Below, in pieces: positions 1-36,850 of a stretch of 36,850 nt of DNA. Below the pieces are notes generated by a model, which saw only the letters and a program-made list of their open reading frames with translations, had not been told where the DNA came from and searched no databases. The position numbers and the translations under genes were made by a program. Source of the stretch: Candidatus Stramentimicrobium fermentans (GTDB lineage Bacteria; Atribacterota; Phoenicimicrobiia; Phoenicimicrobiales; Stramentimicrobiaceae); NCBI GenBank assembly GCA_012520575.1, contig JAAYOB010000031.1:1-36850 (forward strand), in the 5' to 3' direction. How positions within the stretch are numbered: the first letter of the stretch is position 1; every line of letters begins with the position of its first letter.

Positions 1-1
1 G

Positions 2-142
2 GTAGAAAGAGACCAGAATTTTTTACTGCCGCAGCGAGGACATGTTTTCATACTCTTTTATACTGATTTATCAACAGTTTTTCAAGGTTCTAAGTGCAAC
101 TTAAGTATAGGATTACCAAAAATAATAATAAATAAAAGATAA
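2..142 (+). CDS. C-terminal end of an unidentified ORF, cut by the window edge
   Basis: An open frame enters from the left edge and stops at TAA 140-142, giving 46 residues that end in ...IIINKR. It contains LLPQRGHVFILFYTDL. It ends about 15 bases before the panB start, so it may be the last part of a gene co-transcribed with panB. I do not recognise the family, and the frame could be chance because only the tail is visible. Confidence 0.3.
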   Translation, partial: VERDQNFLLPQRGHVFILFYTDLSTVFQGSKCNLSIGLPKIIINKR

Positions 143-157
143 GGGAAGGTGCCAAAA

Positions 158-1012
158 ATGGTTCAAAAGAAAACTCGTTTAGATTTCTTAGAGATGAAGA
201 AGAAAGGAGACCAAGCAACTTGGATCACTGCCTATGATTTTCCTACGGCCTCTTTTGCTGAAAAGGCCGGCATAGATATGATACTAGTTGGTGATTCATT
301 AGGCATGGTAGTATTAGGTTATCAAGGAACTATACCGGTAACTATGGATGATTGTATTTCACATTGTCAGGCAGTAAGAAGAGGTGCCCCCAACACTTTC
401 TGCATCGGTGATTTACCTTTCTTATCCTATCAGATTTCCTACGAAGAAGCAGTCCGGAATGCAGGCCGTTTCTTAAAAGAAGCCGATATGGATGCCGTAA
501 AGTTAGAAGGGGGCTTGAGGGTTTGTCCCCAGATTAAAGCTATTGCCGATGCCGGTATCTTAGTCATGGGACATATCGGTCTAACTCCGCAAAGTTCAGG
601 TCAGTTAGGCGGCTTTAAAGCCCAGGGCCGAGATGCAGCCAGTGCCCGTGAGTTGATTAAAGATGCCTTAGCAATACAGGAGGCCGGTGCCTATGCTCTA
701 CTCTTAGAGGCTATCCCGCCGGAATTAACCACCTTTATAGCTAAAAAGCTCACAATTCCTGTTTATGGTATAGGAGCAGGAGGTCCCTGTGATGGACAAC
801 TCTTAATCTGTGGCGATATGCTGGGCCTATTTCAGGCCTTCACCCCCAAATTCGTTAAGAAATATGCCAATGTAGCAGAGATAGAAACTAATGCCTTTAA
901 GGAATATATAAAAGATGTAAAAACGGGAGCCTTTCCAGCAGATGAACACTGCTACCATATCCTAAAAGGTAAAGAAGAAGAGTTTTATGAGATGCTGAAG
1001 GAATTTATGTAA
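158..1012 (+). CDS. panB: 3-methyl-2-oxobutanoate hydroxymethyltransferase
   Basis: PanB transfers a hydroxymethyl group from 5,10-methylene-tetrahydrofolate to 2-oxoisovalerate, giving ketopantoate, the first committed step to pantothenate and CoA; it is cytosolic. Counting from an upstream GTG at 149, the family motifs are all visible: ILVGDSLGMVVLGY (about 45-58, Mg-ligand Asp49), IGDLPF (Asp88), VKLEGG (Lys118), GHIGLTPQ (141-148), LLEAIP (catalytic Glu187) and GIGAGG (207-212). I prefer ATG 158 because the purine-rich AAGGGAAGG at 141-149 is then correctly spaced; this gives 284 residues, about the family length. No panC or panD is nearby. The last 150 bases recur as a decayed copy at 3720-3869. 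Family is confident, exact start less so. Confidence 0.93.
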   Translation: MVQKKTRLDFLEMKKKGDQATWITAYDFPTASFAEKAGIDMILVGDSLGMVVLGYQGTIPVTMDDCISHCQAVRRGAPNTFCIGDLPFLSYQISYEEAVRNAGRFLKEADMDAVKLEGGLRVCPQIKAIADAGILVMGHIGLTPQSSGQLGGFKAQGRDAASARELIKDALAIQEAGAYALLLEAIPPELTTFIAKKLTIPVYGIGAGGPCDGQLLICGDMLGLFQAFTPKFVKKYANVAEIETNAFKEYIKDVKTGAFPADEHCYHILKGKEEEFYEMLKEFM

Positions 1013-1024
1013 AACTTTTTTTAA

Positions 1025-1052
1025 TTGAAGCACTAGTAACTACAAATATAAA
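1025..1052 (+). promoter_or_regulatory. possible sigma-70 promoter
   Basis: TTGAAG (1025-1030) and TATAAA (1047-1052) are separated by 16 bases, in the short gap between panB and the 415-residue gene. The region is very AT-rich, so chance matches are easy. Confidence 0.35.
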
Positions 1053-1088
1053 AATAATTTTTTATAAATATGAGGGGAAGGAATTATT

Positions 1089-2336
1089 ATGAAGGATAAA
1101 TTTACAATCAATTTCAAGGTAATAGATGAAATTAATGAATTTTTTACGGAGAAGAATAATCCGGTAATAGATGAAATAATTAAAATAGTTGATAAATATG
1201 GAGGTCCTCAAAAGATTAACAGTCTTAGCCAGCAAAATGGAACAGTAGAAGTACTTATTGAAAAATTACACAATAAAAAGCCAGAATATTTTGATCAACT
1301 AAATTGGCTAATAGAGCAAAGAGAGAGTAAAAAATTTATAAATATGGAGAAATATAAAAGTAGAATTAATACCCCTAAAGATATGCTGGACGAGAGTTAT
1401 GAAGTTACACTGGAGATATCATCACTACATTATTTTCCTTGGTTAATTTCCCAGGCAAAACAGGCAATTGAAAGGGGAGAGCTTTTACCGAGTAGATTTA
1501 TCAGAGTTAGATACATGAAGGAACAAGAAGATGATGGAGATTTGTTGGCTACAATTTCAGCAATGAAAATATTAGGCTCCTCCTGGGTGGAAAGTTTAGA
1601 TACCAAAGGAACAGACGGTTCCAATATACATTTAGGTGGTCCAGAGACAATTACCGGGTATTTTGGAGGAATTGGGCAGCCAAACGACTATGTTTATAAA
1701 TGGATTGATGAGTATCTCTATTATTATACCAATTATGGTATTAAAGAAGTACTGAATATAAACGGAGGAACAATATTAGCAGGGTATTTCCTCTATAAGC
1801 TTGGCATTGATATTGCATTTAAGATTTCAGTTTTTATGGGTAATGATAATCCCTTGAATGTTTTGTGGACTTTTTTGACGGCAAGATTGTTTTCCAGAGA
1901 AGATGGATCAACTCCTTTAGCAGGATTTAATCTCTCGAACTCGGTTAATAATCAAACAATTTCTTTTACCGGTGATATGAGAAAACTTTTGGGATTAGAA
2001 GACCTGGTTAGAATAGAACACCATATAGTTGAAACCTCCAAAGGTATAGTAAAGCAACCTTATGATAGATTAACAGAGTTAATTGAAATAGCCAAAACAG
2101 TAAAAAATATTTCCGCTAAGCACGAAGGCGGGATTCCTGAGGTTGAGAGAAGCAGAGAACATCCGTCTGATCTTCTGGACTATTTCATTTCCAAGAACGA
2201 AGTTATAGAAAAAAAATTAATGCCATACTTGGAACGTAACTACTTGGATAAACATGATGCAGTTCAGCGAACTGCTCAAGAACTTTTGAGAAATGGTATT
2301 CCTGTAAAAGCTGCCCCCAACCTCCATTATTATTGA
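1089..2336 (+). CDS. uncharacterised 415-residue protein
   Basis: The gene has an ATG start after a GGGGAAGG ribosome site and an uninterrupted frame with balanced composition, so it looks real and intact. I do not recognise the family. It has no signal peptide and no clear membrane span. Residues 1-100 are charged and probably helical. The central part is richest in conserved-looking Gly/Asn/Pro patterns: SSWVESLDTKGTDGSNIHLGG, then ETITGYFGGIGQPND, then LNINGGTILAGYFLYKLG, then STPLAGFNLSNSVNN. This suggests a cytosolic enzyme, perhaps with an alpha/beta barrel, but that is only an impression from the pattern. The C-terminus ends GIPVKAAPNLHYY. It lies between panB and a fossil zone, so the context does not help. 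A mutase or isomerase was considered but no diagnostic motif was found. Confidence 0.75.
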   Translation: MKDKFTINFKVIDEINEFFTEKNNPVIDEIIKIVDKYGGPQKINSLSQQNGTVEVLIEKLHNKKPEYFDQLNWLIEQRESKKFINMEKYKSRINTPKDMLDESYEVTLEISSLHYFPWLISQAKQAIERGELLPSRFIRVRYMKEQEDDGDLLATISAMKILGSSWVESLDTKGTDGSNIHLGGPETITGYFGGIGQPNDYVYKWIDEYLYYYTNYGIKEVLNINGGTILAGYFLYKLGIDIAFKISVFMGNDNPLNVLWTFLTARLFSREDGSTPLAGFNLSNSVNNQTISFTGDMRKLLGLEDLVRIEHHIVETSKGIVKQPYDRLTELIEIAKTVKNISAKHEGGIPEVERSREHPSDLLDYFISKNEVIEKKLMPYLERNYLDKHDAVQRTAQELLRNGIPVKAAPNLHYY

Positions 2337-2542
2337 CATGTAATGTACTAGAAATATGTTTGTGGGAGTATTTGTATTTAGAACTTTAAACCCACACACA
2401 TTTTATAGTGAGAATGTACCTCAGATGGCAGCTAACAGAAACCTACCTTCTTAGAAGGCGGTGATAGCTTAAAGGTTATACCGGTATGACATTCCCTATG
2501 GTAAGATAGGGTATGGCCAAAAAATGGAAGAAATTGTCCCAT
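2337..2542 (+). other. gap with no recognisable gene
   Basis: This stretch lies between the unknown gene and the group II intron fossil. A loose inverted repeat, TGTGGG near 2360 with CCCACA near 2391, could be a weak terminator of the upstream gene. The rest may be the decayed 5' part of the intron, but I could not match it. Confidence 0.3.
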
Positions 2543-3298
2543 ACCCTGAAACCTCTCTTTGCCAATATCTTACTGTATGAACTGGACGGAGAACCGGGAA
2601 GAAGGGGACATAGATTTGTATGATATCCCGATGATTGCAGCATCTATCTGAAAAGTAAAAGGTCAGGCTAGAGAGTCATGGAAAGTATTATTACTTTCTT
2701 AAAGATAAAATTAAACTAAAGATAAATGTAACAAAGAATGCTGTTGATGTATCGGATCAAAGAAAATTCCTTGGTCTTAACTCGTACCATTACCATGAAC
2801 GTATCCGTATTAGCATAGCTCATCAAACTATTTAAAGATTTAAGATTAAAATTCGCGAAATAACCTCAAGGAGCAATAGACAAAGCATAATTAACGAATC
2901 TCAAGATTAAATCTCTATTTATGAGGTTGGATACAATACTTCTCCCTATTTGATACCCCCTTGTACTAACAAGAATAGAGGGCTGTGTGAGAAGAAGATT
3001 ACAGATGTGCTTCTAGAAACAGTGGAAGAAGATTTGTAACGGATATCCTAATTTGATTCAATTAGGATAGATTATAAAGCGCTAAGTTTAGCCTATACCC
3101 ACAAAACATACCGGTATATTGCCGGAGATTTTCTAAACAGTGCCTTACCCAAGGCCTATCGGATTAATCTTGGGCTGATGAGCCTGATGAATCGTTATTG
3201 TGAAATTTGTAGTCTTTGTGAACCGCCGAATACCGAACGGTGCGTACTGTGGTGAGAGGGTACTGTAGATAAATTAATTATCTACCTTCTACTCGATT
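2543..3298 (+). pseudogene. decayed group II intron with LtrA-type reverse transcriptase/maturase
   Basis: Reading across several stops and frameshifts gives the standard order of a group II intron protein. There is an RT block, PLFANILLYELDGEPGRRGH, followed by a catalytic box seen as YPDD (normally YADD) and then DCSIYLKSKRSG. Next comes KLKINVTKNAVD with RKFLGL, a linker RFKIKIREITSRSN, and the maturase segment GWIQYFSLFDTP, VRRRLQMCF, KQWKKICNGYP. The C-terminal part is YRYIAGDFLNSALPKAYRIN, then LGLMSLMNRY. Bases 3220-3260 resemble intron domain V (GAACCGCCG...GGTGCGTAC). An 8-bp hairpin, 3265-3272 with 3278-3285, sits where domain VI belongs, followed by a typical intron 3' end (CTACTCGATT). 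The N-terminal third of the RT is missing. The element is dead as a protein, with at least five stops. Confidence 0.85.
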
Positions 3299-3719
3299 CA
3301 ACATCTTGTCTTAGCCGGGCAACTGGTACAGGGCAGATGATTACGGTACTTATATCCAACTATTTTTTCATATTCTTTTTAATACAGTAATAGGATAACC
3401 TCTCATTGACGGGACAGTAATAATAATTGTCTAGAGTACATAGATATACTTATGGGAGAAGAATTCCTCCTTCCCGGTAGAGTTGGCATTGAGCTTAGTT
3501 GGTATACACAGAAATGCAGTAGATTTTGTGAACATAGAAAAATATATAGTGTTGATGCCATCATTAACTTTAAACAGTATTATTGCCATTTCCAGAGCAT
3601 ATTTCCAGATGTTTTTTAGAAAGAGGTTTATAAAAATATATTGTAAAAATTTGTCTTTCTTAAGATAAAATCTGGACCTAAATCACCCTATATTGTTGGA
3701 AAAGAAAGGAGTGTATAGC
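3299..3719 (+). other. gap after the intron fossil, no convincing gene
   Basis: Nothing I can identify lies here. A 61-codon frame at 3483-3668 has no ribosome site and no family signal and is probably chance. The stretch is flanked by two fossils and is best read as decayed coding DNA. Confidence 0.4.
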
Positions 3720-3869
3720 CAAGTCAATGTAGCAGAGATAGAGACCAATGCCTTTAAAGAATATGTACAAGATGCAAAACCGGTGCGTTCCCGACAGATG
3801 AACATTGCTACTATATCCTAAAAGGCAAAGAAGAAAAGTTTTTATAAGATGCTAAAAGAGTTTGAATAG
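3720..3869 (+). pseudogene. panB: 3'-terminal fragment of a second panB copy
   Basis: The reading is QVNVAEIETNAFKEYVQDAK, then a one-base frameshift, TGAFPTDEHCYYILKGKEEKF, a second frameshift, and YKMLKEFE followed by TAG at 3867-3869. It matches the last 50 residues of the intact PanB at 158-1012 almost residue for residue (NVAEIETNAFKEYIKD, TGAFPADEHCYHILKGKEEE, YEMLKEFM). Everything upstream in this copy is gone. It is therefore either a duplication of panB or a second, formerly separate paralogue. The nucleotide match includes many synonymous differences, so the copies split some time ago. Confidence 0.88.
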
Positions 3870-3966
3870 TGAATACTTATTTGTGCTACAATTCAAATAC
3901 AGTTAGAAATACAGTACTGGATAAAAATTAAAAGAAAATAGAGATAGAGAAGGAATAGTAGCGGAT

Positions 3967-4389
3967 ATGAAGTTAAAAGAATTGATTGAACAGGATTTTT
4001 ACCAAAAAAATGATTTAAACTGTGCAGAGGCCGTCCTTTATGGGGTTAATCAGGTTTGCCATCTTGGACTATCCAAAGATTGCTTAAGGCTCTCTGCCGC
4101 TTTTGGCGGAGGAATGGGTATGGAAAGTGTTTGTGGTGTGCTTACTGCATCACTCATGGTTCTGGGCTATCTATTCGTGAAAGAACATGCCCATCAAAGC
4201 CCAGAAATTAAAGAGATAAGCAAAAAATTATTTCAAGCCTATACTGAAAAAATGGGTAGCTATATCTGTACACCATTAAAAGAGAAATATCGCACCGAAG
4301 AGAAGAAGTGCTATGAGGTTATTCTAAAAGGGGCTGAAATTTTGGATGAAATAATTGAAGAAGAAATGAGAAAAAGAGAAAAGCAGTGA
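3967..4389 (+). CDS. C_GCAxxG_C_C family protein
   Basis: This 140-residue cytosolic protein belongs to the C_GCAxxG_C_C family (related to split-Soret cytochrome c-like domains). These small cysteine-rich proteins are common in anaerobes and their role is poorly known; redox or metal binding is usually proposed. Visible hallmarks are NCAEAVLYG (Cys19), the glycine-rich AAFGGGMGMESVCGVLTAS (about 44-62, with Cys56), and later cysteines in YICTPLKEKY and KKCYEV. It starts at ATG 3967 after a weak purine stretch (GAGAAGGAA near 3946). It stands alone between the panB fossil and a flavoprotein fossil. The fossil begins within about 10 bases of its stop, so the two may once have formed an operon with a redox function. 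Confidence 0.82.
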   Translation: MKLKELIEQDFYQKNDLNCAEAVLYGVNQVCHLGLSKDCLRLSAAFGGGMGMESVCGVLTASLMVLGYLFVKEHAHQSPEIKEISKKLFQAYTEKMGSYICTPLKEKYRTEEKKCYEVILKGAEILDEIIEEEMRKREKQ

Positions 4390-4906
4390 ATTCCATCAGG
4401 CCTCTATCAGTAATCGGTAACGGTAAAGTAAATCTATCCAATGCTAATCTCAATCGGGTGTACTACCATAGTCAACATCCTGAATTAATTGCACCAGCGT
4501 TGCGGAGTTTTTGTTTTTAAAGAAAACAGATAGTTTTTTGAAAAGATAAGAATGAGGTTCTATATTAATCAGGAAGGCAGCGCATATCCCTATCCTCAGG
4601 AAGCCGTTTCTGTTCAAAAATTATTAACAGCTGAGCTCGAGCGCTAAAAAAAGCGGAAACAGTAACCGGAGTTGCCATTAAAGGAATAGATAAAATCGGC
4701 TATATCTTCGAAATAATCATGTAATATATACACCCCTCCTTCGAGTTAACGAGATTAACCCGGAGATTATGGAATCAAAAATAATGCCCCATCTTTATTT
4801 TGCCGGAGAAATATTATATGTGGATGGAGATTCCGGAGACTATAACTTACCATGGGTTTAGAGTTCCGACTATATAGTTGATAAAGCTGCTGCCAAAAAG
4901 ATTTAA
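4390..4906 (+). pseudogene. BaiN/HI0933-type FAD flavoprotein remnant
   Basis: Pieces of the family can be read in different frames. The FAD-domain segment is SVIGNGKVNLSNANLNRVYY then HSQHPELIAPALRSF, compare the family's TGNGRCNLTN. Next is FFEKIRMRFYINQEGSAYPY and VQKLLTAELER, then TGVAIKGIDKIGY. The highly conserved C-terminus is EINPEIMESKIMPHLYFAGE followed by ILYVDGDSGDYNLPW and AAAKK. The first Rossmann GxGxxG and the middle are deleted, and stops occur at several points including one right after NLPWV. Known members are NAD(P)/FAD-dependent oxidoreductases of uncertain substrate; BaiN acts on bile acids in one gut species. It cannot make a functional protein. Confidence 0.85.
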
Positions 4907-4924
4907 TGGAAATGAGGTTTTTAA

Positions 4925-4953
4925 TTGACAGTAGAGAGAAGTTGTTCTAATAT
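4925..4953 (+). promoter_or_regulatory. sigma-70 type promoter for proC
   Basis: TTGACA (4925-4930) and TAATAT (4948-4953) are 17 bases apart, just downstream of the flavoprotein fossil and 70 bases before proC. It is close to consensus and correctly placed to drive proC and probably the aminotransferase behind it. Confidence 0.65.
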
Positions 4954-5022
4954 TACAAAAATATTCTGATAATATTACCCATAAAAAGTAACAGGGAATA
5001 AAATAGAAGGGTGGTTGTTAAC

Positions 5023-5838
5023 ATGAAGTTAAAGCAGAAAGTAGCTATTATCGGGGTTGGGAAAATGGGCAATACCCTGATAGACAGTATGCTCAAAAAT
5101 AAGGTGGTCAATACCAATCAGCTTTATGGAACTACTTCTCGCCTAGAAACTGCAGAACAAACAAGGGAGAAATACCATATCAATGTCAATACAGACAATC
5201 TTTCAGCTGTTAGGGAAAGTGATATTATTATATTAACAGTAAAACCACAGATAATTCCTCGGATATTAAAAGAGATTAACGAAGTTTTGGACAAAGAAAA
5301 ATTGGTTATATCTATTGCTGCGGCTATAACTACCCATTTTATGGAGGAACAACTCGATAAAGATATTTCTATTATTAGAGCCATGCCTAATGTTGCATCC
5401 TTGGTAAATGAAGGTATGACTGTATTGTGTCCCGGGCAATTTGTTGGGAAAGAACATCTTAATTTGGCTTTTCAAATATTTAAATCTGTCGGTGATGTCG
5501 CAGTTATTGAACGAGAAGAATTAATGGATGTGGTAACAGCTCTTTCGGGGAGTGGCCCTGCCTATAGCTATATGATGATAGAATCATTAGCTGATGGCGG
5601 TATAAGAATGGGATTGCCCAGAGAATTAGCCCGTAAGTTGGCTGCACAATCTGTGCTGGGTGGTGCTAAAATGGTACTGAAGACCGGGCTGCATCCCGCT
5701 GTATTGAAAGATGATGTAACTACTCCGGCAGGAGTAACCATAGACGGTCTCATGGAATTAGAGGATGGTGGGTTTAGGGTAGCCCTAATTAAGGCTATTG
5801 ACCATGCTACTCAAAAATCTAAGCAGATTTCTAAATAA
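5023..5838 (+). CDS. proC: pyrroline-5-carboxylate reductase
   Basis: ProC reduces 1-pyrroline-5-carboxylate to proline with NAD(P)H, the last step of proline synthesis, in the cytosol. The protein begins with the dinucleotide fold VAIIGVGKMGNTL (GxGxMG). It carries VKPQIIPRIL, the RAMPNVASLVNEGMT segment, and the C-terminal signature ALSGSGPAYSYMMIESLADG with DDVTTPAGVTIDGLMELE. I chose ATG 5023 rather than GTG 5011 because AAGGGTGG then sits 8-10 bases upstream; this gives 271 residues, the family's usual length. A near-consensus promoter lies at 4925-4953. The aminotransferase follows 70 bases later without an obvious terminator, so the two are likely co-transcribed. Confidence 0.95.
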   Translation: MKLKQKVAIIGVGKMGNTLIDSMLKNKVVNTNQLYGTTSRLETAEQTREKYHINVNTDNLSAVRESDIIILTVKPQIIPRILKEINEVLDKEKLVISIAAAITTHFMEEQLDKDISIIRAMPNVASLVNEGMTVLCPGQFVGKEHLNLAFQIFKSVGDVAVIEREELMDVVTALSGSGPAYSYMMIESLADGGIRMGLPRELARKLAAQSVLGGAKMVLKTGLHPAVLKDDVTTPAGVTIDGLMELEDGGFRVALIKAIDHATQKSKQISK

Positions 5839-5908
5839 TCACTTTATTATTGTGTAACATTTTATAAACTAATGAAATAAGGATATTACGAAAGAGAGGT
5901 ATTAAATT

Positions 5909-7096
5909 ATGCAAATTGCCCAACGTATGAGTCTATTAGGAACTGAAACTGCTTTTGAGGTACTCGCTGAGGTAAATAAACTGAAGGCATCAGGTAAAGA
6001 TGTTATAAGCTTTGCTATAGGTGAGCCGGATTTTGATACTCCCTCCAACATCATTGCAGCGGGCGTTAAGGCGTTACAGGAAGGCTACACTCACTATGGA
6101 CCATCAAATGGTCTGCTGCCCTTTCGGGAGAGTATAGTGCGATATATCACTCGCACTAGAGGGATAGAGGTAAATCCCGAAGAAGTTGTGGTTGTCCCCG
6201 GTGCAAAACCTATTATTTTTTATGGTATCGTGGCCTGTATTAATGAAGGAGATGAGGTTATCTATCCTAACCCCGGCTTTCCTATATATGAGTCGGTGAT
6301 AAATTTTGTGGGAGCTAAACCCATTCCCTTGCCCTTATTGGAAGAAAGAGATTTCAGATTTGATGTAAATAAACTAAAAGGTAAAATAACTAATCGCACC
6401 AAAATGATCATCCTGAATTCTCCGCAAAATCCCACCGGTGGAGTTTTAACCGAAGGTGATTTAAAAGAAATTGCCGCCTTAGCCATAGAAAATGACATCT
6501 GGGTCTTTTCTGATGAGATATACTGTAATATGGTTTATGATGGTGAGTTCAAAAGCATCGCTTCTCTACCCGGTATGAAAGAGAGGACTATACTGCTGGA
6601 TGGTTTTTCTAAGACCTACGCCATGACCGGTTGGCGGTTGGGGTTTGGAGTTATGAATACTGAATTGGCATCACACTTTACTCGCTTGGCTATTAATTCC
6701 GTCTCCTGTACTGCTACCTTTACCCAGATGGCAGGGCTGGAGGGATTAGAAGGCCCCCAGGAAGAATCACAGGAGATGATAGAAGAGTTTAAAGCACGTC
6801 GCGATATTATAGTAAATGCCTTAAATGGTATTGAAGGAATTTCCTGCAGGAAACCCGGCGGTGCTTTCTATGTTTTCCCCAATGTCACTGAGGTATGTAA
6901 AAGACTTAAACTAAAGGATTCTAAGGAATTCCAACAGTATCTCTTATATGAAGCGGGAGTTGCCGTATTAGCCCGAACTTGCTTTGGCAGTAGAAATCAG
7001 GAAGAGGACCAGGAATATATCCGGCTCTCCTATGCCGCCTCACGGGAGAACATTATTGAAGGTGTCAAGCGAATGAAGAAGGCAGTTGAAAAATAA
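5909..7096 (+). CDS. class I/II pyridoxal-phosphate aminotransferase (aspartate aminotransferase-like)
   Basis: This 395-residue fold-type I PLP enzyme transfers amino groups between an amino acid and a 2-oxoacid. The hallmarks are IGEPDFDTP (38-45), HYGPSNGL (62-69), NSPQNPTGG (170-178, PLP-contacting Asn174), SDEIYCNMVY (Asp202, Tyr205) and SKTYAMTGWRLG with the Schiff-base Lys235. A carboxylate-binding arginine is in YIRLSYAAS near the end. It resembles the AspC/PatA type-Ib subgroup; the substrate could be aspartate, an aromatic or another amino acid and cannot be fixed from sequence alone. ATG 5909 follows AAAGAGAGG. It sits 70 bases behind proC. A second, different aminotransferase is at 27942. 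Confidence 0.9.
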   Translation: MQIAQRMSLLGTETAFEVLAEVNKLKASGKDVISFAIGEPDFDTPSNIIAAGVKALQEGYTHYGPSNGLLPFRESIVRYITRTRGIEVNPEEVVVVPGAKPIIFYGIVACINEGDEVIYPNPGFPIYESVINFVGAKPIPLPLLEERDFRFDVNKLKGKITNRTKMIILNSPQNPTGGVLTEGDLKEIAALAIENDIWVFSDEIYCNMVYDGEFKSIASLPGMKERTILLDGFSKTYAMTGWRLGFGVMNTELASHFTRLAINSVSCTATFTQMAGLEGLEGPQEESQEMIEEFKARRDIIVNALNGIEGISCRKPGGAFYVFPNVTEVCKRLKLKDSKEFQQYLLYEAGVAVLARTCFGSRNQEEDQEYIRLSYAASRENIIEGVKRMKKAVEK

Positions 7097-7224
7097 AGAG
7101 GATGTTAAGAATAAAAATAAAATATCTTCAACGTAATTTGATTCCTGGATGCAATTTTTATAATACACCGGGAAGATAAATGACTGATTAAAAGATTTTT
7201 ACTAGCCAGATAAGTAACCCGCCG

Positions 7225-7584
7225 TTTATTACCTGTCCACGTTGCGGAGAAAAGGTATATGGCGTCAGGGGGTTTTACCTGACTATTATCTGAACAAGTA
7301 CAATCAATATCTCTATCCAGATGCTGACCGAAATGAACCGGATGTTCGTTATGTTCTACCAAATCTCTCCAAGAAAATAATCTATATAGATCAGTTTACA
7401 CTGGGTTATATGGTTTGCGCAATTCATCCTGGATTAACAACGACCGGAAACAATGAGGCTGATGGTTGAAGACTTCCTGTCATACCTGGAAAAGTTGGAG
7501 ACCGCTTTTCCAGGGAAATTAAGAAAGAAGATAGAAGAATTATACGGACCGGACTGGCTTCAGACATCAACCCGGCTATATTGA
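7225..7584 (+). pseudogene. decayed gene of unknown family with zinc-ribbon start
   Basis: Three frames carry protein-like text. Around 7225 the reading ITCPRCGEKVYGVRGF has a CxxC zinc-ribbon look. The frame from 7242 gives PDYYLNKYNQYLYPDADRNE then PDVRYVLPNLSKKIIYIDQF. The frame from ATG 7453 gives MRLMVEDFLSYLEKLETAFP then GKLRKKIEELYGPDWLQTST, ending at TGA 7582-7584. Together they look like one protein broken by at least two frameshifts. I cannot name it. It sits between the aminotransferase and the converging thiN gene. Confidence 0.5.
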
Positions 7585-7606
7585 GTAAGCAGAATAGCGA
7601 ACAATA

Positions 7607-8272
7607 TTATTGTAGATTCGGATCAAAAAGAACACAGAACAACATCCCCTCTTCAAAGTTAATTTCCAGTCTGTCACTGATGATTACATTGCTCATGCTG
7701 TAATCGGTGACCTCTAAATTATTTTTTGAAAATTGATACCGTGCACCAACCAGGGAGAATTTCCTGACCGGACAAAGAGGAAACAGAGAAAACCTTCTTC
7801 CCTTCAGGTTTTGCAGGGTGGTTTTTTGCATTACCGGAAATATCATTGAATTGGATGTAATTATTTTTATCTTTGTATCTGACTGATAATTGCGAAAAAG
7901 GTTGATGATGGAAGCATAGCTATGATCGAAATAATTTCCGGTCATAGCCAGCAGGATAATTTCCTTGGGATGCATGCTGATTGCTTTGTGGATGCTTAAC
8001 TCTGAATCGGTAAAGTCTTTTTGGCTGGGGTATTTCTCTACCGGTACATGAGGGTAATGTTTCAGTAATAATGGTGATACACTGTCCAGATCTCCGATAA
8101 TCAGATCAGGCTTCAGCTGAAAACGATGTAGTATTGCCAATCCATTATCAGCAGCAATAATATAATCAGCCTTTTGACAAAAGTAAACAATTTTCTCCTG
8201 CTGCCAGTCTTCCCCATTACCTACAATCACAATTCCTTGAATTAATCTTTTCATAAATACTTTTCCAATCAT
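7607..8272 (-). CDS. thiN: thiamine diphosphokinase
   Basis: ThiN converts thiamine and ATP to thiamine diphosphate (TPP) and AMP in the cytosol. Motifs of the TPK fold are in order: AADNGL (40-45), PDLIIGDLDSV (55-65, Mg and diphosphate binding), KDFTDSELSI (85-94), and TGNYFDHSYASIINL (111-125), the place where the family has GxRxDH. The C-terminal thiamine-binding half ends SNVIISDRLEINFEEGMLF. At 221 residues it matches the family. The second Met (start codon 8252-8254, MKRLIQGIVIVGNGE) fits typical N-termini better; neither start has a strong ribosome site. It is the only intact minus-strand gene here and converges on a fossil. Functionally it pairs with the TPP-riboswitch ABC operon at 12270-15075. 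Confidence 0.88.
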   Translation of the reverse strand: MIGKVFMKRLIQGIVIVGNGEDWQQEKIVYFCQKADYIIAADNGLAILHRFQLKPDLIIGDLDSVSPLLLKHYPHVPVEKYPSQKDFTDSELSIHKAISMHPKEIILLAMTGNYFDHSYASIINLFRNYQSDTKIKIITSNSMIFPVMQKTTLQNLKGRRFSLFPLCPVRKFSLVGARYQFSKNNLEVTDYSMSNVIISDRLEINFEEGMLFCVLFDPNLQ

Positions 8273-8597
8273 TCTGGTTTCTCAATCATAGTATATCCTG
8301 GATGCTTTTTCAAATTAATTAAACTTTAACTGAACGGATGTAACTAGTTAAAATCAATTGACAGAAGAAAGCCACTAGATGCTATAGTATAGAAAAGTCT
8401 ACAGTGTGCAATCATTTAATTAACCTGATTATTCATTTTAGATTATCATATTATTAGAATAGAAGTTAAAAGTAAGAAATGTACAGTATTTCTAAAAAAT
8501 AAATTTTTAAAATTTACTTATTTTTTGTTTTTAATTTGTGTTAATTTCGTAATGTGTTTACACATTACCGTTCTTTCCTGTGGATAAAGGATGCTAT
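8273..8597. other. AT-rich gap, no gene
   Basis: I see no coding remnant here. On the + strand TTGACA (8358-8363) and TATAGT (8383-8388) are 19 bases apart, but they point at a fossil on the opposite strand, so the pair is probably not meaningful. The thiN promoter should lie near 8280-8330 on the minus strand; I could not identify a good one. Confidence 0.4.
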
Positions 8598-9315
8598 TTA
8601 CCTGGGTTTCGGTAAGGCCGATTTACGTTTCCCATCTAAGAATTTATGATAATGAATATTTCTCTTTAACTGGTACCTAATTTGTTCTTTTAAAATTATA
8701 GTAGATGATGAACTGATCCGGATTATCCTGTAACTGGTCTAAGGAGGTATAGATCTTCTTTAGCATGGCCATCTGGTAGAACTCCTCCAGCAAGGTTCGG
8801 TTGAATCGTTCTACCATCCCATTGCTCCTGGGACATCGGGGTTTAATCTTAGTGTGTCTAATACCACACTTAGCCGGAAAGGTCTTGTAATTATGTTCGC
8901 TATTCTCCTAATAGGTGGTGCACTTCTTGCCATTGTCTATCAGGATGCAATCCAACGGAATCTAAAACATGCCATATCCCGGGATTACCTTAGTCTGGAA
9001 AAAATCTTTGGCACTGTCTGCTTTCTTATTGGTATAGACATTAGCAAAACCAAAGTTACCGTAAGCATCAATCCCGCCTCCTGGCAGATCCTGCCCAAGC
9101 CCTTAATAGTACCGCCATGGAAGGTATCCTGACAAAACAGGTATCCGGGATAGAAAGCCACAATATGCGACTCTTTTTTCTTCTTGAGTTCTATGAGATG
9201 CTCTTGGATACTCGGTCATTATTGACCTTAAATCGATTCACGATTTTACTGTCTTCTTTCATAATCATTATCTATAAATACCGCTTATAAGTATCGATAC
9301 CGATGGAATGCATCC
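8598..9315 (-). pseudogene. DDE transposase/integrase-core remnant
   Basis: Read on the minus strand, the catalytic core of an integrase-type (rve, IS481-like) transposase is visible in two frames. The first part is PGYLFCQDTFHGGTIKGLGR (first catalytic Asp), followed by GNFGFANVYTNKKADSAKDF. Then comes ILIDNGKK (second Asp) and KIKPRCPRSNGMVERFNRTL (catalytic Glu). The C-terminal tail is LEEFYQMAMLKKIYTSLDQL, IIYYNFKRTN, then KFLDGKRKSALPKP and a stop at 8598-8600. There are several internal stops and at least three frame changes. I saw no convincing terminal inverted repeats, so the ends of the element are lost. The IS family assignment is approximate. Confidence 0.8.
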
Positions 9316-9329
9316 GGCACCTCCTTATA

Positions 9330-9485
9330 GGTTTAGGATTGTCATGCTATTTACCTTATTTGAGGTGCACCTGGCTTTCAGTGTACCTTTCTTGAGGCCT
9401 TGAGGCGAAGGATCTGCCGGGCGGAAAGTCCTAAAGATTTTGCTGTCTGTTTGATTGTCAGCTGCTTTTCTATCAGTTGACACGA
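9330..9485 (-). pseudogene. helix-turn-helix fragment of a transposase N-terminus
   Basis: The minus strand reads QLIEKQLTIKQTAKSLGLSA then RQILRLKASRKVH and a stop. This is the HTH found at the start of many transposases (KxLTxKEAAxxLGLSxRQVxRLxxR). It lies directly upstream of the DDE fragment on the same strand, so it may be the N-terminus of the same protein, or of a second insertion sequence. Too little remains to decide. Confidence 0.6.
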
Positions 9486-9751
9486 TTAATTTGTATGGTA
9501 GAATGAGAGGTGCTATTTGTCGCATTTTAGCAACTTTAGCAAGTGAAAGGGTAGCTAAAAATCTGGATAATCAAAATATAGCCTTCCTGTATCCTCATTT
9601 AGATAGGAAAACATTGTCCAACAGTAGATGGAACTCGGAAAATACGTCCTTCTCACATGGAGAATCTTGCTAAAAAACAAAAGAATGTATTTATTTAATA
9701 CTATTTTGGGTAGGTGGAGAATTAGTATTGAAAGGGTTAAAAGCCCCATGA

Positions 9752-10162
9752 GGAGATTAGAAGAATAATAAGACTAGGCGAAAATCTGTCTTTGTATACT
9801 GGCGGTTCTGGCGAGGTTATATTAGCTAATTTGCCAGATGAAAAGATTGAGAAATTTTTAAAGGGAAAACAGTTGATTCCTTATGCAAAAATACTACTAT
9901 TACTGATCCAGAAAATTGTTAGAAAAAATTAAAGGAATTCAAGAAAAAGGTTATGCAATTGCTGTTGGAGAAAGGGTAATAAGTGCTCCCGTTTTTTGAT
10001 TGTGTTAATAAGGTAGCCGCTTCGCTAACTATTTCGGGTCCCACTGAACGTTCTACTGAAAAGAAAATTCCATTATTTACAAGTTTAGTGAAAGAAGCAG
10101 CTGAGAAAATATCAGTTTCACCAGGTCATCAACCACAAAGATTAAATTATAGTAACAAATAG
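9752..10162 (+). pseudogene. IclR-family transcription regulator, C-terminal effector domain remnant
   Basis: The reading begins IIRLGENLSLYTGGSGEVIL then ANLPDEKIEKFLKGKQLIPY. After a frameshift it continues ITDPE and KLKEFKKKVMQLLLEKG or, in the better frame, IKGIQEKGYAIAVGERVI. It ends SAPVFDCVNKVAASLTISGP, TERSTEKKIPLFTSLVKEAA, EKISVSPGHQ and TAG 10160-10162. This is the ligand-binding half of an IclR regulator, including the conserved GY.(x)GERxxGxxxxAxPVFD stretch. The winged-helix DNA-binding half is absent. In a live form it would probably have controlled the neighbouring alcohol dehydrogenase; now it cannot. Confidence 0.82.
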
Positions 10163-10386
10163 AATATCAAATTCTTATCATGGAAAAATAAGAGAAGGAA
10201 GAGCGATATAAGTATTTATTGATTAAATATTGTGTATAAACTTTTGAAAATAATCAAATACAATATTGTTTTATAAACAAAGCATACCTATGAAAAGGTA
10301 GATTACCTGATAATTCAAGAACAAACTTAAAATTTACTCATCTTATTCTAATTATGTTTAGTATTATAAAGATAGGAGGACCCTCT

Positions 10387-11544
10387 ATGGACAGTTATAG
10401 ATTCTTAACTCCACCAATAATATATTATGGTTTAGGAACATTAGAAGGTGCTTGTGACAAATTAGCGAAGATAGGTAATAGGCCATTAGTAGTTACAGAT
10501 AAAATAATGATCAATATAGGTTATGCTGACAGAGTAGTTAATTATTTGAAAAAACAAAAGCTTGAAATATCTTTATTTAACGAAGTCAATACTGAACCTA
10601 CCGATCGTTATGTAGAAAAAGGAACAAATCTTTTTAAAGAGAATCATTGTGATTTTGTAATTGCTCTGGGTGGTGGAAGTCCTATAGATACAGCCAAAGC
10701 TATCAGTCTTATGGTCAGCAATCCTGGTGAGATTCAGGATTATATGGGGTTAGGAAAAGTGAAACAAAATGGACCACCCATAGTGGCAATTCCTACTACC
10801 TCTGGCACTGGTTCTGAAGTTACTCAGTTTACTATAATAACTGATACAAAAAAAGATGTGAAAATGCTTATCGGAAGTGAGTATTTAATTCCAAAGATAG
10901 CCATTAACGATCCTGCCCTCACTATGACAGTCTCTCCAAGCATTACTGCTGCCACAGGAATTGATGCATTAACACATGCAATTGAAGCTTATACATCAAG
11001 ACGTCACCAGCCTTTAGCTGATAATTTCGCCTTGTCATCAATCAAGAGAATTTCAAAGTATTTAAGGAGAGCATGGGCTAATGGTGATGATGAAGAAGCT
11101 AGAAGTGAGATGATGCTTGCGGCTATGGAAGCCGGTATCGCTTTTAATAATTCTTCTGTTACTATTGTTCATGGAATGTCGCGCCCACTAGGAGCATTGT
11201 TTCATATATCACATGGTATATCAAATGCAGTGCTTCTACCTGCCTGTTTGGAATATGCAATTATGGGCTTACCAGAGAGGTTTGCAAATATAGCAAAGGC
11301 AATGGGAGCTAAAGATAGTAATCTATCAGATCTTGACCTTGCCAAGGAAGGTTTAATATTAATTAAAAAGTTATGTGAAGACGTTGAGATCCCTAGTATC
11401 TCAGGTTTGGGTATAGATAAAAATAACTTTACGAAACGACTGGATAAAATGGCTACTGATGCCCTGGCCAGCGGTAGTCCCTATAATACAGCACGAAAAC
11501 CCTCCAAGGAAGATATTATAAAAATATATGAAAAATCTTTTTGA
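10387..11544 (+). CDS. iron-containing alcohol dehydrogenase
   Basis: This NAD(P)-dependent group III alcohol dehydrogenase interconverts alcohols and aldehydes or ketones in the cytosol. Visible are the nucleotide-binding ALGGGSPIDTAKAI, the IPTTSGTGSEVTQFTII loop, and family signature 1 region INDPALTMTVSPSITAATGI. The metal site follows: ALTHAIEAY, then IVHGMSRPLGALFHISHGIS with its histidines. I chose ATG 10387 because AGGAGG at 10374-10379 is 7 bases upstream; an in-frame upstream ATG at 10354 has no ribosome site. This gives 385 residues, the usual length. The substrate is unknown. It lies between an IclR fossil and fragments of aldehyde-oxidising enzymes, so the region once held an alcohol/aldehyde catabolic cluster. 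Confidence 0.92.
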   Translation: MDSYRFLTPPIIYYGLGTLEGACDKLAKIGNRPLVVTDKIMINIGYADRVVNYLKKQKLEISLFNEVNTEPTDRYVEKGTNLFKENHCDFVIALGGGSPIDTAKAISLMVSNPGEIQDYMGLGKVKQNGPPIVAIPTTSGTGSEVTQFTIITDTKKDVKMLIGSEYLIPKIAINDPALTMTVSPSITAATGIDALTHAIEAYTSRRHQPLADNFALSSIKRISKYLRRAWANGDDEEARSEMMLAAMEAGIAFNNSSVTIVHGMSRPLGALFHISHGISNAVLLPACLEYAIMGLPERFANIAKAMGAKDSNLSDLDLAKEGLILIKKLCEDVEIPSISGLGIDKNNFTKRLDKMATDALASGSPYNTARKPSKEDIIKIYEKSF

Positions 11545-11565
11545 TTTTGCGCATTGGAGATAATT

Positions 11566-11712
11566 ATGATAAGCAGCAGAATATTAGAAATAGATTTGGC
11601 CGAGCAGCATGTTTATAAACTTGAATTAAATGAAAATGAATGGAGAAAATGTTTGGGTGGTAGTGGTAGCCGTTACCTCTATATATTTGGTTTAAAAATT
11701 GAAATCTCTTAG
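11566..11712 (+). pseudogene. N-terminal fragment of an aldehyde:ferredoxin oxidoreductase-like protein
   Basis: A 48-codon frame from ATG 11566, after TTGGAGA, reads MISSRILEIDLAEQHVYKLE then LNENEWRKCLGGSGSRYLYI. This copies the family's opening, where the first beta-strand (xxILRVDLTTGKV) leads to the yxGGRGLGAyLLY cofactor-binding segment. It stops at TAG 11710-11712 and the remaining ~550 residues are missing. The family uses a tungsten or molybdenum pterin to oxidise aldehydes with ferredoxin. It sits 21 bases after the alcohol dehydrogenase stop and was probably in the same operon. Confidence 0.7.
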
Positions 11713-11816
11713 GCGCTATCCCTGGTGTTATATTAGCTCTTACTACATTTAATTTAGCCCTAGTCATTTATTTAATAAAAAGTTTATTTGTTGATATTCC
11801 TAAAGAAATTTATTGA
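11712..11816 (+). pseudogene. fragment of a sugar-type ABC transporter permease
   Basis: The frame reads GAIPGVILALTTFNLALVIY then LIKSLFVDIPKEIY and stops at TGA 11814-11816. It matches the MalG-type inner-membrane permease segment just before the EAA loop (xxGLILAYTAFNLPLVIWLLRGFFxxIPKELEEAA). About 35 residues survive, fused directly between two other fragments. Confidence 0.6.
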
Positions 11817-12098
11817 ACTGCCCTAGTGAATGGCTTACTGTCAAATTTGAGTTAGATGGGAGAAATATGATAATATCGGGATGTGAAAAAGGAACCTTTA
11901 CCGGGCTGACTGTCTTTACAGGCGTGACGCCAGGCATGAAGATTCAAACTACAGAAATTTTTGGACCTGTCGTATTATGTATCATGAAAGCAAATTCTTT
12001 GAATGAAGCCATTCAAATCATTAACAATCAATCAATATGGCAATAAAACCTCCATTCTTTACAAAAAGAATAAAAGTGCTATAATATTCTTGCAATGA
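11817..12098 (+). pseudogene. methylmalonate-semialdehyde dehydrogenase-like (MmsA) C-terminal fragment
   Basis: The reading FELDGRNMIISGCEKGTFTG, LTVFTGVTPGMKIQTTEIFG, PVVLCIMKANSLNEAIQIIN matches the aldehyde dehydrogenase C-terminal region (DGRxxxVxGYExGxFxGPTIFDxVTPxMxIxxEEIFGPVL). After a frameshift near 12030, QYGNKTSI corresponds to xxYGNxTSIF. The catalytic domain is missing. The promoter of the next operon (12058-12085) is embedded in its tail. Confidence 0.78.
12058..12085 (+). promoter_or_regulatory. promoter of the thiamine-transport operon
   Basis: TTTACA (12058-12063) and TATAAT (12080-12085) are 16 bases apart, about 28 bases before the riboswitch closing stem. The -10 box is perfect and the position is right. 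Confidence 0.7.
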
Positions 12099-12112
12099 TT
12101 TGCAACAGACGC

Positions 12113-12202
12113 ATGTTACTGGGGGAGCTATGTGCTGAGAAAAAGCATTTTGCTTTGACCCCTAAACCTGACCTAGGTAATACTAGCGGAGGGAAGTAAC
12201 CA
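12113..12202 (+). ncRNA. TPP riboswitch (THI element)
   Basis: Conserved blocks appear in order: a closing stem GTTACT/AGTAAC, GGGGGAGC, then GTGCTGAGA (CUGAGA box at 12134-12139), GACCCCTAAACCTGACC (ACCUGA box), and GGTAATACTAGCGGAGGGAAG. These are the thiamine-diphosphate-binding segments of the THI element. It lies between a promoter and an intrinsic terminator and in front of thiamine-transport genes. High TPP is expected to favour termination. Confidence 0.95.
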
Positions 12203-12222
12203 TTAGATACGTTAACTTCTGA

Positions 12223-12259
12223 TGCCATTACCTTTGTTCAGGTAATGGCATTTTAATTT
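12223..12259 (+). terminator. riboswitch-controlled intrinsic terminator
   Basis: Ten perfect base pairs, TGCCATTACC (12223-12232) with GGTAATGGCA (12241-12250), are followed by TTTTAATTT. The left arm's ATTACC is also complementary to GGTAAT inside the aptamer (12176-12181), and GAAGTAAC at 12193-12200 can nearly pair with GTTAACTTC just downstream. These offer a plausible antiterminator; that pairing is my inference. The ribosome site of the first gene starts right after the U-tract. Confidence 0.88.
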
Positions 12260-12269
12260 GGAGGTAATA

Positions 12270-12560
12270 ATGGCTAAAATAACGATTGGATTTCAAGTAT
12301 TACCCTATGTTGCTGAGGAAAGACTTTATCCGGTAGTTAGCGAGGTAATTGAATACATCGCCTCATGTGGTATCAAGTATGAAGTAGGGGCTATGGAAAC
12401 AGTTATGGAGGGTGAATTAGATGAATTGCTGGATATAATAAAAAAATCTCTGGAGTTATGTACCAAACAAGGAGCAAGCCGGGTAATTTCATTGGTAAAG
12501 ATTGATTATAAAAAGACGGGTGTGACCATTGAGGAAAAAGTGGGGAAATATCGGAAATAA
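12270..12560 (+). CDS. thiamine-binding protein of the MTH1187/YkoF family
   Basis: This 96-residue single-domain ferredoxin-like-fold protein belongs to the DUF77/YkoF group, some members of which bind thiamine or its hydroxymethylpyrimidine part. Recognisable parts are ITIGFQVLPYVAEERLYPVV at the N-terminus, IEYIASCGIKYEVGAMETVM in the centre (the family's gly-rich, 'xxVgpmgT' edge), and ELLDIIKKSLELCTKQGASR near the end. ATG 12270 is right for the GGAGGT at 12260-12265. It is the first gene behind the TPP riboswitch and its last 32 bases overlap the permease gene. It is probably a cytosolic partner or sensor for the transported compound; its exact role is inferred. Confidence 0.85.
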   Translation: MAKITIGFQVLPYVAEERLYPVVSEVIEYIASCGIKYEVGAMETVMEGELDELLDIIKKSLELCTKQGASRVISLVKIDYKKTGVTIEEKVGKYRK

Positions 12561-13299
12561 AACTATCCCATTCATCTTTTTAGCTGCTATTTTGGTTTTC
12601 TGGCAGTTGATTGTGGATAGAGGAATCATAGCCCGCTATATTTTACCTTCACCGGTGGATGTAATTCTGGTAGGTATGAAGATATTACCGGAGATCAAAG
12701 TGCATCTTTATACTACCTTACAGGAAGCATTAACCGGATTGATGGTGGCAATTGTATTTTCCTTGTTACTTGCCATGTTGATGGACAATTTTTCTCTTAT
12801 TCAGAAGGCGGTACAACCCTTGCTGATAGTGTCACAGACTATTCCTACTATGGTACTTGCTCCACTTTTTGCCATGTGGTTTGGTTTCGGTTTGCTTCCC
12901 AAAATCATGGTGGTAATCCTGGTCTGTTTCTTTCCTTTAGTGGTTAGCCTTCTGGAAGGATTAAATTCACTGGACCCCGATTTTTTAAATTTAATGAAAT
13001 CAATGAAAGCCAATCGCTGGCAGATGTTTTACTTAGCCAAGTTTCCTTCTGCCTTGCCTAATTTTTTTTCAGGTCTCAAGATTGCCGCTACTTATAGCAT
13101 CATTGGTGCGGTAATAGGCGAGTGGATGGGTGGTAAGGCCGGTCTCGGTGTTTATATGACCAGGGTCAGACAGTCTTTTGCTCTGGATAAAGTCTTTGCC
13201 ACCATCCTGATTATTGTATTTTTAAGTTTAGTTCTTTTCAAAATAATAGAATTAATCCAATTTCTACTCATGCCCTGGAGGAGGGCAATAAACAAATAA
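12529..13299 (+). CDS. thiX: ABC transporter permease for thiamine precursor (ThiX-like)
   Basis: This inner-membrane permease of the NitT/TauT/SsuC class has about six membrane spans (roughly residues 13-29, 66-86, 95-118, 124-146, 188-206, 220-245). The cytoplasmic coupling segment is around MKSMKANRWQMFYLAKFPSA, followed by GLKIAATYSIIGAVIGEWMG. The only start that fits is TTG 12529, inside the preceding gene, suggesting translational coupling. At 256 residues it has the family length. Its neighbours (TPP riboswitch, thiamine-binding protein, ThiY-like and ThiZ-like genes) define the substrate class: hydroxymethylpyrimidine, a formylaminopyrimidine or thiamine. Sequence alone cannot choose between these. 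Confidence 0.85.
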   Translation: MRKKWGNIGNKTIPFIFLAAILVFWQLIVDRGIIARYILPSPVDVILVGMKILPEIKVHLYTTLQEALTGLMVAIVFSLLLAMLMDNFSLIQKAVQPLLIVSQTIPTMVLAPLFAMWFGFGLLPKIMVVILVCFFPLVVSLLEGLNSLDPDFLNLMKSMKANRWQMFYLAKFPSALPNFFSGLKIAATYSIIGAVIGEWMGGKAGLGVYMTRVRQSFALDKVFATILIIVFLSLVLFKIIELIQFLLMPWRRAINK

Positions 13300-13319
13300 A
13301 ATTAAAAAGGTGCCATGAA

Positions 13320-14339
13320 ATGATGATACAAAATAAATTAAAAAAAATGGAATATATTGTTCTATTTTTACTTTGCTTAATAGGCGTAATATTCAGTTGC
13401 TCTATTTGTATCTTACCAAAGGAGCCTCTGAGAGAAATTAAGATATTGTTAGAATGGGTTCCTAATACCAACCATACCGGTGTCTATGTTGCGCTGGAAA
13501 AAGGGTTTTATCGAGAGGAGGGTTTAGAGGTGAGCATTATTCAGCCTGAAGAAGGTGGTGCCGCACCCTTCATAGCAGCCGGACAGGGAGAGTTTGGTTT
13601 CAGCAGTCAAGAACAGGTCACCTTTGCTCTTACCTCAGATGAGCCCTTGCCCGTGGTAGCTGTAGCAGCTATCCTACAGCATAATACCTCCGGTTTTGCC
13701 TCACCAATTGCAAAGGAGATTAAACGGCCACGCGATTTTGAAGGTAAACAATATGGCGGATGGGGTTCACCCATTGAGGAGGCAACCATTAAGGCACTGA
13801 TGGAATATGACAGTGGAGATTTTACTAAAACGGAAATAGTAACAATTGGCGCTATAGACTTCTTTGCCGCTGTACAGCAATATGTGGATTATACCTGGAT
13901 TTACTACGGTTGGGATGGGGTGGCCTCTGAGGTTACTAATTTCCCCATCAACTTCATCTTTTTACAAGATTATGCCCCTGAATTAGATTATTACACCCCC
14001 GTAATAATTGTCAGTGAAGAGTTGAGAACCGGGGAACCGGAATTAATCAAAAAATTCCTTAAAGCCACGGAAAAGGGATATCAATTTTCTGTATCACATC
14101 CGGAATCAGCAGTTCAGATTCTGTTAAAGCATGTACCGGAAATCGACCCGGAGATAGCCCTGGCTAGCCAGAGGTATCTAGCGGAAGAATACCAGTCTGA
14201 TGCTCCCTACTGGGGTGTGATGGAAGCAAAGCGTTGGGAAAACTACGCCCGTTGGTTATATGAGAAAGGTCTTATTGACCGAAAACTCGATGCTGAGACG
14301 GCTATTGATAATTCTTTTTTACTGGGAAAGGAGAATTAA
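13320..14339 (+). CDS. thiY: ABC substrate-binding protein, NMT1/THI5-like (ThiY)
   Basis: This extracytoplasmic pyrimidine-type binding protein has 339 residues. An N-terminal hydrophobic segment (about 11-30, YIVLFLLCLIGVIFSC) looks like a signal peptide with a possible, imperfect lipobox at IFSC. The diagnostic family opening follows: ILLEWVPNTNHTGVYVALEK then GFYREEGLEVSIIQP. Later, GQGEFGFSSQEQ and YVDYTWIYYGWDG match the ligand pocket region of the ThiY/THI5 group. Two ATG codons are adjacent at 13320 and 13323 after AAAAAGGTG; an ATG at 13315 is blocked by a stop. It is the substrate-binding part of the transporter encoded with the ThiX- and ThiZ-like genes. Confidence 0.87.
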   Translation: MMIQNKLKKMEYIVLFLLCLIGVIFSCSICILPKEPLREIKILLEWVPNTNHTGVYVALEKGFYREEGLEVSIIQPEEGGAAPFIAAGQGEFGFSSQEQVTFALTSDEPLPVVAVAAILQHNTSGFASPIAKEIKRPRDFEGKQYGGWGSPIEEATIKALMEYDSGDFTKTEIVTIGAIDFFAAVQQYVDYTWIYYGWDGVASEVTNFPINFIFLQDYAPELDYYTPVIIVSEELRTGEPELIKKFLKATEKGYQFSVSHPESAVQILLKHVPEIDPEIALASQRYLAEEYQSDAPYWGVMEAKRWENYARWLYEKGLIDRKLDAETAIDNSFLLGKEN

Positions 14340-14340
14340 T

Positions 14341-15075
14341 ATTAAATTAAGAGTTAGTAATTTTACCCAACAATATGAGGGGATGCCTATCATTGAAGAC
14401 GTCTCTTTTTATTTGCAAGAGGATGAATTTGTTACTTTAATCGGGCCCAGTGGTTGTGGTAAGAGTACCATATTTAATATGATTGCCGGCATTGTGCCTA
14501 TTGATGAGGGAAAAGTATCCATAGATGGTGAGGATTGTACCGGAAAAATAGGGCAGGTCAGCTATATGTATCAGAAGGACCTGTTGTTGCCCTGGAAAAG
14601 AGTGATTGACAATACTGCCCTACCCTTAATCATTAAGGGAGATTCAATTAAAGAGGCCAGAAAGAAGATAATTCCTTACCTGGCACTATTTGGTTTAGAA
14701 GGGTTTGAATATAAATACCCTGCTCAGCTGTCTGGTGGTATGAGGCAGCGGGCAGCGCTTTTGCGAACTTATATGTTTTCTAAAGATATTGTTTTACTGG
14801 ATGAACCTTTTGGAGGGTTGGATGCCATAACTCGTTCCAAGATGCAATACTGGTTATTAGAGGTAGCAGACCAGGTCAGGGCATCCGTCTTATTTATAAC
14901 TCACGATATTGAAGAAGCTATTTATCTTTCAGACCGGATCTATGTTCTCACCGAAAGGCCTGCTCGAGTAAGAGAGGAAGTTGCTATTTCCTTGCCCAGA
15001 CCCCGAGCAAGAGAGATAGTAACTTCTGCTCAGTTTAATCGTATTAAAAAACACATCCTATTTAGTTTATCCTGA
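14341..15075 (+). CDS. thiZ: ABC transporter ATP-binding protein (ThiZ)
   Basis: This cytoplasmic ATPase powers the thiamine-precursor importer. Motifs are Walker A GPSGCGKST, Q-loop YMYQKDLLLPW (the PWK form typical of NitT/TauT ATPases), signature LSGGMRQRAAL, Walker B IVLLDEPFGGLD and switch ITHDIEEA. The start is unusual. Homology begins at IKLRVSNFTQQYEGMPI, but no ATG, GTG or TTG is available there. AAAGGAG (14327-14333) is exactly 7 bases before ATT 14341, directly after the thiY stop. An ATG at 14260 in the same frame is 80 bases inside thiY, lacks a ribosome site and would add 27 unrelated residues. I therefore favour a rare ATT start; this needs protein evidence. Confidence 0.88.
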   Translation: MKLRVSNFTQQYEGMPIIEDVSFYLQEDEFVTLIGPSGCGKSTIFNMIAGIVPIDEGKVSIDGEDCTGKIGQVSYMYQKDLLLPWKRVIDNTALPLIIKGDSIKEARKKIIPYLALFGLEGFEYKYPAQLSGGMRQRAALLRTYMFSKDIVLLDEPFGGLDAITRSKMQYWLLEVADQVRASVLFITHDIEEAIYLSDRIYVLTERPARVREEVAISLPRPRAREIVTSAQFNRIKKHILFSLS

Positions 15076-15165
15076 AAGGAGAAGAATGGTCTGTTATTAG
15101 GGATTAGTTCCTCCTTGAAGATGCCGGAAGTAGTGCGTAAAAAAGAAAACCCACATCAACCCTGT

Positions 15166-15194
15166 TATTCTTTTAGAAAATATTGTATTATAAT
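15166..15194 (+). promoter_or_regulatory. possible promoter before the LiaF-like gene
   Basis: A perfect TATAAT (15189-15194) lies 40 bases before the gene, but the -35 side (TTATTC about 18 bases up) is weak. Confidence 0.35.
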
Positions 15195-15233
15195 ATTGAA
15201 GATATTTCGAAGTTGCTAAGATAGGAGGAGAAA

Positions 15234-15749
15234 ATGAGATTATCTGGAAGCATGGTAAGCGGTATTATTCTTTTAATAGTGGGTTGTGTAATCTTGTTGG
15301 CCAATTTTATCGGTATAAGGGTGAATCTCTTCCGCCTGTTTCCCGGTACAGCCCTTCTTGTTTTAGGGATTGTTATTTTATTTGGACAGTTTGGGGGGCA
15401 TCATGAAGTGATTTTCGACCGCAAGAAAATTGACCTGAGTGAACCCTTCCAAGAAAAAAATATCATTTTTGCGGAAGGTATCATGGACCTCAATGAGTTA
15501 AAGCCCGTCACACACCATCAAAAGATTAAACTTAATATTATCTTTGCCTCGGGTAAGCTAATCTTAAATCCGGATATACCCACTATAATTCATGCCAGTT
15601 CTGCCTTTGGTAATCTAGAATTACCGGACAGAGCGGTAAACTTTCTCGGTTCCACAGATTATAGAACGGGAGATTTCGAATCTGCCGAACCCTACTTAGA
15701 TATCGAAGCAAATGTAGTATTTGGACATTTAAATGTATCTGGCTTCTAA
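15234..15749 (+). CDS. LiaF-like membrane protein with C-terminal beta domain
   Basis: This 171-residue protein has two membrane helices (about 8-26 and 33-52) followed by an extramembrane region rich in beta-strands and short repeats: NIIFAEGIMDLNELKP, KLNIIFASGKLILNPD, HASSAFGNLELPDRAV, IEANVVFGHLNVSGF. The repeated 'xxxFGxxxL' pattern is that of the LiaF/YvqF C-terminal domain (a right-handed beta-helix), linked in other bacteria to cell-envelope stress signalling. No sensor kinase or regulator is near, so that role is only suggested. ATG 15234 follows TAGGAGGAG, a strong site. The HD-hydrolase gene follows directly. Confidence 0.75.
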   Translation: MRLSGSMVSGIILLIVGCVILLANFIGIRVNLFRLFPGTALLVLGIVILFGQFGGHHEVIFDRKKIDLSEPFQEKNIIFAEGIMDLNELKPVTHHQKIKLNIIFASGKLILNPDIPTIIHASSAFGNLELPDRAVNFLGSTDYRTGDFESAEPYLDIEANVVFGHLNVSGF

Positions 15750-15779
15750 GTGTTAAGTATCTTGCCGCTGCGGGAAGAA

Positions 15780-16454
15780 ATGAACGTAAAAAATGATGAG
15801 ATAATTAAAAAAACAGAAGAATTTGCGCAAAGATTTTTCCGGCAAGAGGCTACCGGACATGACTGGTGGCATACCCATAGGGTAAGAACATTAGCTCTGA
15901 AGATAGCCCAAGAAGAAGTGGCAGACCCGTTCATAGTGGAAATGGCTGCCCTACTCCATGATATTGGTGATTATAAGTTTTCTGACGGTGATGAACAGAA
16001 AGGCAGAGAGATTGTTTCCCACTATTTACATTTATTACCACTTAGTACTTCTCTTATTGAAAAGATATTGGACATTACCAGTAGCGTTTCTTATATGAAG
16101 ACCCTCTCGCCGGCAGATAAGTCTGCCGAAATAGAGGGTAGTCCTGAATTTAAATCGGTGAGCGATGCCGATAAACTTGATGCTATAGGTGCTATCGGAA
16201 TTGCCCGGGCTTTTACCTATGGTGGTTATTACCATCGACCTGTCTATGACCCGGCCATTCCGCCCAACCCTCACATCTCACAAGAAGAATACAAAACCAC
16301 CGAAGGTCCCTCGCTAAATCATTTTTATGAAAAATTACTCAAACTGAAAGATATGATGCTGACCTCTTGTGGCAAGAAATTAGCCCGGGATAGACATAAT
16401 TTTCTCGTGGAATACCTAAATCGTTTTTATCAGGAATGGGAAGCACAAAAATAA
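15780..16454 (+). CDS. HD-domain phosphohydrolase (YpgQ/YedJ type)
   Basis: This 224-residue cytosolic metal-dependent phosphohydrolase has the HD superfamily pattern: SGHDWWH-like EATGHDWWHTHRVRTLALKI (His31), ALLHDIGDYK (His60-Asp61) and SVSDADKLDAIGAIG (later Asp). The YGGYYHRPVYDP and NHFYEKLLKLKDMM segments are typical of the YpgQ/YedJ subgroup, some members of which hydrolyse (deoxy)nucleoside triphosphates; the natural substrate is uncertain. I prefer ATG 15780 (GGGAAG upstream, normal N-terminus MNVKNDEIIKKTEEF) over GTG 15750 directly after the previous stop. It is probably co-transcribed with the LiaF-like gene. Confidence 0.85.
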   Translation: MNVKNDEIIKKTEEFAQRFFRQEATGHDWWHTHRVRTLALKIAQEEVADPFIVEMAALLHDIGDYKFSDGDEQKGREIVSHYLHLLPLSTSLIEKILDITSSVSYMKTLSPADKSAEIEGSPEFKSVSDADKLDAIGAIGIARAFTYGGYYHRPVYDPAIPPNPHISQEEYKTTEGPSLNHFYEKLLKLKDMMLTSCGKKLARDRHNFLVEYLNRFYQEWEAQK

Positions 16455-16850
16455 AGCGCTTATTTAACTATTTGAATTAGCATCCCAGTAAAAAGTTTTA
16501 CTATAACCTTAGCTTTTGCAATAACGACATTAAAAAAATCTATTATCTTCTATCGGGTGGTGGTAAATCAGAGCAGTACCCTACTCGGTCACACCCGTAG
16601 CTATGAGTCTACGTAAGAAAGTGCTATCTGAGGCCAAACTAATTATTGAGCATGTATCTATCAAAGATTAAAAGGGAAGTTCGTTCATATAGGATAAAAA
16701 GGATATTCCATAACTTACTCTCATCCAATCGGATTGGGGAATCCTTAGTACAAATTGGCCAACTTTTAATTACTACCTCTTGAAATCATTATAATTTAGT
16801 AAGAGAGAAAAAGTACCTACAAAAATTGGACACAGACAAGCTTATTAACA
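16455..16850 (+). other. gap with faint coding-like traces
   Basis: There is no clear gene. Short readings such as SSTLLGHTRSYEST and VLSEAKLIIEHVSIKD near 16575-16670 look protein-like but match nothing I know, and stops surround them. The stretch may be another decayed gene. It ends at the promoter of the metal-type ABC operon. Confidence 0.35.
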
Positions 16851-16879
16851 TTGACAGACCAGTACAAAGATGTTATATT
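16851..16879 (+). promoter_or_regulatory. near-consensus promoter of the FecB-type ABC operon
   Basis: TTGACA (16851-16856) and TATATT (16874-16879) are exactly 17 bases apart. Transcription would begin near 16886, leaving a leader of about 230 bases before the first start codon. Confidence 0.75.
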
Positions 16880-16902
16880 TCTATTTGAAAAATTAAAAAT
16901 TT

Positions 16903-17032
16903 TTACATTCGAGGTATTACATCTAAAGGAGTAAAACCTGTCTCTGGCTTATATGGCCACCTTGTCCATGGTGTAATATCCTGTTGGCACATCAGGAAAC
17001 TGATGCGCCACCCGTGTTTGGAAAGAATGTAA
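16903..17032 (+). ncRNA. structured leader RNA, candidate metal- or cofactor-sensing riboswitch
   Basis: The bases fold into a closed multi-helix domain. P1 is TTACATTC (16903-16910) with GAATGTAA (17025-17032), 8 perfect pairs. P2 is GGTATTACA (16913-16921) with TGTAATATCC (16972-16981), 9 pairs and one bulge. Inside P2 a small hairpin TGGC/GCCA can form (about 16945-16959). P3 is GGC-A-CATCAG (16986-16995), a GAAA tetraloop, then CTGATG-C-GCC (17000-17009). An unpaired ACCCGTGTTTGGAAA joins P3 to P1. An intrinsic terminator follows at once. I do not recognise the class with confidence; a Moco/Tuco-like element is one idea, from the tetraloop and the gene context. THI, cobalamin, SAM and lysine boxes were not found. 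Confidence 0.6.
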
Positions 17033-17058
17033 TGAAAAATAAAGTAATTACAAAAACC

Positions 17059-17088
17059 AAAGTAGCGGGAACGCTACTTTTTTATTTT
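17059..17088 (+). terminator. intrinsic terminator in the leader of the FecB-type operon
   Basis: AAAGTAGCG (17059-17067), loop GGAA, CGCTACTTT (17072-17080), then TTTATTTT. It sits after a promoter and a folded leader and only about 30 bases before the first start codon, so it must be bypassed for expression. This is the usual layout of riboswitch attenuation. Confidence 0.88.
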
Positions 17089-17116
17089 AAAAACAAAATA
17101 AGGAGGATTTTTTGTT

Positions 17117-18145
17117 GTGTTACGGAAAGACAAGTTTTTCTATCTATTTACCATTGTGTTGGTAACATTACTGGCGGTCAGTCTAACTTCTATCGGTGCG
17201 GAAGACAAAATTGTCTTGGTTGATGTTATCGGTCGAGAAATAGTTCTGGATAAACCGGCAACTAAAGTAGTAGGGACCCATAACCCCACTTTAAATGCAG
17301 CGGTAGTTTTAGGCGGTGGGGAAAAATATATTGTCGGTTTCGGTAATAAAGAGATGTCCAGACCGCTTTATGAAGCAGTAATGGATGATTATGATGCAAT
17401 TGTTCAGATTGGCAAGGGCGGTAATATTAATTTTGAAACAGTATTGGCGACCGGTGCAGATTTAGCCATAATTCCAGAGCGGTTTAAAGACCAGGTGGTT
17501 CAGTTTGAAGAAGTCGGTCTCAATGTAATAGTAGCACTACCCAATGAAGAGAGTTTCGATACTATCAGACAGAGCTTGACATTATTAGGAAAAGCATTAG
17601 GTGCTTCCGATAGGGCCGAGATGATTATTGGCTTTATGGATGACCGCATTGAAAATGCCAGAAAAATTACCTCTCAAGCTACCGATAAACAGACCGTTCT
17701 CTTTCTGGGCGGCAGTTCAGCACTTTCCGTTGCACCGGATGCCATGATTCAAACACATCTAATTGAAATAGCCGGTGGCCTGAATGCTGTTTCCGGAGTA
17801 AGCGGAACTGGGAATTTTGTGGAGGTTAATATTGAGCAGATTATTTCCTGGAATCCGGATGTTATTTGGTATCCGGCCTATGCCAGATATACTGCCGAAG
17901 ATTTGCTCAATGACCCTGCCTGGAGCAATATCAATGCTGTTAAGAATAAAAAAGTCTTTGCCTTCCCTTCACAGGTAGAGCCCTGGGATCAGCCCACCGC
18001 CGCACTGGCGCTCGGCATTGCTTGGGCTACCCATAATCTACACCCCGATCTTTATACTCTGGATGAGATTATGGCTGATGTGGACAATTATTACAATATG
18101 GTTTATGGTAAAACTTTTACCGGAGAACAATTAGGAATAAAATAG
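17117..18145 (+). CDS. ABC substrate-binding protein, FecB/BtuF/MolA class
   Basis: This extracytoplasmic binding protein has 342 residues. A signal peptide spans about 1-28 (KFFYLFTIVLVTLLAVSLTS), followed by the class opening VLVDVIGREIVLDKPATKVV. The helical-backbone fold is supported by INFETVLATGADLAIIP (about 111-127) and by NIEQIISWNPDVIWYP. The C-terminal part FAFPSQVEPWDQPTAALALG then WATHNLHPDLYTLDEIM resembles members that carry ferric chelates, cobalamin or molybdate/tungstate. The start is GTG 17117, 10 bases after AGGAGG (17101-17106). It heads an operon with a permease, an ATPase and a DUF364 protein, behind a terminator-bearing leader. The substrate is not determined by sequence. 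Confidence 0.87.
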   Translation: MLRKDKFFYLFTIVLVTLLAVSLTSIGAEDKIVLVDVIGREIVLDKPATKVVGTHNPTLNAAVVLGGGEKYIVGFGNKEMSRPLYEAVMDDYDAIVQIGKGGNINFETVLATGADLAIIPERFKDQVVQFEEVGLNVIVALPNEESFDTIRQSLTLLGKALGASDRAEMIIGFMDDRIENARKITSQATDKQTVLFLGGSSALSVAPDAMIQTHLIEIAGGLNAVSGVSGTGNFVEVNIEQIISWNPDVIWYPAYARYTAEDLLNDPAWSNINAVKNKKVFAFPSQVEPWDQPTAALALGIAWATHNLHPDLYTLDEIMADVDNYYNMVYGKTFTGEQLGIK

Positions 18146-18172
18146 GATAATTATTACCAGACAAGGACCAGT

Positions 18173-19183
18173 ATGGATAACACTAAATTCAGACGGCTAT
18201 TTACCATATTGATTGTTCTTTTAATCATTACCTTTTTTATTTCACTGAGCATAGGAAGATACAGCAACGACCCTCTTGATGTTTTGAATACACTATTTTC
18301 CCGGGCAGGATGGAAAGAGGGTTCTAATCCGATAATGGACAATATAGTCTTCTATGTGCGGATGCCAAGAATAATTGTATCTATGCTGGTAGGTGCTATG
18401 CTATCTCTGTCAGGAGCAGTATATCAGGGGGTTTTTAAAAACCCCCTGATATCACCTGACCTGTTAGGTGTATCCTCGGGTGCCTCAGTAGGTGCGGCCT
18501 TGGCCATCATGTTAGGCGCCTCTCTTGCCCAAAGACAAATCACCGCTTTTTTAGGTGGATTACTTGCCGTTTCTATAACTGCTTTTATTCCCAAGCTATT
18601 CAAAAATCGTAATAATATGATGCTAGTACTTTCCGGGATTATTGTAAGTGGTTTTTTCTGTTCATTGTTATCAATTATGAAATTTGTGGCAGAAGAGCAG
18701 ACCGAACTGGCTTCTATTGTTTTTTGGCAGATGGGCAGTATGGCAAAAGTTCTGGGCAAAGAGATTGTAGCCATTACCCCGGTCTTCATTATCTGTACTA
18801 CCGTACTCCTATTACTTTCCTGGCGTATTAATATACTGTCATTTGGTGATTTAGAGGCAAAGTCATTAGGAATGAATATTACTCAGATTCGGGGAATTAT
18901 TATTGTCTGCGCCAGTCTATTGACCGCCAGTTCAGTTTCTATTAGTGGTACTATCGGATGGATAGGGCTGGTTATACCTCATTTAGGGCGTTTAGCTATT
19001 GGTACTGATAACACCAAAGTAGTACCCATTACAGTAGTTATGGGAGCACTATTTATGTTGGTTATTGATACTTTAGCCCGTACTGTCTCTACAGCGGAAA
19101 TCCCATTGTCGATTTTAACCGGTTTTGTGGGGGCACCTCTTTTTGCCTATTTACTCTATAAGCAAAAAACTCTGGTAGAATAA
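18173..19183 (+). CDS. FecCD-family ABC transporter permease
   Basis: This 336-residue inner-membrane permease of the BtuC/FecCD class probably has ten spans. Family landmarks are VRMPRIIVSMLVGAMLSLSG, YQGVFKNPLISPDLLGVSSG, the helix pair ending GGLLAVSITAFIPKL, LEAKSLGMNITQIRG, and GTIGWIGLVIPHLGRLAIGT with the ATPase-coupling helix. ATG 18173 follows AAGGA. The sequence encoding YQGVFKNPLI contains a perfect 32-bp palindrome at 18421-18452. The gene lies 28 bases after the binding-protein gene and 43 bases before the ATPase gene. Confidence 0.93.
   Translation: MDNTKFRRLFTILIVLLIITFFISLSIGRYSNDPLDVLNTLFSRAGWKEGSNPIMDNIVFYVRMPRIIVSMLVGAMLSLSGAVYQGVFKNPLISPDLLGVSSGASVGAALAIMLGASLAQRQITAFLGGLLAVSITAFIPKLFKNRNNMMLVLSGIIVSGFFCSLLSIMKFVAEEQTELASIVFWQMGSMAKVLGKEIVAITPVFIICTTVLLLLSWRINILSFGDLEAKSLGMNITQIRGIIIVCASLLTASSVSISGTIGWIGLVIPHLGRLAIGTDNTKVVPITVVMGALFMLVIDTLARTVSTAEIPLSILTGFVGAPLFAYLLYKQKTLVE
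18421..18452. repeat. perfect 32-bp palindrome inside the permease gene
   Basis: The left arm ATATCAGGGGGTTTTT (18421-18436) is followed with no spacer by its exact reverse complement (18437-18452). In RNA it would form a stem of about 14 bp, with five consecutive G-C pairs and a TTAA loop. It lies in the conserved FecCD motif, so the protein is intact (YQGVFKNPLIS). The flanking bases do not extend the symmetry. Confidence 0.95.
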
Positions 19184-19226
19184 TTTATTAGTTGAATATG
19201 AGCCTAATTATACATTGGTGATTTCA

Positions 19227-20030
19227 ATGTTAAGAAAAACACAAACATCCTTACAGCTAAAGATTGAACAGGTTAGTTTTTCTTATAATGGTTCTGAGGA
19301 GATATTGAAGAGTATTAGTTTTACGGTCAACTCAGGTCAAATTATCTGTATTTTAGGACCTAATGGAATAGGAAAAACTACTTTACTCACCTGTTTGGCA
19401 AAGTTAAACTCACCCACCAGTGGAAAGATATTATTGAATGGCGAGGATATGAGTTTAATAGAACATCGTACTATCGCCCGCAATGTAGGTTATGTGCCCC
19501 AAACAATTGCTCCCTCTTTTGATTACAGTGTTTTAGAATATGTGGTTACCGGGCTCGCTCCCTGGCTGGGTATCTTTGAAAAACCAAAAGAAGAACACTA
19601 TCAGCAAGCATTACAGGCCTTACAGAAAATTGGGATAGAACATATTAAAGATAAACCCTATACTCGAATCAGTGCCGGAGAACTGCAAATGGTTTCCATT
19701 GCCCGTGTTCTTGCTCAAAAGGTGCAATTTGTACTGATGGACGAACCAACCTCCCACCTTGATTTTGGTAACCAACTAAAGGTTTTAAATATTATTAAAG
19801 AGATGGCGAAAGAAGGTTATGGGATAGTGCTGACCACCCATAATCCTGATCAGGTTCTTTTGTTGGAAGGCAAAGTAGCCGTATTTGACCGAGAACGGCA
19901 ATTTCATTTTGGAAACTGGTCTGATATCCTTAATGATAAACTCTTAAAATCAATTTACGGTGTAACCTTAAAAATTTGCGAAGTCGAACAGGTCTCGAGA
20001 AAGGTGTGCATTGCACCCCGTATTGAGTGA
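19227..20030 (+). CDS. ABC transporter ATP-binding protein, FecE/BtuD class
   Basis: This cytoplasmic ATPase for the FecCD permease carries Walker A GPNGIGKTT, Q-loop GYVPQTIAPSF, Walker B FVLMDEPTSHLDFGNQ and switch TTHNPDQ. The signature reads ISAGELQMVSIARVLAQ, with SAGE instead of the usual SGGE; this variant occurs in related metal-uptake ATPases but is worth noting. I chose ATG 19227 (MLRKTQTSLQLKIEQVSFSY); TTG 19215 is in frame but no better supported, and the ribosome site of either is weak. At 267 residues it has the family length. It is the third gene of the operon and is followed 52 bases later by the DUF364 gene. Confidence 0.9.
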   Translation: MLRKTQTSLQLKIEQVSFSYNGSEEILKSISFTVNSGQIICILGPNGIGKTTLLTCLAKLNSPTSGKILLNGEDMSLIEHRTIARNVGYVPQTIAPSFDYSVLEYVVTGLAPWLGIFEKPKEEHYQQALQALQKIGIEHIKDKPYTRISAGELQMVSIARVLAQKVQFVLMDEPTSHLDFGNQLKVLNIIKEMAKEGYGIVLTTHNPDQVLLLEGKVAVFDRERQFHFGNWSDILNDKLLKSIYGVTLKICEVEQVSRKVCIAPRIE

Positions 20031-20082
20031 TTTTAAGAAAGAATGAAAAAGACAAAGTAAAATAATCAAAGGAAGTGATTTT

Positions 20083-20859
20083 ATGCTAATTGACTCCATC
20101 ATAAAAGAAGCCCGACCATATTTAGCGGAGAGAAAAATAAAAGACGCTGTTTTAGGATTATCTTTAATCGGTATCGAATTAGATAATAATGATATCGGCT
20201 TGGCCTATACGTTACGAAATTACCTTCCGCCCGGCTGTTCGGTCTTCGGCTTTGCTCAGGATATAATCGGTGCCAATGCTTATAAGGTGGCACAATTAGC
20301 AAGTTCCGGTACTGATGATGCTCAAAGAGGAGTAGGGGTAGCTGTTCTTACTGCCGGTACCCGGCAGCTTGCTTTGCATAATGATGATAATAGCGAAGCT
20401 CTTTTTGGTTTAGATGTAAAGCCTACAGATGTGGTAGGGATGATTGGCTGGATTCCACCCGTTGCGGCAAAATTTGCTGAGAAGGCAAAGCAGCTATACG
20501 TATTTGACGAAGGGATCTCTCTTAGTAATGAAAAAGGACCCGCCTATATGAAACCCATGGAAGAGCAAGATAAACTTTTACCTCAGTGCGACTTAGCTGT
20601 TATCACCGGAAGTACTTTTATCAACCATAGCATTGATCATCTTTTAGAGATCTCAGTAAAAGTCCGGGAAATAGTATTAGTCGGATCGTCAACTCCCATG
20701 TATCCACGAGCTTTTGCCCAAACAAAGGTATCGGTGTTAGCCGGCTCCTGGTGGGATAGTCATCAAAAAGAATTTCTCTTTAAAAAAATATCTCTATCCG
20801 GCGGAATTCATCATGTGCAGCCAGCCATGCTCAAAATGTCCGTCCGTATTAAACACTAA
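20083..20859 (+). CDS. DUF364 protein, putative heavy-metal chelation domain
   Basis: This 258-residue cytosolic protein has a DUF4213-like N-terminal part (about 1-100) and a Rossmann-like DUF364 part (about 115-250). Landmarks include VGMIGWIPPVAAKFAEKAKQ (nucleotide-fold start), LYVFDEGI, CDLAVITGSTFINHSIDHLL and VLVGSSTPMYPRAFAQ. Known structures of the family suggest an enolase-N/Rossmann arrangement and a role in heavy-metal handling, but no activity is established. ATG 20083 follows AAAGGAAG. Its place as last gene of an FecB/FecCD operon fits handling of the imported metal or metal chelate in the cytosol; this is an inference from context. Confidence 0.85.
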   Translation: MLIDSIIKEARPYLAERKIKDAVLGLSLIGIELDNNDIGLAYTLRNYLPPGCSVFGFAQDIIGANAYKVAQLASSGTDDAQRGVGVAVLTAGTRQLALHNDDNSEALFGLDVKPTDVVGMIGWIPPVAAKFAEKAKQLYVFDEGISLSNEKGPAYMKPMEEQDKLLPQCDLAVITGSTFINHSIDHLLEISVKVREIVLVGSSTPMYPRAFAQTKVSVLAGSWWDSHQKEFLFKKISLSGGIHHVQPAMLKMSVRIKH

Positions 20860-20982
20860 CCTTATACGAATTCTAAAATATTTTAAATAAAGAAGAATAT
20901 TTTTATAAAAGAAATTATTCTCTAATATCTATACCCTATCTTAAAAATAACTAAATTACCTTTTGATGAGTGTTCCGATAAG

Positions 20983-21012
20983 TTGACATTATATTAAAAA
21001 ATTCTATATAAT
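20983..21012 (+). promoter_or_regulatory. promoter of the symporter gene
   Basis: TTGACA (20983-20988) and TATAAT (21007-21012) are 18 bases apart, about 65 bases before the start codon. Both boxes are perfect. Confidence 0.72.
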
Positions 21013-21078
21013 TATATATAAATAAAGGAATACAGGCTATTATGTATACCTAAAATATCTTAAAAAAGGAGGAAATGT

Positions 21079-22302
21079 GTGAAAAGCAAAATTACTACAA
21101 AAATCCTTATCGGTCTAGTACTAGGAATTATTGCAGGTTTGTTGGTTGGTAAGACACATCTCACTTTTATCAACACCTGGATAAAGCCATTCGGAACATT
21201 ATTCATTCGTATGATTCAGATGTCTATTGTGCCGCTGGTTTTATCTACCTTAGTAGTGGGAGCTAGCAGTATGGGGGATGTCCGGAAATTAGGGCGGATT
21301 GGAGTAAAAACTATTTTATTTTTTCTAATCACCTCTGCTATTGCCATATTTGTTGGTCTTTTTTTAGCGAATGTCATGAAGCCAGGTGTAGGATTAGCAC
21401 TTTTTGACGTCGAAGCAGCAGCAGCTGCCTCACCACCGCATATTCTTCAGATTATTACTGATATGATACCAACCAACTCAATTGGAGCTTTAGCCGCTGG
21501 AAACATGCTTCAGATTATCGCTTTTGCCTTGTTCTTAGGTGTAGGTATCACGCTTGTAGGTGAAAAGGCAAAGCCATTCCACAACTTTTTTGAAAGCTGG
21601 TCGGAAGTAATGTTTCAAATTGTAAGTATTGTAATTGGCTATGCACCTATCGGAGTATTTGCCCTCATGATGCCGGTAGCTGCTGAACATGGTCCAAATG
21701 TACTGGGGCCCCTAGCCAAGGTTATTGTGGCAGTTTATATCGGCTGTATATTACATATGGCAATAGTATACTCAGGTTTGCTCAGTATATTTGCAAGAAT
21801 GAGTCCTGTCAAATTTTTCCGAGGAATATTACCCGCAGCTGTTGTTGCTTTTACCACCTGCAGCAGCAATGCTACCTTGCCTATCACTTTGAAAAATACC
21901 CAGGATATGGGGGTGCCTAAAGATATTTCCAGTTTTGTGGTATCACTAGGGGCAACGGTGCATATGGATGGGACGGCTCTCTATCAGGGAGTATGTGCCT
22001 TGTTTATCGCTCAGGCCTATAATATACCACTAACCTTTACCCAACAGTTAATGATTGTTCTAACTGCGGTACTTGCCTCTATCGGTACTGCCGGTGTACC
22101 AGGTGCCGGTGCCGTTATGCTTACCCTGGTGTTGACTCAATTAAAGCTGCCCTTAGAGGGCGTAGGACTCATCTGGGGAATAGACCGCATACTCGATATG
22201 GCCAGAACAACCGTCAATATTGTAGGGGACTCTGCCGTTGCTATTACCATAGCTGCTACGGAAGGAGAATTGAAACACAATCCTGAAAAAATAGAAACTT
22301 AA
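21079..22302 (+). CDS. dicarboxylate/amino acid:cation symporter (GltP/DctA family)
   Basis: This 407-residue inner-membrane transporter of the DAACS (SLC1-like) family moves glutamate, aspartate or C4-dicarboxylates with Na+ or H+. Six N-terminal helices are followed by the transport core: HP1 TTCSSNATLPIT (259-270), TM7 VHMDGTALYQ (294-303, the NMDGT motif as HMDGT), HP2 ASIGTAGVPGAGAVML (333-348) and TM8 GIDRILDMARTTVNIVGDS (367-385). The arginine at 376 in TM8 corresponds to the residue that binds the side-chain carboxylate in acidic-amino-acid members, so an acidic substrate is likely. GTG 21079 is 6 bases after AAGGAGG. It has its own promoter and stands alone. Confidence 0.94.
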   Translation: MKSKITTKILIGLVLGIIAGLLVGKTHLTFINTWIKPFGTLFIRMIQMSIVPLVLSTLVVGASSMGDVRKLGRIGVKTILFFLITSAIAIFVGLFLANVMKPGVGLALFDVEAAAAASPPHILQIITDMIPTNSIGALAAGNMLQIIAFALFLGVGITLVGEKAKPFHNFFESWSEVMFQIVSIVIGYAPIGVFALMMPVAAEHGPNVLGPLAKVIVAVYIGCILHMAIVYSGLLSIFARMSPVKFFRGILPAAVVAFTTCSSNATLPITLKNTQDMGVPKDISSFVVSLGATVHMDGTALYQGVCALFIAQAYNIPLTFTQQLMIVLTAVLASIGTAGVPGAGAVMLTLVLTQLKLPLEGVGLIWGIDRILDMARTTVNIVGDSAVAITIAATEGELKHNPEKIET

Positions 22303-22335
22303 AATCAACTGGTATAGTATAAAATTTTATGTCAC

Positions 22336-22361
22336 AGGGGTAGAAAATAGCTTCTACCCCT
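22336..22361 (+). terminator. possible terminator hairpin after the symporter
   Basis: AGGGGTAGAA and TTCTACCCCT form a strong 10-bp hairpin, but the following bases (ATTGG) are not a U-tract, so it may act only weakly or as an mRNA-stabilising stem. Confidence 0.5.
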
Positions 22362-23095
22362 ATTGGTAAACCTAAAAATAGAATTATACACACTTCACCA
22401 AAACTAGGCTCATCAACTAATCAATCTTTGCCACACAAAAAGCTATTCAACGATAGAAACCCTTCTCTTAAACAGAAACTGATAGAATAGGCAATATTGC
22501 TATCAAAAAGTAAATACGTGAAAGGTGGCAATAAAGCCACCAGTTTAGCATTGAGTTACCAACCGCCTTATCAGTAGGAATTACTGCTCGATTTTCTATC
22601 CCGACACACTATTCCCAGTTTAGAAACAGTTCGAGATGGAGGGTATTGGTGTGTTGTTGACTTGATTGGGGAGGAAGTGCTCAAAAGGCGTCTCTCCGGC
22701 CATATACAGATAACTAGTAGTTTCAGCCGGATTCTATCAAAAACTGCCAGAGATTGATAAAAAGGTCGGACAGAAGGCCTATTGAGCCATTTGTTCTTTT
22801 GCGCCGCTATTTGTTTTCGCTATTTAGCTTTCAAGGGACCTATCAAGTTAAATTTACTGCTGAGGGTGAATATTTTTTATTAAATTGGCAGTTGTTGGGT
22901 GATTAAAGATCCTAATGCTGTAGATGTATTGGACCCAAATAAGGCGTTGATAAAAGATAAAAAGTACGATAAAATAGCCAATAGTATTTTGATTTTTTAA
23001 TGTTCACTTAATACGGATTAAATGGAATAGTTTTCGCAGTCGTATTATACATACGCATCTTAACGATTTTTTAGTAATTTTGGAGGTTAGGTAAA
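22362..23095 (+). other. long gap with no identifiable gene
   Basis: I found no convincing frame. A short hairpin GGTGGC/GCCACC lies at 22523-22540. A protein-like reading KDPNAVDVLDPNKALIKDKK then YDKIANSILIF and a stop lies at about 22905-23000 and may be the tail of a lost gene; I cannot place it. GGAGGT just before 23096 is the ribosome site of the next gene. Confidence 0.4.
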
Positions 23096-24247
23096 ATGCG
23101 TTTTCAAGAATATGAAGCAAAGGAGATTTTTAAAGAATTTGGCATACCGGTTCCTGAAGGAATAGTAATTAATTCTGATTCTGAAATTATACCGGCAATT
23201 GAAAAGATAGGAATACCAGCTATTCTAAAAGCACAAGTTTTGGTAGGAGGTAGGGGGAAGGCTGGAGGTATAAGAGTTGTCGAAAATCTCGAAGAAGCAG
23301 TTGAAGCATGCCGTGAAATATTTAATAAAAAAATAAAAGGTTATCATGTCAAAGAATTGTTAATTGAAAAAAAATTAGAAATTTTAACAGAGTTGTATTG
23401 TGGAATTACGATAAATAGAACATTAGGCCGCCCCGTTATTATGGTTAGTTCCGAAGGTGGAATTAACATTGAAGAAACTGCGGAGAAAAATCCTAACAAA
23501 ATTTTCACGTTATATTGCGATCCCTTAGTTGACATATACCCTTTTCAAATCGTCAATTTGGTAAAAAATTTAGGTTTAAAAGGAGATGTTTTATTGAAAG
23601 TAAGCCAAATTATTGGTAAGTTATTACAAATATTTAATAAATATAATGGTATCATTGTTGAGGTGAATCCTCTTGTAATTACTAACAATAAACAGGTTTT
23701 GTGCTTAGATGCAGTCATCCAAATAGACGATTCTGCCCTTTTCCGTTATCCTGAATTTCAGGAAAAAAAATTTAATCAAATGGATTACAGTCTGCAAAGA
23801 TTAGAAAAAAAGGGCGCTACCTACGTCCAGCTAGAGGGGAATATTGGCCTTATTTGCAGTGGTGCTGGCTTAGCAATGGCAACCATGGACACGATTAAAT
23901 CCTTTCCTGGTCTTTCACCGGCTAATTTTTTAGAAACCGGTGGCAGTATTACCCCTGAATTAATGGAAGATTGCATGGAAATTGTATTAGAAAGAAATGT
24001 TTTAAAGGGTATTTTTATTAATATTTATGGAGGGATAAACCCAATCCATGAAGGAGCAAAAGGTATTGCTAGAGTTATAAAAGATAGAGAGTTAGAAATA
24101 CCAATTGTAGCAAAAGCGTTAGGAAATAAACAAGAAGAAACTTGGGAAATATTAGAAAAAGCTGGAGTTTATACGTATAAAAAATCTGATACCCACGGTG
24201 CAATTAATTATTTAGCTGAAATATTACATTTAGAGGTCAAAGGATAA
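23096..24247 (+). CDS. sucC: succinate-CoA ligase (ADP-forming) beta subunit-like
   Basis: This ATP-grasp beta subunit is cytosolic and, with the alpha subunit, couples acyl-CoA cleavage to ATP synthesis. Landmarks are FQEYEAKEIFKEFGIPVPEG, ILKAQVLVGGRGKAGGIRVV (nucleotide loop), IIVEVNPLVI (Mg-binding region), and the CoA-ligase domain with GLICSGAGLAMATMDTIKSF, ANFLETGGS and FINIYGG. At 383 residues it is close to E. coli SucC. It overlaps the alpha gene by one base (TAATG). Because korDABC follow, the likely substrate is the acyl-CoA they make. Succinyl-CoA is the simplest choice, but the sequence differs enough that another dicarboxylic or branched acyl-CoA is possible. Confidence 0.88.
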   Translation: MRFQEYEAKEIFKEFGIPVPEGIVINSDSEIIPAIEKIGIPAILKAQVLVGGRGKAGGIRVVENLEEAVEACREIFNKKIKGYHVKELLIEKKLEILTELYCGITINRTLGRPVIMVSSEGGINIEETAEKNPNKIFTLYCDPLVDIYPFQIVNLVKNLGLKGDVLLKVSQIIGKLLQIFNKYNGIIVEVNPLVITNNKQVLCLDAVIQIDDSALFRYPEFQEKKFNQMDYSLQRLEKKGATYVQLEGNIGLICSGAGLAMATMDTIKSFPGLSPANFLETGGSITPELMEDCMEIVLERNVLKGIFINIYGGINPIHEGAKGIARVIKDRELEIPIVAKALGNKQEETWEILEKAGVYTYKKSDTHGAINYLAEILHLEVKG

Positions 24248-25116
24248 TGAGCATACTTTTAAATAAAGACACTAAAGTTTTAGTACAAGGCATAACAGGC
24301 AACATTGGTAAAACTCAAACAGAGTATATGATAAAATCTGGCACAAAGGTTGTTGCGGGAGTTACCCCGGGTAAAGGTGGAGAAAAAGTTTTTGGGGTTC
24401 CTGTATTTGATACAGTGCTAGAAGCTACAAATAATTACGAGATAGATTTTTCTGTGTTATTTGTCCCAGCTAGAGTTGCAAAGGATTCTGTTATTGAGGC
24501 CATTGAATCGGGGATAAATAAGATTGCACTGATAACCGAACATACGCCCGTACACGATACCATGGTCATGAAAGCATATGCAAAAAAGCACAATGCGTTG
24601 TTAATTGGGCCTACGACCCCGGGTATTGTTGTTCCTGGTGAATGCAAGATAGGAATTTTACCTATAAATATGTTTTGTCCGGGCAATGTCGGTATTATTT
24701 CTCGTAGCGGAACATTGGCCTATGAGGTTGCTGCAAATCTTTGTTTAGTTGGCATAGGACAAAGCACTGTAATTGGAATGGGTGCCGATATGGTTGCAGG
24801 TACTAATTTAGTGGAGATTTTAGAACTTTTTAATCTTGATAATGAAACTAAAGTAGTAGTACTAATAGGGGAGGTAGGAGGAAGTCAAGAAGAGGATGCA
24901 GCTGCCTTTATAAAAAACAAAATGGACAAACCGGTTATTGCTTATATTGCAGGCGCTTCAGTTCCCTCTGGGCAAAGAATGGGACACGCAGGGGCTATTG
25001 TCGAAGGAGGGAAAGGAAGTGCAAAGAGCAAAATAGATACTTTAAATAACGCTGGTGTAAAAGTAGCAATGATGTTAAATGAAATCCCTTTATTAGTAAA
25101 AGAACTACTATCATAG
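24247..25116 (+). CDS. sucD: succinate-CoA ligase (ADP-forming) alpha subunit-like
   Basis: This 289-residue alpha subunit carries the CoA-binding Rossmann fold VLVQGITGNIGKTQTEYMIK then VAGVTPGKGG. It has the family segment TTPGIVVPGECKIGILP, IISRSGTLAYEVA, and the phosphorylated histidine in RMGHAGAIVEGGKGSAKSK. These are all residues needed for the phosphohistidine mechanism. ATG 24247 shares its A with the TAA of the beta gene. The ferredoxin gene korD follows 46 bases later with its own strong ribosome site, and the whole set appears to be one transcript. Confidence 0.93.
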   Translation: MSILLNKDTKVLVQGITGNIGKTQTEYMIKSGTKVVAGVTPGKGGEKVFGVPVFDTVLEATNNYEIDFSVLFVPARVAKDSVIEAIESGINKIALITEHTPVHDTMVMKAYAKKHNALLIGPTTPGIVVPGECKIGILPINMFCPGNVGIISRSGTLAYEVAANLCLVGIGQSTVIGMGADMVAGTNLVEILELFNLDNETKVVVLIGEVGGSQEEDAAAFIKNKMDKPVIAYIAGASVPSGQRMGHAGAIVEGGKGSAKSKIDTLNNAGVKVAMMLNEIPLLVKELLS

Positions 25117-25162
25117 AGCATATCCGTAATAGCAAATTAACAGGAGGCTGGAGGTAATATAA

Positions 25163-25372
25163 ATGATTCACATAGATAAAGACACTTGTAAGGGCTGTGG
25201 TATTTGCATAGCTGTTTGTCCTAAAAGTGTATTGGAATTTTCCAAAGAATTGAATCAAAAAGGTGTCAATTATCCTGAAGTTGTAAATGAAAAAAAATGC
25301 ATTTTATGTGAGAATTGTATGATATATTGTCCCGATTTTGCAGTGGTGGTGAAAAAAGATGGAAAAAAATAA
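25163..25372 (+). CDS. korD: ferredoxin-type delta subunit of 2-oxoacid:ferredoxin oxidoreductase
   Basis: This 69-residue protein has two CxxCxxCxxxCP clusters, CKGCGICIAVCP (about 10-21) and CILCENCMIYCP (about 46-57), for two [4Fe-4S] centres. It passes electrons from the TPP-dependent catalytic subunits to free ferredoxin. ATG 25163 follows GGAGG. Its last 14 bases overlap korA. Small two-cluster delta subunits of this size are standard in four-subunit Kor/Vor enzymes. Confidence 0.92.
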   Translation: MIHIDKDTCKGCGICIAVCPKSVLEFSKELNQKGVNYPEVVNEKKCILCENCMIYCPDFAVVVKKDGKK

Positions 25373-26510
25373 GAAAATTCGCAATGCCGACTTCTTACAG
25401 GGCAATATTGCTTGTGCTGAAGGTGCTATAATGGCAGGGTGCAATTTTTTTGCTGGTTATCCTATTACACCTGCATCTGAAATTGCTCATCATTTATCGA
25501 AAAGAATGTTCGAAGTCGGTGGCACTTTTATTCAAACAGAAGATGAGATTGCAGCTATAGCAAATGTTTTAGGTGCCTCTTGGGGAGGAGCAAAAGCTAT
25601 GACAGCAACCTCCGGACCTGGTATAAGTTTAATGTTGGAGAATATAGGGTTAGGGGTAGTTACTGAAACTCCTTGTGTCATAGTTAATGTTCAAAGAGGT
25701 TCTCCTTCAACTGGAAGTCCAAGTATCCACATGCAAGGAGATATGTTGCAGTCGAAATTTGGTTCCCAAGGGGATTATCAAATTATTGCATTGGCCCCTT
25801 CATCTTCACAAGAAATGTTTGATTTGACCATTGAAGCTTTTAATTTATCGGAACAATTTAGAACACCAGTTTTCATTTTGTCAGATAGCCTTATAGGTCA
25901 TATGAGAGAAAGAGTAGAGCTTCCTAACAAAGAAGAGTTAGCACTATTTGAGAGGAGAAGATTAAAAAGCTATCAAGGTATTAATCAGAAAATTTTTTTA
26001 GATGAAAAGGTTGCTCTTATGCCCGTTTTTGGTAATGGTTTAAAAGCTAATGTTACCGGGTCAACTCACAAAGAAGATGGTTTTAGAAACGTTTCTGATC
26101 CGAAAATATTGGATAATGAAATTAAAGTATTGTCAAACAAAATATTAAAACATAAAAAAGAGATTATTAGGATTGAGGAAGTAAATCTAGAGGATGCTGA
26201 CGTAGCGATATTTTCTTATGGTTTATCTTCAAGAGCAGTATTAAAATCAATTGAGGTAGCTAGAAAAGAAAGAATAAAAGTAGGCAGTTTTAGACCAATT
26301 ACCATTTGGCCTTTTCCAGATGAAGAAATAAAAAAATTATCTAACCGGGTAAAAACGATAATTGTGTGTGAAAATAATTTAGGTCAACTACTCCCTTTTG
26401 TAAAAGCTGCGGCATGTGAGAATTGTCAGGTTATTTTTCTACCTCCCAAAACTTTGGGGACGCTGTACCATACAATGGAAATAATTGAGAAAATTAAGGA
26501 GGTTGTATAA
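25359..26510 (+). CDS. korA: 2-oxoacid:ferredoxin oxidoreductase alpha subunit
   Basis: This 383-residue subunit contains the pyrimidine-binding-type domain of the TPP enzyme: ADFLQGNIACAEGAIMAGCN, FAGYPITPASEIAHHL (substrate loop YPITP), IQTEDEIAAIANVLGASWGG then ATSGPGISLM, and VQRGSPSTGSPS. The C-terminal transketolase-like domain includes IFSYGLSSRAVLKSIE and FRPITIWPFPDEEI. It starts inside korD and ends with its stop overlapping the korB ATG. The YPITP, GPSTG/SPSTG and YGMTGGQ (in KorB) set is typical of 2-oxoglutarate-type enzymes. A branched-chain oxoacid specificity (Vor) is the main alternative. Confidence 0.92.
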   Translation: MEKNKKIRNADFLQGNIACAEGAIMAGCNFFAGYPITPASEIAHHLSKRMFEVGGTFIQTEDEIAAIANVLGASWGGAKAMTATSGPGISLMLENIGLGVVTETPCVIVNVQRGSPSTGSPSIHMQGDMLQSKFGSQGDYQIIALAPSSSQEMFDLTIEAFNLSEQFRTPVFILSDSLIGHMRERVELPNKEELALFERRRLKSYQGINQKIFLDEKVALMPVFGNGLKANVTGSTHKEDGFRNVSDPKILDNEIKVLSNKILKHKKEIIRIEEVNLEDADVAIFSYGLSSRAVLKSIEVARKERIKVGSFRPITIWPFPDEEIKKLSNRVKTIIVCENNLGQLLPFVKAAACENCQVIFLPPKTLGTLYHTMEIIEKIKEVV

Positions 26511-27352
26511 TGGTAAATCCAGTAACACACAACTTGAAAAAATATTTTAGAGGAGAAATCAATTACACAACCTGTCCCGGTTGCGGAAACGGTATTGTAG
26601 CCCAAGCGATTCTTTGGGCAATTGATGATTCAGGAATAGACTTCGATAATTATGCCTTTGTCTCAGGAATCGGCTGTTCAGGTTGGATACCAAGTCCTGC
26701 TTTCAATACGGACGTTTTGCATGTCACACATGGCCGGGCAATTGCCTTCGCAACAGGTTTAAAATTAGCTGCTCCTAATATGAAAATTATAGTTACTGCA
26801 GGTGATGGGGATACTAGCGCAATTGGCGGTAATCACTTCATCCATGCATGCAGAAGAAATATTGATTTGACCATGATATGTGTTAATAATCAGATTTATG
26901 GTATGACAGGTGGGCAAATCGCACCTACAACGCCTTATCTGTCTAAGACAACCACTACTCCATACGGGAGCGTTGAAAGACCGTTTGATCTCAGTAAAAT
27001 TGCCATTGCTGCAGGTGCCACTTTTGTTGCCCGATGGACAACTTTCCAAGCCAGGCAATTGAGGAAAACAATTGCGAAGGCAATTCTTCATCCGGGGTTT
27101 TCTTTTGTAGAAATAATTTCACAATGTCCCGTACAGTACGGTAAGGTATTAAAAAAGAGAAACGACGCTGTCGCTATGCTAATGGATTATAAAGAACGAT
27201 CAATTAACTTAAAAAAAGCCAGGGAATTACAGAAAAGTGAGTTAAAGGATAAGATAATCGTGGGTGAATTTGTTGAAGAGAGAAATGTACCTGAACTAAC
27301 TCAAGAGATAAATAGACTAAGAGAGGAGGCTTTGCAAAAATGTCAGAGATAG
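26510..27352 (+). CDS. korB: 2-oxoacid:ferredoxin oxidoreductase beta subunit (TPP-binding)
   Basis: This 280-residue subunit binds TPP and Mg: CPGCGNGIVAQAILWAID (cluster/TPP-contact cysteines), VSGIGCSGWIPS, HVTHGRAIAFATGLKLA, TAGDGDTSAIGGNHF (GDG motif) and CVNNQIYGMTGGQIAPTT (NN end of the TPP motif). ATG 26510 is within the korA stop, after AAGGAGGT. The last 13 bases overlap korC. With the other subunits it converts a 2-oxoacid, CoA and oxidised ferredoxin to acyl-CoA, CO2 and reduced ferredoxin. It depends on TPP, which links it to the thiamine genes in this window. Confidence 0.94.
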   Translation: MVNPVTHNLKKYFRGEINYTTCPGCGNGIVAQAILWAIDDSGIDFDNYAFVSGIGCSGWIPSPAFNTDVLHVTHGRAIAFATGLKLAAPNMKIIVTAGDGDTSAIGGNHFIHACRRNIDLTMICVNNQIYGMTGGQIAPTTPYLSKTTTTPYGSVERPFDLSKIAIAAGATFVARWTTFQARQLRKTIAKAILHPGFSFVEIISQCPVQYGKVLKKRNDAVAMLMDYKERSINLKKARELQKSELKDKIIVGEFVEERNVPELTQEINRLREEALQKCQR

Positions 27353-27882
27353 GTATTAGATTAGCTGGTCTAGGTGGACAGGGAGTTGTCTTGTCTAGTG
27401 TGATTATTGGAAGGGCTGCTTCTGTATTTGAGAATATGGAAGCTGTTCAGACTCAAACTTATGGTTCTGATATGCGTGGAGGTGATGTATGTTCAGAGAT
27501 AATCATTTCTGAACAGAAAATCTTATACCCTATTGTAAATTATCCAGATATATTAGTGGTATTGGCTCAAAAAGCATTTTCTCAACATATACAGGATTTA
27601 AAGGAAAATAGGATCTTGATAACAGATAAAAATCTTGTGGAAGTTAATAACGTATCAAAAAATATTAAACATTTTTGTGGAAGTTTCAATAATATAGCGA
27701 TTGATAAGTTTAAAGATAACAGAGTAGCAAACATGATCATGCTAGGATTTCTTATAGGAAAAACAAAAATTCTCTCTCAGGCTTCACTGGAAAAAGCCAT
27801 AGTTGATCTAGTACCTGCTAATGTAATGGAATTGAATATTCAAGCGTTTTATGAAGGTGTTATCCTAGGTAATAATTTATAA
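27340..27882 (+). CDS. korC: 2-oxoacid:ferredoxin oxidoreductase gamma subunit
   Basis: This 180-residue gamma subunit has the CoA/oxoacid contact domain: IRLAGLGGQGVVLSSVIIGR, then VQTQTYGSDMRGGDVCSEII, typical of Kor/Vor gamma chains. ATG 27340 follows GAGGAGG, inside korB. It is the last subunit gene; the aminotransferase begins 59 bases later with a strong site and may be on the same transcript. Confidence 0.92.
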   Translation: MSEIGIRLAGLGGQGVVLSSVIIGRAASVFENMEAVQTQTYGSDMRGGDVCSEIIISEQKILYPIVNYPDILVVLAQKAFSQHIQDLKENRILITDKNLVEVNNVSKNIKHFCGSFNNIAIDKFKDNRVANMIMLGFLIGKTKILSQASLEKAIVDLVPANVMELNIQAFYEGVILGNNL

Positions 27883-27941
27883 TAAGTTTCGAAGATTTTT
27901 ATAAAAATTACATTAATAATGTTTTTACACAGGAGGATTTT

Positions 27942-29108
27942 ATGTTCATAAAAGGGGCAAGCCAAAGAGTTCAGGGGATTTACTTCTCCAAGATTCGAGA
28001 AATGACTGAGAAAGCTGCTAAAATGAAAAGAGAAGGTATCGACATTATTGAACTATCCCAAGGTCGTCCGGATTTTGATACCCCCAAACACATTATTGAT
28101 GCCACCGAATATGCTTTGCAAAGAGGCCTAGTGCATTATGATATGAGTGCTGGTACCATTGGCTTAAGAGAAGCGATTGCCTATCGAATGAAAGAAGATT
28201 TTAATCTACAGTTTGATATAAGTGAAATTATTGTCACAATAGGTGCAGCTGAGGCAAACTATCTGGTGACCCAAGCTTTATTGGACCCGGGAGATGAAAT
28301 GATTGTCCCGGATCCCATGTATGTTTATTATCCTGGCCTTGCCTTTCTTGGGGGAGCTACAATGGTTAGTATACCCTTAGATACAGTGATCTGCGACCCT
28401 GAAAAAATAGAAGAACATGTCACTGAGAAAACCAAAGCTATTCTACTAACTTCTCCTCATAACCCTACGGGTCAAGTTATTCCTAAAAAATCACTGGAAA
28501 TGATTGCCCAACTAGCTCAAAAACGTGATTTCTTTGTGATTTCTGATGATATTTACTATAAGATGATCTATGAAGATAGAGATGATTATATTAATATTGG
28601 AAGTCTGCCCAATATGAAAGAAAGGACTTTTGTTATTGGCAGTTTTTCCAAAACCTATGCCATGGACGGCTGGCGTATAGGATACCTGGCTGGCCCCAAA
28701 GAGATTATGCAGCAAGCCCTGAAGATGCATCAGCACATCTTAAGCTGTCCCAACACCTTTGTTCAAGAAGGTGCCCGTGTAGCACTGACCAGTTCGCAAG
28801 CATGTGTAGATGATATGGTTAAAGAATTTGACCGAAGAAGAAAGTTAATGATGTCTTACTTCGATGACATGGGAGTGTCCTATAAACCTCCTCAAGGCGC
28901 CTTCTATCTCTTCCCCTCTATCAAAGAATTTGGTATGAACTCAGTTGAATTTTGTAATTTTCTCTTAACTAAAGCCAGAGTAGCAGTTGTGCCTGGTAGT
29001 GCTTTTGGAGAGTTAGGAGAAGGATTTGTTAGATTTTCGTATACAACAAATTATGAAACAATAAAAGAAGGAATGGAAAGAGTGAAAAGTACGTTGGTAG
29101 AATTATAA
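27942..29108 (+). CDS. class I/II pyridoxal-phosphate aminotransferase
   Basis: This 388-residue fold-type I aminotransferase has SQGRPDFDTP (39-48), VHYDMSAGTIGLREAI, SPHNPTGQV (171-179), SDDIYYKMIY and the Schiff-base lysine in GSFSKTYAMDGWRIG (Lys237). The C-terminus has FVRFSYTTNYE with the carboxylate-binding Arg. It is only distantly similar to the aminotransferase at 5909. ATG 27942 follows AGGAGG. Placed right after korDABC, it probably generates the 2-oxoacid that the oxidoreductase consumes, by moving the amino group to 2-oxoglutarate or another acceptor. That function is inferred from position. Confidence 0.9.
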   Translation: MFIKGASQRVQGIYFSKIREMTEKAAKMKREGIDIIELSQGRPDFDTPKHIIDATEYALQRGLVHYDMSAGTIGLREAIAYRMKEDFNLQFDISEIIVTIGAAEANYLVTQALLDPGDEMIVPDPMYVYYPGLAFLGGATMVSIPLDTVICDPEKIEEHVTEKTKAILLTSPHNPTGQVIPKKSLEMIAQLAQKRDFFVISDDIYYKMIYEDRDDYINIGSLPNMKERTFVIGSFSKTYAMDGWRIGYLAGPKEIMQQALKMHQHILSCPNTFVQEGARVALTSSQACVDDMVKEFDRRRKLMMSYFDDMGVSYKPPQGAFYLFPSIKEFGMNSVEFCNFLLTKARVAVVPGSAFGELGEGFVRFSYTTNYETIKEGMERVKSTLVEL

Positions 29109-29134
29109 ATATTTATTTCTATGGAGTACATATT

Positions 29135-30388
29135 TTGATAAATAATATAAAGCTTTTAAAGATAAAACAAGAATTTGAAAAAACACATTTAGAGGATGTT
29201 TCCACTGAGGTACATAATGAATTTTACCGTATAGGTTTAGATAAAAAGATAAAGCCCGGCATGAATATAGCAATTACTGCTGGTAGCCGTGGTATAGACA
29301 AATTAGGTCAGATTCTTAAATCAATTGTCTGTGAAATTAAAAAATCTGGTGGTAAACCTTTTATTGTTGCAGCAATGGGGTCTCATGGAGGGGCAACAGC
29401 AGAGGGTCAGTTAAAAGTTCTGGAATATTATGGAATTACAGAAGAAGCTTTAGGAATACCTATTATGTCATCAATGGAGACAATCGAATTAGATTATTTG
29501 GAAAATGGATTACCGGTCTATTTTGATAAAATTGCCTACCATGCAGATGGTGTAATCGCGGTAAATCGAGTAAAAGTGCATACAGCATTTAAAGGAAATA
29601 TTGAAAGTGGTTTATGTAAAATACTGTCAGTAGGTTTGGGCAATCACCTTGGAGCAAAATTGGTACATTCCTTAGGCGTTAAAGGCTTACGTGATTACAT
29701 GGTGGACTTTGCCCAGGTAATAATAAAGAAAGCGCCAATTATGGGTGGTTTTGGAATTTTAGAAAATGCATATGATAAGGTAGTAAAAATAAAAGCCGCC
29801 ATTCCGGAAGATTTTTTTAAGGTTGATTCCGAATTATTAATTGAATGTAAAAATTTATTGCCCAAACTACCTGTTAGTGAAATAGATCTTCTGATTGTCC
29901 AAGAAATGGGGAAAAATATAAGTGGAACTGGCTTGGATACCAATGTTGTTGGTGGTATTAAAAGTCCAGGGGATTTTAAGGAACCAAGCATTAAGAGATT
30001 ATTGGTATTAGATTTAACAGAAGAGACTGAAGGCAATGCACTAGGGATAGGTCTCGCCGATATGATTACACAAAAAGTCTATAAAAAGATTAACTTTAAT
30101 TCAACCTACACAAACACCATAACGGCGACATTCCTGGATAGAGCCAGAATTCCTATGGTATTTCCGACTGAGTACGAAGCAGTGGAAGTGGGGTTAAAAA
30201 CTATATGGAACTTACCATCTGAACTTCCAAGGATCATTATAATTAAAAATACCTTAAAGCTCGATGAGATGTATGTGTCAGAAGCTATTTGGGAAGAAAT
30301 ACGTGGTAGAAAGAATATAATTTCTTCGGGTCAATGGGAGGATATGCAATTCAACGAATCCGGGGAAATATTAAACAGAGTTAGTTGA
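29135..30388 (+). CDS. LarA-like (DUF2088) protein, putative racemase-family enzyme
   Basis: This 417-residue protein belongs to the group related to nickel-pincer lactate racemase LarA. The first domain contains INIAITAGSRG-type MNIAITAGSRGIDKLGQILK and PFIVAAMGSHGGATAEGQLK, corresponding to the LarA_N 'GtHR/GSHGG' region. The middle has VIAVNRVKVHTAFKGNIESG then LCKILSVGLGNHLGAKLVHS, resembling DUF362-like text, and the C-terminal part has GKNISGTGLDTNVVGG. The start is TTG 29135, 7 bases after GGAGT. Whether it carries the nickel pincer cofactor is unknown; no larBCE genes are here. Sitting between an aminotransferase and a transporter, it may be a racemase or epimerase for the imported acid. 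Confidence 0.75.
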   Translation: MINNIKLLKIKQEFEKTHLEDVSTEVHNEFYRIGLDKKIKPGMNIAITAGSRGIDKLGQILKSIVCEIKKSGGKPFIVAAMGSHGGATAEGQLKVLEYYGITEEALGIPIMSSMETIELDYLENGLPVYFDKIAYHADGVIAVNRVKVHTAFKGNIESGLCKILSVGLGNHLGAKLVHSLGVKGLRDYMVDFAQVIIKKAPIMGGFGILENAYDKVVKIKAAIPEDFFKVDSELLIECKNLLPKLPVSEIDLLIVQEMGKNISGTGLDTNVVGGIKSPGDFKEPSIKRLLVLDLTEETEGNALGIGLADMITQKVYKKINFNSTYTNTITATFLDRARIPMVFPTEYEAVEVGLKTIWNLPSELPRIIIIKNTLKLDEMYVSEAIWEEIRGRKNIISSGQWEDMQFNESGEILNRVS

Positions 30389-30466
30389 ACTAGGTTGGAA
30401 TTAGTTATATTCTAATGAATACAGTAAGCATGAGTTTTGCTTAGGCAAAATAATGAGGAGGCTTTA

Positions 30467-31008
30467 TTGTTAATTACAAAGATTCACAGATGCCTAAAAG
30501 GAGTTGTAGTTGTCTTGCCATATTACGTTAAGCCTCAGAAAGAAGGAATTTTTGCATTTTAAAGAAATTTATAGTAGCATCGATAAGGGTTGTACGTCAT
30601 GATATTACTGATGTATCTGGTTCCTGGACCAGGCTTGCCCTAATGGAGAAGGTAACCAAAATTCCAAATTTTGTAGGTGTTAAAGAAAATGCATCTGGCA
30701 TTATCTCTTTCAGTGTTATGCAGTAAGCCGTTAGGTCCAATGCAGTAATTTTATGTAGCAGAGGGAAATAAAAAAAGTCTTTCTTTATTAAACTAGATTT
30801 AGTTATTCCGGATTGGTAATCTTTATTGCCAATATTGTTCCATAATGCCTTTCGTATGAAAATATATAGTTATGCTTATAAAAAAGAATGCGAAAAAGCT
30901 GAAGAATGTGCATCTAAACTAAAACCGTTCTTTAAAGATGAAGAAAGTATTGTTAAGAATCTATCTAAAAATGAAAGCTTTATATTAAGGTTTCTAAACA
31001 GTATGTAA
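30467..31008 (+). pseudogene. DapA-family (dihydrodipicolinate synthase/aldolase) remnant
   Basis: After GAGGAGG and a TTG start at 30467, the frame reads KGVVVVLPYYVKPQKEGIFA then, shifted, HFKEIYSSI. This is the family's [25 protein letters not shown] stretch. Next come YLVPGPGLP (family YNVPGRTGLN), LALMEKVTKIPNFVGVKENA (the IPNIVGVKE segment after the Schiff-base lysine region), GLVIFIANIVP, and a C-terminal helix FRMKIYSYAYKKECEKAEEC then ASKLKPFF, ending at TAA 31006-31008. The N-terminal ~100 residues and stretches between are lost, and at least four frame changes occur. Members are aldolases on pyruvate-derived substrates. It lies within the catabolic module, so an aldolase step has decayed there. 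Confidence 0.85.
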
Positions 31009-31336
31009 TAATAGGTTTACTTTATTTGGTAGTGGATTTTCTATGTAATTTGCAATTGCAAAAGATGCGATGAACATTATTGGCTTGAAGGGAGGATCTC
31101 TCAATTACCATTGACTACAAGTAAATAAGAAAAATATTAGTTAAAAAATATACTAGGTTCATTAAGTATAATAGGCATAATAAAATAAACAATGAAATAT
31201 ATAAACTAATTTCTGTTGTGTTTCTAATAAGATTAAGAAAAATGCAAAAAGAACGCTATTTTAAAAAAGCTCAATATAAACTCTTCTGGAGAATTGTCTT
31301 AACAAATATTTATTTAAAAGGAGGATTAACTATCTA
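31009..31336 (+). other. gap before the TRAP binding-protein gene, nothing recognisable
   Basis: This 328-base AT-rich stretch holds no clear gene or hairpin. The promoter of the transporter genes should lie here, but no strong -35/-10 pair stood out. AAGGAGG near 31318 is the ribosome site of the next gene. Confidence 0.4.
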
Positions 31337-32305
31337 ATGAAAAAAAGTGTACATTTATTTATAATTCTCTTGACAGTTATTTTTTTTACTGGGACCAATT
31401 CACTCGCACAGACTACTTACTTGACTGCTACTGGTGGCACAATGGGTGGTAGCACCTATGTCATTGCTGCCGCAATTAGTAAAATAATTACAGATAGTCT
31501 TGATGGGGTTGTTTGTGGTGTTCAATCGACAGGCGGAACGGTTGCCCAGTTGCAGCTGTTAAAGAGACAAGAATCTCAAATTGGTACTTGCGACCCCGCA
31601 GCAACGGATGCCTTTAATGGCGTGGGAGCATATATAGATGATCCAATGCCTTTTTTAAGAGCTATTGCTCCCATGTATCCAGAATTAAAGGCTGTCATTG
31701 TGGCTAAAGACTCGGGAATTAAAAGTATTTACGAGTTAAAAGGGAAAAGAGTTTCTATTGGGGCCGTAGCTAGCGGGACTGAGCTAACCAATAAAGAAAC
31801 ATTTTCAGTCCTGGGCATGACTTTTGACGATATCGATGCCAGATATTTAGGAAGCAATGAAAGTGCACAAGCCTTTAAAGACAGACAAATCGATGCCTGT
31901 TTGATGACAGCTACTGATCCAGCGGTAATCGAGATGACTAGTTTAGATTTGGTTGAAATTCTTCCTGTTGATGAAGAATTTCTGAGGAAATTGAAAGAAG
32001 CTTATCCTAAATATTCTTCAGCAATAATTCCAGCAGGGTTGTTAAAGGGAATTGAGAAAGATGTTCCGACCTTCGCTTTCTGGAATGCAGTCATTACCAG
32101 GGAAGAGCAGCCCGAGGATTTAATTTATAATATAACCTCTGCCTTGTATGATAATAGTGAAGACCTTGTTAATACATCTGTTTTAATGAAAACAATGATT
32201 CCTGAAAATATTAAAGAATTAACTATACCTCTACATCCTGGAGCAAAAAGATATTATGTAGAAAAAGGTTACAGTGAATACTTTAATAAAGATGTAGAAA
32301 AATAG
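31337..32305 (+). CDS. TAXI family TRAP transporter solute-binding protein
   Basis: This 322-residue extracytoplasmic binding protein has a signal peptide (about 1-25, HLFIILLTVIFFTGTNSLAQ). The TAXI hallmark follows: LTATGGTMGGSTYVIAAAIS (family TxxxGGxYYxxxxxIA), then VQSTGGTVAQLQLL. KAVIVAKDSGIKSIYELKGK RVSIG is the usual second-lobe start and GSNESAQAFKDRQIDACLMT the hinge region. ATG 31337 follows AAGGAGG with a somewhat long gap. TAXI proteins carry organic acids such as glutamate or 2-oxoglutarate in the few studied cases. It works with the permease at 32459. Confidence 0.92.
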   Translation: MKKSVHLFIILLTVIFFTGTNSLAQTTYLTATGGTMGGSTYVIAAAISKIITDSLDGVVCGVQSTGGTVAQLQLLKRQESQIGTCDPAATDAFNGVGAYIDDPMPFLRAIAPMYPELKAVIVAKDSGIKSIYELKGKRVSIGAVASGTELTNKETFSVLGMTFDDIDARYLGSNESAQAFKDRQIDACLMTATDPAVIEMTSLDLVEILPVDEEFLRKLKEAYPKYSSAIIPAGLLKGIEKDVPTFAFWNAVITREEQPEDLIYNITSALYDNSEDLVNTSVLMKTMIPENIKELTIPLHPGAKRYYVEKGYSEYFNKDVEK

Positions 32306-32458
32306 TACTTTTTAGACTTTATCCAGAAGAGTTTATCTTTAGAAGAACAATTTTTAAACTATTGGCTAAATTATAAAATAGACTTGAATTAATACGCATT
32401 GAATTTTTTTGTTTCTCAGTACCTAATTAATATTGCATTTAATGGAGGATTTCTTTAA

Positions 32459-34381
32459 ATGTCTGATAAATTAAAAAATAGTTTTTTGTTTAATCCAATT
32501 GAGGAAAATTTAAAATTCCGTTTTTTAGACGACGGTAGATTAGCGTTACTTAACTTATGGTTAATAGCACTGATAGGGTTTCATTTCTATACTGTTATTT
32601 TTGGACAGCTACCAAATATTCAACAGGGTGCCGTACATCTCGGTTTTGTACTTCCAGCAATATTTTGGGTGTATTCTTCTAATAATAAATTAAAAAAACC
32701 CAATGTTTTTTTAGAATTAATTCTTCATGCAGTTCCTGCCATCGCTAGTTTTATTTGTAATTTTTATATTGTCTTTAATTTCAAAGAAATTGCTGCCAGA
32801 GGTGGTATTCCAACTACAATAGAATATGTACTTGGCATTTTACTCTTTGTTTTAATCTTCGAAGCGGGTAGAAGAGTGGCAGGAAACTTAGCTATTATTG
32901 CGCTCTTTTTTCTATTCTACACTAAATATGGCTATCTTTTCCCTGGCTTTTTAAAAAATCCACCAATCAGTTTAACAAGAATCATTCAGCACTTTTATCT
33001 AACCGCTGAAGGAATTTACGGGATTGCCATTTACGTTGCTTCAACTTTTGTGGTACTTTTTGTTGTTTTTGGCTCTTTTATTGCAGTCGGTGGTGCGGCA
33101 CAATTTTTTATAGACCTAGGTTTTGCTTTAGCAGGCAAACAAAGTGGTGGGCCAGCTAAAGTGGCAGTTATTTCCAGCGGCTTACTTGGTATGATAAACG
33201 GCAGCTCCATTGCAAATGTTGCAACTACTGGGACTTTTACTATACCTTTAATGAAAAAATTGGGATATAAGCCTGAGTTTGCAGCCGCAGTAGAGGCAGT
33301 GGCATCTACCGGGGGACAAATATTACCGCCTATTATGGGTGCTGCAGCGTTCATTATGGCTCAGTTTTTAGGAATAAGCTATGCCAAAGTTATGATAGCT
33401 GCGACCTTTCCGGCTTTATTATATTATTTTTCTCTTTACGTGAATGTTCATCTCGAAGCAAAAAAATTGGGTTTAAAAGGTCTGTCCAGCAGTGAGATTC
33501 CCAGAACAATCGATATTCTTAAGACAAAAGGTTATTTTATAATTCCGGTTATAGTAATAATAGGTATGTTAGCAAAAAATTATAGTGCTGTATACGCAGC
33601 ATTTGGCGGTATTGTCTCTATGGTCGTACTTAGTTTTGCGGGAAAGAGGGAAAACTATCTCACTCCAAATAAAATATTTATTGCTATGAGGGATGGAGGG
33701 AAGGATATGCTTACAATTTCTATGGCATGTTCCTTGGTTGGCTTTGTGATTGGAACTGCATCAATTACCGGGTTAGGACTGTCATTAGCTAATAATATTA
33801 TAGTTCTCGCTAAAGGTAATATACTTCTTACACTTATTTTCGCGATGTTATCTTGTTTGTTACTCGGTATGGCTTTACCAACTACTGCAAACTATGTTGT
33901 TACTTCAACTATTATTGCCCCAGCATTATTTAAACTTGGTATACCGCTTATAGTATCCCATTTGTTTTGCTTTCAATATGGAATCACAGCGGATATTACT
34001 CCCCCGGTCTGTATGGCAACCTATACCGGAGCAGGTATCGCTGGTGCAAATGTAAACAAAGCAGGAATTCTAGGTGTTAAATTAGGCATTGCCGCTTTTT
34101 TAATCCCGTTTGTTTTTGTTAAATACCCCATGCTTTTATTGATAGATTTTAAATTAATAGATTTCGTTATTTTGCTGTCCAAAATTGTTATAAGTCTGGT
34201 TGCCATCAACGCAGCTTTTGAGAAATATTTTTTGACCAAAGTTACCCAAATGGAAAGAATTATACTTTTTATTGGGGGTTTCCTACTAATGTTTATGGAT
34301 AATTATTTAGCATTGGTTGGACTAATAGGTATTGTTGCCATTGCTTTTCAACAGTTTAAGAAATCTAAAACAGAATTATAA
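32459..34381 (+). CDS. TRAP transporter permease, fused small and large subunits
   Basis: This 640-residue inner-membrane permease is the 4TM/12TM fusion (DctQ-DctM type) usual with TAXI binding proteins. The N-terminal third (about 1-170) holds the DctQ-like helices. The DctM part contains GGAAQFFIDLGFALAGKQSG, GPAKVAVISSGLLGMINGSS, ANVATTGTFTIPLMKKLGY, ASTGGQILPPIMGAAAFIMA and, near the end, ITADITPPVCMATYTGAGIA. The two GGxxPP/ITPP hairpin motifs are both present. ATG 32459 follows GGAGG. It is 153 bases behind the binding-protein gene. It is driven by an ion gradient, most likely Na+, by family. Confidence 0.93.
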   Translation: MSDKLKNSFLFNPIEENLKFRFLDDGRLALLNLWLIALIGFHFYTVIFGQLPNIQQGAVHLGFVLPAIFWVYSSNNKLKKPNVFLELILHAVPAIASFICNFYIVFNFKEIAARGGIPTTIEYVLGILLFVLIFEAGRRVAGNLAIIALFFLFYTKYGYLFPGFLKNPPISLTRIIQHFYLTAEGIYGIAIYVASTFVVLFVVFGSFIAVGGAAQFFIDLGFALAGKQSGGPAKVAVISSGLLGMINGSSIANVATTGTFTIPLMKKLGYKPEFAAAVEAVASTGGQILPPIMGAAAFIMAQFLGISYAKVMIAATFPALLYYFSLYVNVHLEAKKLGLKGLSSSEIPRTIDILKTKGYFIIPVIVIIGMLAKNYSAVYAAFGGIVSMVVLSFAGKRENYLTPNKIFIAMRDGGKDMLTISMACSLVGFVIGTASITGLGLSLANNIIVLAKGNILLTLIFAMLSCLLLGMALPTTANYVVTSTIIAPALFKLGIPLIVSHLFCFQYGITADITPPVCMATYTGAGIAGANVNKAGILGVKLGIAAFLIPFVFVKYPMLLLIDFKLIDFVILLSKIVISLVAINAAFEKYFLTKVTQMERIILFIGGFLLMFMDNYLALVGLIGIVAIAFQQFKKSKTEL

Positions 34382-34559
34382 ATTGTTTTGATGAGCAAAA
34401 ATATGTTTTAAATTGGTTATAAATTACTCATGCCGGAGGCGATCATAAAGTTATACGAACAAATTTCTAGCTAAACAAAGAAGGAGTAAAAGAGTTAAAT
34501 ATAATATTGTTGCAAAGGATTATCTGTCTGCTGGAAAGGTATTCCTATTGGGATCCAAG

Positions 34560-34652
34560 CTGATTCAATAACTAGGACATATAAGGATAGGCACCGTAGC
34601 CGATATAGCTGTATTTCGTTTAGAGCAAGGTCAGTTTACTGTGCAGGGATAG
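34560..34652 (+). pseudogene. C-terminal fragment of an amidohydrolase/deacetylase metallohydrolase
   Basis: The reading GHIRIGTVADIAVFRLEQGQ then FTVQG and TAG 34650-34652 matches the end of the amidohydrolase/deacetylase family (GTLKVGSVADIAVLELEEGEFTF). The catalytic barrel is gone. Short in-frame text upstream to about 34500 may belong to it. Live members often sit with PLP enzymes that handle D-amino acids or related compounds, as do the neighbours here. Confidence 0.6.
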
Positions 34653-35107
34653 TGCTTATATTGAAGTTGAAATTAGAAAAATAATCAGTTTGTTGGGGAA
34701 TTTAAATTAAAACATGTGATGACACTAATAATATTTATAATATCCAGGAAGATTATTTGATAAAGTTTTTAAGACTTAAAACCTTACATGGGAATGGATT
34801 ATGGTAATTGGTGAATTACACACAGTTTGCATTTGACCAACATTCACACTCCTATAATCAGAATGAATGAGGTGTAGCCTCCTGTTATTTTATGATTTTT
34901 GTGCGCTTTAGTTAATACGTAATAATATACTAATCATAACTGAGGCTATTTATTTTTAAAGAGCGTTTTTAGATGTTACAGATATACTTTAAGAAATCTC
35001 CATCTTTTTTGAGTGCCTCTTGCAATATCTCCTTAATTGTTCTACTATTTAACTAGGTCATTATGTACAACATTCCTTAAATACTTTAGATTATCTACTT
35101 ATTTATT
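34653..35107 (+). other. gap with no recognisable gene
   Basis: This AT-rich stretch between two fossils has no long frame and no clear hairpin with a U-tract. The N-terminal part of the alanine racemase fossil should have been here but I could not read it. Confidence 0.4.
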
Positions 35108-35615
35108 ATGAAGGTACATGGTGGCTATTTTAAGTTAATTTTAGACCAATCTTATGGCCTATATGCCTACCCCAATGTTAAAACACTGCAACTAAAGCCG
35201 GTCTTGTCAGCTAAAGCAAAAGTGATTCAAATTAATAGAATCAGAGTAGATGAAAGTGTGAGTTATGAAGGTATATTTAGACCTGACCCATGAAACTTAT
35301 ATTACAACCCTGTCGTTAGGTTTTGTAGTTGGTATGGTTTCTAGAAGGATCGTAGACAAAATTATGTGATATTAAGAGGGAGAAAAAGGAAGGAGCCGTA
35401 TGTGCTGATATGTGTATGATTGATATAGGACCGGAAATATAATATATAATGGTATAAGATGTTGTAACTTTAATAGGGAAGCAGGATAATGAGATTATTT
35501 CTGTGGAAGAAATAGCCGCTCCCTCGCAGCAGAACCTGGCGGAGTTCTAACCCATATAAATAGGCGAGTACCAAGAATTTATTTTAAAAATGATAAAGCT
35601 TTATTTGTTAAGTAA
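35108..35615 (+). pseudogene. alr: alanine racemase remnant
   Basis: The first frame reads YGLYAYPNVKTLQLKPVLSA then KAKVIQINRIRVDESVSYEG, compare the family LRPGxxLYG...LKPVLSLKARVVQVKxVPAGEGVSYGRTF. It continues THETYITTLSLGFVVGMVSR (family IATLPLGYADGYxR), a broken GRVCMDxTMVDV seen as ADMCMIDIGPE, DVVTLIGKQDNEIISVEEIA and NRRVPRIYFK, ending at TAA 35613-35615. The N-terminal PLP-lysine barrel is missing and there are at least four stops or shifts. Alanine racemase interconverts L- and D-alanine; a catabolic paralogue is more likely lost here than the cell-wall enzyme. Confidence 0.85.
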
Positions 35616-35687
35616 ACCCATTTGAGAAATATAAGAATGGGAGTAACATACCATTGATTTTTAACAAACATTTTAAAGGAGCTCAAA

Positions 35688-36719
35688 ATGGTAAAAATAA
35701 TTGACCTACGTAGCGATACACAGACCAGACCGACAGAGGAGATGTATCAGGCTATGATAAATGCCCCCCTAGGGGATGAACAGAATGAAGAAGATCCTAC
35801 GGTAATGGAGTTGCAGAAAATGGCTGCAGAGATATTGGGTAAAGAAGATGCATTGTTTACTGCCAGTGGGACAATGGGAAATTTAGTGGCACTAATGGTG
35901 CACACCTCTCCCGGGGAATCGGTTTTAATGGAAGAAGAAACACATATTATGCGTTGTGAAACTGGCGGATTAGCGGTTGTTGCTGGATTAATGCTTAAAA
36001 CTGTCCCTGGAGAGTTAGGATGCCCCAAGTTGGATCTTTTAGAAAAAGCAATAATTGGGGAGGGTCGTCTTTTTGCCACTTCTAGTCTTATTTGTCTAGA
36101 AAATACTCACAATGCAGCTGGCGGAACATGTATTAGTGTTGAGCAAATGAACGCAATTGCAGAAATTGCCAAAAAGCATAACCTTAAAATTCATGTGGAC
36201 GGAGCCCGCATATTTAACGCAGCTATTGCTTTAGGTATTGAGCCTGCCCATTTAGTTCAAAAAGCTGATTCAGTTCAATTCTGTTTATCCAAAAGTCTTG
36301 GTTGCCCTTATGGCTCTATGTTAGTAGGCACGAAAGAATTTATTGCTAAAGCTAGAAAAAAAAGACAGATACTAGGTGGAGGTATGCGTCAAGGGGGAGT
36401 TATGGCAGCTGCCGGTATTATTGCCCTGGATAAAATGATTGATCGACTATCCGAAGATCATGAAAACGCTCGTATCTTGGCAGATGGCTTATTAGAGGTG
36501 GGCATGCAAATAGACATGAGGACTATTCAAACTAATCTGGTTTTCTTTGAAGTACCGACCCATCTAGTAGAAGCTACAGAACTTGTCAGAAAAATGAAAG
36601 ATAAAAATGTTTTAATTGGAAAACCTTCGGGAAACAGAATTCGTGTAGTTACTCATAAGGATATTAGTAGAGATGACGTAATATTTACTATTGAGTCTTT
36701 GAAAGAAATTTTAAAATAA
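35688..36719 (+). CDS. ltaE: threonine aldolase, low-specificity (beta-eliminating lyase family)
   Basis: This 343-residue PLP enzyme cleaves L-threonine or allo-threonine to glycine and acetaldehyde in the cytosol. The family start IIDLRSDTQTRPTEEMYQAM is followed by GDEQNEEDPTVMELQ, FTASGTMGNLVALM, EEETHIMRCETGG, ENTHNAAGG, HVDGARIFNAA (PLP-contacting Asp and Arg) and SVQFCLSKSLGCPYGSMLVG with the Schiff-base lysine. GGGMRQGGVMAAAGIIAL follows, another family hallmark. ATG 35688 follows AAAGGAG. It lies behind the alanine racemase and amidohydrolase fossils and may be the only survivor of an amino-acid-degradation cluster. A related 3-hydroxy-amino-acid lyase activity is possible. Confidence 0.93.
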   Translation: MVKIIDLRSDTQTRPTEEMYQAMINAPLGDEQNEEDPTVMELQKMAAEILGKEDALFTASGTMGNLVALMVHTSPGESVLMEEETHIMRCETGGLAVVAGLMLKTVPGELGCPKLDLLEKAIIGEGRLFATSSLICLENTHNAAGGTCISVEQMNAIAEIAKKHNLKIHVDGARIFNAAIALGIEPAHLVQKADSVQFCLSKSLGCPYGSMLVGTKEFIAKARKKRQILGGGMRQGGVMAAAGIIALDKMIDRLSEDHENARILADGLLEVGMQIDMRTIQTNLVFFEVPTHLVEATELVRKMKDKNVLIGKPSGNRIRVVTHKDISRDDVIFTIESLKEILK

Positions 36720-36850
36720 ATTAAAAATAAGGTAATGCATAACCAAAGTTGCACTAAATTTGCTCTTTGACAATGGAAATCTGTTGATTCAGTAACCTCC
36801 TTAATAAGATAACAAGGTTCTCATTCCGATGGTTAAATCTCCACTCTACC

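What the first reader, a model, noticed from the sequence alone, without database searches (positions are those of the whole stretch)
16851..17116. Candidate riboswitch of unassigned class before an FecB/FecCD/DUF364 operon
A TTGACA-N17-TATATT promoter is followed by a closed domain (8-bp P1, 9-bp P2 with one bulge, P3 capped by a GAAA tetraloop, conserved-looking ACCCGTGTTTGGAAA joiner) and then a perfect intrinsic terminator 30 bases before the first start codon. This is the layout of a ligand-controlled attenuator. Because the operon handles a metal or metal chelate, the ligand could be molybdenum/tungsten cofactor, a metal ion or a corrinoid; the AOR fossil shows that pterin enzymes once occurred here. 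It may be a diverged Moco/Tuco element or a new class.
Basis: partly seen in the sequence, partly recalled or inferred. Interest (0 to 1): 0.7.

Follow-up and report, generated by a model that had tools for sequence, protein, structure and literature searches.

The report
Tungsten-cofactor riboswitch controlling metal importer
This RNA leader belongs to the known molybdenum/tungsten-cofactor riboswitch family, in the form thought to sense the tungsten cofactor, and it is predicted to shut off the genes of a likely tungstate/molybdate importer when that cofactor is plentiful: a known kind of switch in front of a gene set it had not clearly been tied to.

Summary
The structure is real but not unassigned. 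Window 16895-17044 (+) matches Rfam RF01055 (Moco/Tuco riboswitch) at 62.4 bits (cut-off 36; E 7.5e-13). It lacks stem P3, the form Regulski 2008 links by correlation to the tungsten cofactor. The genome has seven RF01055 matches, five over the cut-off; others lie before wtpABC, a moeA/moaA/moaC operon, a second FecBCD-type importer and a broken AOR. In the class, AOR, tup and one wtp type lack P3 (20 of 20); a diverged wtp operon with a molybdoenzyme-like gene carries it. The FecB-FecCD-ABC-DUF364 operon is closest to H. influenzae MolABC by permease and ATPase. RF01055 precedes it in two sister genomes and four Clostridia/Bacillota relatives, not in seven other complete operons. Folding the growing transcript gives an OFF switch: P5 (17011-17021) is captured by the terminator region (17057-17069) unless the aptamer holds it; 23 of 26 P3-less leaders with a terminator show such capture, two leaders of this very operon do not. 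Ligand, metal and DUF364's role are inferred. New member of a known kind, with a useful link between DUF364 and tungsten.

The parts
16851..16879 (+). promoter, TTGACA-17-TATATT
   Evidence: start of transcription near 16887 is inferred
16895..17044 (+). Moco/Tuco riboswitch aptamer, RF01055, without P3; enlarged P2 loop (33 nt against 4 in the consensus at the omitted stretch)
   Evidence: 62.4 bits, cut-off 36
16903..16910 (+). P1 5' strand
16913..16924 (+). P2 5' strand
16969..16980 (+). P2 3' strand; only CTGT (16981-16984) separates it from the P4 arm, so there is no P3
16986..17009 (+). P4 with GAAA tetraloop 16996-16999
17011..17021 (+). P5 (CCCGTGTTTGG); also the 5' half of the predicted antiterminator
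17025..17032 (+). P1 3' strand; 17028-17033 can pair instead with 17047-17052 inside the antiterminator
17057..17069 (+). 3' half of the predicted antiterminator (CCAAAGTAGCGGG), overlapping the terminator's 5' arm and loop
17059..17083 (+). intrinsic terminator
17100..17106 (+). Shine-Dalgarno-like AAGGAGG
   Evidence: position; function inferred
17117..18145 (+). substrate-binding protein, Peripla_BP_2 (FecB-like)
18173..19183 (+). FecCD permease; closest solved structure HI1471 (MolB)
19215..20030 (+). ABC ATPase; closest solved structure HI1470 (MolC)
20083..20859 (+). DUF4213/DUF364 protein

Best explanation
Window 16895-17044 is a P3-less member of the Moco/Tuco riboswitch family (RF01055) that likely binds the tungsten cofactor and is predicted to stop transcription ahead of a FecB-FecCD-ABC-DUF364 operon when that cofactor is abundant. 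Shown by computation: family membership, missing P3, terminator, and two mutually exclusive predicted folds. Predicted: without ligand, P5 (17011-17021) pairs with 17057-17069, part of the P1 3' strand is drawn into an inner hairpin (17028-17033 with 17047-17052), the terminator cannot form and the operon is read. With ligand, P1 and P5 are held in the aptamer, the terminator at 17059-17083 forms, and transcription stops 33 nt before the first start codon. Inferred: the operon is a MolABC-like (type II) importer of tungstate, or of tungstate and molybdate, and DUF364 acts on the imported metal or a chelator of it.
For: RF01055 62.4 bits, E 7.5e-13 over the window. P2-P4 gap of 4 nt, no P3. Nascent-RNA folds: aptamer at 3' end 17058, antiterminator at 17068-17072 (-49.4 kcal/mol at 17072), aptamer plus terminator at 17083. 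Over P3-less leaders with a terminator (the C36 AOR leader set apart), P5 is captured (6 nt or more) in 23 of 26; in the window 1 of 40 shuffled tails does as well. P5-hairpin complementarity beats shuffles at p<=0.05 in 16 of 26, window p 0.036. Regulon in the own genome: wtpABC, moeA/moaA/moaC, AOR. P3-less leaders stand before AOR 8/8, the close wtp type 6/6 and tupABC 6/6 among 46 class leaders. Same leader and gene order in G020, and in G022 up to the contig end before DUF364, and in L097, L104, L112, L114. Closest solved permease and ATPase are MolB and MolC (2nq2).
Against: No ligand binding is testable here. The P3 rule is a correlation: Regulski 2008 reports that deleting P3 from the E. 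coli RNA only destroyed control, and names exceptions, among them two P3-less RNAs before sulphite-oxidase-like genes in S. wolfei (PMC2408646, passages). Here a diverged WtpB/WtpA operon is P3-bearing although its WtpA passes NCBIfam's tungstate cut-off. Seven of 12 complete FecB-FecCD-ABC-DUF364 operons have no RF01055. Capture of P5 is not seen in G018:C57, L104 (3 nt) and L114, the last two being leaders of this very operon; in G017:C36 and G018:C46 it persists in the full-hairpin fold; in G014:C6 15 of 40 shuffled tails do as well. Against 27 unrelated hairpins the window's duplex ranks only p 0.107. MolB is the best solved match for all three FecCD types of this group, and the binding protein's best match is 4hn9, with MolA (3psa) third, so the substrate is not fixed by homology.
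Confidence: 0.75

Rival explanations
1. Same RNA family, but the sensed ligand is the molybdenum cofactor (or both cofactors), and the operon brings in molybdate as well.
For: The P3 rule rests on correlation, with exceptions. The E. coli member senses Moco (PMC2408646, passages). H. influenzae MolA binds both molybdate and tungstate (PMC4031551, passages). The genome has one molybdopterin oxidoreductase frame that could take Mo or W.
Against: In this class P3-bearing leaders stand before the operons with molybdenum labels (Oxidored_molyb, 5 of 5 in view, Pfam run on one of them and the rest by tblastn; MOT1, 1 of 1), P3-less ones before AOR, tup and the close wtp type, 20 of 20. No modA above its cut-off in this genome.
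Confidence: 0.2
2. The aptamer controls the operon by another platform: the terminator is constitutive or only an end signal, or the switch is of the ON type.
For: The P1 3' strand (17025-17032) does not overlap the terminator stem (17059-17080). The AOR leader on C36 does have that overlap (L012), so an ON-type layout exists here. Capture fails in L104 and L114.
Against: The predicted antiterminator is the minimum-energy fold exactly while the terminator's 3' arm is not yet made, and such capture recurs in 23 of 26 leaders. Repression on cofactor excess fits an uptake operon (inference).
Confidence: 0.12
3. A new riboswitch class, unrelated to Moco/Tuco.
Against: RF01055 is over its cut-off by 26 bits with model positions 1-135 matched, P3 deleted; the next best matches (E 0.3 to 0.4) are below their cut-offs.
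Confidence: 0.01

Closest known systems
Moco RNA motif / Moco-Tuco riboswitch, Rfam RF01055 (Regulski et al. 2008, PMC2408646)
   Same: Family score, P1, P2, P4 with GAAA loop, P5, conserved CGA and GGAAAG letters; absence of P3 as in 58 of 176 RNAs of that paper; terminator-type platforms were noted there for some members.
   Different: P2 loop is enlarged; the controlled operon is FecBCD-type with DUF364, not named in the passages read (no 'fecB' or 'COG2014' in the main text); 'antiterminator' does not occur in the main text. Its supplement, which lists the 176 RNAs, was not seen.
H. influenzae MolBC-A, type II molybdate/tungstate importer (HI1470-1472)
   Same: Permease (2nq2_A, E 4.7e-79) and ATPase (2nq2_C, E 2.6e-41) are the closest solved structures; MolA (3psa) is a significant match of the binding protein (E 6.9e-20).
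   Different: Best match of the binding protein is 4hn9, not MolA; a DUF364 gene follows; in H. influenzae the factor that represses molB was reported as unknown (PMC4031551, passages).
DUF364 proteins 3l5o (Dhaf4260) and 3npg
   Same: Pfam PF04016 and PF13938 both over cut-off; Miller 2010 (PMC2954201) predicted a part in rare-metal uptake from gene neighbours, tungstate and molybdate included.
   Different: Distant in sequence (3npg E 1.1e-6, 3l5o E 7.4e-6); the riboswitch adds regulatory evidence not mentioned in the parts of that paper read (1-3 of 4).

Membership tests
Moco/Tuco riboswitch RF01055 | covariance-model score over the curated cut-off | tested here: met
   62.4 against 36 bits
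Moco/Tuco riboswitch RF01055 | P1, P2, P4 (GNAA loop), P5 with conserved CGA and GGAAAG core | tested here: met
Moco/Tuco riboswitch RF01055 | helices kept by covariation in homologous leaders | tested here: met
   8 leaders: P4 82 of 88 cells paired, 10 of 11 positions vary; P1 inner four positions 31 of 32, outer four only 20 of 32 (anchored by script, no shuffled control)
Moco/Tuco riboswitch RF01055 | gene context of Mo/W cofactor making, uptake or use | tested here: met
   own genome and class relatives
Moco/Tuco riboswitch RF01055 | cofactor-dependent gene control | not testable with these tools
   needs experiments
P3-less (Tuco) subtype | no stem between P2 and P4 | tested here: met
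   gap CTGT
P3-less (Tuco) subtype | selective response to the tungsten cofactor | not testable with these tools
   only gene-context correlation
MolABC-type importer | FecCD permease and ATPase closest to MolB/MolC | tested here: met
   a weak test, as only 8 distinct FecCD sequences matched in the PDB set
MolABC-type importer | MolA-like binding protein | tested here: inconclusive
   3psa third best, E 6.9e-20
MolABC-type importer | transport of molybdate/tungstate | not testable with these tools
   needs experiments
Cobalamin, NiCo or other metal riboswitch | Rfam match | tested here: not met
   none among the matches at E up to 10

The most novel reading that the evidence does not exclude
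In this bacterial class the P3 stem is the ligand selector of the Moco/Tuco riboswitch: single genomes carry both forms, P3-less RNAs run a tungsten regulon (AOR, wtp, tup, Mol-type importer with DUF364) and P3-bearing RNAs a molybdenum regulon, and the P3-less RNAs share an antiterminator made from the ligand-core stem P5. DUF364 is then a tungsten-handling enzyme.
Probability: 0.42. Interest if true: 0.65.

Novelty: new member of a known kind. Interest (0 to 1): 0.42.

Why it matters
The leader ties an importer family usually annotated as iron/siderophore/B12, and a protein family of unknown function (DUF364), to the tungsten cofactor by regulation and not only by gene neighbours. Genomes that hold both P3 forms make the open question of 2008, whether P3 separates Moco from Tuco sensing, directly testable. 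The predicted P5 antiterminator gives exact positions to mutate.

Tried and rejected
New class or corrinoid/NiCo element: rejected by Rfam. 'AOR fossil' as evidence for pterin enzymes: not needed, the genome has three full-length open AOR frames; the remnant itself is only E 0.013. P1 3' strand as the antiterminator strand: rejected for the window, no overlap with the terminator stem; P5 is the strand. MAFFT alignment of eight leaders shifted the tail by one column in four rows, so pairs were counted from anchored segments in a script. A covariance model of my own was planned (alignment A3) and not built. The first test of P5 complementarity used only the 5' arm and loop (p<=0.05 in 9 of 26); after seeing that wtp leaders use loop plus 3' arm I widened the region to the whole hairpin (16 of 26), a choice made after looking. 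The background set for that test is small (27 hairpins). P3 was called by script as a hairpin of 4 bp or more between P2 and P4; in several leaders the script set the P2 end too early (gaps of 9-12 nt that include P2 letters), and the 30.4-bit hydrogenase leader of the own genome (L008 7455-7596) could not be placed well. Leader in plasmid records: no match. RF01055 in L096: none, also in the permissive scan. DUF364 genes of the sister family f2 (five strong matches) are not on contigs with an RF01055 match. Of the 57 class matches (52 over the cut-off), 46 were read with flanks and 10 of the other 11 in short loci; L030 (G005) did not fit the search pattern and was not classified.

Full report
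What was checked. The leader folds far better than shuffles (z -4.83, 0 of 200). Promoter and terminator are in place.

What it is. A scan of the whole window against Rfam gives two matches over the curated cut-offs: a TPP riboswitch at 12111-12211 and RF01055, the Molybdenum/Tungsten (Moco RNA) riboswitch, at 16895-17044, 62.4 bits against 36, E 7.5e-13. The alignment covers model positions 1-135 and deletes the P3 stem; the loop of P2 is longer than the consensus. Only CTGT lies between P2 and P4. Regulski et al. 2008 (PMC2408646; [quoted passage not shown] The paper names exceptions (Moorella, Pelobacter, two S. wolfei RNAs before sulphite-oxidase-like genes) and says that deleting P3 from the E. 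coli RNA disrupted control altogether, so the rule is a correlation.

The regulon. The genome (1.58 Mb, 50 contigs) has seven RF01055 matches, five over the cut-off. By Pfam and NCBIfam the genes behind them are: wtpABC; the window operon; a second importer (unknown 157 aa, FecCD, ABC, Peripla_BP_2, 247 aa); moeA, moeA-PBP, moaA, moaC-MOSC and a MoCF_biosynth protein; a WtpA-like fusion followed by Peripla_BP_2, where the contig ends (36.0 bits, at the cut-off); a broken AOR (34.7 bits, below cut-off); an FeFe hydrogenase (30.4 bits, below cut-off). The genome encodes three full-length open AOR frames besides partial ones, one molybdopterin oxidoreductase frame and no modA over the cut-off.

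Class survey. In 24 genomes of the class (the own one included) 23 have RF01055, 57 matches in all, 52 over the cut-off. In 46 of these read with flanks, a P3 hairpin is absent in 32 and present in 14. P3-less: AOR 8 of 8, the close wtp type 6 of 6 (wtpC in view in four), tupABC 6 of 6, moeA-led operons 5 of 5, FecB-FecCD-ABC(-DUF364) 3 of 3, the second FecCD type 3 of 3 (one a 30-bit match), and the weak hydrogenase match of the own genome. P3-bearing: six operons led by a diverged WtpB, five of which show an Oxidored_molyb-type gene and WtpA in view (Pfam run on one, the others by tblastn at 73-86% identity); three operons led by the WtpA-like fusion (two of them below the RF01055 cut-off), one long enough to show a MOT1 molybdate transporter gene; five hydrogenase leaders. 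Ten of the remaining eleven matches, read in short loci, are of P3-less length, nine before tupA. Against this neat split: the WtpA of the P3-bearing operon passes NCBIfam's tungstate cut-off (298.8 against 242.75 bits), and the genomes are related, so these are not independent counts.

The operon in other genomes. A scan of species genomes with an alignment of 32 DUF364 proteins gave 32 loci; 8 hold an RF01055 match. Of 12 complete FecB-FecCD-ABC-DUF364 operons with the leader in view, 5 have RF01055 before fecB (L095, which is evidently G020's own contig by its length and match; L097; L104; L112; L114) and 7 do not (L096 and six Anaerolineaceae/Chloroflexi). G022 has leader, fecB, fecCD and ABC before its contig ends. 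L109 and L110, with the same coordinates and perhaps one lineage, have the RNA before a shorter FecCD/ABC/DUF364 set. L125 has a match on the other strand downstream. The window's genome is in the same genus as G020 by the tool's kinship; G020's contig is titled Atribacterota bacterium STE_193, so the window is likely from an Atribacterota relative.

Covariation. In eight leaders of DUF364 operons, P4 has 82 of 88 cells paired and 10 of 11 positions vary, up to five pair types; P1 has 31 of 32 in the inner four positions and only 20 of 32 in the outer four; P2 has 7 to 9 of 9 paired (no shuffled control was run).

How it works. Folding the growing transcript from 16887: with its 3' end at 17058 the aptamer (P1, P2, P4, P5) is the best fold; at 17068 and 17072 the best fold loses P1 and P5, and at 17072 pairs 17011-17015 and 17017-17021 with 17065-17069 and 17057-17061 around an inner hairpin of 17028-17033 with 17047-17052; at 17083 the aptamer returns together with the terminator. 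These folds are exclusive, so a ligand that holds P1/P5 would favour the terminator: an OFF switch, as expected for uptake. Terminators were found by script in 29 of 51 leaders (46 of the class, 5 of other DUF364 operons). Of these, 26 are P3-less leaders other than the C36 AOR one; capture of P5 by the terminator region (6 or more of 11 nt in the best fold of the nascent RNA) is seen in 23 of 26, not in G018:C57, L104 (3 nt) and L114. In the 23, shuffled tails reach the observed value in 0 to 6 of 40, but in 15 of 40 for G014:C6; in G017:C36 and G018:C46 capture persists in the full-hairpin fold. It is absent in 2 of 2 P3-bearing leaders with a terminator and in the C36 AOR leader, where the P1 3' strand itself is the terminator's 5' arm. 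Duplex energies beat 500 shuffles at p<=0.05 in 16 of 26 and in none of those 3; against 27 unrelated hairpins the window ranks p 0.107. The leaders are related and the region was widened once after looking. No held paper found by the searches was seen to describe this antiterminator or to tie DUF364/FecBCD to Moco RNA; most of those papers were seen only as listings, and subscription papers and supplements were not searched.

What the operon does. The permease's best solved match is HI1471/MolB (269.5 bits, next 178.7), the ATPase's is HI1470/MolC, and MolA is the third match of the binding protein. MolBC-A is a type II importer whose MolA binds molybdate and tungstate (PMC4031551, passages). 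MolB is also best for the other two FecCD types, so this says 'Mol-like' and no more. DUF364: Miller et al. 2010 (PMC2954201, parts 1-3 of 4 read) solved Dhaf4260 and proposed, from the cleft and gene neighbours, a part in rare-metal uptake with a flavin, pterin or siderophore-like compound. Control by a cofactor riboswitch agrees with that proposal; which step DUF364 performs remains unknown.

Verdict. A P3-less RF01055 riboswitch: near certain for the family, likely for tungsten, well supported by folding for the OFF mechanism, untested by experiment.

Noticed in passing
L063, L064, L065, L068, L069, L071 (P3-bearing leaders before the diverged WtpB): In 6 of 6 the P1 3' strand holds GGAG and is followed by the ATG of a 10-13 codon leader ORF whose stop codon lies in the 5' arm of a long hairpin ending in a T-run: perhaps a leader-ORF-coupled attenuator under the aptamer.
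   Followed up: partly
L062, L072, L076, L077, L080 and L008 7455-7596 (-): RF01055 177-310 nt before an FeFe hydrogenase match in six genomes, with an ECF transporter S-component gene following in view in four; P3-bearing in five of six, weak and hard to place in the own genome.
   Followed up: partly
L012 10942-11070 (+): AOR gene broken by a stop, behind a sub-threshold RF01055 match whose P1 3' strand is the 5' arm of a terminator, i.e. an ON-type layout. Described only.
   Followed up: partly
   Followed up: yes
window 12111-12211: TPP riboswitch (65.4 bits) before a BPD_transp_1 / NMT1-THI5 / ABC ATPase gene set, an ordinary thiamine-precursor uptake layout.
   Followed up: no
L009 6243-10632 (-) and L010 5872-8601 (+): A second FecBCD-type importer (P3-less leader) and the start of a third (P3-bearing leader, WtpA-like fusion and binding protein, then contig end) in the same genome; in relative L094 the latter continues with FecCD, ABC and a MOT1 gene.
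   Followed up: partly
L042-L046, L057-L061: Five genomes of the sister family carry two neighbouring DUF364-family matches with no RF01055 match on the contig.
   Followed up: no
L125 9389-9508 (-): RF01055 match on the opposite strand, about 2 kb downstream of a DUF364 gene.
   Followed up: no
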